This document shows positions 1-64,000 of a stretch of 64,000 nt of DNA, one piece after another. A program made the position numbers and the translations under genes. The notes beneath the pieces were generated by a model. The model was not told the DNA's origin. It saw only the letters and a list, made by a program, of their open reading frames with translations, and searched no databases. This stretch comes from Microcaldota archaeon. Its GTDB lineage: Archaea > Micrarchaeota > Micrarchaeia > Norongarragalinales > UBA97. The DNA lies in assembly GCA_016194335.1 (NCBI GenBank), contig JACQBR010000017.1, positions 1-64,000 of the forward strand, given 5' to 3'. Numbering within the stretch: position 1 is the stretch's first letter; each line of letters begins with the position of its first letter.

Positions 1-82
1 CCGCCGCCCCCATCGTCTGCGGAAAGGAGTCCCAAAACTCCCCCTCGCAAAGGGTTCCCTCCAGGTCGAAAACCGCCAGCAT
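1..82 (-). CDS. HAD-superfamily phosphatase, N-terminal fragment cut by window edge
   Basis: The reverse strand reads an ATG at 82 and 27 residues run to the edge. They begin MLAVFDLEGTLCEGEFW, which is HAD motif I in its DxEGT form, as in phosphoserine-phosphatase-like HAD enzymes. The aspartates of FDLEGT would be the nucleophile region. Only the first strand and loop are present, so the substrate cannot be judged. It is transcribed divergently from the Lrp-type gene at 244, and both share the intergenic region with a palindromic operator. Family call is likely; specificity unknown. Confidence 0.7.
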   Translation of the reverse strand, partial: MLAVFDLEGTLCEGEFWDSFPQTMGAA

Positions 83-191
83 TGATTGGCACCCCTACCG
101 TGTTTGAAATGTGAGTGCAACTTGAAGTATTTACTGATTACTCCAAAAAAACGGGGAATTAACACAATAAAACGCGCATTTTTAATCTTAA

Positions 192-209
192 TTGGAGTAA
201 TCACTCCAA
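192..209. promoter_or_regulatory. Palindromic operator, probably for the adjacent Lrp-type regulator
   Basis: TTGGAGT, a 4-nt spacer AATC, then ACTCCAA form a perfect inverted repeat. A second half-site, GATTACTCCAA, lies at 136-146. Both sit between two divergent genes and flank AT-rich TATA-like sequence near 172-188. Lrp/AsnC proteins often bind such dyads and autoregulate; that the neighbour binds here is inference. Confidence 0.55.
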
Positions 210-243
210 AAGGTGATTTGCCACGGCCATTGATGGGAGGGAC

Positions 244-657
244 TTGGAAATAATCGACGAGCTTGGCAAAAACTCGCGGCTTTCCGAAAAGAAAATAGCG
301 CAAAAGACGGGAATACCCATGACGACTGTGCACAACCGCGTGAAAAAGCTGGTTGAAAGCGGGGTGATACGCGGCTATTCCCTGCGGCTCGACTTCGAGA
401 AAATGGGCAGGCCCATCACCGCCTTCGTGATGGTGAAGGCCGCCGCGAAGGCCGACCAGAAAAAAATCCTCGCCTACGTCTCAAGCAAGCCCTCGGTTTT
501 CGAGGCGGCAATGATTACCGGCGAGTTCGACGTGCTTTTCAAGGCGCGCGTGGAGAACATGAACGAGCTGAACAGGCTCGTCGTGCAGGACCTGCGCAGG
601 AACGAACTGATAAGCGACACGCGCACGATGATAAGCTACGAGACGATAGAAAAGTGA
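244..657 (+). CDS. Lrp/AsnC family transcriptional regulator
   Basis: The 137-residue product has an N-terminal winged helix-turn-helix (about residues 1-50, with LSEKKIAQKTGIPMTTVHNR as the DNA-binding helices). A RAM ligand-binding/oligomerisation domain follows (about 55-130, including the glycine-containing MITGEFDVLF strand). The TTG at 244 is the first usable start after an in-frame TGA at 214, and a GGGAGGG ribosome-binding sequence precedes it closely. The HTH starts slightly short compared with usual Lrp proteins, so a rarer upstream ATT at 229 is possible. The palindrome at 192-209 suggests autoregulation. Confidence 0.88.
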   Translation: MEIIDELGKNSRLSEKKIAQKTGIPMTTVHNRVKKLVESGVIRGYSLRLDFEKMGRPITAFVMVKAAAKADQKKILAYVSSKPSVFEAAMITGEFDVLFKARVENMNELNRLVVQDLRRNELISDTRTMISYETIEK

Positions 658-857
658 AGGGGCCCCTCACACTTCCTCACTCTCGCTAAATGGCCCTTAC
701 GGCTCCAAACCCCCATTTGGCTTCCCGAAAGCGGGGAAGCCATCATCGCGCACGCAAAACTCCGGCAGCCCTTTCTCCCCGCAAGGCAGACGATTCCCCG
801 GCCATCCCTCCAAATCCCCACGCGCATTGGCGCAACGCATATAATTGGCAAAAGTGA

Positions 858-1442
858 ATGAATGAGGGAAAGACGCCTATGCCCATTGGAAAGAAACCGC
901 CAGTGATTGACATGCGCCGCGGGAGGGACGGCGTGTACCGGCCAGTCAGGCCGCGCAAACGAATCGGATTACGCCCCCTAATCGTCTCCACCGCCGTCCT
1001 CGCAACAGGCGCCATTGTGCGCGGCGCGTGGAACGCGAATTTCGGGCCCCTGCCCCACCAGGCGTACTACCGCTCGGTCCTGCACAAGCACGGATTCGCC
1101 GAAGAGGACGACCGCGCGCTTGACCACGCCGCGCGCGCAGGCGAAGTACATCCAGCTAACGCTACGAAAACAATTCTCGACAACCCCTTCCCCACAATAG
1201 CCATTAAGGACATTGCGCGCCGGCTCGGGAAACCCAATCTTCCCGCCAGGGAACGCATCCGCCTCCAGCGAGTGCGCGAAATCCTTAGGACCATCAGCCG
1301 CTATCCGGATACCGTTGTGAAAATCATTGAAGAAAAGGCAGGAATAGGCCGGGACAACAGGCCGTATTACCGGCAGGGGACCCCGTACTCGACGCGGGTG
1401 TGGATGGAGAAGGGAAAGCTGAAGACTGCCCCGCTCAAATAA
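858..1442 (+). CDS. Hypothetical protein with one predicted membrane segment
   Basis: This 194-residue protein was not recognised. Residues 1-35 are basic and proline-rich. Residues about 39-56 (LRPLIVSTAVLATGAIV) form one hydrophobic helix, so it is probably an anchored protein with a charged C-terminal domain. ATG at 858 or an internal ATG at 879 are both possible starts. Its 3' end overlaps the convergent lipoprotein gene by 8 bp. The 200 bp upstream (658-857) hold nothing recognisable. Confidence 0.6.
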   Translation: MNEGKTPMPIGKKPPVIDMRRGRDGVYRPVRPRKRIGLRPLIVSTAVLATGAIVRGAWNANFGPLPHQAYYRSVLHKHGFAEEDDRALDHAARAGEVHPANATKTILDNPFPTIAIKDIARRLGKPNLPARERIRLQRVREILRTISRYPDTVVKIIEEKAGIGRDNRPYYRQGTPYSTRVWMEKGKLKTAPLK

Positions 1443-4065
1443 CTTGCACGGGCCCGCCGTATTCGTAAGGCGCGTTTACCTGCACCGAGGCAATGTCATC
1501 AAGCGACGCGAGGTCGCTGGCCTTGACGTAGCGTTCTGACATCGTGTAGAGCGCGTCGCCGATGTAGGCGCTGCGTTCCACGCTTGCAGTGCCGTACCAG
1601 TACTCGCCGGACTTGCCAAGCTCCTCCTTCGTCGCGTGGGTCACGCGGCCTCGGATGGAAAAGCCCGAGTCGAGAGAGACGTTGATGACGTACGCCCCTT
1701 GGAACGCGTAATCGCCGTAGACGTGCTCGGCCTCTCCCGCAGGATATTTGCTTGAATTGAGTTCCGCGAGCAGGACGGGAATGACGATGATTCCCTTCTC
1801 CCTGCTGAAGAGAAACGCCTTGTGGTCGTGCAGCGCGTTGGAATCGGTTCCGGCATCGCCCAATTTCAAGGTGGCCGTTTCCCTGGGATTCGCAACGTCG
1901 CTCACGTCAAAGAGTGAGAGCTTCAGCCCCGTGGGGAATGCTGCGGCTTCCTCCCCATTGGCATCAAGCTTCACCGGAAGCGCGTCCTTGCCCAGCCCGA
2001 TGAGGTGCGTCCCGTCGTAGGGATGCAGGTAGTCGGAATATCCCGGAATCTTCAGCTTGCCCAACATCTCTGGGTTCCTGGGGTCGGAAAGCGAAATGAC
2101 GAAAAGCGGGTCGAGTTGCCTGAACGTAACCATGTACGCCCGGTCGCCCATGAAACGCACGGAATAGATGCGCTCGCCAGGCGCGAGGTTCTCCAGCTTG
2201 CCCGCGAGCTTGAGGCCCGAATCGAGAACGTAGAGGTGGTTCTTTGAAGGCGCGACCTCGCGAGGCTCCGGGCGCGGATACCAGACGGGGGGATAACGGA
2301 TTGGCATCATTGCCATCCCGAGAAACGGCCCGCCTTCCCAGCCGCCCCATTCCTGCGGCGTGGTAGTCGCAATGCGGAGGTAGCCGTCCTTCTCGCCAAG
2401 GGAAAATTGGTTCAGAACGGTGCCGGGAACTTCGCCCTCGCCGGCGTAGCTGATGCCTTCAGCGCCATTTCCAAGCGAGAACTTGTGCACGACGGTCCGC
2501 TGGCGGCTTGAAACGCCAAATTCGGATTGTTCCGGTGATGCCGTTGCGTTAAGCGAGGCCTCGAGATCCCTGTAGAGCTGCGCCTGCTGCTTCCTGCTCA
2601 ATTCGTAGTCGATGAACTGCGCAATGACGGAGTTCTTCAGCGACGCCTTCACCCACGCGGAGGCATCCGAATCGTCAATCTCCTTGAGCTTGCCTTCGAG
2701 CCCCGCATTCGAGTTGGGCTTGACGAGTTCCGCAAGCTTCGCCTCGACTTCGTAAAGCGGGCGGAGGTAATTGTCATAGCGCGCGTAGGTAACGTATGCG
2801 TTTTCCTGCGAGACGTAAATTGTCTGCGCCCCTCCCACGAGGACGACCTTGCGCCCGGCGTCCTTGGAAAGGTCTGCAAGGTCGATTGAGGATAGGATGG
2901 TGAACTGGTAGCCCCCGGAAGAGGGGTAGTCGAAGTAGCTCACTTCCGAAGCGTCGACCTCCACAATTTTACCGTCAACGGAAAGGAGTGGCACCGGACC
3001 GCCGTAGTAAGCGGGCTGGGACACGACGGTGAACACCCTGCTGCCAATCATGCGCGCGTCGGCGTAATTGCCGTTGAACACCACGGTCTTGAGAACCTCT
3101 GGATTGGCGCGGTCGGAAATGTCGTACACGCGGACGAACGAAGAGCCGCCATACCAATACGGACGGCGCGCCATAAAGCCGGGCGCGGCAATTGCCCTGG
3201 CGGCTGGCACGGAACCAGAAGATGCGGCTGCCGAACCAGAAGGCGCCTCTGAAACCGAGGCGGGTCCCGAACCGGAAAATGAACCTGGAGCACCCGATGC
3301 GGGCGCGGAACCGGAACTTCCCGAAACTCCCGAATCCGCCTGAACGCCCCCGGCATCACTTTGGTTTGGAGGGGCAAGCGCCTTGTCAACCTGCGCGTTT
3401 CGAATCGTTGGAATTTCCCTTATCGGCCATGGGTAATTTGCCGTGCCGAACGCGACGAGTTTGTCGCCGTTGACGAAAATGCTGTTGACCGAATCGCCGG
3501 CGTAGTAACCGGGAGCGAAACCCCCATTCGCGCCATTACCCCCGGAAGGCTTGCCGCCGATGCCCGAAACGCTGATGTTGGAAACGACCTTCAAATCGCT
3601 TGCGGGCGCCGCCTTGAGAATCACGATGTTGCCCCCCGCAACTGCGTAGAGGTAATTCCCGTCGTTCTTGAGAATGTCCGGCTCGTCAACGCCCGCAACC
3701 TGCACGTTGGTGGTGGAATAATCAGAAACTGAAGAGGCCGGAGCGTTTGAGTCTGCAGACTTTTGAGACGCGCCAGCAGCAAGAGGAACCGCGGCTTCCC
3801 TCATCAGCCCGCCATAACCGCCGTAATTGCCGCCCTGCTGGGTGGCGCGGAGGAACGAAGCGAGCTCAAGGCCGGATTTGAATTGCTTGAGCGACGAGCC
3901 TGGAGTTTCGTTATAGGCAGCCGGGAAAGAACTTGGGGAAACCGACGGGGCTACCGTAGGCGTGGGGCTGGCAACTGGATTGCGTTGGGTGATGCAGCCC
4001 GCGAGAAAAAGCGGCGGGAGAGCCATCAGGAGCAAAACCAACTTGGGACCGAACTTCAAGGCCAT
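1435..4065 (-). CDS. Secreted beta-propeller-domain lipoprotein
   Basis: The protein starts with a lipoprotein signal peptide: a hydrophobic run ending LFLAGC, where the cysteine would be lipid-modified. A Ser/Pro/Thr-rich linker follows, then a long domain matching the archaeal and bacterial secreted C-terminal beta-propeller family, with the hallmark NVQVAGVDEPDILKNDGNYLY. A low-complexity Gly/Ser/Ala/Pro segment (about residues 240-295) interrupts the propeller. An upstream TTG at 4083 is in frame, but ATG 4065 with AGGTGG about 9 nt before it gives a clean signal peptide. Function is unknown; it is likely exposed at the cell surface. Confidence 0.85.
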   Translation of the reverse strand: MALKFGPKLVLLLMALPPLFLAGCITQRNPVASPTPTVAPSVSPSSFPAAYNETPGSSLKQFKSGLELASFLRATQQGGNYGGYGGLMREAAVPLAAGASQKSADSNAPASSVSDYSTTNVQVAGVDEPDILKNDGNYLYAVAGGNIVILKAAPASDLKVVSNISVSGIGGKPSGGNGANGGFAPGYYAGDSVNSIFVNGDKLVAFGTANYPWPIREIPTIRNAQVDKALAPPNQSDAGGVQADSGVSGSSGSAPASGAPGSFSGSGPASVSEAPSGSAAASSGSVPAARAIAAPGFMARRPYWYGGSSFVRVYDISDRANPEVLKTVVFNGNYADARMIGSRVFTVVSQPAYYGGPVPLLSVDGKIVEVDASEVSYFDYPSSGGYQFTILSSIDLADLSKDAGRKVVLVGGAQTIYVSQENAYVTYARYDNYLRPLYEVEAKLAELVKPNSNAGLEGKLKEIDDSDASAWVKASLKNSVIAQFIDYELSRKQQAQLYRDLEASLNATASPEQSEFGVSSRQRTVVHKFSLGNGAEGISYAGEGEVPGTVLNQFSLGEKDGYLRIATTTPQEWGGWEGGPFLGMAMMPIRYPPVWYPRPEPREVAPSKNHLYVLDSGLKLAGKLENLAPGERIYSVRFMGDRAYMVTFRQLDPLFVISLSDPRNPEMLGKLKIPGYSDYLHPYDGTHLIGLGKDALPVKLDANGEEAAAFPTGLKLSLFDVSDVANPRETATLKLGDAGTDSNALHDHKAFLFSREKGIIVIPVLLAELNSSKYPAGEAEHVYGDYAFQGAYVINVSLDSGFSIRGRVTHATKEELGKSGEYWYGTASVERSAYIGDALYTMSERYVKASDLASLDDIASVQVNAPYEYGGPVQVI

Positions 4066-4176
4066 AAGGAAAACCACCTGCAAACTTGATGCGCTAGAGA
4101 AATGTGACGGCCTACCTATAAAAAACGGAAGTTATTTTCAGGAAAAAAGCTCATGAAATAAGTCAGGCGGGCGGCC

Positions 4177-5571
4177 TTATTTTTCGCAGGCTCTCAGGAT
4201 TTGCAACAACGCCTGCTCGCCGCCCCACGGAGCGATGACCTGCAGGCCCGCTGGCATGTTTTCCTTTTTCGTCCTGCCGGCAGGCACGCTCGCGGCTGGA
4301 AGGCCGGCGCAATTGGCGGGCACTGCCAAGATGTCGGCAAGGTACATTTGCAGCGGGTCCTGGTCTTTCTCGCCAAGCTTCCACGCCACCATCGGCGCTG
4401 TGGGTCCCATCACCGCGTCAAAATCGTCAAACACGCGGGCAAATTCCTTCTTGAGCGCGTCGCGCGCCTTGAGCGCCTTGGAATACCAAGCGTCACGGAA
4501 TTCCTTGGTCGTGACGTAAGTGCCGATGAGAATCCTGCGCTTCACTTCCGCCCCGAGGGCGCGGTCGCGCACGGTGCTGACGATTTCGTTGAGGTCGCGG
4601 CCGTTGGCCTCGCTCCACGGCATCCCGTACTTCAGCCCGTCGTACTTCTGCATAGCGCTGGAGAATTCGCTCGCGCAGAGGATGTAGTAGATCGGGAGGG
4701 CGTACTTGAGGATGGGGAAGGAAAATTCGCGAATCTCCACCCCGTCGCGGGCGGATTCGAGGGCCTTGATTTTCCCCCAGACCGCCTCGGAAACCCACTC
4801 GTCGCAACCGCTGAAGAATTCCTTGGGAACGCCAACGCGCAATCTCTTTGGAAACGAATTGAGATGCGCGGAATAATCTACGCGAGCCACGCCCGCGGTC
4901 ATTGCATCCCGCCCGTCCTCGCCCATCACGGTGGAAAGCAGCCTTGCGCACGACCCCACGTCCCGGCCGAGGGGGCCGAGCTGGTCGAAGCTCATCGCAA
5001 GGTCGCAAATGCCGTAGCGTGAAACCGCTCCATACGTGGGCTTTACGCCCACGGCGCCGCAGAATGCCGCGGGAAGGCGGATGCTCCCTCCCGTGTCCTC
5101 GCTCAGGGTTACGTCGCAGAAGCCCGCCGCAACCGCAGCCGCGCTCCCACCGCTGCTCCCTCCGGGAACGCGCTCGAAATCAAGGGGGTTGACCGTTTTT
5201 GCAAGCTTGCTGCGCGAACAATCGGAACCGCAGGAAAATTCATCGAGGTTGGTCGAACCGATGATTACGCCATCCTCGGCGATTATGCGCTCGACAGCGG
5301 TTGCGGAATAGGGGGCTGCGTAGTTCTCAAGCATTTTCGACGCGCAAGTGAGCCTCTTGCCCCTCACTGCAATGCTGTTCTTGATTCCAACGACCAAACC
5401 CGCAAGCGAGCCCACTTTCTTGCCAGCCTTCATTCTCGCGTCAATGTCCCTTGCCTGCGCGATGGCATCCTCTGCGTAAACTTCGATAAACGCGCCAATC
5501 CGCGAGTCGCGGGCGGAAATGAGTTCGAGGCGCGAGCGGACGTTCTCCTCGACAGAATCGGGATTCTTCAT
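4177..5571 (-). CDS. gatA: Asp/Glu-tRNA amidotransferase subunit A
   Basis: GatA is the amidase subunit of GatCAB, which converts Asp-tRNA(Asn), and in some organisms Glu-tRNA(Gln), to the amide form. The 464-residue protein has the amidase-signature triad: Lys64 in VGIKNS, cis-Ser139 in PGGSSGGSAAAVA and nucleophile Ser163 in DTGGSIRLPA, with the spacing seen in characterised GatA. It lies 11 bp after gatC on the same strand, while gatB is 33 kb away. Since GatDE is also encoded here, GatCAB probably serves Asn-tRNA. Confidence 0.96.
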   Translation of the reverse strand: MKNPDSVEENVRSRLELISARDSRIGAFIEVYAEDAIAQARDIDARMKAGKKVGSLAGLVVGIKNSIAVRGKRLTCASKMLENYAAPYSATAVERIIAEDGVIIGSTNLDEFSCGSDCSRSKLAKTVNPLDFERVPGGSSGGSAAAVAAGFCDVTLSEDTGGSIRLPAAFCGAVGVKPTYGAVSRYGICDLAMSFDQLGPLGRDVGSCARLLSTVMGEDGRDAMTAGVARVDYSAHLNSFPKRLRVGVPKEFFSGCDEWVSEAVWGKIKALESARDGVEIREFSFPILKYALPIYYILCASEFSSAMQKYDGLKYGMPWSEANGRDLNEIVSTVRDRALGAEVKRRILIGTYVTTKEFRDAWYSKALKARDALKKEFARVFDDFDAVMGPTAPMVAWKLGEKDQDPLQMYLADILAVPANCAGLPAASVPAGRTKKENMPAGLQVIAPWGGEQALLQILRACEK

Positions 5572-5582
5572 GAAAATTCACT

Positions 5583-5876
5583 TCAGAAACTCTTCGGCGA
5601 GAGCATCACGCCGTCCTTCTTCTTTGCAAACTGGCCCCTGATCGCGCCTGCCTCGGTGCACGCGGCGGGAATGTCCTTGCGCGGCTCGAAAGCCACGGGC
5701 TTGATGTAGTAAAGCTCCTCGCCCCTGGCCTCAAGCTCGTCAATCATCCTGAAGTAGGAGAGGATTTCGTTCGCGTCCCTGCGCAGCTGTTCCAGCTCGC
5801 GCTCGGAAAGCTTCAGGCGCGCAATCTCCGCCATGCGCAGAAGCGTGGCGGAATCGACTTCTTCCTTTGTCTGCAT
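5583..5876 (-). CDS. gatC: Asp/Glu-tRNA amidotransferase subunit C
   Basis: A short helical protein (about 97 residues from ATG 5876; a TTG at 5891 is an alternative). It has the GatC pattern LLRMAEIARLKLSERELE near the N-terminus and the IKPV...RKDIP segment that wraps the GatA surface. GatC stabilises the GatA-GatB interface. It is the first gene of a gatC-gatA pair. A TATA-like TTTAAA lies at about 5917-5922, fitting a very short leader. Confidence 0.92.
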   Translation of the reverse strand: MQTKEEVDSATLLRMAEIARLKLSERELEQLRRDANEILSYFRMIDELEARGEELYYIKPVAFEPRKDIPAACTEAGAIRGQFAKKKDGVMLSPKSF

Positions 5877-5982
5877 TTTATGGGAACTCAATGGAAATAG
5901 TGCCCCGAACAGGCTTTAAACGGTTCGCAGAAGGGCGGAAAATCAAAGAGGGCCATCGCCTAATCTGCCACATCGCAGTTCA

Positions 5983-8601
5983 CTACGCCGCCATCACTTC
6001 AACAGAGCTCCGCTCGCCGTTCTGCTTGTCGCGCTCTACCTTGTAGACGCGCGCGCTTGCGGCTTCCCGCAGCGCCTCGTCGTGGGTGATGATGAAAGTC
6101 TGCGATACGAGTTGGGGAATCTGCTCGCGAAGCGCGCGCGAAAGGAGCGTCACCGCCTGCGTGTCGAGGTTGTGCGTGGGCTCGTCGAGAATGAGCCAGC
6201 CCAGCCGCGGGGCGAGGATGACGGCGAATGAAACGCGCAGACAGAGCACGGCGCACGCGCGCTCGCCGCCTGAAGCGTTCTCCACTGCCACCCAGCCGCC
6301 GTCGATTGCGCGCAGCTCCAGGGAATAATCATCCTCGCTCGCCTGAAGCCTGACGGCAGTGTAGTCGGAATAGGGATAGACGTTGCGCCAAAGCCCTTCC
6401 ATCACTTCGTTCACGCCCAGGACTAGTTCGGTGCGCAAGGTCGTTTGCGTCTCGAGGAGTGCCGACTGGAATTTTGCAACCCCGTTGAGGAGAGAGTCGA
6501 TGCGTTCCACGCGCCTTTTCCTCTCCACCGCGGATTTCAGCCTCGCCTCAAGCGAGGTGACGAGGGCCTGCTGGGCCTCAAGCTCCCTGCGCAGAGACTC
6601 GCAGCCCGACTCGAGCCTGCCCTTCTCCTCCATGAATTCCGACTGCTTGCGACGAAGGGCGTCAAGCTCGCCCCTGGCGGACTTGAGCTTCTCCATCCTT
6701 GCCCCGGTTTCCCGCCGCGCCGCAAGAAGGGAATCCAGTTTCTCCTTTGCAGTGAAATAAAATTCCGCGGACTCGAATGCCCGCAGCCCCGCCTCGAATG
6801 CCGCAACCTCGTTCTCGTCAGCCGCGCCCGAAAGCGAAAGCCTTTGGGAAATGCCTTCCGCCGACGCAAGAAGCGTTACCCTGCCCTGCCCCAAAGCCGA
6901 TTTTTTCCGGCTATGCTCCAAAGTTGCCGACGCGAGCCTCAAACGGCTTTCCCACTCGGAAACGCCTGAAGCTGCGGCTTTGGCTTCTTCCGAAAGCTCG
7001 TGAAAACTTTTCTTTGCCGCGGCCAATTCCGACTCAAGCCGGGCGGCTTTGGACGCCGTCGGCTCGAGAAAGGCGGCCTTCTGCCTGAGCATTGCAAGCT
7101 CGTTAGACGCGCTTTGAAGAGCCTGCAGCGACTGCTGCGCTGATGAGAACTGCGCGTTTAGCGCTGAGAGCTGCGCGTTTCCGCTTTCAACCGATTCCCT
7201 GTTGCTCCCCACCAGGTTGTGCCTTTCACCGTCGTGAAGGGGCTGAAGGCAGACGGGGCAGGTTGCGCCCGCGCGCCCAAGGGCCTCGAGCGCCTTGCTT
7301 GCTGATTGAATTGCCGCTTCCTTCGCGGCAATGGCCGTGCGCAATTCAGAAACTGCCTTATCCCAGTCCTGGGATGAAAGGGATGCGATTTTTTTCTCCA
7401 GACCCGACTGCGCAACGGAGATTTGCCCGAGCTGGGCCTGATGGGATTTGCAAACCTCCATTTCCTGCGCAATCGAATCGAGGCGCGCCTTAACCTCCGC
7501 AAACCTTGCGACTATTGCGCCCTCCGCCGCGCGGGCGGCCGTGAGCCTTTCCTGCGCCTTCTTCTCTCCCAAAAGCGCCTCGTGCTCCGCAGGCGCTGAA
7601 GAAAGCGAGGCGAGTTCGGCGTCCACCTGCACCAGTTGCCCCCGGGCCTTTTCCAACTCGAGGCGGAGCTGCCTCATCGAGGCAAGTGAGGACTTGAGCT
7701 CGGCAAGCTTTTTCACGCCGTGCGCCTTCTCGAGAGCCACCTTCTCCCGCGTGTTGGAATCAATCACGCGGCTGGCGCTTGCCTTCCAGCGCGCCATCTC
7801 CTCCTCAAGCGACCGGCAGGTGGACTCGGCCGATGCCGCCTGCTTCTCAAGCGAATTGAATTCCGCACTCTTCAGCTCCAGCTCCGCCAATTGCGAAGCT
7901 GCGGTCTCAATCTGCTGCAGACGGTGCTGGAGCTTCCCCTCCGCATCGGCAAGCGAGTGGGAGAGGGAATTTCTCTTCGCCTCGCCTGCAATGAACTCCT
8001 TCTCGGTGCCGGCGTAATCCATTCCGGCAAGGAAACTTTTCGCCTCGTCCCGCCTGGCCTTCAGCTTGTTGGAAAGCGACGCGGCATTGGCGCGCGCCGC
8101 CTCAAGCCGGTCGATTCCCAAAAGCTGGTCTATCTGCCTCTTGCGCTCTCCCTTTCCCAGCGTGAGGAAGTAATCGAGGTTGTTCTGCTCGCTGTAAATC
8201 GCGCGTGAGAACAGCTCGTAATCCGTCTTTATCAGGCGCTCCACCGCCTCGGTGACGCGCTCGCTTCCGGTGTCGATGAGCTTGCCGCCCGAACGGAGGT
8301 ACGCCGTTGCGGCACCTTCCTTTATCTGGCGGTCGATTGAATACGCCTGCCCGTCAAGCTCGATTGAAAGTTCCACGCTCGCCTCGAAGTGTCTTGACGG
8401 CCGCTGCATCACCAAATCTGCAAGCTTCACCCTGCGGTTCTTCAGCCCGGGGGTGGTGCCGAAAAGGCCGAAGCAAATCGCATCTGCAATGCTGGTCTTT
8501 CCGCTGCCCATCGAACCGACTATGATGCTCGTGCCGGGGAAGAATTCCACCTCGGTAAGCTCGTGGCTCTTGAAGTGGCGGAGCTTGAGCTTGGTAATCA
8601 T
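5983..8601 (-). CDS. rad50: Rad50-like SMC-family ATPase
   Basis: This 872-residue protein has the Rad50 layout: Walker A GSMGSGKT at residues 29-36, two long coiled-coil arms, a CPVC zinc hook at 448-451, and C-terminal signature SGGERA and Walker B LILDEPTHNLD near residue 800. Rad50 works with Mre11 to tether and process DNA ends. No Mre11 gene is adjacent or elsewhere in the window, unlike most archaea where mre11-rad50-herA-nurA cluster; herA and nurA are here but unlinked. It diverges from the Mut7-C gene at 8678. Confidence 0.93.
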   Translation of the reverse strand: MITKLKLRHFKSHELTEVEFFPGTSIIVGSMGSGKTSIADAICFGLFGTTPGLKNRRVKLADLVMQRPSRHFEASVELSIELDGQAYSIDRQIKEGAATAYLRSGGKLIDTGSERVTEAVERLIKTDYELFSRAIYSEQNNLDYFLTLGKGERKRQIDQLLGIDRLEAARANAASLSNKLKARRDEAKSFLAGMDYAGTEKEFIAGEAKRNSLSHSLADAEGKLQHRLQQIETAASQLAELELKSAEFNSLEKQAASAESTCRSLEEEMARWKASASRVIDSNTREKVALEKAHGVKKLAELKSSLASMRQLRLELEKARGQLVQVDAELASLSSAPAEHEALLGEKKAQERLTAARAAEGAIVARFAEVKARLDSIAQEMEVCKSHQAQLGQISVAQSGLEKKIASLSSQDWDKAVSELRTAIAAKEAAIQSASKALEALGRAGATCPVCLQPLHDGERHNLVGSNRESVESGNAQLSALNAQFSSAQQSLQALQSASNELAMLRQKAAFLEPTASKAARLESELAAAKKSFHELSEEAKAAASGVSEWESRLRLASATLEHSRKKSALGQGRVTLLASAEGISQRLSLSGAADENEVAAFEAGLRAFESAEFYFTAKEKLDSLLAARRETGARMEKLKSARGELDALRRKQSEFMEEKGRLESGCESLRRELEAQQALVTSLEARLKSAVERKRRVERIDSLLNGVAKFQSALLETQTTLRTELVLGVNEVMEGLWRNVYPYSDYTAVRLQASEDDYSLELRAIDGGWVAVENASGGERACAVLCLRVSFAVILAPRLGWLILDEPTHNLDTQAVTLLSRALREQIPQLVSQTFIITHDEALREAASARVYKVERDKQNGERSSVEVMAA

Positions 8602-8677
8602 GCAAACCGAGAATTAGTTGAGGGACAACCGATTAAAACAATATGCTGTTGCACGCCAATTGAACTTCATTGATAAC

Positions 8678-9157
8678 ATGAAAAAACCGCCCGTCTTTTT
8701 ATGCGACCTCATGCTGCGCAGGCTCGCCCGATGGCTGCGCATCCTCGGCATCGGCTGCGTCTACGCCGGGGACGAGGGCATTTCGGACGACGATGAAATC
8801 CTCAAATTCTGCCTCAAGCGCGGGTGCGTCCTTCTCACTCGGGACGAACTGCTTTACAGGAAGGCGGGCAGTTACGTCAAGACCGTGCTGATGGACAACG
8901 AAAGCCCCGAAAGGCAGGTGAAAGCCCTAACTGGAAAATTCGGCCTCAAGCTGGGCAGAAAATTTCTTGGACCCTCGCTTTGCCCGCAGTGCGGCGGGAG
9001 GCTGGAAAGGGTTGGAAAGCCAAGCGTGAAGGGCAAGGTATTCCCCAAGGTGTACGAGCTCAACCGCAGTTTCAACAAGTGCGCTGATTGCGGCAAAATC
9101 TACTGGAAAGGAAGCCATTTTCCCAAGCTGGAATCCTTCCACAAAAAAGTGGCGTGA
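8678..9157 (+). CDS. Mut7-C RNase domain protein (PIN-like fold with zinc ribbon)
   Basis: The 159-residue protein opens with FLCDLMLRRLARWLRILG, the hallmark of the Mut7-C (DUF82) family, a PIN-like nuclease domain with acidic residues at CDLM, DDDE and TRDELL. The C-terminal half has a four-cysteine zinc ribbon (CPQCGGRLE and CADCGKIYW). Biochemical role in archaea is unknown; RNase activity is predicted from the fold. ATG 8678 is preferred over an in-frame TTG at 8618 because the conserved domain begins right after it. Confidence 0.88.
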   Translation: MKKPPVFLCDLMLRRLARWLRILGIGCVYAGDEGISDDDEILKFCLKRGCVLLTRDELLYRKAGSYVKTVLMDNESPERQVKALTGKFGLKLGRKFLGPSLCPQCGGRLERVGKPSVKGKVFPKVYELNRSFNKCADCGKIYWKGSHFPKLESFHKKVA

Positions 9158-9209
9158 ATGGACATTGCGGCAGGATAGCTCGGTTTGAGAGATTGGGCCA
9201 AAAACCAGC

Positions 9210-9227
9210 CTATTGGATGACCAATAG
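9210..9227. promoter_or_regulatory. Perfect palindrome (operator) upstream of the small Cys protein
   Basis: CTATTGG, spacer ATGA, CCAATAG form a perfect 7+4+7 inverted repeat directly followed by a TATA-like TTTAAAATAT (9228-9237). A further CCAATAG half-site lies at 9262-9268, ten bases before the ATG at 9278. This looks like a repressor site covering the promoter; the regulator is not identified. Confidence 0.5.
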
Positions 9228-9277
9228 TTTAAAATATCCCCTCGACCTATATATTGTATACCCAATAGGCGAGGTTG

Positions 9278-9427
9278 ATGGAAATGGATGGATGCGTCGG
9301 ATACTGCGGAAGGCAGTACTTCAGCAAGAAGGAAAGAATCGAGTGGCTCAACGAGTACAAGAAGAACCTCGAGGACGAAGCCAAGGGCGTCGCCGAGAGG
9401 ATAAGGGAACTCGAAAAGGAGAAGTGA
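9278..9427 (+). CDS. Small 49-residue cysteine-containing helical protein
   Basis: An ATG at 9278 opens a 49-residue frame beginning MEMDGCVGYCGRQYFSKK, followed by an amphipathic, strongly charged helix (KERIEWLNEY...RIRELEKEK) and a TGA at 9425. The CxxxCGR N-terminus plus coiled-coil tail resembles small archaeal proteins of unknown role. It has its own promoter with a palindromic operator (9210-9227) and a hairpin/T-run terminator downstream, so it is a regulated single-gene unit. Function is not known; metal binding by the two cysteines is a guess. Confidence 0.7.
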   Translation: MEMDGCVGYCGRQYFSKKERIEWLNEYKKNLEDEAKGVAERIRELEKEK

Positions 9428-9464
9428 GCTTCCTGCCTTATTCTTTCTCCACATTCTGAAACTC

Positions 9465-9503
9465 GGAGGGGGGGGAAGCGAACCAACCTCCCTCTCATTT
9501 TTT
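9465..9503 (+). terminator. Hairpin followed by T-run
   Basis: GGAGG (9465-9469) can pair with CCTCC (9487-9491), and a run of six T lies at 9498-9503. It sits between the small protein ending at 9427 and the convergent EF-1beta gene. Confidence 0.4.
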
Positions 9504-9516
9504 CCCGATTACAAAA

Positions 9517-9762
9517 CTAGAGCAGCCCCACTTCGTCCACCTGCACTTCGCTCACGCCCTGCACGGCCTTCACTTCCTCCTCGAAGTCGCGGCCCGCGGC
9601 GTCCTCGCATATGAAACTCGCCTTGATTATCTTCGCGCCGAAAACGAAGTCCTCGATTTTCGCCGAGGTGCAGCCTTCAATCTTCCTCACCCTTTCCGAA
9701 AGGCCTTCGAGCTCTGCCCCCTCCTGCGGGAAGACCTTCATTACAGTCATTACTTTTCCCAT
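9517..9762 (-). CDS. Elongation factor 1-beta (archaeal nucleotide exchange factor)
   Basis: An 81-residue protein matching archaeal EF-1beta, the guanine nucleotide exchange factor for EF-1alpha. It has the ferredoxin-like beta-alpha-beta pattern: a VMTVMKVFP opening strand, the conserved FGAKIIKASFICED core and a C-terminal VSEVQVDEVG strand. ATG at 9762 is preferred to the TTG one codon earlier because GGAG precedes it by about 5 nt. It is 12 bp downstream of ribL and probably co-transcribed. Confidence 0.88.
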   Translation of the reverse strand: MGKVMTVMKVFPQEGAELEGLSERVRKIEGCTSAKIEDFVFGAKIIKASFICEDAAGRDFEEEVKAVQGVSEVQVDEVGLL

Positions 9763-9774
9763 CAAACTCCACCC

Positions 9775-10230
9775 TCAGACATCTTTTTCAAAATGAATAT
9801 TCCTCAGCCTGCTGCTCGAATGCGTCTTGCGCTCGAAAGCCGGGCATCGCACGATGCGGCCGTAGCCCATCTTGCGCAGTTGCGCCTCGGGAACGTGCGT
9901 CTGGTCGAAACCCAACACTATCAGGTCGGGGTTGATTTTCCTCACGCTTGCGAACAGGTCGTAAGGATGGCCCAGCACCACGCCGTCCACGGGCCGTAAC
10001 GAGGAGACGAGTTGCACCCTCTCCTTCTCGGAGTGCAGCGGCCTGCGGCCCTTGATGCGCAACACATTTGCATCGCGCGCGACAATCACGCGAAGCTTGG
10101 CACCCTTCTTTCCCAGCGCCTTTGCGAGCTTCGCCCCCTCCCTCTCGGCGAATTCGAAAAGATGGAGGTGGCCCGCGTGCAGGCCGTCAAACGTGCCGGC
10201 AACGAGAACGACAACCTCCCCTTTTTCCAT
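9775..10230 (-). CDS. ribL: FAD synthase, archaeal RibL-type nucleotidyltransferase
   Basis: The 151-residue cytidylyltransferase-like protein has the nucleotide-binding motif HAGH (in TFDGLHAGHLHLF) near residues 16-22 and the C-terminal SSSRLR motif that contacts phosphates. Length and both motifs fit RibL, which adenylylates FMN to FAD in archaea. Close relatives include other small cytidylyltransferases, so the substrate is inferred. It lies between a Zn-ribbon gene and EF-1beta, all on the minus strand. Confidence 0.85.
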   Translation of the reverse strand: MEKGEVVVLVAGTFDGLHAGHLHLFEFAEREGAKLAKALGKKGAKLRVIVARDANVLRIKGRRPLHSEKERVQLVSSLRPVDGVVLGHPYDLFASVRKINPDLIVLGFDQTHVPEAQLRKMGYGRIVRCPAFERKTHSSSRLRNIHFEKDV

Positions 10231-10285
10231 AGTGAGTAACCGTTAGCCGTTTGAAGAAGATAAAGAAGGCGCAAACGGGAAAAAA

Positions 10286-10447
10286 CTAGGGCAGCGCAAA
10301 CCCGCAGGACTTGCAGGTGGAGGCAACTTCGTTCTCCCGGCACCTCTTGCAGCGCCTCGCCTTGCCGCCGCACGCCGAATTGGGGCAGGGGAAAGTCGTG
10401 ACGCCGCCGCTGCGGCCGCAGCTTCCGCAAATCGAATTCCTATCCAT
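10286..10447 (-). CDS. Small Zn-ribbon protein (COG2888-like, translation-associated)
   Basis: The reverse strand encodes 53 residues from ATG 10447 with four CxxC-type pairs: CGSCG, CPNSAC, CKRC and CKSCG. The FPCPN...RRCKRCR...CKSCGFALP arrangement matches the archaeal Zn-ribbon RNA-binding family (DUF1610/COG2888), predicted to act in translation. One knuckle is spaced CPNSAC instead of the usual CPNC, so one zinc site may be altered. It is followed 55 bp later by ribL. Confidence 0.75.
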   Translation of the reverse strand: MDRNSICGSCGRSGGVTTFPCPNSACGGKARRCKRCRENEVASTCKSCGFALP

Positions 10448-10677
10448 CTTTCATTCACTCCGTGTGACTGTACGCCTCATGGGACCTTTGCAACGCGGCA
10501 ACCCGTAATCTCATTATCGCAAATGGATGGCGCGGGGAAAGGCACGACCAACTACGCGCACGCAAAACCTCTCCGGGGAATTAACGCCACCCCCCAAACC
10601 GGTTTTGCACTTGCGCACAACCAGCACGGAAAAATTAAGCCTCGATATAGCTTTTATAGATAGTGCCGCCTTATCCC

Positions 10678-10687
10678 TTTTATTTAA
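10678..10687 (+). promoter_or_regulatory. TATA box of tRNA-Arg
   Basis: TTTTATTTAA centred about 22-26 bp before the first base of the tRNA at 10705, which predicts little or no 5' leader. The 240 bp before it (10448-10677) hold nothing else recognisable. Confidence 0.5.
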
Positions 10688-10704
10688 AGGCTAAAGGTCT
10701 TCGC

Positions 10705-10980
10705 GGGCCCTTAGTATAGCCTGGACTGGAAACGGCCTAAACGCCGTTTGACAGAAAGAATGAGAGCTTGCGGAAAACGCGGGTGAAGGGAATGCGGGAA
10801 AAAACGCCCGGCGTTTGCATACAGCTCTAGACCTGGGTTCGAACGAGGGACTTCGCAATTTTTCTCCTCGCCCTTCACTGGGCTCGTCGATAAAATTGCT
10901 CGTGCCCCTCGACCCCTTTGCGGGTTGAGGCAGCCTCTTTATTTGGCTCGAAGTCTTTCACGAAAATCCCAGAGGGCCCG
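10705..10980 (+). tRNA. tRNA-Arg(GCG) with introns in the D-loop (probable), anticodon loop and T-loop
   Basis: Acceptor GGGCCCT (10705-10711) pairs with AGGGCCC (10973-10979); the discriminator is G10980. The anticodon stem AGAGC (10763-10767) pairs with GCTCT (10824-10828) around loop TTGCGG|A, giving anticodon GCG. The 37/38 intron (10774-10822) has a 6-bp inner helix AAACGC/GCGTTT and a near-complete bulge-helix-bulge. T-stem CTGGG (10833-10837) pairs with CCCAG (10968-10972), and a 123-nt intron (10844-10966) interrupts the T-loop at 59/60 with a perfect TTCG/CGAA central helix. A third intron, about 10727-10756, is likely in the D-loop because it contains a 7-bp hairpin and its removal gives a 74-nt tRNA. 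The resulting D-stem (GTAT/GAAT) is weak, so that junction is tentative. Confidence 0.88.
10844..10966 (+). other. T-loop (59/60) intron of tRNA-Arg
   Basis: The 123-nt insert lies between A59 and T60. The exon TTCG (10838-10841) pairs perfectly with intron CGAA (10961-10964). The bulges are AA|C and AA|T. The inner stem GAGGGACTTCG pairs over 11 positions with bases 10949-10959. Internal sequence shares blocks GGGACTTCGC and GCTCGTGCCCC with the tRNA-Lys T-loop intron at 59521. Confidence 0.85.
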
Positions 10981-11062
10981 CTTATTTTCCCATCCGAGGC
11001 CGGCAAGCCACTCCCCCTTCATGCTTTAAACCCCTTTGTGGCACTTACTCTATCTCACGCCT

Positions 11063-12607
11063 ATGACCTCCGAACTTGGGACGGTAATCAGCAGCCCCGA
11101 AGGCCCGTCCACCCGAAATTTCGCGTTCGTCCTCACAGACACGAGGGTGCGCAGGGGGCAGTTCGTGCAGGTGGAAGGCGACGACGGCGCGGTAGTGGCC
11201 ATTGTCAACGAGCTTTTCCGCGGCAACAGGTATTTCGAAAGGGCGGAGAGCATCAGCGAATACGAGAAGAATTCCGGCGCAAAGGGCGCGGGCGGGTTTT
11301 TCACCAGCTTTCCCGCGGCGGAGTGGGAATACGCGGTTGCCAACTGCAAGGTCCTCGGCGCGTGGAAAGAAGGGAAGCTCGGCGGTTCGGCATCCCCCCC
11401 GTCGCCGGGCGCGCGCGTTAAGGAAATCGACCTGGAATTCCTCAAGCAATTCCTAGGGTTTGACGAAAAGAACGGGCTTGAGATGGGCAAGGTGCTCCAG
11501 CACGACATTCCCGCGCGCATCAACCTCTCGCGCATGCTGCACAAGCACCTGGCGCTGCTGGGGATTTCGGGCTCGGGGAAAAGCAACGCCGCAAGCGTGA
11601 TTGTCGAGGAGCTGGTGAGCCGCGAGAGGGAGAGGGGCCGCGTGGCCGTGGTGATCTTCGACGTGCACGGAGAATACGCCAGCTTTGCCGACAGGCGGCG
11701 CAATCCCGACTACGGCGACAAGACGCTGGTCGCAAACGATAAGAACCTCAAGATTGCGTTCCACAAGATAAAGCCGCGGCAGCTTGCGGAATTCCTTCCC
11801 GACATGTCGGCAACCCAGCTCAGGGAGCTCACGGCCATCCTCTCCTCGATGCGCAAGCAGATGAGCGAGGGGCAGAAGGCCTACGACCTCAAGGAAACGA
11901 TGGAGGCAATCGGCCGGGCCGCCATGAAGGACAACATCAAGGCGCCCCTGCTCGCGTGGATTTCAGAACTGCGCTCGATGAGGCTCTTCGGCCGCTCGGA
12001 CTTCCCCTCTATCAAGGAGGCGCTCAAGCCCGGCAGCCTCACGGTGATCGACATGAGCGGAATCAATTCCCAAAAGAGGAAGCAAATCATCGTCTCTTAT
12101 TTCGCAAACAAGATTTTCAGGCTGAGGCAGGACGGGAAAATCCCGCCGACGCTGATCCTTGTCGAGGAGGCGCACAACTTCGCGCGCGAAAAGGCGCCGA
12201 AGGGAAGCTCGATTGCAAAAGGCGCAATTGAAACCATAGCGCGCGAGGGGAGGAAATTCGGCGTCTCGCTCTGCCTCGTCTCCCAGCGCCCAGTGCAGCT
12301 GAGCACCACCGCCTTGAGCCAGTGCAACTCGTTCCTCATCTTCAAGATCTCCAACCCCTACGACCTTGACCACATCCAGCAAAGCTGCGAGGCCATCGAC
12401 GCGGACGTGGCGGGGCAGATAACTTCGCTTAAAGTCGGCGAGGGAATCCTCCTGGGCGAGGCGGTGAACTACCCCCTCTTCCTGCGCGTGCGGGCGAGAA
12501 AAAGCCTCAAAAGCAACAAGGCCGAAACGCTCGAGGAGCTCGCGAAGGAATTCGAGGAAGGCGCGCCGCCGGCACTAAGCGAGCAGGACGTGGAATCGTT
12601 CATCTAA
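11063..12607 (+). CDS. herA: HerA-family DNA translocase/helicase
   Basis: The 514-residue protein has an N-terminal HAS-barrel (residues about 1-105), then a FtsK/HerA ATPase with Walker A GISGSGKS at 167-174, Walker B LILVEEAHNF and the C-terminal SQRPVQLSTTALSQC sensor region. HerA hexamers pair with NurA nuclease to resect DNA ends with Mre11-Rad50. nurA is about 28 kb away and rad50 about 2.5 kb upstream, not in the usual cluster. ATG 11063 is chosen because the HAS-barrel begins at once; a TTTAAA box lies about 35 bp before it. Confidence 0.94.
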   Translation: MTSELGTVISSPEGPSTRNFAFVLTDTRVRRGQFVQVEGDDGAVVAIVNELFRGNRYFERAESISEYEKNSGAKGAGGFFTSFPAAEWEYAVANCKVLGAWKEGKLGGSASPPSPGARVKEIDLEFLKQFLGFDEKNGLEMGKVLQHDIPARINLSRMLHKHLALLGISGSGKSNAASVIVEELVSRERERGRVAVVIFDVHGEYASFADRRRNPDYGDKTLVANDKNLKIAFHKIKPRQLAEFLPDMSATQLRELTAILSSMRKQMSEGQKAYDLKETMEAIGRAAMKDNIKAPLLAWISELRSMRLFGRSDFPSIKEALKPGSLTVIDMSGINSQKRKQIIVSYFANKIFRLRQDGKIPPTLILVEEAHNFAREKAPKGSSIAKGAIETIAREGRKFGVSLCLVSQRPVQLSTTALSQCNSFLIFKISNPYDLDHIQQSCEAIDADVAGQITSLKVGEGILLGEAVNYPLFLRVRARKSLKSNKAETLEELAKEFEEGAPPALSEQDVESFI

Positions 12608-12619
12608 AGGTTGGCTTAT

Positions 12620-14254
12620 CTATTGAAGCCAATGTGCCCTTTTTGCCAGATAGCCTGAAACGAATTCAATCGAACCCGGATCGAGGCTCGCGGTTTCCTT
12701 CGGAAGTTCCTGCACCTTCGCGCGCTTCAGCGAGGGCGCAATGTCAGGCCCCACCGCGATTCCCCTGGGGTTTTCGAGAAGGTTGCGCACGAACTCGGCT
12801 GCGGTGCGGAATTGCGGCTTCACCTCGACCACCAGCCTGCCGTCGCGGACGAAAGGGCCGCGCAGGGGGGCGGGGTGTTTTTTGAGGAAGCTTTCCGACT
12901 CCTTTGCAAACCACGCGGGCGGCCCCTGCACAGGCTCGACTCCGGGCTTGGAGAAATTTGCAAACTCAAAAATGAAAAACCCGCGGTTCTGCGCAAGCCC
13001 TTCGGAAGAGTCGACAAGGCGGAACCCGGCTTTCGCAACGTTGTCGGCGACCGACCTTTGCGTGCGCCGCAACTGGGGGTATGCTACGTCCTCCACCAGA
13101 TTGGCGGAGATGGGAAAGTGCGCCAGAATGATGCTTGTTGCCCTCTCGCGGATTGCCTCTTCGGCATTCTTCAAGCCCATCGCGGGCCTTGCGGCCGGGA
13201 AGAAAAATTCCTTCGCTGGCCTTTGGAGCAGGGCGTGCGAAAGCGAGACGAAAGTTGCGAAACTGTCCGCGCTTATTGCCGCGGCCGCATTGCGCTTCGA
13301 ATCTATCGCGTCAATAAGGATGAGGGGCGAATCCTTGAAGCGCTGGAGAACCTCCGAATTCTCCCCGCCCACGCCTTCGATGTCAACCACTACTGGCGGC
13401 CTCCACGCTGTCGCCTCTGCCAAAAGTCCCGCGAGGCTGCGGTAATTGAGGATGAGATATTCGCAAATCAGCCCGCTGAACCCGCCGACGCGCGATTCGG
13501 CGCCGTAAATCCCCGCGGCCTTCAGCAGCTGCTTGAGCACGCGCACATCCCTCTTCTGCATTGGCGAAAGCCGCTTTTGAAGGTAATCCATGTGCAGGGG
13601 GGAGCGGTCCACCGCGCTTTTCGTCCTCTCGTGCGGCCTTATTTGAAAACAGGGAATGACTTCGACCTTGTAATCGCCAAGGGAAGCCTGAAGGTAGGGA
13701 TGCTCGGCATAGTGGGTGGCCCAGTTGCCCGGAATTTCCCTCTTCACGGCGGCAAAGGTCTGCGCAACGATGTAATCCCTCTCCCTGTTTTGGGGAAACG
13801 CTGCGAAAAGGTCGATGTCCCTGTCCCCGCGAAGGCCCGTGTCCCTGGCCGTGGAGCCGACGAAAAACACCTTCACCCCCTCGCCCGCAAGGGCGCGCCC
13901 GAGTTTGGCGCACAACGAGAGGGCAAATTCCTTTTCCCTCTTCGACTCCTCGGCAGTCGGTGTGATTTGTCGGGAAACCTCGCCGAAAATCGATTCGAGC
14001 TTCGATGTGGTTGACGCGCTTAGTTTGGGAAGGGATTTTGAAACTATAGGAAATGGCTTTTTGGCCGGGACGGCCGATTTTTGCGTGGCAGGGGACTTTT
14101 GCACTGCTCCTTGCAGTTTTCCCGCGGTAAGTTTTGGATGTTTTTCTTCAGACTTTGCATTTCCTTTTTCACGTCGTCCCCCATTTTTTTTAAGCATTGC
14201 CTTGGCTATGGCGCGCTTGGGCTTGAACCCGGCCTCGGCTGTTTTCCTTTTCAT
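12620..14254 (-). CDS. cca: CCA-adding enzyme (archaeal class I tRNA nucleotidyltransferase) with basic N-terminal extension
   Basis: This enzyme adds or repairs the 3' CCA of tRNAs; none of the four tRNA genes here encodes CCA. The nucleotidyltransferase motif is GSTARDTGLRGDRDIDLF, with catalytic aspartates about Asp146 and Asp148, followed by the class I central and tail domains. Family members normally start near the sequence found here at residue 85. The first 84 residues are an unusual Lys/Ala/Pro-rich extension of low complexity, perhaps an RNA-binding tail. It is convergent with herA. Confidence 0.92.
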   Translation of the reverse strand: MKRKTAEAGFKPKRAIAKAMLKKNGGRREKGNAKSEEKHPKLTAGKLQGAVQKSPATQKSAVPAKKPFPIVSKSLPKLSASTTSKLESIFGEVSRQITPTAEESKREKEFALSLCAKLGRALAGEGVKVFFVGSTARDTGLRGDRDIDLFAAFPQNRERDYIVAQTFAAVKREIPGNWATHYAEHPYLQASLGDYKVEVIPCFQIRPHERTKSAVDRSPLHMDYLQKRLSPMQKRDVRVLKQLLKAAGIYGAESRVGGFSGLICEYLILNYRSLAGLLAEATAWRPPVVVDIEGVGGENSEVLQRFKDSPLILIDAIDSKRNAAAAISADSFATFVSLSHALLQRPAKEFFFPAARPAMGLKNAEEAIRERATSIILAHFPISANLVEDVAYPQLRRTQRSVADNVAKAGFRLVDSSEGLAQNRGFFIFEFANFSKPGVEPVQGPPAWFAKESESFLKKHPAPLRGPFVRDGRLVVEVKPQFRTAAEFVRNLLENPRGIAVGPDIAPSLKRAKVQELPKETASLDPGSIEFVSGYLAKRAHWLQ

Positions 14255-14302
14255 CCCGAAACCACTCGCAACGGGTTAGGTAAGTGCGGTTTAAACGGCC
14301 TT

Positions 14303-14842
14303 CTACTGCCTTAGGGAGAACCTCGCCAGATCGAGATATTGCGCACCTCGTGGCGTTAGGGCGCTTTGCTTGAGGGAAAAGGAATCTGCGGTAAACGAGC
14401 CGAACGAAGGCGACGGCAGATTTTGTGCAAACCCAACCAGCCCCGCTGCCGACTGCGCGTCCCTCATCCGGCCGAGAGTGACGTGGCCGATGAAATCTTT
14501 TTCAGGCTCGACGCCGAGTGAATCGCAGATTTTCGCGTGAAGCCCCCCCAACTCGGGCGAAGACGCGCCGGCCCAGAAGACCCTTGGCAATGACTCGCTT
14601 GGGAAAAAACCGAGGCCCCCGACGGTGATTTCGAATTGGCCGCAACCCACCGACGCCAGCCTTTTCCTCATCGCATCAATTTCACCATTGCTCATTTCCC
14701 CCAAAAAAACGAGAGTGACGTGCAGGTTTTCCTCCCTGACAAAAGACGCCGACGGGCACGCCTTCCGAGCCGACTGTGAAACGGCGTGGAGCCGCCTCTT
14801 AATAGGTTCGGGAATGTCGATTGCGGCAAAAATGCGGACCAT
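14303..14842 (-). CDS. thpR: RNA 2',3'-cyclic phosphodiesterase (ThpR/LigT family)
   Basis: A 179-residue 2H phosphoesterase with two HxTx motifs: HVTL at residues 41-44 and HVTL at 110-113. It also has the MVRIFAAIDIP opening typical of ThpR. It hydrolyses 2',3'-cyclic phosphates in RNA, and such ends are exactly what tRNA splicing endonuclease leaves, so a link to tRNA intron processing is plausible but unproven. The open frame continues far upstream to 15802 without a conserved domain; ATG 14842 is the real start. Confidence 0.9.
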   Translation of the reverse strand: MVRIFAAIDIPEPIKRRLHAVSQSARKACPSASFVREENLHVTLVFLGEMSNGEIDAMRKRLASVGCGQFEITVGGLGFFPSESLPRVFWAGASSPELGGLHAKICDSLGVEPEKDFIGHVTLGRMRDAQSAAGLVGFAQNLPSPSFGSFTADSFSLKQSALTPRGAQYLDLARFSLRQ

Positions 14843-14917
14843 GCGATTCAAGCACCCGGTGAAGTATGAGGCGAAAACAAGCATTTTTAACCATCTTTGG
14901 CCGCTAAAGGATACTGT

Positions 14918-15784
14918 ATGGAAAACGGTTTTCGCGCGCTTGCCGCGGCGCTTGTTTTCGCTTCTCTCTTCGCCCACCCCGCGGCATCTTCGTACGTGAA
15001 GATAATCGAGCCGGTGCAACTGACCGTGCAGGCGTCCCAGGCGGGAACCCCCGAATCTGAAATCGACTTGGGCCTCGTGGGCCCGGGCCAGACGGTCGAA
15101 CTCATCGCATCGCGCTCCACGGGGGAGATAAGCCGCAATAACGAGACCCAAAGCCGCAACGAGGCCACATGGGACCAGGTTGAAGTGCTCAGGGACAAGC
15201 TTCCCCTCGGCTGGGTGGGGCAGGACAGCCTGCGGTTTGAAGACCCGATGAAGCCCGTAATCGTGGTCGCAAAACAGGCGCCCGACGGGGAGTACGAATT
15301 CATCCTCAAGGCACGCGACGATTACGAAGGCACGCCGCCGCTTTACTTCAACGCAAAGGCGCGCGTCTCGCGCAGCGTCTTGGAGGCGAGGATTGCCGGC
15401 GAGCCGGTCAAGGCCGAGCCCCGCAGCCAAGTGGCGTACCAAATAGAACTGAACAACCTCGGAAGCGCCAACGACGTTTTCGAAGTCAAGGTCTCCGGCG
15501 TGCCGAAGGAATTGGAAACTGGCAAAACTTTCCTCGTGCCCCACAACTCCAAAAAAACCTTTGATTTTACCATTCAGGCCCCGGAGTCGGGCGAATTCCC
15601 CCTCACGTTTACCGTCACTTCCCTCTCGAGCCCTGCGATAACCTCGACCGCACGCACGACCCTCTTTGTCGGCTCGAGCCTGCTCACCGACATGAAGGCC
15701 GCGGCGAGGGGCGTGCTTCTCTTCCCCAGCGCGCAGGTCGTGGCGTACTCGCTGCTCGCGTTCATCGGGAGCGTAATGAGATAG
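14918..15784 (+). CDS. Secreted or membrane-anchored protein with CARDB/NPCBM-like beta domains
   Basis: From ATG 14918 the 288-residue protein has a signal peptide (residues about 5-25, ending near AHPAASS). Beta-rich extracellular domains follow; the segment around NLGSANDVFEVKVSGVP resembles the NEW3/CARDB adhesion fold. A C-terminal hydrophobic helix (VVAYSLLAFIGSVM) has almost no cytoplasmic tail. A TATA-like TTTTTAACC at about 14883 fits a short leader. It may be a cell-envelope protein anchored at its C-terminus. Specific function unknown. Confidence 0.65.
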   Translation: MENGFRALAAALVFASLFAHPAASSYVKIIEPVQLTVQASQAGTPESEIDLGLVGPGQTVELIASRSTGEISRNNETQSRNEATWDQVEVLRDKLPLGWVGQDSLRFEDPMKPVIVVAKQAPDGEYEFILKARDDYEGTPPLYFNAKARVSRSVLEARIAGEPVKAEPRSQVAYQIELNNLGSANDVFEVKVSGVPKELETGKTFLVPHNSKKTFDFTIQAPESGEFPLTFTVTSLSSPAITSTARTTLFVGSSLLTDMKAAARGVLLFPSAQVVAYSLLAFIGSVMR

Positions 15785-15831
15785 AACCGCCGCATCTCCC
15801 AAACGCCTTTATTTCAAGCCCTTAATAAAAG

Positions 15832-16533
15832 ATGGTGGGCGGCATTCCTTCTTTCAAAGACATACCGAGTGGCGAACTGCGCAAATTCCGCATGCTTGCG
15901 CGCAATGCGGGGCGCGCCACGGTGCTCGTGCATCCTTTCGTGCATCCCGACGAATTGCGCGAGGGAAATAGCCAGACTCTCCGCCAATACGGCAAGGCGT
16001 TGGATGAATTCCTCGGCCGCCACAAGGGGCCGGTTGCCATCCTGGTGGAACACCCGGCCTTTGAAGCCGTCAAGGCGCACATTGGGATGTGCAAGCTTCA
16101 TGACGTGCTGTTGATTCCAACTGTGCCGAATTATTCGGACATCGTTTCCGAAGTGGCAAATGCGCGCGGGGTCGACCTGATAAAGTTTGACCAGACGCAC
16201 GACGTTCTTGTCAAACTGCTCGAATCTGCGGGCGTAAAGAGAGTCGACGTGGGCGGAAGGCACGCCTATCTCAACACCAACGATTGGCAGGTCATGGTTC
16301 AGACTAACGAGATGGTGAAAAATTACGAAAAGCGATGGTTGGGAAAGCACTATCGCGACGACGATGGTTATACTGTTTCAGCCGGATGCGCCGGCACCGT
16401 TTACGCCAACCTCATTAAGGGGGCCAAAGGGAAATTCCGGGTGCGTTGGCTTCACGAAGTGATGCACCCCCGCAAGCCTGCTTACTCACCGCCCGGAATG
16501 GGGGGCTTGGGGAAAAACAAGCGAGGGGAATAG
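15832..16533 (+). CDS. Conserved-looking hypothetical protein, 233 residues
   Basis: I do not recognise this soluble, alpha/beta-looking protein. Notable segments are VLVHPFVHPDELREGN, VAILVEHPAFEAV, LIKFDQTHDVLVKLLE and a Gly/Pro-rich basic tail (PPGMGGLGKNKRG). There is no signal peptide or membrane helix. It ends 8 bp before elp3, so the two may be co-transcribed. A TTAATAAAAG box lies immediately upstream of the ATG, so it is either leaderless or uses a close upstream promoter. Confidence 0.65.
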   Translation: MVGGIPSFKDIPSGELRKFRMLARNAGRATVLVHPFVHPDELREGNSQTLRQYGKALDEFLGRHKGPVAILVEHPAFEAVKAHIGMCKLHDVLLIPTVPNYSDIVSEVANARGVDLIKFDQTHDVLVKLLESAGVKRVDVGGRHAYLNTNDWQVMVQTNEMVKNYEKRWLGKHYRDDDGYTVSAGCAGTVYANLIKGAKGKFRVRWLHEVMHPRKPAYSPPGMGGLGKNKRGE

Positions 16534-16540
16534 ATTGCTT

Positions 16541-18136
16541 ATGGCAATTGCGCTTTGCACCACAAGCCAAATCAGGCGGGCTGCTGCCACTCAAGCGCTT
16601 GATGCCATCGCCAGCGATAATGCCGAGGACATCAATTCGATAAAGAAAGAACTCTCCAAGCGGCTGGGCCTTTCGCGGGTGTTGGGAAACGGCGAGATTA
16701 TCGGGATGGCGCGGGAATCGGGCCAATTGCAACTCGCGCGGCAGTTGAGAAAAAGCCCCATCCGCAGCCAGAGCGGCGTTGCCGTCGTGGCGGTAATGAT
16801 ACGCCCAACCTCCTGCCCCTACAACTGCGCATACTGCCCCACGAGCGAACTGGCGGCAAAGAGCTACACGGGATTCGAGCCCGCGGCTCTTCGCGCGAGG
16901 CAGAACGGGTTCGACGCCGGAAGGCAGGTGCAGGCGCGGCTGGGGCAGTTTGAAAACAACGGGCACGAAACGAGCAAGTGCGAGCTCATCGTGATGGGAG
17001 GGACGTTCAACGCCCAGCCCGCCGAATACCAAAACGGATTCATGAAAAGCGCGTTGGATGCGTTTAACGGGAGCGAAAGCGGATCGCTCCAGCAGGCCCT
17101 CCGGGAAAACGAACGGGCGGCACACAGGGTTGTGGCAATCACTTTCGAGACGCGGCCCGACTGCGCGGGGCAAACGCAGGTCTGCAGCCTCGTGGACATG
17201 GGCGCGACGAGGATTGAGTTGGGCGTGCAGAGCCTCGACGATGGCGTCCTTGCGAAGGTGATGCGCGGGCACGGCGTTGCCGAAACGGCGGGGGCCACTG
17301 CTAATTGCAGGGATGCCCTTCTCAAAGTGGGATTCCACTTCATGCCCGGGCTTTACTCCACCCCCAAGAAGGACGCGGGGATGTTTGAAAAAATGTTTTC
17401 GGACGGGAGGTTCAAGCCCGACATGCTCAAGATATATCCCGCGCTGGTGGTTGAAGGAACGAAGCTTCACGAATGGTGGAAAAACGGCGAGTTCGAACCG
17501 TATGACGAGGAGATGGCCGCCGAGGCGATAAGCGAATGCAAGCGGTCCGTCCCGCCATACTGCCGCATCATGCGGGTTGACCGCGACATTCCCACGCACA
17601 AAATCGAGGCGGGAGTGAAGAAGACGAACTTGCGCGAGCTTGTCTTCAAAAGATGCGCTGAGAAGGGAATCAAATGCCGCTGCATCCGCTGCCGCGAGAT
17701 TGGGATAAAGGAATTGAAGGAAAAGAGGAAAATCAATTTGGAGAATGCGGCGCTCAAACGGATTGATTACGCCGCGGCCGGGGGGAGCGAGGTTTTCCTT
17801 AGTTTCGAGGATGAGGAGAATGATGCCCTGCTGGGGTTCGTCCGCCTGCGAAAGCCCGGCCCCAACATTTGCCGCCCTGAAATCACGCCCGCCACCGCCG
17901 GGGTTAGGGAACTGCGCGTTTACGGCGAGCAGGTGGCAGTGGGGCGGGACTCTGCCGGCGCGGCGCAGCACAGGGGGCTCGGCTCAAGACTGCTTTTGGA
18001 GGCGGAGCGCATCGCGGCCGACGAGTGGAAAATGGAAAAGCTCGCGGTAATCAGCGGTGTGGGCGCGAGGGAATACTACTACAAGCGCGGATACGCCCTT
18101 GAGGGGATGTACGTGACGAAGGCGCTTGGAAGCTGA
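16541..18136 (+). CDS. elp3: Elp3-type tRNA U34 carboxymethyltransferase (radical SAM + GNAT)
   Basis: Elp3 uses S-adenosylmethionine and acetyl-CoA to make cm5U-type modifications at tRNA wobble U34. The 531-residue protein has an N-terminal tRNA-binding region, the radical-SAM cluster CPYNCAYC with the following ELIVMGGTF, and a C-terminal GNAT acetyltransferase domain (HRGLGSRLLLEAERIA, ending YYYKRGY). It also has a cysteine pair in CRCIRCREIG that fits the Elp3 zinc site. ATG 16541 is two codons inside a TTG. Length and domain order are normal for archaeal Elp3. Confidence 0.93.
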   Translation: MAIALCTTSQIRRAAATQALDAIASDNAEDINSIKKELSKRLGLSRVLGNGEIIGMARESGQLQLARQLRKSPIRSQSGVAVVAVMIRPTSCPYNCAYCPTSELAAKSYTGFEPAALRARQNGFDAGRQVQARLGQFENNGHETSKCELIVMGGTFNAQPAEYQNGFMKSALDAFNGSESGSLQQALRENERAAHRVVAITFETRPDCAGQTQVCSLVDMGATRIELGVQSLDDGVLAKVMRGHGVAETAGATANCRDALLKVGFHFMPGLYSTPKKDAGMFEKMFSDGRFKPDMLKIYPALVVEGTKLHEWWKNGEFEPYDEEMAAEAISECKRSVPPYCRIMRVDRDIPTHKIEAGVKKTNLRELVFKRCAEKGIKCRCIRCREIGIKELKEKRKINLENAALKRIDYAAAGGSEVFLSFEDEENDALLGFVRLRKPGPNICRPEITPATAGVRELRVYGEQVAVGRDSAGAAQHRGLGSRLLLEAERIAADEWKMEKLAVISGVGAREYYYKRGYALEGMYVTKALGS

Positions 18137-18145
18137 TGCGCGTTT

Positions 18146-20998
18146 TCAGAAAACTAGGGGCAATAGCGTCTTTTGTTCGTATGGAAACTCGGTTTCAGTT
18201 TCGTGCTTCTTTTTTTTGCCGTTTCCGTTAGTCTTGACGGACTTAGCTTTATCAGTTCGCTCGCGTACCAACTCTGCCACTGCAGAATAAACTTCCTTGC
18301 GTTCTTTCTGCGTCAATCCCAGCATTCCGAAAACTATTTCGTCAAGAGCCTGCCGGTCTTTCAGCTTGATTTCTTCAAGCACTGTGCCGCAATCCCTGCG
18401 CGCGAGCCGGTCGAAAGCCGTTTCCAACTCCTTTATCGTTTGCTTGCCGAGTTTTGAAACATCTATCACTGGCATTCTTTCCAAATCGTATACCATCATG
18501 GCGTTCGCGCCTTCGCCCAATCCCTTCTGCCCCGCAAGCTCGGCAAAAAGCGCGTATAGGCTGGAGTTAAGCACTGCGCACATTGCCTTGGCGTGTGAAG
18601 CGTCGTTGGGCGTTATTTCGTAAACGTTGCAATCTGCGAAAGCGCGCGCTTTGTTCAGTGGAATGACGTGACGTTGGTAGGTGAGTTTTGGCCATAGCAT
18701 TGCTGCAGGCTGCCGCGCTCCAACGTCATACCACCTTCTTCTCGACTTGCAGGTGCTTAGCTTGTCAATTTCCTTTACTTCGCCCATTTGCAGGTATTTC
18801 AACACGTTCGTATTGCGCAACTCCGGCTTTTCGCGGTTGACTACCAGCACGGAGTGCTTTACGTCCGCGTCTCTCGCTTCCACGCGTTTGAAGTCCTTGG
18901 TGTGCAAAAGCGGCTTGAGGAAAGTCCTTTCGAGGCCGAACGACTTGGCGGCCCGTGGAGTGAGGTAGAAAAACTCGTTGCAGCCCGTTTTTATGCCATA
19001 GCGTATTTCTGCCTGTTCTGCCAGCGGCTTCAGCTTTTCGGTTTGTGCGAGTATTTTGAAATAGACTTGGGGTGCGCGGAGGTATTTGCCCCACTTGCTT
19101 CCGAGCCATTCCGGCTTTCCGCGCTTGCCTTGCGAAATTCGGCCGGGTTCTTGCGCGCCTTGCGCAAATCCCTCTTGAAGCAAGTTCCCTTGCTTTACGC
19201 AGCACACCCGCATTTCATCGTCTTCGCACGGCTCTGCCGTTTCTTCAATTTCGCGCGCAAGTTTTTTCAAGTCGTATTCGGCGAGTCTTTTCTTCAGCAA
19301 AGTGAAGCTTACCTTGTTCTCTCGCCTTTTCTCAGAGTCATCTTCTTTTTCTGCGATGATTATGCAGGTGTTGACAGCCGCGTCTTCGAACCACCGTTCT
19401 GCTTGCGACTCTATTATCGCCTTGATTTTGAAGTTTTCCAGAAACATTTTCTGCACTTCCTTACCGTAATCCGCGTCCATCCACGAGTTTGAAACGATGA
19501 ACCCCAACTGACCGTTGGGCTTGAGGAATTTGGGCGCGTGCAACATGAAGTAGGCGTGGATGCCTGCGCGTTTTCCCAGCGAGTATTTGCCGCCCCAGTC
19601 TTCAATGAGGGTGGCTTCCAAACTGCGCTTGTACGCTTGCATATATTCGCCGAGCTCTTCCTGCCGCGTGTAAGGCGGGTTCGCCACCACTGCGTCAAAC
19701 TTCGGGAGGTTTATGTGCTGGTTTTTGTTGCGTATGTTCTTGCCTGAAAACGGCAGGAGAACTTGCAGCGTTGGGCGCAGGTTGAAAAAATCGTTTACGA
19801 GCACGTTGACTTTGTTGGTCAGTTGTGACAAGTCGCGGATTGTCAGGTTGATGACGCTCAAGTGGGCTGCAAATTGGTTGATGTCCGTGCCATAAATTTG
19901 CGAAAGAAGTTCGCGATGCTTCTTTTCCCTCGCTTTGCTTTTCAAGTGGTAATACGCCCTCACCAGGAAAGTGCCGGAACCGCAGGCCGGATCGAACACG
20001 GCGTCGCCAGGGCTGGTTATGCAAAAATTTTCAATGAGGTCGACCACGTCGGCGCGCGTGTAATACTGCCCCAAGTAATGCCTCTCTTCAATGGGGATGA
20101 GCGATTCAAACACTTTTCCCAAAATGTCGTATTCGATTTCCGAAAGCTTGTATCTTTCGAGTTCTGAAATGAATTGGTTGAACAGCTTCATCGCGTCTTG
20201 GTTTAGCGGAATGTTGTCGAAGAAAGTGGACGAAAACACGGCCTCATAGTCGATTTCCAGCGCCTTTGCGAAATAGCCTTCCAGCGCTCGCTTGAACTTT
20301 TCCCCATCAGGAGAGTCTATGCCGGTTAGCTTGGGAAGCTGAGTGAAATTGCCTTCGAGAATCTTGTAGAAAAGTATTCTATTCGAAAGCAAATGTGCGT
20401 ATTGCTTGACTATTTTCTCATTAGTTTCGCGGTTGTAAAGGAAATCCTGTTCGAAAAGCCATTCCACATATTCCTGCTTGAAGCGCTTGTCCGCCTTGAC
20501 CTTTTCTTCAATGCCGTCAACCATCGTCGGCCAAAGGACTTCGTGGAATGTTTTCAATCGGCGCACGAATTTAGCGTCAGCGCTTAGAAAGCTGATTTTG
20601 CCAGCTTTAACTAGTTGCAGGTCTGACAAAATTTGCCGTATCGTAATTTCCATCGGCGTGGACGCGTCATAGTGCAACAGTTGCCGCTCCAGCAATGGCG
20701 TACCCTCCTGAAAAGTTTTCCACAATACGAAATGCCTCAAGTTTGAAGTTACGAAATAGCTTACGCCCAACTCGCTCGCATATGCGCACGCCTGTTCGAC
20801 GACTTCCGGCCGGTAAGGATCGTGCACTGGCGCGCCGTCAGGCTGCTTAAGCTCGAAAATTAGCGCGGGGCTATTCGACTTGTCGTAAACCACTATGTCC
20901 GCGCTTCCGCGGCCTATGGGCACTTCCTGCTTTGCTTCTGAAAAAGGCAGGCTTTCCGATTCGATGACTGCCTTTATCTTGTGCAGAAAATCTCCCAT
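18146..20998 (-). CDS. Type IIG restriction-modification enzyme (fused nuclease, N6-adenine methylase and specificity domain)
   Basis: The N-terminus (residues about 1-110) matches the HsdR-N-like PD-(D/E)xK nuclease, with ADIVVYDKSNSPALIFELK giving D...ExK. The central methylase has motif I DPACGSGTF and motif IV NPPY (VVANPPYTRQEELG), that is N6-adenine type. The C-terminal TaqI-like domain (MLWPKLTYQRHVIPLNK) probably reads the target. All activities are in one polypeptide of about 950 residues, with no separate S or R gene nearby. Base composition is visibly more AT-rich than its neighbours, suggesting transfer. GTG 21019 is an alternative start. Confidence 0.88.
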   Translation of the reverse strand: MGDFLHKIKAVIESESLPFSEAKQEVPIGRGSADIVVYDKSNSPALIFELKQPDGAPVHDPYRPEVVEQACAYASELGVSYFVTSNLRHFVLWKTFQEGTPLLERQLLHYDASTPMEITIRQILSDLQLVKAGKISFLSADAKFVRRLKTFHEVLWPTMVDGIEEKVKADKRFKQEYVEWLFEQDFLYNRETNEKIVKQYAHLLSNRILFYKILEGNFTQLPKLTGIDSPDGEKFKRALEGYFAKALEIDYEAVFSSTFFDNIPLNQDAMKLFNQFISELERYKLSEIEYDILGKVFESLIPIEERHYLGQYYTRADVVDLIENFCITSPGDAVFDPACGSGTFLVRAYYHLKSKAREKKHRELLSQIYGTDINQFAAHLSVINLTIRDLSQLTNKVNVLVNDFFNLRPTLQVLLPFSGKNIRNKNQHINLPKFDAVVANPPYTRQEELGEYMQAYKRSLEATLIEDWGGKYSLGKRAGIHAYFMLHAPKFLKPNGQLGFIVSNSWMDADYGKEVQKMFLENFKIKAIIESQAERWFEDAAVNTCIIIAEKEDDSEKRRENKVSFTLLKKRLAEYDLKKLAREIEETAEPCEDDEMRVCCVKQGNLLQEGFAQGAQEPGRISQGKRGKPEWLGSKWGKYLRAPQVYFKILAQTEKLKPLAEQAEIRYGIKTGCNEFFYLTPRAAKSFGLERTFLKPLLHTKDFKRVEARDADVKHSVLVVNREKPELRNTNVLKYLQMGEVKEIDKLSTCKSRRRWYDVGARQPAAMLWPKLTYQRHVIPLNKARAFADCNVYEITPNDASHAKAMCAVLNSSLYALFAELAGQKGLGEGANAMMVYDLERMPVIDVSKLGKQTIKELETAFDRLARRDCGTVLEEIKLKDRQALDEIVFGMLGLTQKERKEVYSAVAELVRERTDKAKSVKTNGNGKKKKHETETEFPYEQKTLLPLVF

Positions 20999-21138
20999 CA
21001 ACAAGCGTTCTCTAGGCACGGAAATCCAGGGTTAATATGCGCGGAATCCAATAAATACGCTTTCTGAAGTGCCTTGCCGGCCTTCCGCCCTACTTATGCC
21101 TTAAAATCCGTTGCGCGCTTAATTTCTCTCGTGTTGGC

Positions 21139-22491
21139 ATGGCTTATTCAAAACGCACCCTCGGGCTCCTCAAAAAGGCTGGCGTCAATGAAGGCGACTG
21201 GGTCAAGGTGACTACCCCCGCGGCCGGGTACGAAGGCATCATCCTGCCCAGAATCGACGCGGGCAACCCCGACGCGCTTGTCATCAAACTGGAGAGCGGC
21301 TACAACGCGGGGGTTGAAATTGGACCCGACGTGAATGTCGAGAGGATTGATGGCAATGATGGGCAAAGGCCCGAGCGCAAACCTGCAAGCGAAGCTGCCA
21401 AACACCTTGCTGCCAACCTTCCGCAAATTTCGATGGTTTCAACAGGCGGGACGATTAGCGCCAAGGTGGATTACAAGCTCGGAGGGGTGAGGGCGGCACT
21501 CACGCCGGAGGAAATCTACGCCACGACGCCCGAACTCGCCGAGGTGGCGGGCATCAAGTCTTTCGCCTCGCCGTTCAGGACTTTTTCCGAAAACATGACG
21601 CCCCCCGAGTGGGGAAAGATCGCGGTCCTGGTGGCAAAGGAGCTCAACTCCGGGGCGAAGGGAGTAATCGTCACGCACGGCACTGACACGCTGCATTACA
21701 CGGCGGCGGCGCTTGGCTTCATGCTTCCAAACCTTCCAAAGCCCGTTGCGCTCGTGGGCGCACAGCGCTCTCCCGACCGGGGAAGCTTTGACGGCGCGCA
21801 GAACCTCCTTTGCGGCGCGTACTACGCGGGGCACTCCAACTTTGCCGAAGTGGCAATCGTGATGCACGCGAACAGCAGCGATGATTTCTGCAACGCGACC
21901 CGCGGGGTGAAGGCGCGCAAGATGCACTCAACGCGGCGCGACGCGTTCAGGCCGGTTAACGACCTGCCAATCGCGCGCATATGGCCCGACGGCAGGATGG
22001 AGGAAATGAAGAGCCTCGGAAAAAGGGATGACTCGGCCAAAGCCGTGGCGGACATCCGTTTCGAGGGGAAGACCGCACTCGTCAAGGCATACCCCGGTTC
22101 CGACCCCGGAATCCTCGATTACCTCGTTGGGAAAAAATGCAGGGGCATCATCGTCGAGGCTACGGCGCTTGGCCACGTGCCTGCAGACACTATTGAAAAG
22201 AAATACTCGTGGGTCCCGGCGATAAAAAACGCGATTGAAGAGGGGGCGGTAGTGGGCTTTGCCACCCAGTGCCTCTACGGGACCGCATCGCCGTACGTCT
22301 ACGAAACGGCAAGGATGCTCCACGGAATGGGCGCGCTCTACTGCGCCGACATGCTGCCCGAAGTGGCGTACGTGAAACTGGGCTGCATGCTCGGCCGGAG
22401 CAAGGACTCCGAGAAAGTGAAGAAAATGATGCTCACGAACTCCTGCGGGGAAATTAACGAACGGCATTCGCAGGAAGAGTTCCTGTACTGA
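21139..22491 (+). CDS. gatD: Glu-tRNA(Gln) amidotransferase subunit D
   Basis: GatD is the asparaginase-like subunit that releases ammonia for Gln-tRNA(Gln) formation and is unique to archaea. Residues about 1-75 form the N-terminal Tudor-like domain. The asparaginase domain shows Thr105 in STGGTIS, Thr182 and Asp183 in THGTDT, and Lys258 in GVKARKMH, matching the catalytic set. gatE follows 21 bp later, as an operon. A TTAATTTC promoter-like sequence lies about 20 bp upstream. Confidence 0.96.
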   Translation: MAYSKRTLGLLKKAGVNEGDWVKVTTPAAGYEGIILPRIDAGNPDALVIKLESGYNAGVEIGPDVNVERIDGNDGQRPERKPASEAAKHLAANLPQISMVSTGGTISAKVDYKLGGVRAALTPEEIYATTPELAEVAGIKSFASPFRTFSENMTPPEWGKIAVLVAKELNSGAKGVIVTHGTDTLHYTAAALGFMLPNLPKPVALVGAQRSPDRGSFDGAQNLLCGAYYAGHSNFAEVAIVMHANSSDDFCNATRGVKARKMHSTRRDAFRPVNDLPIARIWPDGRMEEMKSLGKRDDSAKAVADIRFEGKTALVKAYPGSDPGILDYLVGKKCRGIIVEATALGHVPADTIEKKYSWVPAIKNAIEEGAVVGFATQCLYGTASPYVYETARMLHGMGALYCADMLPEVAYVKLGCMLGRSKDSEKVKKMMLTNSCGEINERHSQEEFLY

Positions 22492-22512
22492 ACAAAAAAA
22501 AGGCGCATTGAA

Positions 22513-24363
22513 GTGTCTGAAAACAAGTCGCAGCCGCTCAAGTGCGGGATTGAAATCCACCAGCGGCTTTCCACCCCGACGAAGCTTTTCTGCAGCTGCG
22601 CCAACGATGCAAGCGGGGAGGGCGGGAAGCCAGTTGCGAAAGTCGTGAGGCGGCTGCGCGCAGTGGCGGGCGAGCTTGGCGCGGTGGACCCCGCGGCTGC
22701 GTTTGAAGCCGGGCGTGAGGGGAAATTTCTTTACAACGCGTTTGAAAAGAGCACGTGCCTAGTCGAGCTGGATGAAGAGCCCCCGCACGAAATAAGCCGC
22801 GAGGCGCTCGAGGCCGTGCTTCAAATCGCGATGGCGCTGAAGTCGCAGGCAGTTGGAGAGATTCACGTGATGAGGAAAACCGTGATTGACGGGAGCGCAA
22901 CGGGCGGGTTCCAGCGCACTGCACTCGTCGCGACGGGAGGGGAAATCACAACCCCGTTCGGGAGCGTGCCAGTACAGACGGTGTGCGTGGAGGAGGAGAG
23001 TGCCGGGATTGCGGAAAAAAACGGGAGCGGCGGCGAATACAATCTCGACCGGCTGGGAATCCCTCTGGTTGAAATCGCAACTGCGCCGGCAATGAAAAGC
23101 GGGGAGGAGGCCGAGCAGGCCGCGGCGGCAATCGGGCTTCTCCTGCGCGGGACGCAGAAAGTGGCGCGGGGCATCGGGACCATAAGGCAGGACCTCAACG
23201 TTAGCGTCGAGGGAGGGGCGAGGTGCGAAATCAAGGGTGCGCAGGAACTTGCGGTGCTTGACAAAATTGTTGAAAATGAGGCGGGAAGGCAGAGGTGGCT
23301 GGTGCGGATTAGAAGCGAGCTGCGAGAGGGGGGGAAATTCGAACACGGGGAGAAGGAAGTCGGCAGTGCGTTTGGAGAGACGAAATGCGCTTTTATCAAG
23401 TCGGGCCTTGAGAAGGGAAGGGTGGTTTTTGGCGCGAGGCTTTCGAACCTTGCGGGAATGCTGGGGAGGGAACTGATGCCCGGCCACAGGCTTGGGACGG
23501 AACTGAGCGATTACGCAAGGGCATACGGCCGCGTGAACGGAATCATCCATTCCGACGAGGACCTCTCCAAATACGGCATTTCACAGGTGGAAAGGCAGCT
23601 TGTGGCAAACGAACTGCGCTGCACCGCCAAGGACGCGTGGGCGATTTGCGTTGATGAGGAAGGGAAGGCAAAGACTGCAATTGCCGCAGTGGTGAGGCGC
23701 GCGGAGGGGCTTTGGCACGAGGTGCCCAAGGAGACCCGCAGGGCCGAGGGGGAAGGGAGCCGGTTCATGCGCCCGCTTCCCGGCTCGGCGAGGATGTATC
23801 CCGAAACCGACGTGCCGCCAATAGTGATTGGGGAGAGGGAATTGCAATATGCGAAAAGACACCTTCCCGCCAGCCCGCAGGAGCGCAGGGAGAATTATAT
23901 TGGGATGGGGCTTGGGAAACAGATGGCGGACGAGATGGTGTCCAGCCCTCTCGCGCCTACGTTCGAGCGCCTCATTGCAAAGACGAAAGCGCCTGCCGTG
24001 CTTGTAGCCACCACCCTCCTGCAGACATTGCGCAGCCTCTCGCGCGAGGGGATCGGCGTGGGAAAAATAACGCTCGAACAATTCGAAGAGCTTTTCGAGG
24101 CGGTTGGGCGCGGCGAGATTGTGAAGGCCGCGGTTCCCGAAGTCATCCGCGAATTCCCGTCGGGAAAAAGCGCGAGGGAAATAATCTACGCGAAGAACTT
24201 GAGGAAGATTGCCGGAAGCGAGCTCGAGGTTCTCGTTGAGGGATTCGATGGGAAAAACAGGGGCGAGGCTTTCGAGAGCATCATGAGAAAGCAGCGCACG
24301 CGCGTGGAGGCGAAGGAACTCATCGATGCGCTTGGGAAAAAATTCGGCAGGGGCAACGCTTGA
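22513..24363 (+). CDS. gatE: Glu-tRNA(Gln) amidotransferase subunit E
   Basis: GatE is the kinase/transamidase subunit, homologous to GatB, that phosphorylates Glu on tRNA(Gln) and receives ammonia from GatD. The GTG start at 22513 leads into LKCGIEIHQRLSTPTKLFC, the GatB/E signature. The ELDEEPP, GTIRQDLNVSV and MYPETDVPP motifs follow, and the C-terminal YqeY-like tail closes the protein at 616 residues. It directly follows gatD, so both make the GatDE heterotetramer. Confidence 0.96.
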   Translation: MSENKSQPLKCGIEIHQRLSTPTKLFCSCANDASGEGGKPVAKVVRRLRAVAGELGAVDPAAAFEAGREGKFLYNAFEKSTCLVELDEEPPHEISREALEAVLQIAMALKSQAVGEIHVMRKTVIDGSATGGFQRTALVATGGEITTPFGSVPVQTVCVEEESAGIAEKNGSGGEYNLDRLGIPLVEIATAPAMKSGEEAEQAAAAIGLLLRGTQKVARGIGTIRQDLNVSVEGGARCEIKGAQELAVLDKIVENEAGRQRWLVRIRSELREGGKFEHGEKEVGSAFGETKCAFIKSGLEKGRVVFGARLSNLAGMLGRELMPGHRLGTELSDYARAYGRVNGIIHSDEDLSKYGISQVERQLVANELRCTAKDAWAICVDEEGKAKTAIAAVVRRAEGLWHEVPKETRRAEGEGSRFMRPLPGSARMYPETDVPPIVIGERELQYAKRHLPASPQERRENYIGMGLGKQMADEMVSSPLAPTFERLIAKTKAPAVLVATTLLQTLRSLSREGIGVGKITLEQFEELFEAVGRGEIVKAAVPEVIREFPSGKSAREIIYAKNLRKIAGSELEVLVEGFDGKNRGEAFESIMRKQRTRVEAKELIDALGKKFGRGNA

Positions 24364-24443
24364 ATTGGAAATACGCTTCCCCTCCCCCCCCAGCCGTTCA
24401 ATTTGAAACAAAACCCTTTCAGGACCTGCGTAATCGGATTTAA

Positions 24444-24456
24444 TATTCTTCGAATA
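24444..24456. promoter_or_regulatory. Short palindrome in the promoter of the pilus region
   Basis: TATTC-TTC-GAATA is a perfect dyad overlapping a TTTAATATTC TATA-like element, about 35-45 bp before ATG 24491. It may be an operator for the first gene of the pilus region. Short palindromes occur by chance, so support is weak. Confidence 0.3.
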
Positions 24457-24490
24457 ACTAATTGGAAGGAGGGGGGGTGCGAAGACCGGC

Positions 24491-25576
24491 ATGGCGGATT
24501 ACGACGACGAAGGCGAGGGGCTGTCAGGAAAGGTTGCGGAAATTTCCTCCGCTGTTGCGGGCCACGCGAAGCTCATCCTCCTCGCCGTGCTTCTCCTCGG
24601 GCTGGTCGGCTATTACTTTTTCCTCTACCCCAAGCCCGTCTCGGCGCGCGTGAGCGTGAGGGAGATTGACGCCTTCCCCATTGAGGGGGCGGAAGTGGTT
24701 TTCGAGGACGACAGCGGCAACACGCTCGGCGCGGCGCAGCTTACGGACCCTTCGGGCACGGCGTTCTTTTCCAACCTCCCCCCGCGAAGCGTCCGGCTCA
24801 GGGCGAGGGCGGGAATGGCATACGGGGAATATTACGACACCGCCGACCTCTCCGGTTCTGGGGACAAAATCATTGCCGTGCTGCTCGAGAAGAAGAACGA
24901 CATCAGAATCGCATTTCACAACATTCCAACCGCCCTGAGCGAAGGGTGTTCGGACAATTTCGTCCTCGCGGTTGCCAACGGCGGGGAGGACCCGTTTGAA
25001 ACCGAAATTGCAATCGAAGGGAATGCCCTTTTCGCGGGCGCGTTTTCCGCCCCCGACGGAAAGAAGACGGTCTTTCCCAAGGAATCGGAAAACTTCACCA
25101 TACGGGCCGCGGTGCCCAAGGTGGAAGGCGATTCCAACACCGCCACGGGCAAGATGCGCGTGAAGAGGACGACGAAGGAAATTTCGTTCGGCATTCCCGT
25201 CGACTCGCTGGTGAGGCCGTCGCTCTCGCCAAGCGAAGTGCGGTTCCAAAAAGGGGGCAACCCGATTTTCCTCATGTCGCTTGAAAATACGGGAAAGCAG
25301 CCTCTCTCCAACATCGCAATTTCCGTCTCGCCCGAAACCAACCTCAAGGCCTACTGCGGCGAGGACGGCAGCCAGTGCTTCAAGCTCGAAAGGCTCGCGA
25401 GCGGGGAGGTAAGGAGCCTCGCGCCCCAGTCCAAACTCGACTTCGGCCTGCGCATCACCCAACCCACGGAAATCCCGCCCGGAGACTACCTCGCGCAGCT
25501 CGTCGTGAGGGCAACCTGCCTCAACAGCCCGGGGCTCAGCGCGCCGATTTACCTCGACCTGAAAAACCCGCAGTAG
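24491..25576 (+). CDS. Single-pass membrane protein with carboxypeptidase-regulatory-like extracellular domain
   Basis: The 361-residue protein has a charged cytoplasmic N-terminus, one membrane helix (about residues 25-45, LILLAVLLLGLVGYYFFLY), then beta-sandwich sequence. VSVREIDAFPIEGAEVVFED is typical of a carboxypeptidase-regulatory/SdrD-B type fold. Further CARDB-like segments follow (around PLSNIAISVSPETNL). It opens the pilus region, and a strong GGAGG stretch precedes it. It may be a pilus-associated envelope protein; this rests on position only. Confidence 0.65.
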   Translation: MADYDDEGEGLSGKVAEISSAVAGHAKLILLAVLLLGLVGYYFFLYPKPVSARVSVREIDAFPIEGAEVVFEDDSGNTLGAAQLTDPSGTAFFSNLPPRSVRLRARAGMAYGEYYDTADLSGSGDKIIAVLLEKKNDIRIAFHNIPTALSEGCSDNFVLAVANGGEDPFETEIAIEGNALFAGAFSAPDGKKTVFPKESENFTIRAAVPKVEGDSNTATGKMRVKRTTKEISFGIPVDSLVRPSLSPSEVRFQKGGNPIFLMSLENTGKQPLSNIAISVSPETNLKAYCGEDGSQCFKLERLASGEVRSLAPQSKLDFGLRITQPTEIPPGDYLAQLVVRATCLNSPGLSAPIYLDLKNPQ

Positions 25577-25765
25577 GCTTGTTTGGGACCTTGGAAAAAA
25601 TCAATCCACAACCGTAAACCGCTTTCGGGAGGCGGGCGCGTCATCTTCAGCCCCCAAAACCCCTTTTTTTATTAACTCCCAGAGTAATCTAGCCACGGGA
25701 GGCTACGCGCAGGCAGTAAGCCCGCAAGGCAAGCCGGCCGCCACTGGAAGCGGGATGGGAAAAAA

Positions 25766-27307
25766 ATGTCTTACATCGAGGATGTGATAAAACGGGCGAA
25801 GACCGCCTCGGCGGGAGCTTCGGCCGCGCCGCAGAGCCCGGAGGAGCTGGGCCGGGAAAAGACGCTGATCGACTCGTACGGCGCGACCAAGATTTTCAGG
25901 GTGGCGGGCGAGCCCCTCCTGCTTTACGAAGTTCCCGCGGCGCACTACAGGGGCGAGGAAAAGGCGCTGATAAGCGCGATTATCGACCTCGCCTCCCGCA
26001 GCATCAACATCGACGAGGCGCTTTTCCAGACGCAGTCGGAAAAAAGGGCGCGATACCTCTCCAAAGTGATGGAGGTGATTGAATCTTCGGGCGAGCAGCT
26101 CAACATCCCGAGCAACTCCAAGGAATTCTACGCAGGCGCGGTGGTTCAGGAAATTGCCGGCTTCGGGCTCATCGACCCGCTGATTGCCGACGACGAGCTT
26201 GAGGAAATCATGGTAATCGGGATGAACAAGCCCGTTTACGTCTTCCACCGCAAGTACGAGATGATGAAGACGAACATCGTCTTTTACGAGGACAAGGACA
26301 CGCTGGACCTCATCGACCGCATCGCCCGCAACATCGGCAGGCGCATCGACGCGCAGTCGCCCCTCCTTGACGCGCGGCTCCCCGACGGCACGCGCGTTAA
26401 CGCAACCATCCCGCCAGTGAGCCTCGACGGCTCGACAATCACGCTGCGCAAGTTCAGGCACGACCCCCTGAGCATAATAGACCTCATCAACAACAACACG
26501 CTCAACTACGAAGTAGCCGCGTTCCTGTGGATGATGGGCGAGGGGATGGGGGCGTTTCCCGCAAACGTCATCATCGCGGGGGAGACGGCGGCGGGAAAAA
26601 CGACTTTGCTCAACGCCATGACCGGATTCATCCCGAATTACGAGCGCCTCATCACCATTGAGGACACTGCGGAGTTGAGCCTTCCGTTCGAGCACTGGGT
26701 GCGTTTCGAAGTCCGGCCTCCCGGAGTGGAGGGGACGGGGGAAATTGATTCCGACACGCTTCTCAAAAACGCGTTGCGCATGAGGCCCGACCGCATCATC
26801 GTGGGCGAAATCCGCGGGCAGGAGGGATACACGCTTTTCAGCGCGATGAACACCGGCCACCGCGGCGCGATGGGGACGCTGCACTCCAACACGGCGCGCG
26901 AGACCCTCATCCGCCTCACAAGCCCGCCGATGAGCGTGCCCAACCTCATGCTCTCAGCACTCAACTTCATCGTGATGCAGCAGCGCATCTACGACCGGCG
27001 CAAGGGCCTGATTCGCAGGGTGAGCGAAATTGCGGAAGTGTCCTTTGTCGACGAGAACAAGCTTCCCGACCTGCGCCTCTTATACCAGTGGAACCCGGCC
27101 AAGGATGAAATCACAAGCACGGGGGAGCAGGCGAACTACCTTCAGGAAATCGCGAGGTATTCTGGAGAAGCGAGGCCGAACCTGCTCAAGGAACTGGAGG
27201 CGCGCGGGAAAATCCTCAGGGAAATGAACGAAAAGGGAATCCGCGACATGGAAAGCGTCATCCAAGTGACGCAGAACTACTCGGGAAAGAGGCAGGGAAA
27301 GATATAA
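25766..27307 (+). CDS. Type IV pilus assembly ATPase (VirB11/TadA/FlaI-like)
   Basis: This secretion ATPase powers pilin assembly. The 513-residue protein has an N-terminal domain and a RecA-like C-terminal domain with Walker A IAGETAAGKTTLL, the Asp box around TIEDTAEL, Walker B MRPDRIIVGEIRG and the His box TGHRGAMGTLHSN. It is the first core gene of the pilus operon, with a TTTTTTTATTAAC promoter at about 25664-25676 and a leader of around 70 nt. The 189-bp gap before it holds nothing else. Confidence 0.94.
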   Translation: MSYIEDVIKRAKTASAGASAAPQSPEELGREKTLIDSYGATKIFRVAGEPLLLYEVPAAHYRGEEKALISAIIDLASRSINIDEALFQTQSEKRARYLSKVMEVIESSGEQLNIPSNSKEFYAGAVVQEIAGFGLIDPLIADDELEEIMVIGMNKPVYVFHRKYEMMKTNIVFYEDKDTLDLIDRIARNIGRRIDAQSPLLDARLPDGTRVNATIPPVSLDGSTITLRKFRHDPLSIIDLINNNTLNYEVAAFLWMMGEGMGAFPANVIIAGETAAGKTTLLNAMTGFIPNYERLITIEDTAELSLPFEHWVRFEVRPPGVEGTGEIDSDTLLKNALRMRPDRIIVGEIRGQEGYTLFSAMNTGHRGAMGTLHSNTARETLIRLTSPPMSVPNLMLSALNFIVMQQRIYDRRKGLIRRVSEIAEVSFVDENKLPDLRLLYQWNPAKDEITSTGEQANYLQEIARYSGEARPNLLKELEARGKILREMNEKGIRDMESVIQVTQNYSGKRQGKI

Positions 27308-27331
27308 CTCCAGACTCGCAGATATGTTAGC

Positions 27332-28453
27332 ATGGCTGGAATCGAGCGGCTTGACCGGCTGAGGAAGGCGATTGAACGCGGGGCGGGGGAGCGGGAGCCT
27401 GCGGGAAAACCGCGCGAAGAGCCGAAGGGTTCGGCGCTTTTCGGCGATTCGGGCCAGCGCGGGCAGAAGCCGCTTGACGCGAGGGCGGCCCGCATCCGAT
27501 CGGGAGTGCTTGAGATGGGGGAGAGGACCCTGGACTTTTCCAAGCTCGACCTGGCCCGCTCCAACGACGCTGGAGTGCGCGCAATAGGCAGAGTGTATTC
27601 CGTTTTCGAAGCGCCAATCCTGAAGGCCGCGCAGTTCTTCTCGACATTCCCAAGCGCGCTCGAACTGCGCTCCACGCTCATCACGGCGGGAATCGGGATG
27701 ACGGTTGAAGCATACCTCACCGTAAGCGCCACAGCGGCGTTCATTTCGGCAGTGCTTGCCGCAGTCCTCATAGTCGCGCTCAACGCAGGCCTCGCAGCGG
27801 GCACGGGATTGCCCGGAACCGCCGCAATCGCCCTTTTCGCCGCGCCGCTTGTCTTCCTCCTCGTCGGGGCAAGCGCGCTTGCGTACCCGCCAATCAGGTC
27901 CCGCGTCAAGGCGAATGAAATCGACCGCGACCTGCCTTACGCATTGCGCCAGCTTTCCACGCAGGTGAAGGCGGGAACGAGCTTCCAGAAGGCGATTGCC
28001 TCAATCGCGCAGGGAGATTACGGCACGCTGAGCCGCGAATTCCAAGTGCTCCACAGGGACATGGAATCGGGGAAAAGCACCACCGACGCGCTCCTTGCCC
28101 TGCACGACAGGACGCGCTCGAAGGGCCTGCGGCAGGCGGTGATGCAGGTAATCCGCGCGCTGAGGATAGGCGGGCCGCTGACCGAAATCGTGGAGAGCAT
28201 TGCCAACGAAGTCTCCTTCGAGACGCGAATGCGCATACGCGATTTCACCGAGGAGCTCAACCTCATCAGCATCATCCTGGTGATGGTCGCAATCGTCGCG
28301 CCCGTCGTGGTGACGATACTCGCGGCGGTCACGCAACTCCCGCTTCTGGGGTGGGGCTTCGGGGAGGGAATGATAGCCATTGCGTTCGGCGCAATCACCC
28401 TGGGGATGGTGTCGATAATCGTGCTGATAAAGAAGCTCGAACCGCTCGCGTGA
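27332..28453 (+). CDS. Type II secretion system F-family protein (TadC-like), first copy
   Basis: The 373-residue polytopic protein has a long hydrophilic N-terminus (about 1-105), two central membrane helices (about 110-190). A cytoplasmic T2SSF domain follows, with the typical LRQLSTQVKAGTSFQKAI and GGPLTEIVESIANE segments, and two C-terminal helices complete it. Such proteins are the membrane platform that the assembly ATPase drives. It is 24 bp after the ATPase and its stop overlaps the start of the second copy (GTGA), so translation is probably coupled. Confidence 0.9.
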   Translation: MAGIERLDRLRKAIERGAGEREPAGKPREEPKGSALFGDSGQRGQKPLDARAARIRSGVLEMGERTLDFSKLDLARSNDAGVRAIGRVYSVFEAPILKAAQFFSTFPSALELRSTLITAGIGMTVEAYLTVSATAAFISAVLAAVLIVALNAGLAAGTGLPGTAAIALFAAPLVFLLVGASALAYPPIRSRVKANEIDRDLPYALRQLSTQVKAGTSFQKAIASIAQGDYGTLSREFQVLHRDMESGKSTTDALLALHDRTRSKGLRQAVMQVIRALRIGGPLTEIVESIANEVSFETRMRIRDFTEELNLISIILVMVAIVAPVVVTILAAVTQLPLLGWGFGEGMIAIAFGAITLGMVSIIVLIKKLEPLA

Positions 28454-29412
28454 GCAGTGAAACGAAAATGGCCGGTTTTCTCAGCGAACTGAAAAAGGCG
28501 TACTGGGGCGTGGAGAGGTTCTACGAATCCTCGGGAATAGCCCTGAGCCTGCCTGCCTACCTCGCGGTATTCGCCCTCATTGCCGCCGCCGCGGCGGTCC
28601 TGAGCATCTACGCGCTGAATTACCTACCGACGGGAATCGGGGAGAACACCGGGGTCATCGGCGCCGTGGCATTCGTAGCCTTTCTCAGCCTCGCCGCGGT
28701 GATCCCCCTGAGCATGCGCAACAGGCGCATAGAGGAGATTGAGGAAAACCTCCCAGACGCCCTCCGGCACCTCACGGCAGTGCTCAAGGCCGGCGGGACC
28801 ATCGAGAACGCGGTTGAGGAAGCGTCAAAAACCGACTACGGGGAACTCAGCCGCAGCCTCAGGACGGCACTCGGCCGCATGCAGAGGGGCAAGTCTTTTG
28901 ACGACGTCATCGTCGAGGCTGGGGAGACTTCCGGCTCGCGGCTCTACAAGCGCGTGGTCCAGATCATCAGGGAATCGCGAAGGGCGGGGGCGGGAATTGC
29001 CGACGTGATGTCGGCGATTGCGGAGGATGCCAAGGACGTCGCCCACATCAGGCGCGAACGGATCGCCCGCACCACCATGCACGTCCTCTTCCTCTACCTC
29101 TCCTCCCTCCTGCTCTCGCCGTTCATATTCGGGTTCACCATCACGGTCGTGGCGTTCATCGGCACGGGAATCACGTGCGCCGTGCCCGGCTCCAAACCCG
29201 TGCAGCTCTCATTCCTCAACACCGTCCTCACCGTGTTCCTGTCGTTTTCGGCGGTGCTGGCGTCCATCGCCATAGGCGTCATAAGGGAGGGAAGCGCCAG
29301 CCGCTACGTGGTGCGCGCTCCGGCCATGGTTTTAATAGCGTTGCTCGTGTTCGAGTTTGGCAAGAGATTCGCTCTTCTCATAATAGGCGGGGGTGCAACC
29401 ACATGCGGCTGA
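28450..29412 (+). CDS. Type II secretion system F-family protein (TadC-like), second copy
   Basis: About 320 residues; GTG 28450 overlaps the previous stop, and ATG 28468 is an alternative start. Two helices near residues 30-80 lead to the T2SSF domain (LRHLTAVLKAGGTIENAVEEA, GAGIADVMSAIAEDAK), and further helices follow to the C-terminus. Paired TadB/TadC-like proteins are usual for archaeal Epd/Ups-type pili. It precedes the mini-pilin cluster; the next ATG, at 29403, lies inside its 3' end. Confidence 0.88.
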   Translation: MSSETKMAGFLSELKKAYWGVERFYESSGIALSLPAYLAVFALIAAAAAVLSIYALNYLPTGIGENTGVIGAVAFVAFLSLAAVIPLSMRNRRIEEIEENLPDALRHLTAVLKAGGTIENAVEEASKTDYGELSRSLRTALGRMQRGKSFDDVIVEAGETSGSRLYKRVVQIIRESRRAGAGIADVMSAIAEDAKDVAHIRRERIARTTMHVLFLYLSSLLLSPFIFGFTITVVAFIGTGITCAVPGSKPVQLSFLNTVLTVFLSFSAVLASIAIGVIREGSASRYVVRAPAMVLIALLVFEFGKRFALLIIGGGATTCG

Positions 29413-29516
29413 AGGGGCAGACTGCGCTGGAGTACGTGCTGGTAGTGGGAACTTCGGTGCTCCTTGTATCAATTGTCGCGTATTTCGTCAAGGTCAGGGT
29501 TCTCAACCCCGGTTGA
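29403..29516 (+). CDS. Mini-pilin 1 (class III signal peptide)
   Basis: Only 37 residues: MRLKGQTALEYVLVVG and a hydrophobic helix, ending at PG. The KG/QTALEY junction is the class III (prepilin peptidase) site with Gln+1 and Glu+5. After cleavage almost the entire mature protein is the pilin helix. It overlaps the 3' end of the T2SSF gene. The short length suggests a structural or adaptor subunit, not a folded adhesin. Confidence 0.8.
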   Translation: MRLKGQTALEYVLVVGTSVLLVSIVAYFVKVRVLNPG

Positions 29517-29527
29517 GGGAGAAGGAA

Positions 29528-29719
29528 ATGCGCCCAAACATGTTGACCGAGGAATCCAGCCAAGCCGCGCTTGAGTACGTCCTCATCCTCGGGGGGGCCA
29601 TCCTGCTTGCCGCAATCGTGGCGGTGATAATGAGGAACCAGGTGTTCTCGCCCATAGAGTCGCGCACGGCGCAGAACGCGAGTGAACTTCACAAAGCAAT
29701 AAATAGCGCAAAACAGTAA
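29528..29719 (+). CDS. Mini-pilin 2 (class III signal peptide)
   Basis: A 63-residue protein with SSQAALEYVLILGGAILL, which is a class III site (Q-AALE-Y) followed by one long helix and a short polar tail with possible N-glycosylation (NAS). It starts 12 bp after mini-pilin 1, with GGGAGAAGG preceding. An internal ATG at 29540 would also work. It probably polymerises after cleavage by the peptidase at 30267. Confidence 0.8.
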   Translation: MRPNMLTEESSQAALEYVLILGGAILLAAIVAVIMRNQVFSPIESRTAQNASELHKAINSAKQ

Positions 29720-29777
29720 TTGAGGGCGCGGCAGGAAAAATGCCGCGGGAGATGTGGGGGAGGAAGGGGGGAAAATA

Positions 29778-29969
29778 ATGGAAGAGAAATCACAGGGAGC
29801 TTTCGAATACGTGCTTCTTCTTGCGGGAATCCTGCTCGTGGTGGTGATGGCAATCGTGATACTGCGCAGCAGCGTGATTACCGGCGCGCAGGAGCAGGTG
29901 AACAGCAGCGTGGGCGCATACCGGAATGCCACGGCGCTAAACTGCGACGCAAGCGGGTATTGCAGCTGA
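29778..29969 (+). CDS. Mini-pilin 3 (class III signal peptide)
   Basis: A 63-residue protein starting MEEKSQGAFEYVLLLAG with the class III motif QGAFEY. The helix is followed by a tail containing two cysteines (NCDASGYC) and sequons NSS and NAT. The start at 29778 follows a strong GGAGG-rich leader. The cysteine pair is unusual among the mini-pilins and could form a disulfide at the fibre surface. Confidence 0.8.
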   Translation: MEEKSQGAFEYVLLLAGILLVVVMAIVILRSSVITGAQEQVNSSVGAYRNATALNCDASGYCS

Positions 29970-30086
29970 GCCGCCACCCCCTCCCCAAAAACCCCTATTT
30001 GCGCTAAAATCCATTCAGTTCAACAAAAAAAAAAAAACGAAAGGGCCCGGACGACCGGAGCTATGAGTTGAGGGAGAAAAACGATA

Positions 30087-30257
30087 ATGGAAGAAACGAG
30101 CCAGGTTGCCACGGAATACCTACTTCTCGTAGCGCTTTCAGTGGCAATCATGCTCGTTGCGGTGGGGATTGCGGTGCAGTTCCGCAAGATTGCCGAAGTC
30201 GTGCAGAACAGGGTGGGAATCGAGCGCAATTCCACGGTCAACATGCTCGTGAGATGA
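30087..30257 (+). CDS. Mini-pilin 4 (class III signal peptide)
   Basis: A 56-residue protein starting METSQ-type: MEETSQVATEYLLLVAL, with class III motif QVATEY, a hydrophobic helix and a short tail with sequon NST. ATG 30087 follows GAGGGAG. A 117-bp gap with a run of 12-13 A residues separates it from mini-pilin 3, so it may have a separate promoter. It ends 9 bp before the peptidase gene. Confidence 0.78.
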   Translation: MEETSQVATEYLLLVALSVAIMLVAVGIAVQFRKIAEVVQNRVGIERNSTVNMLVR

Positions 30258-30266
30258 TTACGGGCG

Positions 30267-31283
30267 TTGATACCGATTCCTTTCGAACTTGAAGTTGCGC
30301 TCTTCGGCGCGCTCTGCCTCTGTGCGGTTTCCTACGACCTGATTGAAAGGAGGATTCCCGACGCGCTTAATTACGGCCTCATCCTGCTGGGGGCGGCGTT
30401 CGGAATCAACGCGGCAGGCACGCAAAACGCGCTTGGTTACGCTGGATTTGTGGCCTTTTCCTTCGCCTTCGCATACGCAATCTACAAGGCCGGGGCGTGG
30501 GCGGGCGGGGACGTGAAGTTTTTCACCGCCCTGTGCGCCTTTCTCCCGGCAATCAGCCCGCGCTATTCCGTCGTCTCGCCGCTTGCCCTGTTCCTCATTT
30601 CGGCCGCCCTGCTTGCGCCCGTCACCCTGCTGACGCATTGGGGGAGAATCAAGCCGAAGGAAGGATGGATGAAAAGGGCGGGAAAGGCCCTTGAAGCGTC
30701 GTTGCCCGCGTCACTCGTTTCGGCAGGAGTGCAGCCCGTCTTCTACCTCTTTTCCGCAAACATCGCATACGTCCTCCTCCTCGCCGCATTGCTTTACGTC
30801 GCAAGGATTCCCGCATGGCTTTCGGTTCCGGCGTTTGCCGCAAGCCTGCTCGCCTTCCCCAACGGCGGGCAGATCGCCTCTGCGGCGTACGCGTTGGCAA
30901 TCCTTTCCCTCGTTTCGATGCTCATCCGTTGCTACCCGGACTTCTCCGCCGCGCTGCGGCGCAGCGTCCCCGTGGGGGAACTGAAGCCGGGAGACATTCC
31001 CGCGCAGACCATAGTGGTTCATAACCGCAAGCCGCTGGTGGTGCGGAACCCGGGCCTTCCCTCGCTATTGCGAAGTGCCCTCGCAATGGATGCAACAGCG
31101 CTGAAAAACGCGTTTCCCGGGAAAGAAATGGCCGTCGCCGACTCGATGAGGGCGATGGGCCTGGCCGCAAGGCAAATCGAGCAGCTTAAAAAACTCGGCG
31201 TGAAAAGCATTTACGTCAAGGAGTCGCTTCCATACGCGCCCGTCATCCTTGCAGCCTATCCGATAGTGTGGTGGTTGGTTTGA
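30267..31283 (+). CDS. Prepilin/preflagellin peptidase, A24 family
   Basis: This aspartic membrane peptidase cleaves class III signal peptides. The two catalytic aspartates lie in AVSYDLIERRIPDALN near residue 22 and in the GGDVKFF motif near residue 75, with multiple membrane helices. The C-terminal half (about 150-338) is longer than in FlaK. The start is probably TTG 30267, since an in-frame TGA at 30255 bars anything upstream and no ATG precedes the motif. Its stop overlaps the next pilin start. Confidence 0.9.
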   Translation: MIPIPFELEVALFGALCLCAVSYDLIERRIPDALNYGLILLGAAFGINAAGTQNALGYAGFVAFSFAFAYAIYKAGAWAGGDVKFFTALCAFLPAISPRYSVVSPLALFLISAALLAPVTLLTHWGRIKPKEGWMKRAGKALEASLPASLVSAGVQPVFYLFSANIAYVLLLAALLYVARIPAWLSVPAFAASLLAFPNGGQIASAAYALAILSLVSMLIRCYPDFSAALRRSVPVGELKPGDIPAQTIVVHNRKPLVVRNPGLPSLLRSALAMDATALKNAFPGKEMAVADSMRAMGLAARQIEQLKKLGVKSIYVKESLPYAPVILAAYPIVWWLV

Positions 31284-31726
31284 AAAAAGCACAGCTCAGC
31301 ATTGAATTCTTCCTCATCGCGTCGTTCATCATAGCCCTGGCGGCCATAATGGTCACTACTGCCGAGTCCAACCTCCGCTCCGCCGAGGCGCTTGACAAGG
31401 CGGCATTGGGCAAGGCGGCGCTTGACGCGGCCACGGGCGCGATAAACCTCGCCGCCGTGGGGGGGAACGGCGCGCAGTCCAGCGCCACGGTGTTCATCCC
31501 GCAATCGACCGCGTGCTTCATACTTGACAAGAACAACGGCGAACCAAGGATGCAATGCGATGCGGACCCGTCGCTTGAAAAGAGGGTGAGCGGCCGGGCG
31601 CTTTACTCCCCCGACCTCAAAATCGACGACAGCTGCCCCCCGTCTAACACGCGGACGGGATGGTTCCGGGTCATTGCGCGCAATGTCGACGGGAAGGTGC
31701 AGGTCCGATGCGAGGAAAGGAATTGA
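31280..31726 (+). CDS. Pilin-like protein with class III signal peptide
   Basis: About 148 residues from a TTG that overlaps the peptidase stop (TTGA); GTG 31268 is an alternative. KKAQLSIEFFLIASFIIALA is a class III site (QLSIEF) plus helix, followed by a globular tail with cysteines (CFILDKNNG, QCDADP, SCPPSN, VRCEERN). The helix-plus-domain layout fits a minor pilin or adhesive tip subunit. Confidence 0.8.
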   Translation: MKKAQLSIEFFLIASFIIALAAIMVTTAESNLRSAEALDKAALGKAALDAATGAINLAAVGGNGAQSSATVFIPQSTACFILDKNNGEPRMQCDADPSLEKRVSGRALYSPDLKIDDSCPPSNTRTGWFRVIARNVDGKVQVRCEERN

Positions 31727-32193
31727 GGATAGAAAAAACGCGGAGGGCATCAAGCCGCCCGTGGCCCAAGATGATTTTCACGCCGTCACCACCCGGCCCT
31801 AAACGCGGCCAGGGCGCGACGGAATTCCTCCTTATTCTCTCCATAGTAGTTGCGTTTGTCGTGGCAGTGGCGGCCCCCGCGGCAAAGGACATGGAACTTA
31901 CTTTTGCGGTTACCGCGGCGCGCTCTGCAACCGCGAACTACGCTGCAGGGGAAGGGTTGCGCCCGACCTCAATAAGCAACGCGCCCACGCCGGAAGGCAC
32001 GCTCATTTCCATAAACGCTTATCCCTCCCGGGGAGCGGCACCGCCAAATTCAACCGTTGAACGGCTCGGGATGCAACGCGCGGGGGCGATGGCAATCGCG
32101 CAAACATTCGGAAGCAGGTGGGATGCCGCCTCCCCAAATTGCGCGTCGGGGGTTTTCAGGCAATACTGCGTGGAAGTGAAGATCAACGGGTAA
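31708..32193 (+). CDS. Pilin-like protein with class III signal peptide
   Basis: ATG 31708 overlaps the previous gene; ATG 31771 is an alternative start. The site RGQGATEFLLIL is preceded by an unusually long, basic N-terminal tail (about 35 residues from 31708), which favours the later start. The mature domain, about 120 residues, is rich in Ala and sequons (NST) and has two cysteines. It is probably a minor pilin. Confidence 0.75.
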   Translation: MRGKELRIEKTRRASSRPWPKMIFTPSPPGPKRGQGATEFLLILSIVVAFVVAVAAPAAKDMELTFAVTAARSATANYAAGEGLRPTSISNAPTPEGTLISINAYPSRGAAPPNSTVERLGMQRAGAMAIAQTFGSRWDAASPNCASGVFRQYCVEVKING

Positions 32194-32197
32194 TCTC

Positions 32198-32536
32198 GTG
32201 GAACGGCCCCTCCGGCAGGACGGGAAATTCCTCGTCAACGGAATCCTTTCGCTCGCCACTGTGGGCTCGGCCGCGGTATTGACGGCGGCTGCCCGCAATG
32301 CCCCGCTTGCCGCCTTGGCCGCGGCGATATTTTCCCTCGCAAACTTCATGCTGTTGGCGAAAAACGGGAATGCCCGGACCAAGCCGATTGCGCTCTGGAT
32401 ATTTTCAACCGTTGCGGCCGCGGCGGTAGTTGCGTATGGCGGCGGGGAAATGCAAATCGCCCAGATTGCGTTCCTCGCCCCCCTCCTGATGGCCTTGCTG
32501 CTCGTCTGCCTCATTGTTGCCAAATGGAAAAGATGA
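32198..32536 (+). CDS. Small polytopic membrane protein in the pilus locus
   Basis: A 112-residue Ala/Leu-rich protein with about four hydrophobic helices (for example LSLATVGSAAVLTAA and LLMALLLVCLIVA) and no class III site. It starts with GTG 4 bp after the preceding pilin gene. I do not recognise it. Position suggests an accessory pilus membrane component. A 136-bp gap follows, with GGTTAAAAAG at about 32617 as a likely promoter for the next gene. Confidence 0.65.
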   Translation: MERPLRQDGKFLVNGILSLATVGSAAVLTAAARNAPLAALAAAIFSLANFMLLAKNGNARTKPIALWIFSTVAAAAVVAYGGGEMQIAQIAFLAPLLMALLLVCLIVAKWKR

Positions 32537-32672
32537 CCCTTAGGGTGCAACGGGCGAATCGGGCGGAAAGCGGCTCTTGGCGACGCGTATCGCACCCGCC
32601 GCATTGTTGCTTGCGGGTTAAAAAGCAACGCAGAGTAATAAGTTCAAACCAACCTCAACAAAGGCGAAGCGA

Positions 32673-33143
32673 ATGGCTCTTAAAACCCGACCGGGCGTGC
32701 GTGGCCAACTTTCGGTAGAGCTCATACTCGTGTTTTCGCTTTTCCTCCTCCTCATCCTCTGGGGGATGAATTACGCCAATGCCTTCGGCGCGTCCGCCCA
32801 GGGGCAGACCACGAGGGCAACCCTTCAGACGGTGGCGATTGACGCTGCAAACATGGCAAACTCCGCCTGCGCCGCCGGCACCGACACGCAATTCCGCATG
32901 CCCTGCGCGGCGGGAAAGGACGGGGCGCTTGAAACGCGCCTGGAATTCACGGGCGGAGACGTCGTCGCAAGCGCGTCTGGACAGAAGCGTTACGCCAAAT
33001 CCGTCTGCGGAACCGAAGGGACCGTGCAATACTCCTGCGCGACAACCTCCGGCGAATGGCTCTGTTTTGACGCAACGGGAAGGAATGCAATGGTGAAGGT
33101 CAGTGCGGGCAAGTGCGCGGATGCGGTGCAGGCGATTCGATGA
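32673..33143 (+). CDS. Pilin-like protein with class III signal peptide
   Basis: A 156-residue protein with RGQLSVELILVFSLFLLLIL, a class III motif (QLSVEL) with Leu in place of the aromatic residue, then a globular domain with six or more cysteines (SACAAG, MPCAAG, SVCGTE, YSCATTSGEWLCF, GKCADA). It begins a run of four genes that share ATGA-type overlaps. It is probably a disulfide-rich minor pilin. Confidence 0.8.
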   Translation: MALKTRPGVRGQLSVELILVFSLFLLLILWGMNYANAFGASAQGQTTRATLQTVAIDAANMANSACAAGTDTQFRMPCAAGKDGALETRLEFTGGDVVASASGQKRYAKSVCGTEGTVQYSCATTSGEWLCFDATGRNAMVKVSAGKCADAVQAIR

Positions 33144-33478
33144 GGGGGCAGATAATTTCCATCGATTTTCTCATCGCGGTTGCGATATTGGCATTGGCAA
33201 TAGGCGCGATTGCCCAAGCCGCCGAATTCGCAGCCGCGCATAACGAGCAGGCCGCGGGGCTCCAGCTCAACAGCGCCTGGGCCATTGCGGAAATGGCCTC
33301 AAACGGCCAGGGGGCAGGCGGGCTTGGGCAGAGGTATTGCATCCGCTATTCAAACGGCACCGACCTGTGCGGCAGCGCCCCGTGCGGGAACGGCGACACG
33401 CTCGCCGCCCAGCGTGCGGTGGCTTGCAGCGGAACGCCGGGCGGATACTGCCTCATGAACGTGGTGACCTGCAGATGA
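33140..33478 (+). CDS. Pilin-like protein, variant class III site
   Basis: A 112-residue protein; its ATG overlaps the preceding stop. MRGQIISIDFLIAVAILAL keeps Gln+1 but has Asp where Glu+5 is usual, so cleavage efficiency is uncertain. The tail is rich in cysteines (YCIRYS, DLCGSAPCGN, VACSG, YCLMN, VTC). It is probably a minor pilin. Confidence 0.75.
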   Translation: MRGQIISIDFLIAVAILALAIGAIAQAAEFAAAHNEQAAGLQLNSAWAIAEMASNGQGAGGLGQRYCIRYSNGTDLCGSAPCGNGDTLAAQRAVACSGTPGGYCLMNVVTCR

Positions 33479-33867
33479 GGGGGTTCGCACTCACGGTAGA
33501 CGCCCTGCTTTCCGTCTCATTCGTACTGCTCGCCATCAGCGCGATGGCGATGATGTCCCAGGCGGGGCCGGAAGACGCGGTTGCCGCCCAGCAGGACGCG
33601 CTCGCACGCGACTACCTCGCACTCAAGTACGGGAACCAAATCCCCCTGACCCCCGCCGATTTTCTCAACCTCACGACGAAAACCCTTGACGAAAATGCCC
33701 CAGGAGGAGGCGCGGACTGGTTCAAGGCGGAGTATTTGCACTACCCGCCCATTCTGGGCTGCAGGGGCGCGTGCTCGTTTCTCAACGCAAGCACGCAGGC
33801 CGATTTCCTCAAGGGGCCGGATTTCGCAAACGCGAAAGTGCGCAAAGAGGCGTGGATAAGGAAATGA
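33475..33867 (+). CDS. Pilin-like membrane protein, degenerate class III site
   Basis: A 130-residue protein translated from an ATGA overlap. MRGFALTVDALLSVSFVLL retains the short basic start and helix but lacks Gln+1, so it may not be processed. The extracellular part has a CRGAC pair and sequons (NLT, NAS). The downstream spacer to the next start is 22 bp. It is probably a pilus-associated protein. Confidence 0.7.
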   Translation: MRGFALTVDALLSVSFVLLAISAMAMMSQAGPEDAVAAQQDALARDYLALKYGNQIPLTPADFLNLTTKTLDENAPGGGADWFKAEYLHYPPILGCRGACSFLNASTQADFLKGPDFANAKVRKEAWIRK

Positions 33868-33889
33868 AAAGGGCTCTGGATTGAGGCTG

Positions 33890-34459
33890 ATGAAAGGATT
33901 CGCATCCCCCATCGTGTTCGCGCTTTGCATAGTGGCGCTTGCGGCGATTGCGGGAATGATTTACTCAAATTCGGCCAACTTCGATTCGGCCTCGGCACAG
34001 GCGGAAGCGAGGCAGGCGGGCTGGAGGGTTGCCGACGCGAGGGCTTTCCTGCAAAGCGCGGCAAGCGACGCCCTCACCGACGCGATTTATTCAGGCTGCA
34101 ACTGCCAGAACAACTCGGCATCCGGAATGCAGGACGCCTATGACGCGAGGCTCCGGGGCTATTTCCTGCTTGCCACAAGCGCCCTGAGCGACTACCCCGA
34201 CGGCTCGCCCGTGAAAAACGGCGTGAACCTCAACGTTTCGGGCCTCTCAATCCGCACATTCGGCGCCTTGGACTGCAACGGCACGGTCAGCGCGGCGGTC
34301 GGTTACGGAATAGAGGCGAAATCGAGAAACTCGCGCATCAGCGTGCCGGTAATTGACGTGAAAAGCGCATCCGTTGCGCGCACCAACGCAAGCGTGGCAA
34401 TATGGGTGAAAAGCGGGGAGAAAACCGACGCGAATTTCACGGTGCTATGTTCGCAATGA
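33890..34459 (+). CDS. Pilin-like membrane protein, last gene of the pilus locus
   Basis: A 189-residue protein starting MKGFASPIVFALCIVALAAI, a pilin-like helix without the Gln/Glu pair, followed by a large domain with several sequons (NNS, NVS, NGT, NAS, NFT) and a CNCQNN cysteine pair. TTG 33881 is an alternative start. It ends the operon and faces pelota convergently across 67 bp. It may be a glycosylated surface subunit. Confidence 0.7.
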   Translation: MKGFASPIVFALCIVALAAIAGMIYSNSANFDSASAQAEARQAGWRVADARAFLQSAASDALTDAIYSGCNCQNNSASGMQDAYDARLRGYFLLATSALSDYPDGSPVKNGVNLNVSGLSIRTFGALDCNGTVSAAVGYGIEAKSRNSRISVPVIDVKSASVARTNASVAIWVKSGEKTDANFTVLCSQ

Positions 34460-34526
34460 TTTTGTGAAAAGCCAGGGGAACGAAAAAGGCCTGCGAATTT
34501 TAGAATCCAAATTGCGGGCTCCAATA

Positions 34527-35588
34527 TCAATACGAATACCTGTACCGCAGGAGCGCCGATATCCTGAATCCGGCAAACTCCCTGCCCGCGTCGTCATTCG
34601 AATCGAAAATGAGCATTTCGGCCCCGCTTTTCTCCGCGTCTTCAAGAAGAGTTGCCGCGCCGGGGTCGTTGCGCACGATTTCGTCAAGCACCATCACCAG
34701 CCTTGCGGCGCGCATTTGTATGGCCTCCTTCACTCGCTCCATCCCGTAGCAGCTCAAACCGTCCTGCCTCCCGAGGCTGGCCTTGAACTCCTCGAGGGCC
34801 TTGTACTCCGCAGCAAGCTTCTGCCTGCCGATTATCTTCTCGAGCAGCCCGTTTTTGAGAAGCTCGTGCACGGCCGTCTTTTCCGCGCTTGACGAATACT
34901 CGAAAAACACCTTTCCGCCCTCGAGAAGCGCGGGTTCCTTCTCCCCGATGAATTTCCTGAACGAATCCTTCTGGAAGCCCGGGCCGGCGATGACGATGAA
35001 GCTGCTCCTGGCGTTCTTGATGCCGTCAAGCAGTTCGGAAAAAAACTTCTTGTTCAGGGAATCGTAAGTGGCAGGCTCGCGCTTGGAAGCGCTGGAGTAG
35101 AGCTCGAAAAGCTCCCGCAGGCCCCGCGTGTCAAGCCCGAATGCCATTGCCTTCTCGTCGTCAAGCACGGCAACGGTGCAGGTGACCTTCTCCGTGCGCG
35201 CCTGGGCCTCGCGGAGAAGGTGCTTGTCGAATTGCGAAAGCTGCTTGAAAATGGTGAACGGCTTGCCGATCTCCACGTCGAGAGTGTGGTGCTCGCCCAT
35301 GGGGATGAACTCCTCGGAAGAGCCGGAAAGGATTTTTCCCGTGAGCCGCAGGCGGTTGATGCTCTGGGAAAACTCCACTTCCTCGACCGCGACTTTCACG
35401 CGCACGATTTTCTTCTCCCCGCTTTCCGGCCGCTGCTCCACCCCCCGCTCGGCCTTGAAGCGCCGCAGGCTCGTCCCCTCCGCCTCGTCGCCGGAGGCAA
35501 TCACGCGCGAAAGCGTCCAGAGGTCCTCGAGGCTCTGGGCGGCGAGCCTCAACTCTCCGGTCTGCGGGTCGTAATGGGAAATTTTCAT
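34527..35588 (-). CDS. pelA: Pelota/Dom34 mRNA surveillance and ribosome rescue factor
   Basis: Archaeal Pelota with aEF1A rescues stalled ribosomes. The 353-residue protein starts MKISHYDPQTGELRLAAQSLEDLW, the Pelota Sm-like N-domain, and continues with the TLDVEIGKPFTI central segment and the eRF1-like C-terminal domain (RAARLVMVLDEIVRN). The GGQ loop of release factors is absent, as expected. The frame runs upstream to 35708, but ATG 35588 is where the family begins. A TATA-like ATATTTAAAT lies about 30 bp upstream. Confidence 0.94.
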   Translation of the reverse strand: MKISHYDPQTGELRLAAQSLEDLWTLSRVIASGDEAEGTSLRRFKAERGVEQRPESGEKKIVRVKVAVEEVEFSQSINRLRLTGKILSGSSEEFIPMGEHHTLDVEIGKPFTIFKQLSQFDKHLLREAQARTEKVTCTVAVLDDEKAMAFGLDTRGLRELFELYSSASKREPATYDSLNKKFFSELLDGIKNARSSFIVIAGPGFQKDSFRKFIGEKEPALLEGGKVFFEYSSSAEKTAVHELLKNGLLEKIIGRQKLAAEYKALEEFKASLGRQDGLSCYGMERVKEAIQMRAARLVMVLDEIVRNDPGAATLLEDAEKSGAEMLIFDSNDDAGREFAGFRISALLRYRYSY

Positions 35589-35683
35589 GGCAGGATAAAG
35601 CCCCCCCTTATGGATAATATTTAAATCATGCTTGATTAAATACAATCCCGCAATAAGTTTGGAGAGAAGGGGTTGCAACTTTA

Positions 35684-35887
35684 ATGGCAAACAAAACTGG
35701 CATCGCAAGCGCGGTTGCGGGATTCCTCATTCTGCTCATCACGTGGTACGTGGCGTTCTTCCACGGGGGAGCGACGCCTCTTGTGCAAAGCTTCCTTGAC
35801 CTCATCGTCAACGGGCTGGTGGTGGGCGGCTTCGCGTGGCTGGGGGCGTTCCTCCTCGTGCTGGGCATGCTCATCTTGGTAATCTGA
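35684..35887 (+). CDS. Small two-helix membrane protein
   Basis: A 67-residue hydrophobic protein with two membrane segments (about residues 8-27 and 40-67) and few charges. I do not recognise it. It has its own TTGATTAAAT-type promoter shared with divergent pelota. The 126 bp after it contain a small hairpin, ATAGGC-ATGG-GCCTAT (35922-35937). Confidence 0.6.
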   Translation: MANKTGIASAVAGFLILLITWYVAFFHGGATPLVQSFLDLIVNGLVVGGFAWLGAFLLVLGMLILVI

Positions 35888-36013
35888 TTCCAAACCTCAA
35901 GAAAGCGGCTCAGGCTCCACCATAGGCATGGGCCTATCCGGCCGTATGTTGCTGCACTCCGTTTCGCCCCTAATGCCCAAAGATAAATATTCCGCTGGCC
36001 CGTCTTCTTACCT

Positions 36014-37387
36014 ATGACCTCAAGGCACACCAAGCGGTTAAAATGGGCTTTGGCCGCAAGTGCGCAAGCAAAGACGGTAAGCCAAATCAACCGGGAAATC
36101 GAATTGGAAGAAAGTTCGGTCAATGAGAGGTTGGCTGTGGCCCAAGCCGCGGCCGAGGATGTTCTGAGAAAATACGGCGCCGAACGGAAGAAGCTGCACG
36201 ACAGCCTGCCGTTCGAGGCGCAGGGAAGGCACGATTGGCACAGGTGGGCGCCAAAAGAATTGCGGGCGCTGGAGGAAAGAAGGAAAAGCGAGTTGGAAGG
36301 CGCAAAAAGCCACGTGACCGATTTGAGAATCGAATTGGCGAATTTGCACTGGAGGAATAGAAACGAACTTGAACGGAACCGAATGCTGGTCGAAAAGGTA
36401 AAAAACGCGCGATGGGATAGAAACGACTTGCTGATGAAAAGCCTGGCGCGGTTAAGCCGCCTTGACCAGAATCCCACCTGGTCGCCCCAACTTCAGGCGG
36501 CTTTCGAGGAGAACCGGGAACAGATTCTGAAGTCCTTTCCGGGCACGGGCGCGCGCTCGACGGAAAATTGGTTTTTCACTGAAACTCCTCGCGGGGATTT
36601 GGAGACGTATCCGAGGTTTAAAGCGCGTCCGTCCAAATATCTGATCAAAGAGAAAGACCTTGGCCTAATGCCCCACTTGCGCACTCTTGCCGGGCTGCTT
36701 CTGCATTTGGAAGCTATTTATGGGAAGCGGGTTGGCGGTAACGTCTTGAGGCGTTTTGAATTCCTGCTGAAAAAAAACAGCGTGAAGACAATGCTTGACG
36801 CGGGGTCCGGGGCAACGGGCCCGCTGCTATGGCTCGCCAGGACGGGCATTCCAAAGCGGCTTGGGATAGATTTGTTCGCAGTGGATGTAAGAACTCTCAA
36901 ACAGCCTGAACTAAAGCGACTCGAACAAGCGGGAATCAAGTACATTCCTGCAGACGCGAACAACGCTCTGGAGATTATCGGCAAACCCGCCGATGTGATT
37001 CTCTGTTCCGGCGTGCTTTCCCCCGGCGGCCAGGCGGACTTTTCCTACCTGGGGGAGTGGAATGGGAAAAAACCCAGGGTGAACCTTCCCGCGGCTTCGG
37101 CACGGTCGCACGTGCTGGCAAAAAACCTCGTTTCAACGCTTTCGGAAAACCCCGCGGCGGCCTTGATAGCCACTTCGTGGTTCGGGTCCCTTGCCTTGAG
37201 GCGGAAAAGGGTAGGACGGTTCGCGCTGGTGAGGTTCTGGCAAACTGACCCGTCAGCGTGGGACTCCGACAGGGATAGGATCAATGACGAAGTTGTAAAC
37301 AGCAACTTCGACAAATACCACTATGGCAAGGCATTGCTTACGGGCGCGAAGCTCGCGGTGATGCAGAAAAAGCCAAATTCGGGGTAG
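36014..37387 (+). CDS. Putative SAM-dependent methyltransferase with coiled-coil N-terminus
   Basis: The 457-residue protein has a charged helical N-terminal half (about 15-150; predicted coiled coil) and a C-terminal Rossmann-like domain starting with MLDAGSGATGPLLWLAR (motif I) near residue 262. An acidic strand end, LGIDLFAVDV, follows, and motif-IV-like ADVILCSGVLSPGG. Target unknown. A GATAAATATT box 22-30 bp before the ATG suggests a leaderless mRNA. It could be a DPANN-specific family; I do not recognise close relatives. Confidence 0.65.
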   Translation: MTSRHTKRLKWALAASAQAKTVSQINREIELEESSVNERLAVAQAAAEDVLRKYGAERKKLHDSLPFEAQGRHDWHRWAPKELRALEERRKSELEGAKSHVTDLRIELANLHWRNRNELERNRMLVEKVKNARWDRNDLLMKSLARLSRLDQNPTWSPQLQAAFEENREQILKSFPGTGARSTENWFFTETPRGDLETYPRFKARPSKYLIKEKDLGLMPHLRTLAGLLLHLEAIYGKRVGGNVLRRFEFLLKKNSVKTMLDAGSGATGPLLWLARTGIPKRLGIDLFAVDVRTLKQPELKRLEQAGIKYIPADANNALEIIGKPADVILCSGVLSPGGQADFSYLGEWNGKKPRVNLPAASARSHVLAKNLVSTLSENPAAALIATSWFGSLALRRKRVGRFALVRFWQTDPSAWDSDRDRINDEVVNSNFDKYHYGKALLTGAKLAVMQKKPNSG

Positions 37388-37390
37388 AAT

Positions 37391-38005
37391 TCAAGCGAGC
37401 CTGTTAGCCTTGCCGTCGTACGCCACGCGGAGGGGCTCGAAGCCGGGCGCTTTCCACTCCACCAGCCACCTTGCGGCAGCAGGAAGTTGCGAGGCGTATT
37501 TCGAGAGGGAACTCAAATCCGCGTCGGGGCAGTATTCCCTCACCCGCGCTGGATTGAGGGGCAGGCCATATCCGCACGAGGCCGCGCCGTTTGCAATTGC
37601 CGCCTTCACCTCGGGAAGCTGGGCGCTTTGGAGTATCGCCTCTTCGGGAAAGGCTATTGCGCCGGAATGCGCGCAATTCTGCGCGATGGCCTTGTCAAGG
37701 GCGTGGCGGATGGGAAGAAGGTCGTAAGTGCGGATGAACGCCCGGGGGCAGGCTGAATGGGGGTCCCGGGTGACCTTTACCGTCACCTGCCAGGTGCCGT
37801 CGGGCTGCCTTTCGGAGGAGAAGATGGAGGAAAGGTAATTCCCGGCCGCAAGCAGGGGGTCGCTTGCCAAGTCGTCCTTCACAAAACGCACGGCGTCCTC
37901 CGAAGAGGCCACTTCCCCGCGGGGCCTGGTGAATGAATACGCCATGGCCACTATGAAAACGAGGAGCAGGATGACGAGGATGCGCCTGAAAAGAAGCGAT
38001 GCCAT
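37391..38005 (-). CDS. Hypothetical protein with N-terminal membrane anchor
   Basis: From ATG 38005 (GTG 38011 is possible) there is one helix, FRRILVILLLVFIVAMAYSF, followed by about 170 extracellular residues. They include WQVTVKVTRDPHSACP, a CAHSGAI segment and PLNPARVREYCPDADLS. Three or four cysteines suggest disulfides. Not recognised. It is convergent with the methyltransferase gene. Confidence 0.6.
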   Translation of the reverse strand: MASLLFRRILVILLLVFIVAMAYSFTRPRGEVASSEDAVRFVKDDLASDPLLAAGNYLSSIFSSERQPDGTWQVTVKVTRDPHSACPRAFIRTYDLLPIRHALDKAIAQNCAHSGAIAFPEEAILQSAQLPEVKAAIANGAASCGYGLPLNPARVREYCPDADLSSLSKYASQLPAAARWLVEWKAPGFEPLRVAYDGKANRLA

Positions 38006-38189
38006 AATCACTATTCAGCCGGGCAATCGATTATAAAGAACTGCTGTAGGGGGAGGTGCATGCGGGGAAGAAACTCAAAGGACAACACGCCTTATCGGAA
38101 TACCTCCTTGGGGTTGTTTTGATTCGCTCCCCGTTTGTCCCCTGAACCTGTTACTCACGACGCACCTCCGAGAATCTCTCCCCGGCGCA

Positions 38190-38223
38190 ATCTTATTAAC
38201 CTTCGTATTCTCTACAATAAGAT
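38190..38223. promoter_or_regulatory. Inverted repeat in the leader region of the ACT-domain gene
   Basis: ATCTTATT (38190-38197) and AATAAGAT (38216-38223) are perfect 8-bp arms around an 18-bp spacer containing TTAACC. It lies about 80 bp before ATG 38303 and could be an operator or a leader hairpin. The rest of 38006-38302 shows nothing else. Confidence 0.35.
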
Positions 38224-38302
38224 AGTAAAAAAGACAGGAAGTCGGAAACTGGACAACCGGTTCCGCACGTTCATTCCAACCCCCAAACCAAGGAAAACCG
38301 CA

Positions 38303-39001
38303 ATGGCGCAGCTCAACGTTTCTGACGCCGCATCAGTCGTCCTTGACGAAATGGGCTACCTGCGCATAGCGATGCGCAACGACCTCGTGAACTACTCTGC
38401 CCTCGCGCGCTTCATCAAGCCGATGGTGGAGGAAAAGATGGGCTGGAAGGAAGCCGGGGACGACGCGCTCATCATGGCGGTGAGGAGGTACTGCATCTCC
38501 CAGAAGGAAAGGCGGCCGCCTGAAAACTTCCTCAAGGTCCTCGGGAACAGCAAGCTCGTCCTCCGCACGGGAATGGCCGTGCTCCACTTCAGGCGGGCGA
38601 GCGACCTCTACAAGAGGCTCGTTGAAATCGAGCGCAACAAGGTCAACTGGCACCATGGCGACAAGATGTACATCCTGCAGCGCAGCGAGGAGATAATGGT
38701 CATCGCCTCGCACAAGCTCCTTCCCACCCTCAAGAGCGTGGGGCACAGCACCGACATCATGGCCGAGTACGGAGACACCGCGCTAATCACCATCGAATGG
38801 AGCTCGGAGTCCGTGCGCACCCCGGGGATCGTGGCGTTCATCACAAGCCAGCTCGAGGCGATAAACGTCAACCTCCTCGGGATTTTCAACACGATTTCGA
38901 AAATGTCCCTCCTCGTCGACGAGGCGGACGCCTCGAAGGCCTACGACAAGCTCTCCAAAACCGTCGAGCAGTGCAAGCAGGCGGCGGAATACGCGAAGTG
39001 A
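38303..39001 (+). CDS. ACT-domain-containing protein
   Basis: A 232-residue soluble protein. The first half is helical with DNA-binding-like character (ALARFIKPMVEEKMGWKEAGDDALIMAVRRYC). The second half (about 155-220) reads as an ACT ligand-binding fold, with ITIEWSSESVRTPGIVAFITSQLEAINVNLLGI. This layout is seen in archaeal regulators of unknown ligand. ATG 38303 begins the conserved part; the frame is open upstream to 38135 but has no support there. Confidence 0.65.
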   Translation: MAQLNVSDAASVVLDEMGYLRIAMRNDLVNYSALARFIKPMVEEKMGWKEAGDDALIMAVRRYCISQKERRPPENFLKVLGNSKLVLRTGMAVLHFRRASDLYKRLVEIERNKVNWHHGDKMYILQRSEEIMVIASHKLLPTLKSVGHSTDIMAEYGDTALITIEWSSESVRTPGIVAFITSQLEAINVNLLGIFNTISKMSLLVDEADASKAYDKLSKTVEQCKQAAEYAK

Positions 39002-39083
39002 AAATGCGCTTCGGAACCGGCGCAAACCCGAATGGGCCTCCAATTGGGTGGCAATAAATTCCTTCCTCCACTGCAAATTACTG

Positions 39084-40451
39084 ATGAAGACGGTCATCGG
39101 CCTTGAGATTCACAACCAGCTTGCCAGCGAAAGCAAGCTTTTCTGCGCGTGCCCGACGAAGGGATACCGCACTGCCCCGGCCAATTCGTTGATCTGCCCG
39201 TCCTGCCTCTCGCAGCCGGGAAGCAAACCGTGGGGCATTAACGCAAAGGCGGTTGGGAATGTCCTTAAAATTGCCCTTGCCCTCAACTGCAAGATTATCC
39301 TGGACAAGCCTGTGTTCGTGCAGCGCAAGCACTACATCTACCCCGATTTGGCAAGCGGATACCAGAGGACGAGCAAACCTATTGGCGAGAATGGGGAACT
39401 TGCAGGGGTGAAAATCCGCGAGGTCCACGTCGAGGAGGACCCCGGCCAGTACGACCTGCGCACGGGAGAGGTGAATTACAACCGCTCGGGCGTGCCGCTG
39501 GTTGAAATCGTCACCGACCCCGACTTTACCAGCGCGGACCACGCGCGCCGCTTCCTTGAGGAGCTTTCCGCCATCCTCGATTACCTCGGCGCGCGGAGGA
39601 GCGAGCCGGGAAGCATGCGCGTTGACGCCAACATTTCGATTGAAGGGCACCCGCGCATCGAAGTGAAGAACATCAACAGCTTCAAGGGCGTGCTCACCGC
39701 ACTCACTTTCGAGGAGGCGAGGCAGAAGAACCTCGTGAAGCACGGCGCGCAGTACGGGCAGGAAACGCGCCACTTTGACGAAAAGCGAGGCATCACGATT
39801 GGGCTGCGCAAGAAGGAAAGCGTTGACGACTACCGGTATTTCCCCGACCCGGACGTGCCGCCAATGGTAATCGGCGAAAAGCTCGTCGAGAAAATCCGCA
39901 GGGGACTGCCGGAATTGCCTGCGCAGAAGCGCGAGAGGTTCGTTAGGCACTACAACGTCACGGGGGAAGAGGCGTTCGCCATTTGCCTCGAGAAGGAATA
40001 CGCCGACGCTTTCGAGGAGATTGCCAAGGATGGAGGCGCGAAGCAGGCGGCAAACTTCATGCGCGGCGTCGTGAAAAAACAGCTCAACTACCGCGACCTG
40101 GCCTACCGCGACAGCAAGCTCACGGTCAAAACCATTTCCGAACTCCTTGCAATGCTTGAGAAGAAGGAGATTACCGAAAAGGTCGCGGAGAAACTTCTCA
40201 TTGATTTTCTGGACAAGGGGCTTGACCCGCGAAAGAACGCCGAGAAGGAAGGGCTGCTGGGAATCCACGGCTCGCAGGAGCTTGAGGCGATTGTGGAGAG
40301 GGTAATTTCCGAAAACAAGAAGCCCGTCGAAGACTTCAGGAAAGGGAAGGCCGAGGCGCTGCACTTTCTCGCGGGACAGGTGATGAAGCTCACCAAAGGC
40401 AAGGCATCGCCGCGGGAAGTGAAGGAAATGCTGGAGAAAAGGCTGAAATGA
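39084..40451 (+). CDS. gatB: Asp/Glu-tRNA amidotransferase subunit B
   Basis: GatB is the tRNA-binding kinase/transamidase subunit of GatCAB. From ATG 39084 the 455-residue protein begins MKTVIGLEIHNQLASESKLFC. It carries the zinc-site cysteines (FCACP and CPSC), the KHYIYPDLASGYQ, VHVEEDPGQ, NYNRSGVPLVEI and FPDPDVPP motifs, and a C-terminal YqeY domain. It is separated from gatC-gatA by 33 kb. Its stop overlaps the next gene by ATGA. Confidence 0.96.
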   Translation: MKTVIGLEIHNQLASESKLFCACPTKGYRTAPANSLICPSCLSQPGSKPWGINAKAVGNVLKIALALNCKIILDKPVFVQRKHYIYPDLASGYQRTSKPIGENGELAGVKIREVHVEEDPGQYDLRTGEVNYNRSGVPLVEIVTDPDFTSADHARRFLEELSAILDYLGARRSEPGSMRVDANISIEGHPRIEVKNINSFKGVLTALTFEEARQKNLVKHGAQYGQETRHFDEKRGITIGLRKKESVDDYRYFPDPDVPPMVIGEKLVEKIRRGLPELPAQKRERFVRHYNVTGEEAFAICLEKEYADAFEEIAKDGGAKQAANFMRGVVKKQLNYRDLAYRDSKLTVKTISELLAMLEKKEITEKVAEKLLIDFLDKGLDPRKNAEKEGLLGIHGSQELEAIVERVISENKKPVEDFRKGKAEALHFLAGQVMKLTKGKASPREVKEMLEKRLK

Positions 40452-40723
40452 AGATGGCCGGCAACCTGAAGAAACTGGAATCTGAAATCCTCAGGCTGCA
40501 GGAAAGGAACGCGCGGGTCGAGTCGGACAAGGCGTGGGAAACAAGTTCTTTCAGGAAAACCACGATCGCCCTATTCACATACGTTTTTGCCGCCATTACC
40601 TTTTTCCTAATCAACACGCCCAATCCGATGCTGAATGCGTTCGTCCCTACATTGGCATACCTGCTTTCGACAATCAGCTTCCCGCATCTCAGGAATTTGT
40701 GGGCATCTCGTTTTAGAAAATAG
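40448..40723 (+). CDS. Small coiled-coil protein with two membrane helices
   Basis: A 91-residue protein: an N-terminal charged helix (LKKLESEILRLQERNARVESD) followed by two hydrophobic helices (ALFTYVFAAITFFLI and AFVPTLAYLLSTIS) and a basic tail. It is translationally coupled to gatB by an ATGA overlap. Function unknown. Confidence 0.65.
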   Translation: MKMAGNLKKLESEILRLQERNARVESDKAWETSSFRKTTIALFTYVFAAITFFLINTPNPMLNAFVPTLAYLLSTISFPHLRNLWASRFRK

Positions 40724-40771
40724 GCGTTATGCGCACGCCCGGGTTGAGAGGTAATGGCCTGAATTGGCCCC

Positions 40772-41905
40772 CTACCGAAACGGCCGGCTGTTTCGTCTCA
40801 ACGCGAAGAGTTCGGGCGTCATTCCCAATTTGCTTGTGAGGGTGGAACAGACGAACTCGATTTCTGAAGGGTCAAGGGTTGCGCGCAAGTCCGCCTCGAT
40901 GAGGATGGCGGGGTAGGCGTAGGAGCGGTTGCCTTGGCTTAGGCCGTTGACCAAATTCGCCGCCTTGCTTACGGAATCCTTGCCGTCAAGAAGCAAGTCG
41001 ACGCGCAGGGGCCGGTCGTACTCGACGGGCTTGGCGTAGAAGGACGCTATTTTTTTGGACCACTCGCCCAAATCGCGCAGGACCAGCTGCTCGCTTGGCG
41101 CGCTGGAATACTTGAACGCGGCGGTGCGCTCGCCAGTCTTGAGAAGCGAGTAGAGGAAGGCCGTGTCGTTTGAAGACTCCAGGGAGGGCGAATGCTCGGC
41201 AAGCTCGCTTGCGTAGTACTTCAGCGCGAGGTTGGTGAAGTGCCTCCCGCGCGAGTCCTTGATTACCCCCAGAAGCAGCGCGCCGTTCTGGCAAGCCCAT
41301 TCGTAAAGCCCGAAGTAGGCGTTGAGCGCGGATTCGTACTCGGGAAAAATGCCCGAATCCTTTCCCGGCCGGTCGGTCACCTGAGGCACGATGCTCCCGT
41401 CAAGAATGATTGCCTGCGGCGAGTGCCTCTCCGCCGCATGCAGGGCGCAGGAAAGTTCCGACTGGAGCCTCTTGAGGCCCGCGTAAGTCGCGAACTCGTG
41501 GGAAAGCAGGGAATCCTCGGCAAAAACCTCGTATGCAGGAAACGGCTCTGGAAAATACGCGTGCGACTTGAGGAAATTCGACTCGTAGTCGAACACCACC
41601 CCGCACGAGCGGACGAGGAAGAGGTCGAGGGAATGGAATTCCTGCGCGAGAATCCCGCCGTCAACCGAGAGGAGCCTGCCGCTTGCGGGCTCATTCCCCG
41701 CGTCAAGCACGAGTGAATCGTCAAGAAAGTCGAATGAATGGGCCTGCAGCCCGCCCGCCTTGCAAGCCTCGCGCAGGCGCACGGCTGCCCGGCCCCGCGC
41801 CGCGTTGAGCGCGCCCACCCGTTCGACAACCTTCCCTATTTCGGCGTCAATCAATTTTCCCCACTCCGCAACGCGTCGGGCGAAACGCGAATTCCACCCC
41901 GCCAA
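40772..41905 (-). CDS. nurA: NurA-family 5'-3' nuclease
   Basis: NurA resects DNA ends with HerA. The protein carries the NurA acidic motifs in order: LLSVDGGI, ILDGSIVPQVT, GVIKDSRGR and the C-terminal ILIEADLRATL. Length is about 377 residues from TTG 41905. The start is uncertain: the frame runs to TTG 41953, but that lies inside the repeat element at 41914-42008. herA is 28 kb upstream, so the pair is not clustered. Confidence 0.85.
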   Translation of the reverse strand: MAGWNSRFARRVAEWGKLIDAEIGKVVERVGALNAARGRAAVRLREACKAGGLQAHSFDFLDDSLVLDAGNEPASGRLLSVDGGILAQEFHSLDLFLVRSCGVVFDYESNFLKSHAYFPEPFPAYEVFAEDSLLSHEFATYAGLKRLQSELSCALHAAERHSPQAIILDGSIVPQVTDRPGKDSGIFPEYESALNAYFGLYEWACQNGALLLGVIKDSRGRHFTNLALKYYASELAEHSPSLESSNDTAFLYSLLKTGERTAAFKYSSAPSEQLVLRDLGEWSKKIASFYAKPVEYDRPLRVDLLLDGKDSVSKAANLVNGLSQGNRSYAYPAILIEADLRATLDPSEIEFVCSTLTSKLGMTPELFALRRNSRPFR

Positions 41906-41913
41906 GTTCCACT

Positions 41914-42008
41914 TATAGCGGATTGCAAAACTAATGCGAATGCCACATTGCAATCCGCTAGTTGCAAACCGAGATAAGATTGCCGCAAGACTTTCTTGGT
42001 TTGCTATA
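41914..42008. repeat. Double-hairpin repeat element, copy 1 (TATAGC ends)
   Basis: The 95-bp element begins TATAGC and ends GCTATA. Hairpin one has perfect 13-bp arms TAGCGGATTGCAA (41916-41928) and TTGCAATCCGCTA (41948-41960). Hairpin two pairs GCAAACC (41964-41970) with GGTTTGC (41998-42004). A second, inverted copy lies at 56768. It sits between nurA and pth2 and its right end supplies the likely TATA box (CTATATTTAAG) of pth2. Confidence 0.7.
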
Positions 42009-42051
42009 TTTAAGTTCCGAACAACCTATATCAAGCCTTGGGGGAGTGGGA

Positions 42052-42408
42052 ATGCCAGGCTTGAAGCAAGTTATCATACTTCGCACGGACTTGGGAATGG
42101 GCAAGGGAAAGATTGCCGCCCAGTCGGCGCACGCGTCGCTGATGGCCTACTTGGAGGCGAAGAGAATCAACAAGGAAGTTACTGAAAAGTGGATTGCGGC
42201 CGGGATGGAAAAAATCACGCTCAAGGCGGCCAGCGAGGGGGAATTGCTCGAACTGCAGAAAAGGGCGAAGGCCGCAAAGCTTCCATGCGCGCTTGTCCAC
42301 GACGCGGGGCACACCCAGGTTCCCGCGGGCTCGACAACCGCACTCGCAATCGGCCCGGCCCTTGAGGCGAAAATTGACGAGATTACTGGAAGCCTCAAGC
42401 TGCTTTAG
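42052..42408 (+). CDS. pth2: Peptidyl-tRNA hydrolase, Pth2 type
   Basis: Pth2 frees tRNA from prematurely released peptidyl-tRNA. The 118-residue protein has KQVIILRTDLGMGKGKIAAQSAHAS at the N-terminus, with the conserved basic and His residues, and VHDAGHTQVPAGSTTALAIGP near the C-terminus. ATG 42052 starts the family. The TATA box CTATATTTAAG at 42004-42014 is part of the preceding repeat. Confidence 0.95.
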   Translation: MPGLKQVIILRTDLGMGKGKIAAQSAHASLMAYLEAKRINKEVTEKWIAAGMEKITLKAASEGELLELQKRAKAAKLPCALVHDAGHTQVPAGSTTALAIGPALEAKIDEITGSLKLL

Positions 42409-42422
42409 GGAAACCCGCAGAG

Positions 42423-42803
42423 TCACTTCACGAATTCCACGTGCGGAAGGCCCCGAAATTCCTTGTCGCCCGTGAGGAACAAAAGGCCATTATCAAGCGC
42501 GGCGCAATACCCAATCGCGTCGGCGTAGGAAACGTTTTTTCCCCGCCTGTTCGCGTCGAACTTGAATTTCATCGCTTTTTTTATCAGGTCGTCCGCCGTT
42601 TCCACTGAAAGCGGAAGCGCCTCGGCAAAGGCCCGCTCTGCCGCTTCCTCCCCGTGGTCGCGCAGTTGGGTAAAGTAAAGTTCCACCAGGTTGAAACGGC
42701 AGGTCACGCCCAAGCCCGGCTCGAAATAGCGGGTGAAATTCGGGTTTCCCTTCAAAAACTCAACAAGCGCGTAGGTGTCGTAAAAATATCTGCTCAAGCC
42801 CAT
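42423..42803 (-). CDS. vapC: PIN-domain toxin (VapC family)
   Basis: A 126-residue PIN nuclease with acidic residues at FYDTYALVEF, NLVEL, SYADAIGYCAA and FLTGDKEF, the four-acid VapC pattern. It overlaps the antitoxin gene by 10 bp. It probably cleaves RNA, often tRNA, when released from its antitoxin; the target is not evident. Confidence 0.88.
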   Translation of the reverse strand: MGLSRYFYDTYALVEFLKGNPNFTRYFEPGLGVTCRFNLVELYFTQLRDHGEEAAERAFAEALPLSVETADDLIKKAMKFKFDANRRGKNVSYADAIGYCAALDNGLLFLTGDKEFRGLPHVEFVK

Positions 42804-43003
42804 CCCTTCCTGGCTTCATCCTTTAGTTTCTGGCCCGAAGTCTTTGACGGAAACGCGCCGAAAAGAGAGTGGAACCCTTGGAGTTTTTTTACTTTGAAGT
42901 CAAGCTCGTCGCCTTCCTTGACCCCCTCGGCCTCAATCACTTCCCTGGGAATGACTACGGCCAATGACCCCCCCCACTTTTTCGCCTCGCCCACGAATTC
43001 CAC
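42794..43003 (-). CDS. vapB: AbrB/MazE-type antitoxin (VapB)
   Basis: A 69-residue swapped-hairpin DNA-binding protein, with KKWGGSLAVVIPREVIEAEGVKEGDELDF as the AbrB fold, then a basic toxin-binding tail. The longer frame would start at GTG 43048, but the palindrome TAACTAGTTA and a repeat CTAGTTAT lie between. AGGTG precedes GTG 43003 by 7 nt, and a TATA-like AAATATAA upstream fits transcription starting near 43030. The short start is therefore chosen. Confidence 0.85.
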   Translation of the reverse strand: MEFVGEAKKWGGSLAVVIPREVIEAEGVKEGDELDFKVKKLQGFHSLFGAFPSKTSGQKLKDEARKGWA

Positions 43004-43013
43004 CTTAATGCAC

Positions 43014-43041
43014 CTAGTTATATTTTCAGCATAACTAGTTA
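43014..43041. promoter_or_regulatory. vapBC operator
   Basis: A perfect palindrome TAACTAGTTA (43032-43041) and a half-copy CTAGTTAT (43014-43021) lie between the TATA-like AAATATAA and the vapB start. Antitoxin binding here would autoregulate the pair, as is usual for VapB. Confidence 0.5.
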
Positions 43042-43079
43042 GATTCACAGTTATATTTATTCACGACGCCCCCGCGGGT

Positions 43080-43346
43080 TCACTCCTCCAGCTGCTGCCA
43101 GAGCACGCGCTTCTTGAGGAGCAGGTCGCGCGCGGAGGCGTTGAGCAGGGTGGAGAGCCGCAGGGCCTCGTCGGGAGAGAGGCGGAACGACATTGCGCCG
43201 ATGGAGTTGGTAATCCTGAGGGCGACGATGCCGTCGCGCGGAAAGCCCTTCACCAACTGGGATGCCTCGCTCTCTATGCGCAGGGAGGTGCGGTGGGTCT
43301 CGCCCTTGTCGTCCTTGAACCAGTGGGTGATTTCATCTTCAATCAT
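43080..43346 (-). CDS. Small hypothetical protein, 88 residues
   Basis: A charged soluble protein (HWFKDDKGETHRTSLRIESEASQLV...LSPDEALRLSTLLNASARDLL) with mixed strands then a C-terminal helix. Not recognised. The ATG at 43346 has a TTTAAA box on the minus strand about 30 bp upstream (43379-43384), supporting a real, nearly leaderless gene. It lies upstream of vapBC on the same strand but has its own promoter. Confidence 0.6.
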   Translation of the reverse strand: MIEDEITHWFKDDKGETHRTSLRIESEASQLVKGFPRDGIVALRITNSIGAMSFRLSPDEALRLSTLLNASARDLLLKKRVLWQQLEE

Positions 43347-43526
43347 TTCCGTCCGGCATACGAAGGAAAATCGGCGTATTTAAACGAAAGGGAGGGTGGC
43401 TTGCCGGCCTTGCCACACCCCCTTCAAACGCCGCGGGCTTGAAAATGGCCTTATTGCCCAGATTGCCCTTCCTTCCCAAACGGTTAAAAATTACTGCCGA
43501 ATTATAAACTGGGGGATGATGCCATC

Positions 43527-43787
43527 ATGAGACAATTAGTAATCGCTTTTGCCCTTGCGGGAATCCTGCTTTTCGGATGCCTTGGGAGCGCGAGCAAGCC
43601 AACAGCTTCGGCAGTTTCACCCGCGCCTGGCAGTCAGGCGAGCGCCTCGCCCTCGGCAACTTCAGGTGCCCTGCAGGCGGATGCGCAGCAGGCGGCGCAG
43701 GAAAGCGGAGATGCGGCGCGGGCGCTTAACGACAGCGACATCCCCGCGCTTGACATCAGCGACGCCGACCTCAACGCCAGCCAGTAG
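43527..43787 (+). CDS. Small lipoprotein
   Basis: An 86-residue protein with a lipoprotein signal peptide, MRQLVIAFALAGILLFGCLG (lipobox LLFGC, Cys18), then an Ala/Ser/Pro-rich linker and an acidic C-terminus (DSDIPALDISDADLN). It is too short for a catalytic domain. It may be a surface-anchored acidic peptide. Not recognised. Confidence 0.65.
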   Translation: MRQLVIAFALAGILLFGCLGSASKPTASAVSPAPGSQASASPSATSGALQADAQQAAQESGDAARALNDSDIPALDISDADLNASQ

Positions 43788-43948
43788 GAAACAACGCCCG
43801 GCCTCCCCGATTGCCCACCCCCCGGCAGATGCGAATTGCCGACCACCGTACGCCCCCAGCTTTATTGCTCCTCCTCCCTTTTCCTCAAAACGTTTATTAG
43901 TGGCGGGGTGCATAATTTGTTGGTAAGCTATTTTTCGGTGTCCTCTGG

Positions 43949-44434
43949 GTGAACCAATCCACCGTCAAGCCGTTGAACAAGCAGTGGCTGACCTCGTTTA
44001 GGAAGGAAAAAAAGCTTGATGACTATCTGCTCGTGGGCGACCCGCTGATCCAGTGGATTTCCGCCAAGGGCGAGTGGAGAAAGCTGGCAGTCCGCTGCAC
44101 CGCGGTGGAGTGCCTGGTGATCCTCAAGCACGCCAAGTACAGCCGCAGGCTTCACATTGTGGTGCGGGGCAAGGGCGGGGAATACAGCAACTTCGCCGAG
44201 GCGCTCGGGGAGCTCATATTCCTCACGGACAGGCTGGCAAAGAACGATTACGTCGCGTTCGCATTCCCGCAGAGCATGCGTGACCTGGTAATTTCGCAGG
44301 CGCAGAACATGCCTGCAAACTGGAGGAAGCTCGAAAAGACGTTCAACTGCGCCTTCGTGTTCTTCGTCCCCGAAACTGCCGGCAAGGAAGTGGAGCAGCT
44401 TGAATGGAGGGATGTCCTGAAGCAGAAGGTGTAG
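43949..44434 (+). CDS. Hypothetical protein, 161 residues
   Basis: A soluble alpha/beta protein from GTG 43949 with DDYLLVGDPLIQWISAKGEW, LVILKHAKYSRRLHIVVRGKGGEYS and VFFVPETAGKEVEQLEWRDVL. I do not recognise the family. It ends 4 bp before the metallo-beta-lactamase-fold gene, so they are probably co-transcribed. Confidence 0.65.
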   Translation: MNQSTVKPLNKQWLTSFRKEKKLDDYLLVGDPLIQWISAKGEWRKLAVRCTAVECLVILKHAKYSRRLHIVVRGKGGEYSNFAEALGELIFLTDRLAKNDYVAFAFPQSMRDLVISQAQNMPANWRKLEKTFNCAFVFFVPETAGKEVEQLEWRDVLKQKV

Positions 44435-44438
44435 GCAG

Positions 44439-45119
44439 GTGGCCGAATCTTCGGTTAGGTTGAATGGAATCGAGCTCGTCTGGCTCAATCACGCTTCTTT
44501 TAAGGTCAAGGACGCGTCGGGCCGGACCGTACTGTACACCGACCCGTTCGTAATCGAAAAAAAACCCGACCGCGCGGAAATCGCCCTCGTCACCCACGCG
44601 CACTATGACCACTGCGCCGTGCAAAACATAGTGCGGATAACCGACGCGGGCTCCTCGGTGGTTTGCGCAGGGGATTGCGCCGAACTCCTGCGGGGGAAGG
44701 TCAAGTCGAAATTAATCGCCATTTCGCCCGGGGACGGCATTCAAGCCGGAGGGATTGCCGTAGAGGCGGTGCACGCCTACAACCTCACAAAGCCGTTCCA
44801 CCCCAAGGGCAGGGGGGTCGGGTACGTCTTCAACATCGGGGGAGTGAAAATCTACCACGCGGGGGACACGGACTTCACCCCCGAAATGAGCCAACTAAAA
44901 GGAAAGGCGGACGTCGCGCTGCTCCCCATAGGGGGGAAGTACACGATGGACGCGAAAGAAGCCGCAGCGGCGGCGAATGAAATCAGGCCAAAAATCGCCG
45001 TCCCGATGCACTACGGCTTCCTGCTGCCGGACACGGCAGGGAACCCGGGGCAATTTGCGGACCGGGTGAAAAAGGGAATCGAAGTGAAAATTCTCACCCC
45101 GCTTGTGAAGCGTGACTGA
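44439..45119 (+). CDS. Metallo-beta-lactamase-fold hydrolase (UPF0173-like)
   Basis: A 226-residue protein with the fold's metal site: THAHYDHC (HxHxDH), HAGDTDF, and PMHYGFLLPDTAGNP near the C-terminus. These spacings match UPF0173-type L-ascorbate-lactonase-like hydrolases. The true substrate is unknown. GTG 44439 is preceded by AGGCAGGTGG-type sequence at the end of the previous gene. Confidence 0.88.
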   Translation: MAESSVRLNGIELVWLNHASFKVKDASGRTVLYTDPFVIEKKPDRAEIALVTHAHYDHCAVQNIVRITDAGSSVVCAGDCAELLRGKVKSKLIAISPGDGIQAGGIAVEAVHAYNLTKPFHPKGRGVGYVFNIGGVKIYHAGDTDFTPEMSQLKGKADVALLPIGGKYTMDAKEAAAAANEIRPKIAVPMHYGFLLPDTAGNPGQFADRVKKGIEVKILTPLVKRD

Positions 45120-45167
45120 ACAAATCACGCGAATCATTTTCAAAAAACAAAGGAGTTGCAAAAAAAA

Positions 45168-46604
45168 GTGGAAACGCATCATCAGCATAAGGAAAGCGGG
45201 GAAACCGCCCCGGCCGCCCACTCGGGCTTCGAGGGACTGGGACTGAGCAAGCCGCTTCTGGACGCAGTGAGGGAAAAGGGATTCGCCACCCCAACGCCGA
45301 TACAGGAACAGACCATCCCCCTTTCCCTGGCGGGAAGGGACGTAATCGGCCAGGCACAGACCGGAACCGGAAAGACGGCTGCATTCGGCCTTACCATCCT
45401 GCAAAAGATTTCGCCAGAATTGCCGGCGGTGCAGGCGGTGATTCTCACGCCCACGCGCGAGCTTGCGGTGCAGGTTTCAAGGGAGATTGCCGAACTGAGC
45501 AAGCACAGCCACGCCCATGTCGCGCTTCTTTACGGAGGGCAGGACATCCAGCCCCAAATCAGGGCGCTCGCGCGGGGAGTGCAGGTCGTCGTTGGAACCC
45601 CGGGAAGGATCCTCGACCACCTGGAAAGGAGGACTCTTGACACCAGCCACGTGGCAATCGCCGTGCTTGACGAGGCGGACCGCATGCTCGACATGGGATT
45701 CGTCGACGACGTTGAAAGAATCCTTTCCACCATGCCGCCCGCGGGCAAGCGCCAGACGATGCTCTTCTCCGCAACCGTGCCTTCCGAAATCCTCTCCCTC
45801 GCGCGCAAGCACATGCACAACCCGGCAATCGTGAAGACCAGTGAAGAAAAGCTCACGCTTGACGCCATCGAGCAGTTCTACATCGAAGCTGACCGGAACC
45901 TCAAGCCCAAGGCGCTTGCCGCGCTCTTTGCCACCGAAAAGCCCGAGTCGGCAATCGTATTCTGCCGCACGAAAAGGGGCGCCGACGGCGTGGCGCACCT
46001 GCTCAAGGGCTACGGCTTCAACGCGCGCGCGATGCACGGCAACCTCACGCAAAACAAGCGGGAGAAAGTGCTCAGCGAATTCCGCGCAGGAGGCACGGAC
46101 ATAATGGTTGCAACCGACGTTGCCGGAAGGGGGCTGGACATCACCGGCGTCACGCACGTGGTGAACTACGACATGCCGGCTGACTCCGACACCTACGTGC
46201 ACCGCATCGGCAGGACGGGAAGGGCGGGCGCGAGCGGAAAGGCATTCACCTTCGCAACCAACCTCGAGGAAGTGCGCGACCTCAAATCCACCGCGGCGCG
46301 CACCGGCTCGATAATCACCCATCTTAAGGTCAACCTCGACGCCGCGCCGCCGTTCAAGCGCGTGGAACGCGAATACGAAGAACGCCCCCGCGACGCAAGG
46401 GGAAGTCGGGGCGGAAGGCCCGGCGGCTTTGGCGGAAGGCCGCGTTACGGCGGTTCCGGGGGGCGGCCTCAAGGGCGCTCCGGCTCGGGAGGAGGCTACG
46501 GCCACTCGGGCGGAAGGCCGAGCGGCCATTCAAGCCAAGGCTCACGCGGCGGGCCCAGGAGGGGCGGCGGATTCCAGCGCTACAGCGCAGGCTGGGAGAA
46601 ATAG
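45168..46604 (+). CDS. DEAD-box RNA helicase with Gly/Arg-rich tail
   Basis: The 478-residue helicase has Q motif and motifs PTPIQEQ, AQTGTGKT (I), PTRELAVQ (Ia), TPGR (Ib), DEAD (II), SAT (III), ATDVAGRGLD (V) and HRIGRTGR (VI). The C-terminal tail (about 90 residues) is an RGG/GGRP-rich low-complexity region, a feature of RNA-binding helicases such as CsdA or Ded1. It probably unwinds rRNA or mRNA, perhaps during cold adaptation. Either GTG 45168 or TTG 45156 could start it; GGAG at 45152-45155 favours GTG. Confidence 0.93.
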   Translation: METHHQHKESGETAPAAHSGFEGLGLSKPLLDAVREKGFATPTPIQEQTIPLSLAGRDVIGQAQTGTGKTAAFGLTILQKISPELPAVQAVILTPTRELAVQVSREIAELSKHSHAHVALLYGGQDIQPQIRALARGVQVVVGTPGRILDHLERRTLDTSHVAIAVLDEADRMLDMGFVDDVERILSTMPPAGKRQTMLFSATVPSEILSLARKHMHNPAIVKTSEEKLTLDAIEQFYIEADRNLKPKALAALFATEKPESAIVFCRTKRGADGVAHLLKGYGFNARAMHGNLTQNKREKVLSEFRAGGTDIMVATDVAGRGLDITGVTHVVNYDMPADSDTYVHRIGRTGRAGASGKAFTFATNLEEVRDLKSTAARTGSIITHLKVNLDAAPPFKRVEREYEERPRDARGSRGGRPGGFGGRPRYGGSGGRPQGRSGSGGGYGHSGGRPSGHSSQGSRGGPRRGGGFQRYSAGWEK

Positions 46605-46633
46605 CTCTCTGAACCCCTATTGCGGCGCCGGCC

Positions 46634-47137
46634 CTAACTCCGGGATTTTCGCGAAACCGGCGCTCTTTTTTTCCTTGAAGATTTTCTTAAGGAAACCCCG
46701 GCTGCGCCCCTCTTACCTGCATGGCTGCGGTTATTTGCGGGTTTTCCCTTTGGGGCCCGCCCCGCCGGCGTTCTTCGCGGGACGCCCGGTTTTCCTTTTG
46801 GAGATGCGCGCCCCGATGCGCTTCCCGATGCACCCGCCCCAACGCGCCTCACGCCTACCCCCATCAAGGTAATTTTGCTATCGTGGTCAATGAGCTGCAT
46901 CGGCTTTGCGCAGTGCATAGGCCGCTTGGTAATGTGGCCGCGGGCGCCCTTTTTAGCACCGCAGTGGGTGCAGACGAATTCCAGCGATGCGGCATGCCGG
47001 CCTGACGCGCTTGCGGCGGTGTTCTCGCCATCGTCATCGGCGTATTCCCTCTCGAAACCCTGCTCCCTCTGGGCATCGGCCTCTTCCGCCTCCCACTCCT
47101 CTTCCTCGCCTATAGCCTCGCTGACGTTTCTTGCCAT
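46634..47137 (-). CDS. Acidic-Zn-basic low-complexity hypothetical protein
   Basis: The 167-residue protein has three parts. The N-terminus is very acidic (IGEEEEWEAEEADAQREQ). The middle has a possible zinc knuckle, VCTHCGAKKGARGHITKRPMHC. The C-terminus is Arg/Lys/Gly/Pro-rich (SPKGKPGVPRRTPAGRAPKGKP) and looks nucleic-acid-binding. I do not recognise it. The predicted frame starts with ATG 47137. It is convergent with the helicase gene. Confidence 0.6.
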   Translation of the reverse strand: MARNVSEAIGEEEEWEAEEADAQREQGFEREYADDDGENTAASASGRHAASLEFVCTHCGAKKGARGHITKRPMHCAKPMQLIDHDSKITLMGVGVRRVGAGASGSASGRASPKGKPGVPRRTPAGRAPKGKPANNRSHAGKRGAAGVSLRKSSRKKRAPVSRKSRS

Positions 47138-47318
47138 AATGGAAAATCACCACCTGTTGATGCCGGCGCGGGTGCAAATTGCCCAACGGCTTTTGCGCCA
47201 ATGAAAGAAGCGGGCGGGGCAATAAAAGGAATCGGTTTGAAAAAACGCAAGTTTGAAACGGGTTGGAAAGGAAGGCGGTTAAAAAAAGGGAACGGGGGGA
47301 AACTTGCCCCCTGGTTTT

Positions 47319-47477
47319 TTATGAGCTTGCAAGGTTCTTGCCCTTGACTACCTTCCAGATTTTCTTCGTCATCTCACTCGGCGTGATTGCCGAAGTTCCG
47401 AACACTTCGCCCAAGGTCATGTCCTTGACTTTCGCGAAGCTGATGGTGTACCCGCCGAAAGGCTTTCTTGCTGCCAT
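47319..47477 (-). CDS. Small 52-residue protein resembling a SWIB/MDM2-like fragment
   Basis: The reverse strand from ATG 47477 encodes MAARKPFGGYTISFAKVKDM, then TLGEVFGTSAITPSEMTKKIWKV and VKGKNLASS. The TPSEMTKKIWKVVKGKNL part resembles the SWIB-domain helix pair (sRtEvtkklWeYIkknnL). It is too short for a full SWIB domain. A hairpin GGGGG/CCCCC with T-run downstream (minus strand) looks like a terminator. It may be a small chromatin- or RNA-associated protein; the similarity is by eye. Confidence 0.6.
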   Translation of the reverse strand: MAARKPFGGYTISFAKVKDMTLGEVFGTSAITPSEMTKKIWKVVKGKNLASS

Positions 47478-47674
47478 GTTTTTCACCAACTCCTATGTTG
47501 TCTTTTTGAGGCCGAAATGGGTTTAGCGTGACCCCGCCCGCCCTCGCAGATTCTTAACGCACGAGGGCTTTTAAGGCTATTCTTAGAGGTAAAAACGCAA
47601 AGTTCCCTCGCAAAAACGGGGCGAAACGGAAATGTGCGCGGAATAGGAAAAATTATTGAAAGGAAAAAAAGAAT

Positions 47675-47690
47675 AAAAAAAAACGGCGGC
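47675..47690 (-). terminator. T-run terminator of the Ala-rich secreted protein gene
   Basis: Directly after the stop at 47692-47694 the minus strand carries GGCCGCCGTTTTTTTTTATTC, a GC-rich element followed by nine T. Oligo-T is the standard archaeal termination signal. Confidence 0.5.
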
Positions 47691-47691
47691 C

Positions 47692-48924
47692 TCAACTGGC
47701 GCCTGCCGAGACTGACGGGCTTGCTCCCGCACTAACCGAAACCGACGGGCTCGCCAAAGCGGAGGCGCTCGCCCCTACGGAAGCCGACGCTCGCGCCGAC
47801 TCTCCCTCTGAAGCCCCGATGCTTTCAGTAGGCTCTGCCGTCTCCCCCCCATTCACTTCAGCCCCGGTTGAGAGCGACTGCTGCACCAGGAGCATCATCC
47901 TAACCGCCCACGCAAGGTGGTTGAGCCGGAAGGAAGCCTCCGCGGGGGTGATTGTGGATGACTGGAGCGCCTGCAGGTCCGCCTTCAGCTTAGAGTCGAG
48001 CGATTCGAGCTTGGAGGTGTCCTTGCCCTGCGACGCAAGCCCGGCAATGCTGGCTTCAATCTTGGCCTGGAGCGCGCCGTATCTTGAAACTATCGTTGAA
48101 ACGCGCTTGGCAAGAATCTCCTGCCGGATTCTCTCCTTGAACTCGACCCACTTTGCGTTGAACTCGTCAATCAAGGCCTTGCGGGCATCAACTGTGGTCG
48201 CGGCATCCCACCTCGCCTGGGCGGACTGGGCGTATGCCTTTATTTCGGCGGAAAGGTTGGCCGAGACGTATCCCTGCGCCTCAAGGTGGCCCACTGTCGT
48301 AACAATGCGGACAAGCTGGCCGACAACGTGGGCCTTTACTGCGGCCCTGTATTCCCCGCGCTCGCGGGCATTGAGCTCGCCTTTAGCCTCGGCAAGGGTT
48401 TTTCTTGCGGCCTTGACCCGCTCCTCCGCGGCCTTGAAATTCTCCCTCGCCTTGACCGCCTCCTGCCGCGCCGCCATCACGCGGGCGGCCGCTTCCGCCC
48501 TCACGGTGGCGTTTTCCTCGCCTTCACCGCCAACGGAAGATGATTCCGCGCGCCTGGCCAACTGGCCGGCCGCCCTCTCCTCGAACGCCTCGGCTTTTCC
48601 CCCGGCTTTGGCAAGGGCGCGCTCGCGGTTTTCCTCAGCCCTCGCGGCCGTGCGGGCTTCATTCCTTGCAATTACCGCTTTAACGCGGCTCAAGCCGCGC
48701 AAGGCGCCGCCCGCATTGCCATTAACTGATGCTGATGCCGAAGCCGTGCCTTCAACTACACCCGCAATGGGAGAAGCCGAAGCGGCTACACCCCCGTCCG
48801 CTGAGGCGGAAGCGCCCGCATCGGCGCTGGCTGCCACGGCATAAACCATCGGGACCGCCCCAGCCATGAGAAGACATGAAAGAAGGGCCAAACCGAAGAA
48901 TCTTTTCCAAACATCCCGAGCCAC
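47692..48924 (-). CDS. Secreted Ala-rich coiled-coil protein
   Basis: A 410-residue protein with a signal peptide (residues about 8-30, LALLSCLLMAGAVPMVYAVA), Ala/Ser-rich low-complexity ends and a long charged coiled coil (about 75-330, with repeated ARxExxRxxAxAxA and EERVKAARKTLAEAK heptads). The C-terminal tail is Ser/Ala/Val/Gly repeats (SVSVSAGASPSVSAGAS). It looks like a secreted stalk or S-layer-associated protein. No domain hit is visible. Confidence 0.6.
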   Translation of the reverse strand: MARDVWKRFFGLALLSCLLMAGAVPMVYAVAASADAGASASADGGVAASASPIAGVVEGTASASASVNGNAGGALRGLSRVKAVIARNEARTAARAEENRERALAKAGGKAEAFEERAAGQLARRAESSSVGGEGEENATVRAEAAARVMAARQEAVKARENFKAAEERVKAARKTLAEAKGELNARERGEYRAAVKAHVVGQLVRIVTTVGHLEAQGYVSANLSAEIKAYAQSAQARWDAATTVDARKALIDEFNAKWVEFKERIRQEILAKRVSTIVSRYGALQAKIEASIAGLASQGKDTSKLESLDSKLKADLQALQSSTITPAEASFRLNHLAWAVRMMLLVQQSLSTGAEVNGGETAEPTESIGASEGESARASASVGASASALASPSVSVSAGASPSVSAGAS

Positions 48925-48982
48925 TTAACATCACCCGCAATAAGCGACGCCGGGATACTTTTTAACCATTCTTTCACGATTA

Positions 48983-49036
48983 CCCCGCCGTTAAGCTTTA
49001 GCGGGGATGCTAATGCCGAATAAAGCTTTAGGCATT
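48983..49036. repeat. Tandem hairpins with self-complementary AAGCTT loops
   Basis: CCCCGC (48983-48988) pairs with GCGGGG (49001-49006) around a loop containing TTAAGCTTTA. AATGCC (49012-49017) pairs with GGCATT (49031-49036) around a loop containing TAAAGCTTTA. The loops each hold the palindrome AAGCTT. The pair lies in the divergent intergenic region between 48924 and 49088, and could be an operator array or a kissing-loop RNA element. Confidence 0.45.
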
Positions 49037-49087
49037 CGCCTAATGAGAAAACAAGGCTAATTAATCCGACTGGGGTTCAGTAAGGCT

Positions 49088-49939
49088 ATGGGATGCCTAA
49101 CCGCCTTGGCCATCGTGGCCGGCGTAATTTCTTTTGCAGCTGCCGCCACCCTCTACGGCACGGTGTTCGACTCCGAACTGCGCCCCCTGCCCGCGCTCGT
49201 GAGCATCAACTCCCAACCTGCGCAAACGGTCGGGGCAACAAACGGCTCTTACGCCCTGGAAGTGCCGCAAGGCCGGTTCACCATTTCCGTGTTCGGCGTT
49301 GAAAACCCAAACGGCCTCAGGGAAAACAGGACCCTCACCGTTCCGGACCCGAACGGAAAGTACGAACTCGATTTCATCCTCCTCTCCAACGCCACTGATG
49401 GAAATGGGCTCTCACAGGCTCTTAGTGAACTGTCGGAAATTTCTCCGCTCCCCCGCCAGCCGGTTGATGCACAGGCAATCGACGGGCCGGCAGTTCGGGA
49501 ATGGGACTGGCGTACTGCTGCGCTCTTCCTGTTCCTGCTCGCCGCCGCAGCCGCCGCATATTTCCATTGGAAGGGAAACGCCGGGAACAATTACGCAAAA
49601 CGGGAGGGCGCGACGGATGGACTGCGCGCCCAAACCGATGAAAACCCGGAAGATAGCGCTGATTCTATGGAACGTAAACAAGCGCAAATGGCGGCACAAA
49701 GCCCAACCGCCGCCCAGAACGAACTGCCAGCCACGCCCCCGGAAGCCCTTTTGGCCGAGGAGAGGGAAGTGCTCGAACAATTGGCCCTATCCGGGGGGAT
49801 TCTCACGCAAAAGGACCTGCGGAAACGCCTGCCCTACGGCGAGGCGCGGGTGAGCCTCCTGCTCAGCGCGCTTGAAAAGCAAGGTAAAATCAGGCGCATC
49901 AAGCAGGGAAGGGGGAACATCATCAAACGCATGGGCTGA
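49088..49939 (+). CDS. Membrane-anchored winged-helix regulator with extracellular domain
   Basis: The 283-residue protein has a signal peptide (AIVAGVISFAAAATLYGTVF), a carboxypeptidase-regulatory-like extracellular domain (about 20-100, DSELRPLPALVSINSQPAQTVG), a membrane helix (about 142-163, AALFLFLLAAAAAAYFHW). The cytoplasmic tail ends in a winged helix (about 222-283, EEREVLEQLALSGGILTQKDLRKRL...). Archaeal proteins with this layout are thought to transmit envelope signals to DNA. The 5' region contains the tandem hairpins. Confidence 0.7.
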   Translation: MGCLTALAIVAGVISFAAAATLYGTVFDSELRPLPALVSINSQPAQTVGATNGSYALEVPQGRFTISVFGVENPNGLRENRTLTVPDPNGKYELDFILLSNATDGNGLSQALSELSEISPLPRQPVDAQAIDGPAVREWDWRTAALFLFLLAAAAAAYFHWKGNAGNNYAKREGATDGLRAQTDENPEDSADSMERKQAQMAAQSPTAAQNELPATPPEALLAEEREVLEQLALSGGILTQKDLRKRLPYGEARVSLLLSALEKQGKIRRIKQGRGNIIKRMG

Positions 49940-50086
49940 CGCGCGCGAATGGCGGCAACGGGAAACGCGACAACCCAGGGAACGGCGGCTGGCGCGCCGC
50001 CCGCAAGCCGTTGTTGGACTTAAAACACTTTGTGCCATATTACTAGTTTCATTCCTGCCAACAGGAACGAAGGCTTCGGAAGCAAA

Positions 50087-51616
50087 ATGAGACTCATTCC
50101 CGCCACGATGGCCACGCAGCATCCCGACAACGCAGGCGCGCCAGCGTGGCTTAGGGAAGGCGGGGGCTTCATCAACGCCTGGCGCGAGGTGGACGAGTGC
50201 GCCAAGTCATTTTGCGAGCTGGGCTGCACCGAGTATATGTGGGACTGGGAAGGCAAGCACGTTGACGAGGCGGTAGTTGAGAGGCTGCTTGAGGGGAACT
50301 TCCAGTTTTTCAGGCAGAAACAGCTTGGCAGGGACGTGTTCCTTACATACCGCCTTCCCAACGTGTGGGTGGAAAAGGGATACCGCATAGCAAGGGCGTT
50401 TGTCAACATCATCTCGTCCAACGACATCGCCTGCGAACTGGGCCTGCACGCGCCTCCGGTTTTCGAGACAATCCTCCCCCTCACCACCCAGGGAAGGCAG
50501 ACTTTCCTCATCAAGAAAAACTACGCCGAGGTGGCCAAGGCCCTGCGGCTTTCGGGGCTGCAGAAGACTTTCGACCTCGCGCGCGAGGCGGGGCCGGAAC
50601 AGATTGACGTCATCCCCCTAATCGAACACCCCGACTTTCTCCTGCAAACCGGCGCGATTCTCGAGGAGTACTCCATGCTCGTTTCCGAAGACGGCGGCGC
50701 GGGGGAACTTGCGTACATCCGGCCGTTCATCGCAAGAAGCGACCCGGCGCTCAACAACGGAATCGTCGCCGCCACCTTGTCCGCCAAGGCCAGCTTGAGC
50801 GAGTGCGAAAAATTCTCCGAAACAAGCGGCATTCCCGTGCATCCGATGATTGGCGTGGGCTCCCTGCACTTCCGCGGCGGGCTTTCCCCCGAAAAGCTCG
50901 GCTCCTTCACTGACGAATATGCAGGCGTGCGCACGGTGACGATACAAAGCGCGTTCCGCTATGACTACGGCGAGAGGGAAGTGAAGGCCGCAATCGGGAA
51001 ACTGAATTCGCAATTGAGCGGGAGGAAAGCGGGGGTGCTTGACGCTGGCGAAATGGAGAAACTGGCACGGCTGGTGCAGCTCTTCTCAACCCACTACCAG
51101 AAGACGGTGGAAGCGGTTGCCGACGACATCAACGCCATTGCAAAATTCATCCCCGCGCGGCGCGAGCGCAAGCAGCACGTGGGGCTCTTCGGCTATTCGA
51201 GAAAAGTGAGCGGAAAGGCGCTGCCCCGCGCAATCGGCTTCACCGCGGCAATGTACTCGTTTGGCGTGCCGCCTGAATTCATCGGCCTCGGCGCCGCATT
51301 GCGGGAGGCGGAAGGCAAGGGGCTCACCGACGCGCTTGAGGAGAACTATCGCGGCCTGCGGAGCATGATTGAAGAGGCGGGAAGGTTCATCAACCACGAG
51401 AACCTCACGATTCTTGCGAACAAGGCGGGCTGGAAGTTTGTGGAGAATGACGTCAAGCTTGCTGAAGAATGGCTTGGAAAACCACTTGGCCCGCAAACGG
51501 CGGAAGAACTCGCGCACAGGAACGCCACCAGCAACATCCTCATGCTCTACTCAAGCGGCAAGGACTGCACCGCGGACATCACCCGCGCGGCGCAAATCAG
51601 GAAGAGCATGGGATGA
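50087..51616 (+). CDS. ppcA: Phosphoenolpyruvate carboxylase, archaeal type
   Basis: PEPC makes oxaloacetate from PEP and bicarbonate, feeding amino acid synthesis. The 509-residue protein starts MRLIPATMATQHPDNAGAPAW, the archaeal-type signature, and continues with YMWDWEGKHVDE and the basic RYDYGEREVKAAI and ATMYSFGVPPEFIGLG segments. This type is half the length of bacterial PEPC. ATG 50087 is the conserved start. With apgM and enolase nearby, the window holds a local lower-glycolysis/anaplerosis set. Confidence 0.94.
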   Translation: MRLIPATMATQHPDNAGAPAWLREGGGFINAWREVDECAKSFCELGCTEYMWDWEGKHVDEAVVERLLEGNFQFFRQKQLGRDVFLTYRLPNVWVEKGYRIARAFVNIISSNDIACELGLHAPPVFETILPLTTQGRQTFLIKKNYAEVAKALRLSGLQKTFDLAREAGPEQIDVIPLIEHPDFLLQTGAILEEYSMLVSEDGGAGELAYIRPFIARSDPALNNGIVAATLSAKASLSECEKFSETSGIPVHPMIGVGSLHFRGGLSPEKLGSFTDEYAGVRTVTIQSAFRYDYGEREVKAAIGKLNSQLSGRKAGVLDAGEMEKLARLVQLFSTHYQKTVEAVADDINAIAKFIPARRERKQHVGLFGYSRKVSGKALPRAIGFTAAMYSFGVPPEFIGLGAALREAEGKGLTDALEENYRGLRSMIEEAGRFINHENLTILANKAGWKFVENDVKLAEEWLGKPLGPQTAEELAHRNATSNILMLYSSGKDCTADITRAAQIRKSMG

Positions 51617-51704
51617 AAGGTGCACTTTCCCCCTCCCGAAAACGGCGCAGGCTCGCTGAAACTTCTGAAAAGATTGACGAAACGAAAATGAGGGAAAACT
51701 GATT

Positions 51705-52037
51705 TTACGCAAACCTTCGCGGGAGGGGCAGGATGTCGCCGCATTTCCTGCAGGTTTTTTCCTTGCGCTTGTAGTTGAGCTCGAACTCCTTCCCGCCGCA
51801 ATTGGGGCACACGCTCGCCTGCTGGGAGTGGAAGCTCCTCCACGCGCCCTTGCCGTCGCCGTAAACAAGGCGGGAGGGCGGGCGGGGCGCGTGATGGCCG
51901 GCTGGCGCGCCGGGTTGGGGCTCCTCCTTCCCCCTCTGCTGGAATTCCCTGATGTCGGTGGAATCGCAACGCGGACATTTTTTCGCCTCGTTGGCGGCGA
52001 AGCGGAAGTTGCAGTTTGAACAGGAATAAACAGCCAT
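51705..52037 (-). CDS. Two-zinc-ribbon protein
   Basis: A 110-residue protein with an N-terminal zinc ribbon (YSCSNCNFRFAANEAKKCPRC), a Pro/Gln-rich linker and a second ribbon (SVCPNCGGKEFELNYKRKEKTCRKCG). Double-ribbon small proteins in archaea often act in transcription or RNA metabolism. Specific function unknown. Confidence 0.7.
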   Translation of the reverse strand: MAVYSCSNCNFRFAANEAKKCPRCDSTDIREFQQRGKEEPQPGAPAGHHAPRPPSRLVYGDGKGAWRSFHSQQASVCPNCGGKEFELNYKRKEKTCRKCGDILPLPRRFA

Positions 52038-52107
52038 ACTTAATTTAGGGAAATGGCTGATAATAAAATAGTTGGTTCTTTGGCGCGAAGGCGGGGGCGT
52101 GCTTAAA

Positions 52108-52863
52108 ATGGGGGGGAATGAAAACTGCCGGAAAGTCGAGTGCGTTTATTCGCTTCTGAACCTGCGGTTCGGGCCGCAGGGATGGTGGCCCGTGACGCCG
52201 AAAGGCGGAAATCGGCCGGCCTACTCGGAAGAAAACGCGGGCAACCTCAGCCCAACGCAACGATGGGAAGTTTGCGTCGGCGCAGTCCTTGCGCAGAATA
52301 CGAATTGGAAGAATGCGGAAAAGGCGGTGGTTGCGTTAAACGCTGCGGGAATCGACTCGCCCAAAAAAATAATCGGAACGCCATTGCCCCAACTTTCCCA
52401 ATTGATCCGGCCGAGCGGGCATCACAACCAGAAGGCGGAAAAACTGCGCGCGCTGGCCGAACACATTGTTAGGCACTACGGTGGGAATACCGAGATGATG
52501 CTTGCCGAAGGGACGCGGCAATTGCGGGCGGAACTGCTTTCGATTAGGGGGGTCGGCCCCGAAACTGCCGACTCCATCCTCCTCTACGCGCTCGGGAAGG
52601 GGGCGTTTGTGGCTGACGCTTACACCAGGAGGATAACGCAAAGGGTGGGGCTTCTGGACGAGGGGAGCTGCGGCTCGTACGAAAAGACCCGAACCTTTTT
52701 TGAAACCAATTCCAAAAAAGAAGTTAGGCACTACAACAACTTCCACGCGCTGCTGGTGAGGCTGGCTAAGGAGCACTGCTCAAAAAACAATCTGGCCTGC
52801 GGGGCCTGCCCGCTGAGGAAAGAGTGCGGGTACGCTGGGTGCGCTGAAAACTTGCGCCGCTAA
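52108..52863 (+). CDS. Endonuclease III-family DNA glycosylase/AP lyase
   Basis: The 251-residue protein has the helix-hairpin-helix (LLSIRGVGPETADSILLYAL) and the following Asp (FVADAYTRRI) of HhH-GPD glycosylases. It also has a C-terminal 4Fe-4S motif CSKNNLACGACPLRKEC (C-x6-C-x2-C-x5-C). It removes damaged pyrimidines in base excision repair. In the hairpin the usual catalytic Lys of Nth is replaced (PETADSI), so it may be a monofunctional glycosylase of the MjHEN1-like type. Confidence 0.85.
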   Translation: MGGNENCRKVECVYSLLNLRFGPQGWWPVTPKGGNRPAYSEENAGNLSPTQRWEVCVGAVLAQNTNWKNAEKAVVALNAAGIDSPKKIIGTPLPQLSQLIRPSGHHNQKAEKLRALAEHIVRHYGGNTEMMLAEGTRQLRAELLSIRGVGPETADSILLYALGKGAFVADAYTRRITQRVGLLDEGSCGSYEKTRTFFETNSKKEVRHYNNFHALLVRLAKEHCSKNNLACGACPLRKECGYAGCAENLRR

Positions 52864-52996
52864 CCGGCGGAGACCCCCCTCAGTTCCACTATTCGGGCGT
52901 TTGCAAGCCGCGAGTGGCTGGAAGGGAAGAGGAAAAGGCACTGGCTTTTTTTTGAGCGCTTTTTTTCGTTGGTTGCTTGGGGGCGGTGGTTGAAGC

Positions 52997-54235
52997 CTAA
53001 CTCCCATACATTGGCGTCCGGGCCATGATGTTGAGGATTTCTGGCATGAGGTCGGCGCCCTTGAGCCTGCCGAGGCCGCCTCGGCCGCAGTCGCGCTCGC
53101 CAAACTTGCGGATTGCATCCTTGCGCACGCCGGGGCCCGCCATCAGGAGGGGAACGGCATCTGCAGAGTGGTTTTTCATTTCGCAGGGTGTGGAGTGGTC
53201 GGCCGTAATCACTACGAGCGTGTCGTTAAGGTCGGAAAACTTGGAAAACGCAGTGTCGATCCTTTCGATGAAATTGCGCTTGCCCACGTAATCGCCGTCG
53301 TGGCCAAAAACATCAGTGCCCTTGATATGCAGGAAAACAAAATCGTATTTCGAAAGGGCGCCTGCCGCAACGCGGGCCTTCTCATCCAGATCAGTGTCGC
53401 CCCGGCCAGTTGCGTTCTTGAGCGGAAGGATGTCGAAACCCATCAGCCCCGCAACGCCGGTGTAAACGCCAGTGTGGCTCACTGCAGCTGCCCTCAACCC
53501 AAATTTCTCCTTGAACTGCTCAAAATGCGGTGCAACCCCGGCCCCGCGAACGATTATTCCGGTTGCCGGCATTAGCTTGTTCTTCACGCGCGTTTTGTTA
53601 AGGGGGTGCTTGAGGAGCAATTTTGACGCCTTGGAAAGGTATTGGTTTACGGCATCCGCGGTAAATGCGGCTTCGGGTGACTTGTCAAGCGGCCTGCAAA
53701 GCGATATTTTCACACCCTGCGCATTGGAATCAACATTGCTTATCTTGTCGCTGAGCAACATCCCTTTTTGCGGCCTGAAGATGAGCACCCCGCGATGCTG
53801 CGCCCCGGCCTTGAAATGGCATTTGACCCCCTCGACATTAATCGAATTCAACGCAGCCTCCAGGGGTTTGGCCGAATCAATCCGGCCGGCCCTCCGGTCG
53901 ACAACCACGCCTTGGGAATTGACCGTTGCGAAATTCGCCCTGAAGGCAAGCTCACCATCCGCCAAATGAACACCCAAACCTACAGCTTCAAGCGGCCCGC
54001 GCCCGGTGTATTGCGCGTGCGGGTCGTAACCCAGCAGGGAAATGTGCCCCGTGTCGCTCCCGGGCCTTACCCCGACGCCAATTACATCCAACAAACCGCA
54101 GGCTCCCTTCTCAACCAAGGCGGATATGTTGGGGGTTCGGGCGACTTCAAGGGGAGTGAGCCCCCCGAAATACTGGATGGGCCGGTCGCCCAACCCATCA
54201 AGGACTATGAAAAGCGTTTTTTTTGCAAATGACAA
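52997..54235 (-). CDS. apgM: 2,3-bisphosphoglycerate-independent phosphoglycerate mutase, archaeal type
   Basis: ApgM interconverts 3- and 2-phosphoglycerate. The 412-residue alkaline-phosphatase-fold protein has LFIVLDGLGDRPI, the metal/nucleophile segment SDTGHISLLGYDP, LHIKGTDVFGHDGD and ITADHSTPCEMKNHSADAVP. Start is TTG 54235, since no ATG precedes the first strand. Enolase, the next enzyme in the pathway, is encoded just upstream on the same strand, 47 bp apart. Confidence 0.95.
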   Translation of the reverse strand: MSFAKKTLFIVLDGLGDRPIQYFGGLTPLEVARTPNISALVEKGACGLLDVIGVGVRPGSDTGHISLLGYDPHAQYTGRGPLEAVGLGVHLADGELAFRANFATVNSQGVVVDRRAGRIDSAKPLEAALNSINVEGVKCHFKAGAQHRGVLIFRPQKGMLLSDKISNVDSNAQGVKISLCRPLDKSPEAAFTADAVNQYLSKASKLLLKHPLNKTRVKNKLMPATGIIVRGAGVAPHFEQFKEKFGLRAAAVSHTGVYTGVAGLMGFDILPLKNATGRGDTDLDEKARVAAGALSKYDFVFLHIKGTDVFGHDGDYVGKRNFIERIDTAFSKFSDLNDTLVVITADHSTPCEMKNHSADAVPLLMAGPGVRKDAIRKFGERDCGRGGLGRLKGADLMPEILNIMARTPMYGS

Positions 54236-54282
54236 GCGAATGCACCCCTTCGATTTTTCAATTTTTTCAAACTCCGCAATTG

Positions 54283-55575
54283 TCAGAGTGAGAAACCCAA
54301 TTGTCTTGCCGGCCTGTGGAACTCCCTTCCCGCGAATTTCCCATTCGAACCAAGCTCCCCTTCAATCCGGATCAACTGGTTTATCTTCGCCGTGCGCTCC
54401 CCGCGCGCGCACGCCCCCAGCTTTATCTGCCCGCACCCCAGGCCAACTGCCAAATCCGCAATGAAAGTATCCTCGGTTTCTCCCGAACGGTGGGAAACCA
54501 TCACCCCCCATCCGGCGCCGTATGCGAGGTTGGCCGCGCGCACCGCCTCGGCAAGCGTCCCGATCTGGTTGGGTTTGAGAAGGAGGCAGTTGCACGCGCC
54601 TGTTCGAACTCCCCGCGCAATGCGCACGGGGTTGGTTGAAAGCAGGTCGTCACCCACAACCTGGATTGCCTTGTTCTCCCTCGTGAATTTCGAGAAGGCT
54701 GCAAAATCAGTTTCACAAAAAGGGTCTTCAACTGAAATTATCCTGTGGGTTTTGGCCAAACCTTCCACAAAATCAAAATACTCCCCAGGGCCAAGGCGCT
54801 TGCCCCCGCCGATTGCATATTTCTTCCCGTCAAAAAACGAGGTTGCCGCCACGTCAAGCGCGATGGAAACCTTGCCCTGCAGGCCAACTTCCCCAATCGC
54901 CCGTGAAACCAGCTCCAAAGGCGTTGCCACATCCGAAAGCGGCGGGGCGAACCCGCCCTCATCACCCACATTCGTGGCGCTCCTGCCGAATTGCCTTGAA
55001 ATCAGCCCCCTAAGGGCATGGTAAATTTCGCTTGCGTACTGCGCGGCCTCGGCAAAGGTCTTCGCCCCAACGGGTGCAATCAGGTATTCCTGGAATGCAA
55101 TCGAATTGCCCGCATGGGCCCCGCCGTTTATCACATTGAAGAATGGCACTGGAAGGCAATAGCGCCTGACTTTTGAAAAACTCGCGTAAAGTGGGGTGCC
55201 GCTTTCACACGCAAGACAGCGCGAAAACGCCATGCTGCAGGCGAGAATGGCATTCGCCCCCAGTTTCGATTTGTTTTTGGTGCCGTCGAGTGAAATGAGA
55301 AATTCGTCAAAATCGGTTTGGCCCGAAAACGCAGTTTGACGAAGTTTGGGCCCGATAATACCGTTGACACTGGCAACTGCCTTGGAAACGCCATAGCCGA
55401 AAAACTTTTTGCCACCATCGCGGAGTTCCAAAGCCTCGAAACTGCTTTTGGAGGCGCCCGAGGGCACGGACGCGCGGCCGCAGCCATTTTGAGTTTCCAA
55501 TTCAACTTCTACGGTGGGAATCCCCCTGGAATCGAGAATAGCGCGTGCGGCTGTTTTTTTGATTCGCGCCACCAT
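54283..55575 (-). CDS. eno: Enolase
   Basis: Enolase converts 2-phosphoglycerate to PEP. The 430-residue protein has the expected motifs: ARAILDSRGIPTVEVE, SGASKSSFEALEL, GDEGGFAPP, the metal-binding SVEDPF and VGDDLLSTNP, LLKPNQIGTLAE with the catalytic Lys and SHRSGETEDTFIADLAV. ATG 55575. It lies upstream of apgM and probably shares the transcript. Confidence 0.97.
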   Translation of the reverse strand: MVARIKKTAARAILDSRGIPTVEVELETQNGCGRASVPSGASKSSFEALELRDGGKKFFGYGVSKAVASVNGIIGPKLRQTAFSGQTDFDEFLISLDGTKNKSKLGANAILACSMAFSRCLACESGTPLYASFSKVRRYCLPVPFFNVINGGAHAGNSIAFQEYLIAPVGAKTFAEAAQYASEIYHALRGLISRQFGRSATNVGDEGGFAPPLSDVATPLELVSRAIGEVGLQGKVSIALDVAATSFFDGKKYAIGGGKRLGPGEYFDFVEGLAKTHRIISVEDPFCETDFAAFSKFTRENKAIQVVGDDLLSTNPVRIARGVRTGACNCLLLKPNQIGTLAEAVRAANLAYGAGWGVMVSHRSGETEDTFIADLAVGLGCGQIKLGACARGERTAKINQLIRIEGELGSNGKFAGREFHRPARQLGFSL

Positions 55576-55665
55576 GTCTTTAGCCCCGTTCTTAAACTAT
55601 CCCCGCGCGATTCTTAATTGTTTGCAGCAAGCGGAAAAATCCGTCAAACAGCGAACGCCTTCACC

Positions 55666-56061
55666 CTAGCCTTCGATTGCAAATTCAAGCGGTTTGCCAT
55701 CCCTTCCGAAAAAAGCAGCCGAACTGCGGGCGTACGGCGGACCGAGAATGAGGTGGGCTGGCCCGCTTCGACCAAAAAGCAGCTTATCCTGACGTGATGG
55801 GAGCAGCACGCCGTTAGGGTGGGAGTGTACCGTGCCTACGGCCCCAAGCCCGGCAGGCAGGTGCCATTCCGAAAAAGACGAGTGGTCGGGGTGAAATTCC
55901 GCAAAAGGCGCAAGCAAAAGCCCGCTTACCCCCACCACCCCATTTCGCTCCTCTCCCCTTAGAAGGCCGATGAATTCGTCAGGGTGGGTGTTGCGTGCGG
56001 CCATGAGGCACGAGTCAAGCGTTGCCGAGTCAATCGCGGCAGTTAAAAGCCGGCGTTTCAT
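55666..56061 (-). CDS. JAMM/MPN+ metalloprotease
   Basis: A 131-residue JAB domain with the complete zinc site: Glu29, His79-Ser80-His81 (GTVHSHPNG), then Ser89 and Asp92 (LLPSRQD). Archaeal JAMM proteins can remove ubiquitin-like SAMP modifiers or cleave related sulfur-carrier precursors. An E1-like enzyme is encoded 5 kb away (61082), but no ubiquitin-fold protein is recognised between them. Function of this one is not established. Confidence 0.88.
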   Translation of the reverse strand: MKRRLLTAAIDSATLDSCLMAARNTHPDEFIGLLRGEERNGVVGVSGLLLAPFAEFHPDHSSFSEWHLPAGLGAVGTVHSHPNGVLLPSRQDKLLFGRSGPAHLILGPPYARSSAAFFGRDGKPLEFAIEG

Positions 56062-56111
56062 ACATTATCTATGGGGCGGCAAAAATTTAATCCGCAGCCC
56101 AATTCCAAAAA

Positions 56112-56681
56112 GTGATAATAGTGGAAGTGAGGGGGGTGGGCGGCGGGGCGGCGACTTCCAAAGCGGCCGGGCCGGCCGGCGTGCCAGGGGCGGGTGCAGC
56201 GCAAAGCGGGGCTTCCCAAAAGCGGGCGAAGGCCGCCGGCCGTCAGATTAGGGCCTCCGAGGCGAGGAAGGTGCGCGCGGGGCAAAAGGGATTTTTTTAC
56301 CGGCGCCAGAAGGCCCAGAACTACGCGCATTTCCGAATCAGGCTTGAGGAGCTTTCCAAAATTTCCTCCTCCCAATTCACGCTCTACGACCTGGTCAGCG
56401 ACGCTTTCGCGTTCTCCCCCTCCAAAAAAGAATCGGCCGAACGGATCCTGGAGTCAATAATGGAAGCGGGGCCCCTGTCGTTCTCCCAGCTGCATTGCAA
56501 ACTAGGCCTCCCGAAAAGCACGCTATACCTGATTTGTCTTTCCCTCCAGCGCAGCGGGTTTCTCCAGCGCGAATCACCCCGCAAGCCGTTCTCCATTTCC
56601 ACAAAGTTTTCACAAGCACTGCGCCAATATGCCGGCTGGTGGGAGAAGTGGGCGGGTTCAAGCGGCACGGGTGGGCAGTGA
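56112..56681 (+). CDS. Winged-helix DNA-binding protein with low-complexity N-terminus
   Basis: From GTG 56112 (GTG 56121 and 56127 also possible) the 189-residue protein has an Ala/Gly-rich basic N-terminus (about 1-60), then helical sequence and a winged helix (about 113-165, ILESIMEAGPLSFSQLHCKLGLPKSTLYLICLSLQ). It is probably a transcription regulator. It is divergent from the JAMM gene over 50 bp. Confidence 0.65.
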   Translation: MIIVEVRGVGGGAATSKAAGPAGVPGAGAAQSGASQKRAKAAGRQIRASEARKVRAGQKGFFYRRQKAQNYAHFRIRLEELSKISSSQFTLYDLVSDAFAFSPSKKESAERILESIMEAGPLSFSQLHCKLGLPKSTLYLICLSLQRSGFLQRESPRKPFSISTKFSQALRQYAGWWEKWAGSSGTGGQ

Positions 56682-56767
56682 GGCCGTCAAAGACCGGCGC
56701 CGTCGGGCGCATGCAACCGGCGCCCGTTTCCCGCACGAATGCTAATACTTAAATGTTTGAGCCGGCC

Positions 56768-56860
56768 TATAGCAAATCGCGTTGGTTCCAGAACTTTAGA
56801 AGTGCGATTTGCAACTAGCGGATTGCCACGAGCGTTTCAATGATTGTGCAATCCGCTATA
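56768..56860. repeat. Double-hairpin repeat element, copy 2 (TATAGC ends), inverted relative to copy 1
   Basis: This 93-bp element begins TATAGC and ends GCTATA. Hairpin one pairs GCAAATCGC (56772-56780) with GCGATTTGC (56804-56812). Hairpin two pairs TAGCGGATTGC (56816-56826) with GCAATCCGCTA (56848-56858). The central GCAATCCGCTAGTTGCAAA block is shared, in reverse complement, with copy 1 at 41951-41969. The gap around it (56682-56894) has no gene. Confidence 0.7.
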
Positions 56861-56894
56861 CAACAAAACGGTTGGCGGGAAAACGGCGGTTTTG

Positions 56895-57296
56895 ATGGGG
56901 TTTCTTGATTTTCTAAGCGGAAGGGAACAGTCCCAAGACGGCGTTTTCCGCATTCACGCCGAATTCCACCCCTATTCCCTCAAGCCCCACGCGAACGACT
57001 ATCTCGACTTGGAAGTGACGGTGGAAAACACCTCGCGGGAAAAGGCGCTCACGTCGGTAAAAGTCGTGACGGAAAAAGGGATTGGCGTGGACATGTCCGC
57101 AATCTCCCAAACGCGGGAAGTCCGCATGGGCGAGATTGAGCCGGGAGGGAAGAAATTCGTCAAGACCCAGATCTGGGGCACCCAGCGCACCGAGAAGGGC
57201 ACTTATTCAATCGACATTTACGCAGTCGCCCACGAGCGCGACTATGCCCACGTGCGCAACCAGGCGAGAAAGCCCCTCACCCTGCGCGTTGAGTGA
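56895..57296 (+). CDS. Hypothetical protein with CARDB/arrestin-like beta fold
   Basis: From ATG 56895 the 133-residue protein is beta-rich, with YSLKPHANDYLDLEVTVENTSREKALTSVKV, a CARDB-like sandwich. It lacks a signal peptide despite the extracellular-type fold, so it may act in the cytoplasm. Not recognised further. Confidence 0.65.
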   Translation: MGFLDFLSGREQSQDGVFRIHAEFHPYSLKPHANDYLDLEVTVENTSREKALTSVKVVTEKGIGVDMSAISQTREVRMGEIEPGGKKFVKTQIWGTQRTEKGTYSIDIYAVAHERDYAHVRNQARKPLTLRVE

Positions 57297-57399
57297 CCTC
57301 CCCCTCCGCCCGCCTCCGTGCGCCCTTTTTCACAACCATTTTAAACTCCCTCGGTCAAGAGAACTCTACGGCGGCTGTTGCCGGAGGAGGAATTCTGCC

Positions 57400-57720
57400 A
57401 TGATGAAGCTTTCCGCGCTTTCGGGCCTTGACATTTACGACCAGGGCGCGAAGCAGATAGGCAAGGCCCACGACGTGATAATCGACTTGCAGCGAGGCGA
57501 GGTCGTGCGCTTCACCCTCGAACCCCTGCGCGCGATGACGAAGGAAGAGGCAAAGCGCATTTTCACCTCCAAGACCGTGCTCTTCCGGAACGTCAAGTCA
57601 ATAGGGAGCATCATCATCATTTCCAACGCCCCCGCCCCCCGCGAGGAGGAGCCCGAGCCAGAAGCGCCCAAGCAGCACCCCTACTCCTACCGCTACAGGG
57701 AGATGTACGGAAAGAAATGA
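57400..57720 (+). CDS. PRC-barrel domain protein
   Basis: From ATG 57400 (strong GGAGGAGG before it) the 106-residue protein has a PRC barrel: LSGLDIYDQGAKQIGKAHDVIIDLQRGEVVRFTLEPL. Small archaeal PRC-barrel proteins are associated with RNA processing or cell division; CdpB-type proteins are one example. The C-terminus is Pro/Glu-rich then basic. The specific role is not determined. Confidence 0.75.
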   Translation: MMKLSALSGLDIYDQGAKQIGKAHDVIIDLQRGEVVRFTLEPLRAMTKEEAKRIFTSKTVLFRNVKSIGSIIIISNAPAPREEEPEPEAPKQHPYSYRYREMYGKK

Positions 57721-57760
57721 GCATCGCGTTTTTAATTTTTTTGTAGTGCCTAACTTTCCC

Positions 57761-57976
57761 ATGGCCTTCACGCGCATCAAGAGAATCAAGGGCATCCCCT
57801 ACGCCTACCGCGTGGAGTCCAAACGGGTCGGCGGGAAAGTGGTGCAGCGGGTGCTCGCCTATCTGGGCCGCGTGGGCGAAAGGACCTCGCGGGGAAAAGT
57901 TGCAGCACCTAACTTGCCGAAAACTAAAGTGCCGAAGAAGAAACCGGTTAGGCGGCGCAGAAAAAGGAAGAAGTAG
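57761..57976 (+). CDS. Small basic protein with YLGR motif
   Basis: A 71-residue protein with IPYAYRVESKRVGGKVVQRVLAYLGRVGERTS and a lysine/arginine tail (KKPVRRRRKRKK). The core resembles the N-terminal region of some archaeal transposase-related or DUF proteins but is free-standing. GTG 57746 is an alternative start. Its stop codon overlaps the 3' end of the convergent tRNA-iMet. Confidence 0.6.
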   Translation: MAFTRIKRIKGIPYAYRVESKRVGGKVVQRVLAYLGRVGERTSRGKVAAPNLPKTKVPKKKPVRRRRKRKK

Positions 57977-58161
57977 CGAGGGGAAGATTTGAACTTCCGA
58001 TCTTTACCCAAGAGCTTTCCTTGCAGAATGAGAAGAAACGCTCCTTCCGGGTTATGAGCTTCGCCCTGCGATGAAAGGCAGTTAGGCACTACACTTCAAA
58101 GCAGACCAGCGGGCACTCCTGGCTACCCTCAAGGTCCCGAAAATTCCGGGATTACCTCGCT
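57974..58161 (-). tRNA. Initiator tRNA-Met(CAT) with three introns
   Basis: Exons on the minus strand: 58161-58153, 58128-58106, 58059-58047 and 58003-57974, giving a 75-nt tRNA. AGCGAGG pairs with CCTCGCT and A is the discriminator; A1-T72 is the initiator hallmark. D-arm GGGT/GCCC, anticodon loop CTCATAA, T-arm GGAAG-TTCAAAT-CTTCC. Introns: 24 nt after position 9 (central helix GAGG/CCTT, inner stem TCCCG/CGGGA); 46 nt at 30/31 (CGCT/GGCG, inner CTGC/GCAG); 43 nt at 43/44 (ACCC/GGGT, inner AGGAGC/GCTCTT). All three fit bulge-helix-bulge with bulges split two/one. No CCA is encoded. No canonical 37/38 intron is present. Confidence 0.93.
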
Positions 58162-58186
58162 AGCCAATTGTGCTTTTGTCGCTAGC

Positions 58187-58195
58187 TACCTCGCT
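58187..58195 (-). repeat. Second copy of the tRNA-iMet 5' exon (AGCGAGGTA)
   Basis: The nine bases AGCGAGGTA occur again on the minus strand at 58195-58187, 34 bp before the copy used above. A TATA-like ATTATTAAAT at 58230-58221 is about 30 bp upstream of this outer copy but about 64 bp from the inner one. In the other tRNAs here the TATA box lies 21-26 bp before the mature 5' end. Confidence 0.5.
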
Positions 58196-58220
58196 ATCCT
58201 AACTGTTTTTGCCCGGAGCA

Positions 58221-58230
58221 ATTTAATAAT
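58221..58230 (-). promoter_or_regulatory. TATA box of tRNA-iMet
   Basis: ATTATTAAAT on the minus strand is the only TATA-like element upstream of the tRNA. TFE starts divergently at 58753; its own stop is just beyond at 58238. The 76-bp leader region between the TATA box and 58161 contains a GCTAGC inverted repeat. Confidence 0.4.
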
Positions 58231-58237
58231 CAGTTCC

Positions 58238-58753
58238 TTACGCTTGGCCCTTCACTAGGGCTTCAATCGCGCTGATTTTCCCCTCGAGTTCCTTCAGTTC
58301 TTTCGTGCCGTCGGCGAACTTGAGCTTGGCGCTGCAGCTTTCGCAGGCGAAGTTGAATTCCGCCGCCTTTTCAAACGGCAGCTTCGCGCATCCTTTCGGG
58401 CAGGCGTAGATGGCCGTGTTCTCCCCGCCGCCCGTCTGCCTGCGCACTTCCTCCAACTCCCTCCTCTTGAGCGCGAGGTAGTTGTTCATCGCCCGGTAGC
58501 TGTTCACCCTCCACGTGTAGGTGAACCATCCGCTCTGGAGGTTCTTCTCCCGGTTGTACTCCACGATGCCGTGGTTGTGCAGCGTGTTGAGCAGCGCCCT
58601 GATTTCAACCAGCTTGAGTTTCGTGTCCGCCTCGATTTTCTCGTCCGTGACCCCGTCGCCGTTTATGCTCCTCACGACTTTCAGGCCGTCGTCTCCCGAA
58701 ACTTCCTTCACGAAGCTTTCGAAGGAGAGCTTTGCAGTTTCTTTTTTAGGCAT
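58238..58753 (-). CDS. tfe: Transcription factor E, alpha subunit
   Basis: TFE helps open archaeal promoters with RNA polymerase. The 171-residue protein has an N-terminal winged helix (about 15-90, VTDEKIEADTKLKLVEIRALLNTLHNHGIVEY), the WFTYTWRVN segment and a C-terminal zinc ribbon (CPKGCAKLPF...CESCSAKLKF), then a short helix. Length is normal. It is upstream of the tRNA-iMet gene on the same strand. Confidence 0.92.
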   Translation of the reverse strand: MPKKETAKLSFESFVKEVSGDDGLKVVRSINGDGVTDEKIEADTKLKLVEIRALLNTLHNHGIVEYNREKNLQSGWFTYTWRVNSYRAMNNYLALKRRELEEVRRQTGGGENTAIYACPKGCAKLPFEKAAEFNFACESCSAKLKFADGTKELKELEGKISAIEALVKGQA

Positions 58754-58813
58754 GTGGGGTTCGGCGCTCGCAGGGGGGTTTCAATCTGCAGTATTACCAA
58801 CGCGCGCAACTAT

Positions 58814-59344
58814 TTAAGTCTTCTCCACGTTTTTTCCGTTTTGCGAGGGGATAATCCTGATTTTAGCGTTCGCGAATTTTTTTTCAAGCTCCCTCCCTTC
58901 GAACAACTCGTGAAGAAACACCGCGAGCGCCGCGACCTCGCTGTGCGGCTGGCTTCCCACCGCGATGTTGAAATCCACGATTCCGTAAAACTCCGCCGGG
59001 ACCTTTTCGCTACCAACGATTACCAGCAAGTTTTCCTTCGCCAACCGCCTGCGGATTTTCCCAATCTCCGCCATGAGGGGCAGCCCGTACATCGTGAGGT
59101 GCACCTTGGCCCCGTCGAATTCCCTTGCGAACTTCCGCGGGTTGTCGCAATAATCCGCCCCGAATCCCCCGCCCCACTTCCGCGCCGCCTTGTTTGCCGA
59201 GAGCAGCATCGCCTCGTCCCTCTCTCCGCAGAGGAGGAATCCGTCCGCGCCGAAAGCGCGCGAAACGAGGGCGCAGTGGCTGGTGACGCGCACGTCGCGC
59301 GAACGCCTGTGCGAAAGCCTCAGCACCGTCACCTTTCCGGCCAT
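58814..59344 (-). CDS. trm56: tRNA (cytidine-56)-2'-O-methyltransferase, Trm56
   Basis: Trm56 methylates C56 in the T-loop of archaeal tRNAs. From ATG 59344 the 176-residue SPOUT-like protein has VTVLRLSHRRSRDVRVTSHCALVSRAFGADG, the family signature, then HLTMYGLPLM and VIVGSEKVPAEFYGIVDFNIAVGSQPHSEV with the knot. It lies 80 bp from a tRNA-Lys whose T-loop is split by an intron next to the methylation site. Confidence 0.92.
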   Translation of the reverse strand: MAGKVTVLRLSHRRSRDVRVTSHCALVSRAFGADGFLLCGERDEAMLLSANKAARKWGGGFGADYCDNPRKFAREFDGAKVHLTMYGLPLMAEIGKIRRRLAKENLLVIVGSEKVPAEFYGIVDFNIAVGSQPHSEVAALAVFLHELFEGRELEKKFANAKIRIIPSQNGKNVEKT

Positions 59345-59396
59345 AGTTTTCCAAACCAGCAAAGAATCGAAATCTTATAATACGTTGCGCGGGCAC

Positions 59397-59403
59397 ATTT
59401 AAT
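59397..59403 (+). promoter_or_regulatory. TATA box of tRNA-Lys
   Basis: ATTTAAT centred 25 bp before the first base of the tRNA at 59425. This spacing predicts a tRNA transcript with almost no 5' leader. Confidence 0.5.
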
Positions 59404-59424
59404 CCGCGAATGCAAGTTTCAAGT

Positions 59425-59655
59425 GGGCCCGTAGCTCAGTTTGGCCAGAGCACTCGAAGGGATGTTTGGAAAGCAAACGCCCGTTGGTGAAGCTCTTAAC
59501 CGAGGCGTCGTGGGTCCGAAAGGGGGACTTCGCGTTTTGTTCGTCGCTATCGCTCCTCTCAAAACGCTCGTGCCCCCCTACCCCTCTGTGGCGTAAGGGG
59601 GTGCGTTTAACTCGGCTTTTTGCCGAGGTCTTCCTCCGAAATCCCACCGGGCCCG
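59425..59655 (+). tRNA. tRNA-Lys(CTT) with introns at 30/31 and in the T-loop
   Basis: Exons: 59425-59456, 59492-59520 and 59642-59655, giving 75 nt. Acceptor GGGCCCG/CGGGCCC, discriminator G. D-arm GCTC-AGTTTGGCCA-GAGC. Anticodon stem CTCG+G/CCGAG with loop CTCTTAA. The 35-nt intron at 30/31 has central helix CACT/GGTG and an inner GTTTG/CAAAC stem. T-stem GTGGG/CCCAC. The 121-nt T-loop intron starts after A59. The T-loop reads TCCGAAT, with C instead of the near-universal T at position 55. No CCA is encoded. Confidence 0.93.
59521..59641 (+). other. T-loop (59/60) intron of tRNA-Lys
   Basis: The 121-nt insert follows A59. Its ends form a 12-bp helix (59521-59532 with 59624-59635, including two or three G-T pairs). 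The central helix TCCG/CCGA has one C-C mismatch. Blocks GGGACTTCGC and GCTCGTGCCCC are shared with the tRNA-Arg T-loop intron at 10844, and both introns are 121-123 nt. Confidence 0.82.
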
Positions 59656-59902
59656 CTTTTGCATTCGCGGTAGCGGATTCGCAACCTTTTTAAAAGGCCG
59701 TTGCGTAATGCTAATGCGGATTCTCTAAGGTGGGTTGGACTGGTCGCACCCGCCTTCCCTTGACGGGAGGGCCTGATTTTCGAAGCGACCGGTTCATTTT
59801 CGATTTTTGCCCTTACGGCCATTCTTCCCCGTTGCCCCAGTTTTCCATTCGGCCGCTGGGGATTAAATTCCCCGCCGTTTTTCTATAATCGGTTTTTGCG
59901 AA
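59656..59902. other. Intergenic region with three hairpins
   Basis: No gene is supported in these 247 bp. Hairpins: CGCAA-CCTTTT-T-AAAAGG-CCG-TTGCG (59680-59705), GGTGGG/CCCGCC (59729-59754, one G-T), and CTTCCC/GGGAGG (59754-59770). TTTAAAAG could also be a TATA box. The 8-mer GCGGATTC is repeated at 59673 and 59716. It may encode a small structured RNA, or be the terminator and leader between tRNA-Lys and the rhomboid gene. Confidence 0.3.
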
Positions 59903-60703
59903 ATGCCCGAATCTTTTAGCGCGCCGGTCTCCGGCCGAAAGTTCCCCTACGCGACCGCACTGATTTCCCTCGCCGTAGTCGCCTTCTATTTTTACCTCTC
60001 GGGCGGTTCCCTCTTCATAAGCGACGAGCGCCTTTCGGCGTTTTCCCTCAGCCCCGGCGGCTCGCCATTGGGGGTGGTCGCCCACCTCTTCGCCCACGTG
60101 GGCCCCCGGCACCTCGCGAGCAATGTCCTGCCCCTCTTGGCGTTCGGCTACGTTTTCGAAATGTCTGTGGGATGGCTTGAGGCGTTTTTCGTCTTTCTCG
60201 CGTCGGGCGCGATTGCGGGGGGCGTTTTTTCCCTGCTCAATCCCGCAGTCGCGCTCGTGGGCGCAAGCACGGGCGTTGCGGGCCTCATAGGGGGAAGCTG
60301 CCTCAGCGCCCCGAAGTCGGCATTCGTTCTGCTTCTCTTCACGCCTCTCTTCGTCTACTTCATCCTCCTTCCCTCCGCCGACCTCGCGTCCGGCGGCCAG
60401 GCTGCCGCCCTGGAAAAGAAATCCGGGGGCCTCGCAGACCTCTACGCGGCGCAGGTTGCCCAAAACCGGCCAAAGGAAGCGCAGCAAACTGCGCAGGAAA
60501 TTTCGGCAGTTGAGCAAAGCAGGCTTGCGCTTTCGAAAGGAATCGAGCGCGAGGGGAAAAGCTCTTCCGACGCACTCGTCCATGTCGTTGGCGCGCTTGT
60601 GGGAATGGCGTTCGTCATCCTCTTCCGCAGGAGTGCCGCCGACAAGGGCGTCGCAGAGCTGGAGGAAACCATCGGCAGCCTGGGCCGTGCCCTCGGCCTC
60701 TAA
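59903..60703 (+). CDS. Rhomboid-family intramembrane protein
   Basis: The 266-residue protein has rhomboid features: LFAHVGPRHLASNVLPLLAFG (helix with His and Asn), GASTG (GxSxG nucleophile, Ser about 115) and a C-terminal helix with the catalytic-type His (ALVHVVGALVGMAFVIL). It has six to seven hydrophobic helices. A hydrophilic insert of about 70 residues (around 165-230) separates the nucleophile from the His helix, longer than usual. It is probably an active serine protease of the membrane. Confidence 0.82.
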   Translation: MPESFSAPVSGRKFPYATALISLAVVAFYFYLSGGSLFISDERLSAFSLSPGGSPLGVVAHLFAHVGPRHLASNVLPLLAFGYVFEMSVGWLEAFFVFLASGAIAGGVFSLLNPAVALVGASTGVAGLIGGSCLSAPKSAFVLLLFTPLFVYFILLPSADLASGGQAAALEKKSGGLADLYAAQVAQNRPKEAQQTAQEISAVEQSRLALSKGIEREGKSSSDALVHVVGALVGMAFVILFRRSAADKGVAELEETIGSLGRALGL

Positions 60704-60767
60704 GCAATGCCGCCACGCCGCCCAATCAAATCGGTTAAGAGCGTTTTTACTCCCTATTTCATTATCC

Positions 60768-60890
60768 GCAGGGTTGACAGAGCAGCCATGTGCTCGACTG
60801 CAGAAACGCCCTTTTCAGCCAACGACAAAAGTTGGGAAAGAATCGCTATGCGGCCATCGAGTTAGAGGGGTGCAACTCCCCTACCCTGCT
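60768..60890 (+). tRNA. tRNA-Cys(GCA) with a 52-nt anticodon-loop intron
   Basis: Acceptor GCAGGGT (60768-60774) pairs with ACCCTGC (60883-60889) and the discriminator is T60890, as expected for Cys. The D-stem is short (ACA/TGT). Anticodon stem CTCGA/TCGAG, loop CTGCAG|A, anticodon GCA. The 37/38 intron (60804-60855) has central helix CTGC/GCGG and an internal CCAAC/GTTGG hairpin. Variable loop TTAG; T-arm AGGGG-TGCAACT-CCCCT, with G at position 55 instead of T. No CCA is encoded. Confidence 0.9.
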
Positions 60891-61081
60891 CTCAGCCCGT
60901 TCTTCGCAAGCTCATCACCGTCTGTTGGCCTGACGCGTCTCGGATTCCCCGAATCCTCGATAGCCTCGCCGGCCTGTTGGCCTCCTGCGGCATTCGCTTG
61001 CTCGATGCTCGCAAACTCGAAAGTTTGCGGCACCGGCAAACGCAAAAAGCGTTTGCGTGGAAGCGCTGGCGGAAAGTGCCG
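60891..61081. other. Intergenic region with three perfect hairpins after tRNA-Cys
   Basis: No gene is supported. Perfect stems: GGATTC-CCC-GAATCC (60942-60956), CGCAAACT-CGAA-AGTTTGCG (61010-61029) and GCAAACGC-AAAAA-GCGTTTGC (61036-61056). The 10-mer CTGTTGGCCT occurs twice (60922, 60974). The second and third share the CGCAAAC motif. It may be a structured non-coding RNA or a bidirectional terminator before the convergent E1-like gene. Confidence 0.35.
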
Positions 61082-62056
61082 TCACAACTTTCTTTTCTCT
61101 GACGCTCCCAGCTTGCTTAGGATAATCGCGTTAGCTTCAGCCGCCCTGTTTCTCTCCCGCGCCCTTACTGTGACGCGCAAGTTGCGGAAAACCGCGCATT
61201 CAAGCCCGTTTACGCTCAGCTTGAGCAGGCTGCCGTAAGCGTGGGGAAGGAGCGGTTCGAGTGCCTCAAGCATCCGTTTCGTGCCGTAGTGCCTAACTTT
61301 TTTCCCCTGAGGGTTGAGGAAGAGCCACTCGCCTCCCCCGCATGAGAGTATCGCGTTCTCCCCCCCTCCTTCGAGCCGTTCAAACTGCCTTTTTGCACAC
61401 GTCGGGCATTGTGGGTTGCGTTTGAGCAGGAGGGTTCTGGTTCTTGCCGTCCGGCTTTCGAAATACCGCAGTTTCCCCGTGAGTTCAGGAGTTTCTCCAG
61501 CTAGAATCCTCTTCGTTTCCTCCACTTGCATTTCTGAAGCCATTTTAATCGCTTTGAGCTCCACTCCAACTTCGGAACAGCTGACCGGCTCGGTTGGAAG
61601 GGCGGGGGCCCAGCATTCGAAGCAGGGTCTTCCGGGAGGAACGGTTGTGGCGCACATCGCCCCGCCTGCCAGCGCGCCGCAGTAAACCCATGGAATGCCG
61701 TTCTTCAGGCAGTATTGGTTGATAAGCGCCCTCGTGCCCCAGTTGTCCGTGCAGTCAAGCACTATGCTGGCGCCGCCAAGCAGCTTCCGGGCGTTTCCCG
61801 CTCGGAGGTGCTCGCACTCAGCTTGCACTTCAACCCCGAATTTTTTTCCGGCAATCCGTTTTGCCTCGCCCGCCTTGAGCCGCCCGACACTATTTTTGCA
61901 ATAAAGCGCGCATCCGCCAATGTCGCTTTCGCGGATGAAGTCCCTGTCGATTACCCGGAGCGAGATCCCCTTTAGCACGCAGAGAATTTTGAGCGAATGC
62001 GTTCCCGTCCTTCCGGCTCCGACGATGACGGCGAGCTTTCCTTTCGGTTTTTTCAC
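61082..62056 (-). CDS. E1-like adenylyltransferase (ThiF/MoeB/HesA family)
   Basis: The 324-residue protein has the Rossmann loop VIVGAGRTGTHSLKIL (GxGxxG variant), VIDRDFIRESDIGG, DCTDNWGTRALIN and two CxxC zinc pairs (Cys145/148 and Cys217/220). Cys160 in VSCSEVGV aligns with the conserved crossover region. Family members adenylate ubiquitin-like or sulfur-carrier proteins such as SAMP, MoaD or ThiS. Its partner is not in the window. The C-terminal 80 residues after the second zinc pair extend beyond the core fold. Confidence 0.85.
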   Translation of the reverse strand: MKKPKGKLAVIVGAGRTGTHSLKILCVLKGISLRVIDRDFIRESDIGGCALYCKNSVGRLKAGEAKRIAGKKFGVEVQAECEHLRAGNARKLLGGASIVLDCTDNWGTRALINQYCLKNGIPWVYCGALAGGAMCATTVPPGRPCFECWAPALPTEPVSCSEVGVELKAIKMASEMQVEETKRILAGETPELTGKLRYFESRTARTRTLLLKRNPQCPTCAKRQFERLEGGGENAILSCGGGEWLFLNPQGKKVRHYGTKRMLEALEPLLPHAYGSLLKLSVNGLECAVFRNLRVTVRARERNRAAEANAIILSKLGASEKRKL

Positions 62057-62129
62057 ATTTCCTTTTTCCTTCGGAAAGGCTATATTGGGGCAGGCGGTCC
62101 GGGGGCCAAGTAGGCGTTTTTTCCCTTTT

Positions 62130-62174
62130 TCAACGCTCCATACGTATTTATCCGTTGAGTTATAACGTAGTTAT
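62130..62174. promoter_or_regulatory. Operator region for the cysteine-containing regulator
   Basis: TCAACG (62130-62135) and CGTTGA (62153-62158) form an inverted repeat around a TACGTATTTATC box. Immediately after, ATAAC-GTA-GTTAT (62162-62174) is a second perfect dyad. Both precede the GTG at 62189 and suggest autoregulation. Confidence 0.4.
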
Positions 62175-62188
62175 CGGGTGGTTTGTAG

Positions 62189-62560
62189 GTGAGTCTTGTC
62201 CCTTGTGAAGACGTCGTGAAAACATTTCTTCCGGCATTGCGCGTGGCGATTGCGCGGGAGCTCCACTCAGACTATTCGATGGACCAGGTTTCGATTGCCG
62301 GACACATGGGCGTCACGCAGGCCGCGGTGAGCAAATACCTTTCGGGCGCGATGAAGGGGGGCGTCGCAAGGCTTTCGAACGACGACAAGATCGTGGCATC
62401 GGCCAAGAAGATTGCGCGTTCGATTGCGGTCGAAAGGGTTTCCAAGCCGTCGCTGGTGACTTCCGTCTGCCAGAGTTGCATGGATTTCCGCAACGCTGAT
62501 TGCGTCTTCAACAGTGTCGGTCCCGAAGGCAGCCCCCATCAGCCGCGCTTGGCGCAATAA
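62189..62560 (+). CDS. HTH regulator with C-terminal cysteine motif (COG2522-like)
   Basis: A 123-residue protein: an N-terminal helix-turn-helix (about 20-60, MDQVSIAGHMGVTQAAVSKYLSG) and a C-terminal CQSCMDFRNADC motif able to bind a metal or an Fe-S cluster. This family (COG2522) is archaeal and often sits beside metabolic genes. Here it lies 100 bp upstream of sufC, so it may sense Fe-S status. The start is GTG 62189. Confidence 0.78.
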   Translation: MSLVPCEDVVKTFLPALRVAIARELHSDYSMDQVSIAGHMGVTQAAVSKYLSGAMKGGVARLSNDDKIVASAKKIARSIAVERVSKPSLVTSVCQSCMDFRNADCVFNSVGPEGSPHQPRLAQ

Positions 62561-62660
62561 TTTCCACACCATTGCCTTTTCAGCACTGCATCATATTCGT
62601 AGGCTTCATCCTGCTTTTTTCCCAGCACGGGCTGGAGATTTCTGCGGGGGTTTTGAACTC

Positions 62661-63428
62661 ATGTCCAAACTGCTCGTAAAAGGGCTTCACGTCAGCATCG
62701 AGGGGAAGGAAATACTCAAGGGCGTCGACCTTTCGGTGCGCTCGGGGGAAGTCCACGCCATAATGGGGCCCAACGGAGGGGGGAAGAGCACCCTCGCTTC
62801 GGCGCTGATGGGCCATCCCAAATACGCAATCACTTCCGGCGACGTCACCCTTGACGGGAAGAGCATCTTGGCCCTCGATGCCTCGAAACGCGCCCGCGCG
62901 GGCATTTTCCTCGCGTTCCAATACCCCCAGGAGGTCCAGGGCGTGAGCCTCGAGTCGTTTTTGAGAATGGCGTACAACGCCGTGCATGCCAAGCAGATAA
63001 GCCCGCTGGAGTTCAGGCCCATTTTGGAAGGGAAGATGGCGCTGCTGGGCGTTGATGGCGCGTTTGCTGGCCGTTATCTCAACGACGGTTTTTCCGGAGG
63101 GGAGAAGAAACGCGCCGAGATTCTCCAGATGGCCGTGCTTGAGCCCAAAATCGCGATTCTTGACGAGACCGACAGTGGGCTTGACGTGACTGCGCTCCAG
63201 AAGGTTGGCGAGGGGATTTGCAGAATCGCCTCCGAAACCGGCGCGGGTTGCGTCATCATCACCCATTACGAGCGCATCCTCCGCTATGTCAAGCCCGGTT
63301 TCACCCACGTGATGCTCGGCGGCAGGATTGTGAAAAGCGGCGGGTTCGAGCTGGTTTCGCAAATCGAGAAGAGGGGTTACGACTGGCTCAAGCAAGCTCA
63401 AGCGCCCGAAGAGCGCACTTCCGGTTAA
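62661..63428 (+). CDS. sufC: Fe-S assembly ATPase SufC
   Basis: SufC is the ABC ATPase of the SUF scaffold SufBC(2)D. The 255-residue protein has Walker A GPNGGGKST, the Q-loop FLAFQYPQEVQGVS, the FSGGEKKRAEILQ signature and Walker B AILDETDSGLD, then the His loop VIITHYERIL. ATG 62661 is where the family begins. sufB follows 10 bp later. Confidence 0.96.
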   Translation: MSKLLVKGLHVSIEGKEILKGVDLSVRSGEVHAIMGPNGGGKSTLASALMGHPKYAITSGDVTLDGKSILALDASKRARAGIFLAFQYPQEVQGVSLESFLRMAYNAVHAKQISPLEFRPILEGKMALLGVDGAFAGRYLNDGFSGGEKKRAEILQMAVLEPKIAILDETDSGLDVTALQKVGEGICRIASETGAGCVIITHYERILRYVKPGFTHVMLGGRIVKSGGFELVSQIEKRGYDWLKQAQAPEERTSG

Positions 63429-63438
63429 GTGATTTGAA

Positions 63439-64000
63439 ATGGCAATCGAACTCAATTCAGAACGCGGGGGCGGCGCGGCGCTTGCGCTTGGTTACAAATT
63501 CCTCACCCGGCCCGGCATTACCGAAAGGACGGTGCGGGAAATTTCCGCAGCAAAAGGCGAGCCCGACTGGATGCTAGAGCGCAGGCTGAAGTCGTTCAGG
63601 ATTTTCCAGGGCAAGCCCATTCCCACATGGGGGCCCGACCTTTCCGGCCTTGACCTAAGCGCCATCACCTATTTCGCCTCGCTTAAGGGCGGGGAGCACC
63701 GCGACTGGAAGGATGTCCCGGCCGAAATAAAGTTGCAGTTTGAAAAATTGGGGGTTCCGGAGGCGGAGCGGAAGTTCCTTTCCGGAAGCGGGGCTATGGT
63801 GGAATCACAGTGGGTTTACAAGAGCGTGCGCAAGGAGCTCGAAGATGCGGGCGTGATTTTCATGAGCACCGACGACGCCGTGCAGCAGCACCCAGAGATT
63901 GTCAAGGAATATTTCATGACCAAGTGCGTGCCTCCAACCGACAACAAGTTCGCCGCTTTGCACGGGGCGGTTTGGTCGGGTGGGGCTTTCGTTTTCATTC
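63439..64000 (+). CDS. sufB: Fe-S assembly scaffold SufB, N-terminal part cut by window edge
   Basis: The frame opens at ATG 63439 and runs through the window end (187 codons seen). The residues YKFLTRPGITERTVREISAAKGEPDWMLERRLKS and PTWGPDLSGLDLSAITYFASLKGGEHRDW are characteristic of SufB. VIFMSTDDAVQQHPEIVKEYF follows. With sufC upstream, the SUF operon evidently continues beyond the window, probably with sufD. Confidence 0.95.
   Translation, partial: MAIELNSERGGGAALALGYKFLTRPGITERTVREISAAKGEPDWMLERRLKSFRIFQGKPIPTWGPDLSGLDLSAITYFASLKGGEHRDWKDVPAEIKLQFEKLGVPEAERKFLSGSGAMVESQWVYKSVRKELEDAGVIFMSTDDAVQQHPEIVKEYFMTKCVPPTDNKFAALHGAVWSGGAFVFI

Follow-up and report, generated by a model that had tools for sequence, protein, structure and literature searches.

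A family of small cysteine-bearing archaeal proteins with conserved palindromic operators and a linked PadR-type regulator, a candidate electrophile-response system

The small gene and its product

The window, that is, the whole 64,000-nt stretch of contig JACQBR010000017.1 analysed here, contains a small ORF located between Mut7-C and EF-1 beta genes (Table 1). The surroundings of the site are archaeal, including Rad50 (assigned by reading the ORF by eye), Mut7-C, EF-1 beta, FAD-synthase-like nucleotidyltransferase and HerA genes, and ARAGORN found no tRNA between 9900 and 11200. The minus strand at 10286-10447 carries a 53-aa frame rich in CxxC pairs, which looks by eye like a zinc-ribbon small protein and has no Pfam match.

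Table 1. Features of the small gene and its promoter (window positions)
Feature	Position	Strand	Basis and remarks
Operator O1, perfect 7-4-7 palindrome CTATTGG-ATGA-CCAATAG	9210..9227	.	Exact; homolog promoters have a site of this type in the same position
TATA-like box TTTAAAATA, directly after O1	9228..9236	+	Sequence; homologs carry TATTTAAATA here; function inferred
Operator O2, degenerate copy ATATTGTATACCCAATAG, 2 mismatches	9251..9268	.	Expected to cover the transcription start
GAGG, likely ribosome-binding site	9271..9274	+	Sequence; gap statistics of homologs
Small protein gene	9284..9427	+	47 aa from ATG 9284 (49 aa if ATG 9278); Cys-Gly tail and one coiled-coil-like helix

An earlier note on this DNA described a 49-residue protein with the motif CVGYCGR followed by a charged helix. 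The frame is open as described, but its length had to be revised. Because the gap between the purine-rich site and the start codon was 5-8 nt in 61 of the 69 homologs measured and many homologs share the N-terminus MxG..C, ATG 9284, lying about 8-9 nt from the putative ribosome-binding site, is preferred over ATG 9278 (2-3 nt), and the product is probably 47 aa long. AlphaFold predicted a disordered tail and a single helix of 31 residues (17-47, pLDDT mostly >90), in which the spacing of I21, L24, L31, A35, V38, I42 and L45 would fit a coiled coil. As in the earlier note, no known family could be assigned: the Pfam, NCBIfam and PDB sequence searches gave none, and no Pfam or NCBIfam model reached its cut-off. 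A faint likeness to DUF5320 (PF17253) is confined to the C-terminal helix and stays below threshold (13.8 bits against a cut-off of 27, with only profile positions 67-99 of 99 aligned), so membership of this family is not supported.

The small gene is a member of an unnamed archaeal protein family. Strong homologs (E below 1e-8) occur in 79 of the 301 genomes of the window's phylum, and with E values up to 0.01 accepted, a profile of 19 homologs matched 112 of them. Scanning of species genomes gave 136 confirmed relatives. The best 80 were taken as the homolog loci analysed below, and their records are labelled Micrarchaeota, Aenigmatarchaeota, Woesearchaeota, Pacearchaeota, Diapherotrites, Marsarchaeota, Nitrososphaerales and Nitrosopumilaceae. 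One operator-bearing homolog (L113) lies on a short contig labelled Portnoybacteria (PFDW01000071.1), which may be a misbinned archaeal contig.

The consensus of the 19 homologs is MxxxCGxGxGxRxFLTKEEKIExLKEYKxxLExEAKGVxERIKELEKNN. R12, L24, Y27, L31 and several glutamates do not vary among the 19, and the first cysteine is close to invariant. Conservation extends neither to the second cysteine of CVGYCGR nor to the CxxxC spacing; one N-terminal cysteine is conserved, and CxxxCGR, the pattern put forward earlier for a search, is not the signature of the family. The number of N-terminal cysteines varies from 1 to 7 and is mostly 2 (44 of 80 automatic counts), the automatic start choice having missed the cysteine in three of the 80 (L070, L090 and L093), where it lies a few codons upstream. 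Selenocysteine or a recoded TGA was considered for two homologs and rejected, as one TGA stands just before the start and the other frame lacks the promoter and PadR start. Longer small proteins with a similar helix and tails rich in Cys, Met and His are encoded at L020:1324-1617 and at L022, L023 and L024; those of L022-L024 adjoin a different PadR-like gene, and the four may represent a sister system of more metal-like composition.

The paired operators of the promoter

The palindrome reported upstream of the gene is exact at 9210-9227. The extra half-site noticed close to the start is also present (9262-9268), but it does not stand alone, being the 3' arm of a second, degenerate operator, O2 (9251-9268). 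In the window, O1 and O2 are 41 bp apart with the TATA-like box between them, and the distance is 40-42 bp in 39 of the 58 homolog promoters that have two sites; the typical order in homologs is PadR gene, O1, TATTTAAATA, approximately 20 bp, O2 and the small gene. Archaeal promoter geometry places the transcription start where O2 lies. With O1 directly beside the TATA-like box and O2 expected over the start site, a repressor bound there would prevent assembly.

Taken by itself, a perfect 7-4-7 inverted repeat is no rarity, the window having five and 20 shuffles a mean of 6.15, although when the local 151 nt were shuffled only 13 of 2000 sequences contained one; its significance must therefore rest on conservation. 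Operator sites were found at 79 of the 80 homolog promoters (best 80 of 136 relatives), namely in 66 of the 67 loci with a divergent PadR gene and in all 13 others, and the promoter stretch has been lost from the lone operator-less locus (L138). Both the frame and the palindrome are thus kept in relatives, the test that the earlier note had set, and its proposal that the small gene is regulated through its own operator is strongly supported. Its terminator could not be confirmed: the three terminator-like matches in 9150-9520 all lie on the opposite strand, one of them being the palindrome itself, and none was found on the strand of the small gene in this interval.

A PadR-type regulator accompanies the small gene

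In 67 of the 80 loci, a gene of the same PadR subfamily is divergently oriented within 400 bp of the small gene; in four it lies farther upstream with an intervening gene, and in nine it was not found within the locus DNA examined, which in some cases is near a contig end. In the window's genome, the PadR gene, a 102-aa ORF, is on another contig (G000:C12:23843-24151, outside the window). When the genome was searched for the 18-base palindrome with at most one mismatch, only one other place was found, C12:23791-23808. A weaker copy with 3 mismatches follows 30 bp further on, and this pair of sites is positioned just before the PadR gene. On the same contig, a Rad51/RadA-type gene (L031:5802-7469, outside the window) is interrupted by an intein with a homing-endonuclease-like domain.

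The regulator matches the PadR family PF03551 with 52.5 bits against the Pfam cut-off of 27, and the Pfam scan gave no HxlR match at E up to 1, so it is not an HxlR/DUF24 protein. Its model (pLDDT 85.7) has the winged helix-turn-helix and the C-terminal dimerisation helix expected of the family, and the highest-scoring matches of the fold search were PadR structures, 5h20 (Z 14.6) and 5dym (Z 14.2, rmsd 1.7 over 89) as well as the archaeal RosR (6ez1, Z 13.8). An N-terminal cysteine, C9, a feature by which QsrR and YodB are recognised, is invariant in 34 of 34 aligned PadRs.

Among the 301 genomes scanned, the PadR subfamily is present in 76 of the 79 genomes with the small gene, while 28 of the 104 PadR genomes are without it; these counts are not phylogenetically independent. 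The recognition helix and the operator also vary together. Of 29 loci whose PadR has the helix KPK, 27 show TATA half-sites and 2 are mixed; all 37 loci with KPS show TAT[C/T] half-sites; and PNPGT PadRs, the kind of the window's genome, mostly face TATT half-sites (G000, G013, G014, G016, G020, G023 and G075). We rejected the view that this match reflects many independent events, because the K/S change occurred once on the PadR tree; it supports the pairing of helix and operator, but as one event. It is well supported by these comparisons that the small gene is regulated by this PadR, and the direction of regulation we infer. The gene would accordingly be part of a PadR regulon, and not the free-standing unit that it had seemed. 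In a Nitrosopumilus-labelled genome (L303, G336:C46) there is a second PadR-small gene pair whose small frame has an early stop, either a pseudogene or an assembly error.

Other proteins occupy the slot in PadR-only genomes

The PadR loci of all 28 PadR-only genomes were examined. In 16 of them, the slot opposite PadR encodes another Cys-rich small protein of one of two types: type B, with a longer helix-like part, in ten genomes (G014, G016, G020, G023, G066, G075, G079, G115, G147 and G243) and type C, with a CKECKVVC-type motif, in six (G048, G057, G073, G137, G145 and G166). Profiles of eight type B proteins, six type C proteins and the window family gave no mutual matches, and types B and C were consequently rejected as members of the window family. 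In three further genomes, the slot holds a flavin reductase (G001, of the window's own family), an MFS-like pump (G230) or a LUD protein (G197), all named by eye from the translations. The remaining nine (G077, G078, G150, G152, G220, G223, G228, G234 and G266) are at contig ends or have an ambiguous slot. What recurs across these loci is a small protein with cysteine, next to flavin and LUD enzymes.

Operator sites at other genes

Both strands were scanned with the pattern TATYGNNNNNCCRATA. In 14 genomes it matched 60 times and the reversed control 9 times; in 40 genomes the numbers were 274 and 78. Three genomes of the larger scan (G310, G314 and G324) look the same as three of the smaller one (G167, G124 and G122), having identical contig positions. 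The K-type pattern TATANNATGTCCTATA had 22 matches in 25 genomes against 1 for its control. Eighteen of the 22 are at contigs and positions of small-gene promoters, and the remaining four lie before genes for two FMN reductases, a zinc dehydrogenase and a LUD protein.

In the 14-genome scan, off-locus promoter sites precede LUD genes (three), a nitroreductase, an MMPL transporter and PadR genes; the reading covered the listed off-locus sites other than G110:C17, G013:C13 and G093:C3. A further candidate site, at G000:C14:7836, is at the start of a 170-aa gene without a Pfam match. Among the matches listed for the 40-genome scan, 55 off-locus sites were read, 46 inside coding frames and nine at promoters; the script had put 47 inside ORFs, one wrongly, this site being in the promoter that separates PadR from another small gene, itself followed by LUD. 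The targets of the nine are a LUD protein, a nitroreductase, a CDGSH protein, DoxX, a HAD hydrolase, an MFS transporter, the PadR/small/LUD promoter and two unassigned genes. The sites within coding frames (the 46, and others in G093, G028:C4, G167 and G124) were set aside as chance. Overall, the off-locus promoter sites lead to LUD, FMN_red, Nitroreductase, Flavin_Reduct, ADH_zinc, DoxX, CDGSH, HAD, MFS and MMPL genes, and no metal-transport gene was seen after a promoter-placed operator. Genome comparison thus reveals a shared regulon, and these detoxification genes support the stress half of the earlier suggestion of a stress or metal-response peptide.

The reverse test started from LUD, a gene present in 15 of the 40 genomes, once in each. 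Eight of the 15 have an operator close upstream, four are directly behind the small gene and three are neither, among them the LUD gene of the window's genome, where clear operators were found only at the small gene and PadR. At L079 and L104, the gene opposite PadR encodes a flavin reductase or a LUD protein, and the small gene comes next with its own operator pair. A looser pattern applied to six further genomes (four Nitrososphaerales/Nitrosopumilaceae and two Woesearchaeota loci) gave sites mostly inside coding frames in the 20 loci read, one of which was the second PadR-small gene pair of G336, and some carriers (Nitrososphaerales) have no clear wider regulon.

Discussion

We favour, with moderate confidence, the explanation that the regulon under the PadR repressor serves in defence against quinones, electrophiles or xenobiotics, with the small protein as a thiol-bearing helper. 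The winged-helix repressor would bind the paired palindromes, TATYGG-N4-CCRATA, flanking the TATA box and keep TBP/TFB and RNA polymerase from the promoter, so that its own gene and the small gene are both repressed. PadR would be inactivated by a thiol-reactive or aromatic chemical (a quinone, a nitroaromatic or another xenobiotic), the point of attack being perhaps the invariant cysteine near its N-terminus, in the CDMRG motif. Derepression would then raise, depending on the genome, the LUD-domain protein, flavin/FMN/quinone reductases, nitroreductase, DoxX, efflux pumps and the small protein. The latter, predicted to be a flexible Cys-Gly tail on one coiled-coil helix, would most likely act as a protein thiol, that is, a scavenger, a carrier or a partner of detoxification enzymes. 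This would be a reasonable idea, against which it counts that the single cysteine of some small proteins is little for a scavenger. Counting against the explanation as a whole are the window's genome, where the LUD gene has no operator, the single evolutionary change behind the match of helix and operator, the many off-locus matches within coding frames and the Nitrososphaerales carriers with no clear wider regulon.

Two other explanations accept the regulon and assign the small protein a different part. It could be a co-regulator or anti-repressor whose helix pairs with the C-terminal dimerisation helix of PadR while its Cys tail tunes the response, giving a two-part sensor. The near-constant divergent pairing (67/80), the co-occurrence (76/79), the single long helix of the small protein and the long C-terminal helix of PadR (residues 79-101) all agree with this; we nevertheless consider it unlikely, given that 28 of the 104 PadR genomes manage without the small protein, 16 of these having non-matching Cys proteins instead, that the window's genome is among those in which the two genes lie at distant places, and that no fusion of the two was seen. 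We are equally doubtful that PadR senses copper, zinc or another thiophilic metal and that the small protein is a metal-binding peptide, metallothionein-like or with a zinc site. Such a role would suit the Cys-Gly rich tails with up to seven cysteines and the Cys-rich replacement proteins, and the titles of two structures of Rv3488, a PadR-family protein, contain cadmium in one case and a word beginning with 'Man' in the other, yet the promoter-placed sites precede flavin, nitro and LUD enzymes and no metal exporters, and some members have a single cysteine. The only site near copper-type or heavy-metal-associated-domain-like genes (by eye; G124:C135:2873, L210, L228-type) is within a reading frame and was taken as chance.

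That the palindrome is a chance repeat or the terminator of the upstream gene, and the ORF an ordinary orphan, has in our judgement almost no probability. About six perfect 7-4-7 repeats are expected per such window and the palindrome does read as a terminator-like stem on the minus strand, but both versions are contradicted by the conserved sites at the same place in the homolog promoters and by the near-exact copy before the PadR gene of the window's genome.

The electrophile-response regulon that we prefer has bacterial parallels. DoxX proteins occur in quinone-electrophile regulons of the YodB/MhqR type. According to excerpts of one source, the YodB, CatR, QsrR and MhqR regulons control quinone reductases and nitroreductases, and quinones are sensed via N-terminal Cys6 (YodB), Cys7 (CatR) or Cys5 (QsrR) (PMC6798810). 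These MarR/DUF24 regulators and MhqR, of Bacillus subtilis and Staphylococcus aureus, resemble the PadR here as small winged-helix repressors with an N-terminal Cys and similar targets, quinone/FMN reductases and nitroreductases among them, as far as those excerpts describe them (PMC6798810). Unlike them, the present regulator is a PadR and archaeal, LUD and small Cys proteins are prominent among its putative targets, its cysteine sensing is only predicted, and no ring-cleavage dioxygenase was seen among the operator targets.

An archaeal parallel is RosR (VNG0258H) of Halobacterium salinarum, a PadR-type oxidative-stress regulator that binds a palindrome (PMC4287449, PMC9426492), controls >300 genes and, in the excerpted text, has no readily identifiable sensing residue (PMC9426492). 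It shares with our PadR the archaeal PadR-type fold (6ez1), a palindromic site and, on our reading, a stress regulon; its palindrome is different, and the excerpts of the two papers mention no small Cys partner (PMC4287449, PMC9426492). OxsR of Haloferax volcanii is a thiol-based regulator of the TrmB family that responds to hypochlorite as both activator and repressor (PMC9426492). Like our PadR, it is an archaeal single winged helix with one cysteine, functional in OxsR, and it differs in family, in its hypochlorite response and in that it also activates (PMC9426492). No published description of the PadR-small protein pair was found in our searches of an open-access library.

A broader reading, which we regard as speculative and rather unlikely, is that of an unnamed cross-phylum archaeal thiol-stress regulon, in which a PadR sensor with one invariant Cys would control interchangeable, non-homologous Cys microproteins acting as protein-borne thiol nucleophiles beside LUD/flavin enzymes, in organisms that may lack glutathione-type thiols. 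GshA-type hits are listed for some DPANN members in the excerpted part of a published source, so that the absence of these compounds should not be taken for granted.

Most DPANN archaea have not been cultured, and little of their regulatory circuitry is understood. An operator that can be read from sequence, together with a conserved regulator, would make a regulon predictable in these organisms. The PadR-operator pair is tractable at the bench, requiring one 100-residue repressor, one DNA site and a panel of inducers, and the regulon suggests a role for an unnamed family of small proteins as well as for the stand-alone LUD proteins of archaea.

Follow-up and report, generated by a model that had tools for sequence, protein, structure and literature searches.

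Probable spread of a BHB intron family among tRNA genes in a Micrarchaeota lineage, with copies outside tRNA genes

Introduction

Transposition of tRNA introns is known from the Thermoproteales (Fujishima et al. 2010, as presented in passages of PMC4090602 and PMC4033280). For archaeal tRNA introns, such transposition is inferred in the literature without a mechanism (PMC4090602). Closer to the organism studied here, ARMAN-1 and ARMAN-2 harbor tRNAs with multiple introns at non-canonical positions. They belong to the same phylum and have the same type of splicing endonuclease, but the passages of PMC4033280 considered here describe no intron family spreading between tRNAs in them. In Caldiarchaeum, intron gain was linked to a repeated element and tRNA genes, and integration of a plasmid-like element was proposed (PMC3293823). 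Eukaryotic introners are introns that likewise derive from inserted dispersed elements (PMC11782384).

Here, we describe a family of introns in the tRNA genes of a micrarchaeon, starting from tRNA-Arg and tRNA-Lys in a 64,000-nt stretch of DNA (the window). The genome under study (G000; 1.18 Mb, 85% complete) was compared with relatives denoted G001, G003, G006, G012, and G026. As in the Thermoproteales, similar introns occupy tRNAs of different isotypes, both canonical and non-canonical positions are used (37/38 and 59/60 in a single tRNA-Ser gene), and relatives have insert-free orthologs, the comparison for tRNA-Gln being with a relative's Gln(CTG). The present case differs from that system in host and enzyme, a micrarchaeon and its epsilon2 endonuclease taking the place of the crenarchaeal host and its (alpha beta)2 enzyme. 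In addition, some copies are not located in tRNA genes, and some intron bodies consist of a dispersed repeat. No large element was seen beside the introns, unlike in the Caldiarchaeum model. As with introners, copies of the intron sequence are also found outside introns, although introners are spliceosomal and the introns here are BHB tRNA introns, so the parallel is an analogy only.

Results

Both tRNA genes were missed by ARAGORN and Rfam in the raw window. The tRNA-Arg(GCG) gene (positions 10705 to 10980, + strand, as for all window features below) contains three introns, and the tRNA-Lys(CTT) gene (59425 to 59655) contains two. With all inserts removed and the exons joined, ARAGORN called tRNA-Arg(GCG) and tRNA-Lys(CTT), whereas it called no tRNA in the Arg gene when the T-loop insert was retained. 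An earlier note on this DNA had placed inserts of 123 nt (10844 to 10966) and 121 nt (59521 to 59641) between positions 59 and 60 of the T loops, and our coordinates and positions agree with it. The other inserts came in addition to those of the note. In tRNA-Arg, they are a D-loop intron (10726 to 10754, borders ±2 nt) and an anticodon-loop intron at 37/38 (10774 to 10822), both missing from the G003 ortholog. In tRNA-Lys, direct reading of the sequence indicated an anticodon-stem intron at about 30/31 (59457 to 59491), which was omitted from the joined tRNA read by ARAGORN.

The two T-loop inserts are homologous. Their local alignment score was 225, compared with a mean of 102 (standard deviation, 14; maximum, 163) for 3,000 dinucleotide-preserving shuffles of the pair. 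The end-stem GGGACTTCG and the block GCTCGTGCCCC, which the note had listed as common to both, are invariant in this alignment. We assigned the two introns to one family, family A. The conserved core of the family, consisting of GAGGGAC, a hairpin, and CTCGTGCCCCTCGACCCC, spans 10845 to 10916 in tRNA-Arg (98.9 bits with covariance model R1) and, with the same model, 59522 to 59584 in tRNA-Lys, whose intron scored 61.6 bits. In the Arg intron, the tip of the hairpin (10864 to 10889) has the form CTCCTCG-CCC..GGG-CTCGTCG with tandem U.C mismatches, and this tip recurs in dispersed repeats of the genome.

Folding the Arg insert together with the T arm gave a minimum-energy structure with a BHB exactly at the borders proposed in the note, with a UUCG:CGAA central helix and AA|C and AA|U bulges, whereas the Lys insert yielded a degenerate BHB. 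We then counted pairs at ten junctions from this genome and its relatives. The exon helix has all five pairs at each of the ten. The central helix has four of four pairs at eight junctions and three of four at two, namely Lys of this genome, where the imperfection is a C.C mismatch, and Ser of G003. Bulges comprise three bases on each side, and four of the ten junctions have one more base beside the central helix. In G026, the Glu T loop reads UCCA and the intron end UGGA, a matched change that retains pairing, and the first intron pair of Gly is C-G instead of G-C. The copy at 37/38 of tRNA-Ser has the same body with another 3′ end, CAGG, which pairs with CUUG, and its intron helix beside the bulge is weak (3/5). 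Joining exons gave correct readings for Arg, Lys, Ser, Gln, Leu, and three tRNAs of G026.

CGAA is repeated at both intron ends, but, as TTCGAA is a palindrome, a target-site duplication would show the same pattern here as splice complementarity. The end of the Glu intron is the complement of the exon rather than a copy of it, which argues against simple duplication. No Rfam family, be it a group I intron or another catalogued RNA, reached its gathering score in the window, and the introns, of at most 123 nt, contain no open reading frame of at least 100 aa and are too short for a homing-endonuclease gene.

Using the Arg insert as a query against the whole genome, we found matches with 92 to 96% identity at C11:65008, C11:64890, and C17:33229; these genomic copies were located by searches only. 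The two on contig C11 lie approximately 120 nt apart inside one gene, tRNA-Ser(TGA), one at 59/60 in the T loop and the other at 37/38 in the anticodon loop. They are 97% identical to each other, as close as any pair. The third match interrupts the T loop of another tRNA, which reads Gln(ttg) once its exons are joined. The family thus occupies five places in the tRNA genes of this genome, divided between two kinds of site. The core hairpins of the Ser, Gln, and Arg copies are 92 to 97% identical. A third match in the window, at 15505 to 15550, lies inside a protein-coding frame and was rejected, and plasmid records contained no match.

A covariance model built from the five cores recovered all of them and two extra copies, neither surrounded by a recognisable tRNA. 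One (C12:19130-19194, 50.4 bits) starts immediately 3′ of the stop codon that closes a 101-aa frame; the other (C17:3564-3633, 32.7 bits) is upstream of an intact tRNA-Asn. CTCGTGCCCCTCNACCCC is conserved beyond the needs of splicing, and these solo copies keep it with few changes. The inner hairpins, in contrast, vary freely in length and sequence. Covariation within the intron body is thin, with one compensatory pair among five sequences. A stretch resembling the 3′ half of a tRNA, GGGTTCGAA..ATCC..GGAGCCCACC, was observed 3′ of the solo copy on C12 (L077, approximately 1395 to 1450, minus strand), with no 5′ half nearby.

Only 16 tRNAs scored above the Rfam cut-off in this genome, whereas 30 to 39 matches at an E value of ≤1 were obtained in four of the five relatives searched, suggesting that tRNA interruption is unusually heavy here.

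The note had proposed a search of the genome and its relatives for further copies, and both yielded them. All relatives with the family are Micrarchaeota (Candidatus Micrarchaeota), and they hold five copies. G026, from another family of the same order, has the 59/60 intron in Lys(TTT), Trp(CCA), Glu(CTC), and Gly(TCC); the Lys, Glu, and Gly isotypes were confirmed after exon joining, and Trp is a reading of the sequence. In G003, from another genus of the same family, an intron is found at 37/38 of Ser(TGA), with a hairpin that differs from that of the present genome. We also built a second covariance model, mostly from the relatives' copies, and applied it to 301 genomes of the phylum with strict filters that weak copies may escape. 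Strong matches were obtained in 3 of the 301, this genome included. Weak matches in G168, G187, G225, and G264 (23 to 28 bits) were set aside, as the sequence examined held no tRNA context. Exact-pattern matches on viral contigs were also discarded (14 to 24 bits with the family model and no tRNA, the best one, L280, being chance-like), as were genome-scan matches in Methylobacterium and Akkermansia, which had low family-model scores. Two other sequences were noted in relatives. G006, from another family of the order, has a minimal form, GAGGGACTTCGTCCCCTCAACCCC, outside any evident tRNA (C64:3622-3647), which may be due to chance. G012 (Micrarchaeota CG1_02_51_15) has a longer, solo-like copy, GGGGGACGTCGCC ... 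GTGCCCCTCTACCCCTC, with no recognisable tRNA (C20:65110-65163).

Comparison with relatives indicates the direction of change. Arg(GCG) of G003 is intron-free, and the 59/60 site of its Ser(TGA) is empty. In G003 and G001, the sole insert of Lys(CTT) is in the anticodon loop, and in G026 this tRNA has no insert. The 59/60 site is also uninterrupted in relatives' Lys(TTT), Glu(CTC), and Gly(TCC). As the T-loop inserts are missing from orthologous or same-isotype tRNAs, they were gained. The Ser T arm is identical to that of the G003 ortholog, and the Gln T arm to that of Gln(CTG) in G001. The note had left the choice between intron spread and gene conversion, and it had taken the GGGCCC start common to the Lys and Arg acceptors as a sign of the latter. 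However, GGGCCC is already present in the intron-free Arg(GCG) of the related genus. Since the exons match those of their own insert-free relatives, the intron appears to have moved and not the tRNA. Spread is thus supported and goes further than the note proposed, with five tRNA copies in this genome and five in relatives. Conversion of whole tRNA genes is not supported, as the exon flanks are not common to the host tRNAs. Conversion limited to the intron body may have occurred. Within this genome, the bodies are so alike that introns could have recombined with one another.

A second family of sequences was uncovered through the hairpin tip. The motif CTC[C/G]TCG..CTC[G/C]TCG, in which U.C mismatches stand in tandem and the central pair is flipped, is repeated across the genome. 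In the stretches at hand, the central bases are complementary in 16 of the 19 cases with pairable inner bases. Several cases fall within a palindromic repeat of approximately 80 bp that is represented by roughly ten good copies. One copy makes up most of the 59/60 T-loop intron of tRNA-Leu(TAA) (C2:51107), and another accounts for most of the tRNA-Ile(TAT) intron in the D loop (C18); the G003 counterparts of both tRNAs are without these inserts. Other copies adjoin tRNA genes at the 3′ end (Ala, Ile, and Trp) or lie 3′ of stop codons, with 3 to 20 nt between the stop codon and the measured motif.

Repeats of this type were observed at C18:77001-77085, C2:73066-73144, C15:76376-76427, C2:66715-66779, and other places (L262 to L272), directly 3′ of stop codons or tRNA 3′ ends and mostly in the sense orientation. 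The repeat could be a 3′-end RNA element or a transposable element. An antisense copy (C8:79921-79998, L265) fills the 80 bp immediately 5′ of tRNA-Val(CAC), the expected place for the promoter of that gene.

We also looked at the splicing endonuclease. One gene codes for a 431-aa protein that matches tRNA_int_endo twice and aligns over nearly its full length with the Micrarchaeum epsilon2 endonuclease 4fz2 (E = 9.5e-124). As judged by this similarity, the genome encodes an enzyme of the epsilon2 type, which is reported to accept relaxed sites. According to the relevant passages of PMC4033280, epsilon2-type endonucleases cleave relaxed, non-canonical introns at varied positions, and a structure from 2025 credits a lineage-specific loop for this property (PMC12397907).

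Discussion

The T-loop inserts of tRNA-Arg and tRNA-Lys are best explained as BHB tRNA introns that are excised by the archaeal endonuclease and belong to one family that has spread among the tRNA genes of this Micrarchaeota lineage, a reading to which we give a probability of about 0.86. This reading is based on the homology of the inserts, the BHB geometry of the junctions, counterparts that lack the insert, the multiplicity of the copies, the presence of some of them elsewhere than in tRNA genes, and the type of endonuclease. Splicing probably takes place at these sites in cells, and copying would transfer the intron body but not the arms of the tRNA.

UUCG is part of nearly every tRNA T loop. 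The last four paired bases of the intron, CGAA, would form the central splice helix with it, and the T stem itself would serve as the outer helix. Wherever a copy inserts at 59/60, in nearly any tRNA, it would therefore be spliceable at once, without adaptation, which makes the 59/60 family portable. The partner sequence differs at 37/38, and this would account for the altered 3′ end of the Ser copy at that site on an otherwise identical body.

Among other explanations, the inserts may have been homogenised, without any independent mobility, when tRNA genes or introns underwent gene conversion or recombined ectopically. The Ser, Gln, and Arg cores closely resemble one another and the Ser 37/38 hairpin of G003 is different, in a manner reminiscent of concerted evolution, and the closeness of the two Ser copies fits as well. 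Nevertheless, the exon arms differ between hosts, those of Ser and Gln match their own insert-free relatives, and conversion alone could yield neither a second position nor the non-tRNA copies. Thus, we regard it as a possible but doubtful sole cause. The conservation of CTCGTGCCCCTCNACCCC, including in the solo copies, might instead reflect a functional small RNA housed in the inserts, such as a modification guide. This appears unlikely, given that the window holds no Rfam family at threshold and that the inner hairpins are free to vary.

Vertical inheritance of an ancient T-loop intron with loss in most relatives could explain why related introns exist in two families of the order. It is very improbable, however, because the host tRNAs differ by lineage, every checked counterpart is empty at 59/60, and strong matches are so rare in the phylum. 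Least probable of all, the inserts might not be introns, and the genes might be broken or carry unspliced insertions. The contigs do come from an incomplete genome, but the BHB is perfect or near-perfect at every junction, a full cloverleaf is obtained once exons are joined, and no intact second copies of the interrupted tRNAs exist among the recognised tRNA genes of this 85%-complete genome.

The repeat found in the Leu(TAA) and Ile(TAT) introns points to dispersed elements as a possible source of intron bodies. A putative kinship between the 59/60 family and the 80-bp repeat would be based on their common hairpin tip. Taken together, the repeat in these introns, its other copies standing alone after gene ends, and the tip common to the 59/60 family raise the tentative idea that short dispersed hairpins behave like introners, inserting near or into genes and turning into BHB introns in tRNA loops.

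What we describe is an event of the kind known from the Thermoproteales, in another phylum and with added evidence on the source. New features are the lineage, the presence of copies beyond tRNA genes, and the dispersed palindromic repeat that forms two further intron bodies. The spreading of introns is thereby extended to Micrarchaeota, whose endonuclease is unlike the crenarchaeal one, and this fits with relaxed endonucleases permitting introns to accumulate. The T-loop UUCG, by providing half of a splice site in nearly every tRNA, may be the reason why 59/60 is favoured. With its recent gains matched by insert-free relatives, its non-tRNA copies, and a repeat of which intron bodies are made, this genome offers a concrete system in which the mechanism of archaeal tRNA intron gain can be tested.

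Follow-up and report, generated by a model that had tools for sequence, protein, structure and literature searches.

The locus at positions 57974–58161 of the window (the whole 64,000-nucleotide stretch of DNA analysed) raises the question of whether an initiator tRNA gene can be interrupted three times outside position 37/38 and still serve the cell. An earlier note on this DNA had proposed such a gene, giving these coordinates and exon lengths of 9, 23, 13 and 30 nt. Both are exact, and the gene lies on the minus strand.

The gene and its same-order orthologues

A complete archaeal initiator tRNA-Met is encoded on the minus strand from 58161 to 57974, with all exons in order. Exon 1 (58153–58161, AGCGAGGTA) provides tRNA positions 1–9; exon 2 (58106–58128) provides positions 10–30, comprising the D arm and the 5′ side of the anticodon stem; exon 3 (58047–58059) provides positions 31–43 with the CAT anticodon; and exon 4 (57974–58003) provides positions 44–73, with the T arm, the 3′ acceptor strand and A73. 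Exons 1–4 join into the 75-mer AGCGAGGTA GGGTAGCCAGGAGTGCCCGCTGG GCTCATAACCCGG AGATCGGAAGTTCAAATCTTCCCCTCGCTA, in which the acceptor (7/7), D (4/4), anticodon (5/5) and T (5/5) stems are fully paired. The spliced RNA has an intact cloverleaf, the CAT anticodon, A1:U72 and three consecutive G:C pairs in the anticodon stem (29–31/39–41); A1:U72 and the three G:C pairs are typical of archaeal initiators. CCA is not encoded, and the discriminator is A73.

The introns are 24, 46 and 43 nt long and lie at 9/10, 30/31 and 43/44, with none at 37/38. Each has a 4-bp central helix flanked by two bulges of about 3 nt, with another helix towards the intron, as expected of a BHB. Intron 1 (58129–58152, minus strand) has the central helix GAGG/CCTT, bulges divided as TA-A and GA-G, and an inner helix of 7 pairs. 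In intron 2 (58060–58105, minus strand) the central helix is CGCT/GGCG, the bulges are GG-T and AA-G, and the inner helix is CTGC/GCAG (4 pairs), while intron 3 (58004–58046, minus strand) has ACCC/GGGT, bulges GG-A and AA-A, and an inner helix of 6 pairs. The three central helices quoted in the earlier note are thus all present. A split or permuted tRNA is ruled out, the four exons lying in order within 188 nt.

Standard tools passed over the gene. ARAGORN found no tRNA in positions 1–64000 of the window; Rfam likewise found none there at the gathering score, RF00005 reaching only 17.6 bits at the locus. Standard annotation may therefore report the initiator tRNA as missing. A template-free structural search started from the 3′ end alone and could excise as many as three BHB-like inserts in any combination. 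Its top-ranked solution was precisely these three introns, at the maximum structural score of 27.5; the best of 400 dinucleotide shuffles reached 24.0. When a penalty per intron was applied, 2 of the 400 shuffles scored as well as or above the real locus, and structure alone is therefore not decisive. What decides the case is the sequence match to intron-free orthologues from the same order.

An intron-free initiator tRNA is present in eight genomes of the order (G001, G005, G007, G011, G017, G019, G021 and G023), and the 75-nt sequence is near-identical in, for example, G005, G011, G017 and G001. Other orthologues carry the introns singly: G003, from the same family, has only a 9/10 intron, also of 24 nt, G025 has only one at 30/31, and G013 only one at 43/44. 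The exon borders are thus fixed by relatives as well as by folding; the comparison with related genomes that the earlier note had recommended confirms them, and it also bears out the identity as initiator tRNA-Met and the positions of the introns. The 9/10 inner helix is TCCCG/CGGGA in the window and TTTCG/CGAAA in G003, so that the changes are paired on both sides. Two further genomes of the order, G009 and G024, also have three introns, at 9/10, 30/31 and in the T loop. The reading as an initiator tRNA-Met with three non-canonical BHB introns is supported, and the locus is very probably a functional, spliced initiator gene.

Intron slots across the class

Our survey of the class Micrarchaeia covered 143 distinct initiator genes. 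Introns are present in 64 of them, the remaining 79 having none; 36 genes have one intron, 17 have two, 10 have three (the window included) and one has four, although a few of the single introns, called at unusual positions, are open to doubt. Nearly all introns fall in five slots: 9/10 (27 genes), 30/31 (21), 59/60 (19), 37/38 (18) and 43/44 (14), with the reservation that the alignment parser, which tolerates gaps and favours BHB motifs, may have placed individual borders one nucleotide out. The earlier note had called the arrangement in the window extreme. Its three introns are real, but nine other initiators of the class also have three, among them several members of family f18, and one has four.

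Within each slot the exon dictates the partner in the central helix; the inner helix differs in sequence from gene to gene and remains paired. Pairing of the inner helix is 86% at 9/10, 92% at 30/31, 80% at 59/60, 77% at 37/38 and 89% at 43/44. When the 3′ sides were shuffled between genes, pairing fell to 41–52% over the five slots (48–52% for 9/10, 30/31 and 43/44); the largest values in any shuffle were 70% (9/10), 67% (30/31) and 73% (43/44), and the observed value was reached in none of 2000 shuffles per slot, a test of covariation that is somewhat inflated by the relatedness of the genes.

The gene with four introns (locus L278; genome G114, contig C65, 17254–17872) has them at 9/10, 30/31, 43/44 and 59/60, with lengths of 40, 40, 31 and 31 nt. 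The spliced product is a perfect 75-nt initiator; the inner helices have 11, 2, 10 and 10 pairs, and two of the central helices have 3 of 4 pairs. Four introns exceed the published maximum of three, and a full-text literature search found no archaeal tRNA gene with four. Both the slot pattern and the four-intron initiator appear to be undescribed in the open literature searched.

Reuse of the same slots across families, and the persistence of introns in an essential single-copy gene, could mean that they are kept for a function, by timing the supply of initiator, guiding modification or acting as circular RNAs. We consider this improbable: loop sequence and length vary freely in every slot, where the splice motif alone is conserved, and the same families contain many intron-free orthologues. 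Most likely the introns serve no purpose in the mature tRNA and reflect gains, in several lineages, at favoured slots.

Copy number, splicing and the surroundings of the gene

The earlier note had regarded its reading as refutable by a second, intron-free initiator copy. We looked for one and found none: the assembly (1.18 Mb in 28 contigs, 85.4% complete) yielded a single match each for the initiator 3′ end and the initiator D arm. It is likely that the genome has no second copy, with the proviso that about 15% of it may be missing. Almost all genomes of the class with a match have a single initiator D arm, the exceptions including duplicates at contig ends; in genomes without a match, a loose D-arm search allowing 3 mismatches returned only noise. 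A scan of the genome collection with RGCGNNGCTCATAACCC gave mostly chance matches in bacteria.

The fragmented and incomplete assembly leaves a slim chance that the gene is a silent or degenerating relic, with an intron-free initiator in the unassembled part of the genome; the locus has more introns than most of its relatives, and an extra copy of exon 1 lies upstream. Against this, all 21 mature stem pairs are intact, being either identical to the consensus or compensated, all three splice motifs are intact, and the single D arm in nearly every genome of the class with a match means that a second copy is not expected.

The genome also encodes a splicing endonuclease of the ε2 type. A 431-residue protein (contig C23, locus L009) is a full-length relative of the ARMAN-2 ε2 endonuclease, aligning over residues 50–431 with structure 4fz2 (E = 9.5e-124) as a single chain that covers its αN-α-βC architecture. 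The alignment keeps the equivalents of Y236, H251, K282, R275, W384 and the ARMAN-loop residues Y160 and K161. According to PMC12397907, Y236, H251 and K282 are catalytic, R275 and W384 bind the bulge, and Y160 and K161 are loop-borne and needed for cleavage; enzymes of this type are described in PMC4033280 and PMC6379350 as cutting relaxed and non-canonical motifs. A multi-intron gene of the Thermoproteales type, processed by an (αβ)2 endonuclease, was rejected, since the genome has an ε2 enzyme. This ARMAN-type endonuclease also fits the placement of the window in a Micrarchaeota-like DPANN lineage. Among the other tRNAs of the genome, six are clean intron-free genes and three are plausible single-intron genes; the rest are ambiguous with the parser.

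We are therefore highly confident that this is a functional initiator gene expressed as one precursor, from which three BHB introns are removed by an ε2-type endonuclease before the exons are joined. In detail, the whole gene would be transcribed as a single precursor, the ε2-type endonuclease would cut out the introns at 9/10, 30/31 and 43/44, and the exons would be joined, presumably by RtcB. Each intron strand pairs with four exon bases: GAGG in the acceptor strand, CGCT at positions 25–28 and ACCC at positions 38–41. These bases also belong to the mature cloverleaf, and the splice motifs and the cloverleaf therefore compete.

For intron 1 the competition is complete in the folding model. 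The helix GAGG/CCTT has a pair probability of about 1 in a precursor ending just after the intron, and of about 0 in the full precursor once the 3′ acceptor strand appears, because GAGG is also the acceptor strand and is captured by the acceptor stem. In prefixes of up to 165 nt, the minimum-energy fold still contains the intron 1 splice helix. Folding of the growing precursor thus points to recognition of intron 1 before the acceptor stem closes, and suggests co-transcriptional or sequential splicing. Our prediction is that the enzyme probably cuts intron 1, or holds on to it, while transcription is still under way or before the cloverleaf and acceptor stem close. The intron 3 motif is retained in the folds of both truncated and full precursors. 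The central helix of intron 2 has a probability of 0.03 in isolated folding, where a shifted pairing competes; that the model disfavours this helix, although it is the best conserved of the slot motifs, is a mark of the limits of folding models.

An imperfect second copy of exon 1 (TACCTCGCTAGCC/TACCTCGCTATCC on the plus strand; 58187–58199, read on the minus strand) lies 34 nt upstream, in the leader. It occurs only in this genome of the order and is absent from relatives; it may be a decoy 5′ exon or a remnant of a duplication. PMC11782384 discusses direct repeats close to intron borders. Were this upstream copy of AGCGAGGTA the real 5′ exon, intron 1 would be about 58 nt long. It offers the same 9 nt and the same potential central helix GAGG/CCTT, lies nearer to the TATA-like box, and pairs with the 3′ end when the precursor is folded with its leader. 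Inspection of the sequence, however, reveals no inner helix beside the bulge, compared with 7 pairs for the downstream copy, and the related gene in G003 has an intron of the same 24 nt without any second copy. We thus regard the upstream copy as very unlikely to be the true exon, and retain the downstream copy at 58153–58161.

The TATA-like sequence TTATTAAAT (58221–58229, minus strand), some 60–68 nt upstream of the tRNA 5′ end, is a candidate promoter identified by eye; a scan for sigma-70 promoters, a model not applicable to archaea, found nothing. Further upstream on the same strand are genes for a TFE-α-like protein (58238–58753, PF02002) and the tRNA 2′-O-methyltransferase aTrm56 (58814–59362, PF01994). 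A small convergent ORF (57746–57976, plus strand) overlaps the last three tRNA bases (57974–57976) with its stop codon on the opposite strand.

Intron 2 contains a 14-mer, TGTAGTGCCTAACT (58080–58093, minus strand), which recurs at 57742, 52722, 61285 and 39941 in the window, at 4147–4414 of L463 and at 1020 of L464. The window holds 8 matches at up to 3 mismatches, more than expected (0 of 100 shuffles). Several copies lie within genes, on the strand opposite VRHY codons, and others are intergenic; given the antisense copies, a mobile repeat was not established. The GTTAGGC within the 14-mer resembles an integron attC core, which is only a lead. L463 also encodes a membrane protein (4061–5008, plus strand), exosortase-like by eye, with five in-frame N-terminal VRHY repeats at irregular spacing.

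Known systems and significance

No lineage is known for more tRNA introns than the Thermoproteota. Of the 49 initiator genes that we parsed from this phylum, nearly all have no intron or one, usually at 37/38, in a sample whose 3′-end pattern would miss T-loop introns. The one unclear case (L347, genome G364) has possibly two or three non-canonical introns and was not cleanly parsed. The triple-intron genes named as examples for Thermoproteales (Pyrobaculum, Thermoproteus) are tRNA-Glu and tRNA-Pro, whereas the gene in the window is an initiator with all three introns non-canonical.

Also comparable are ARMAN-1 and ARMAN-2, also Micrarchaeota, which are described as having multi-intron tRNA genes and a broad-specificity three-unit endonuclease; the excerpts of PMC4033280, PMC6379350 and PMC12397907 contain no mention of a three-intron initiator. 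Rebuilding of the essential initiator by BHB splicing is shared with Nanoarchaeum equitans, whose initiator is split at 37/38, and Thermofilum pendens, whose initiator is permuted at 59/60 with a further interruption at 37/38 (PMC3218864), whereas the window has one contiguous, unpermuted cis gene with no 37/38 intron. In the Asgard groups Atabeyarchaeia and Freyarchaeia, which belong to a different phylum from the window organism, introns occur in 92–95% of tRNA genes, are often non-canonical, and are multiple in more than half (PMC11291895).

BHB introns, the presence of several in one tRNA, and the ε2 enzyme are therefore already known. What is new, as far as we have checked, is an initiator with three non-canonical introns, the class-wide pattern of fixed slots, and a relative with four. 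We advance, with the case evenly balanced, a broader proposal: that the essential single-copy initiator of Micrarchaeia is a hotspot for introns, offering four fixed slots (9/10, 30/31, 43/44 and 59/60) in addition to 37/38, filled independently in several lineages; that G114 (L278), which fills all four, has the first four-intron archaeal tRNA gene; and that an intron at 9/10 imposes an obligatory co-transcriptional order.

Since standard tools miss such genes, DPANN genomes are credited with smaller tRNA sets and lower completeness than they have. No protein is made without the initiator tRNA, yet these archaea build it from up to five exons; with 0–4 introns in fixed slots, the 143 orthologues constitute a natural experiment on intron gain, the substrate range of ε2 endonucleases and the order of splicing.
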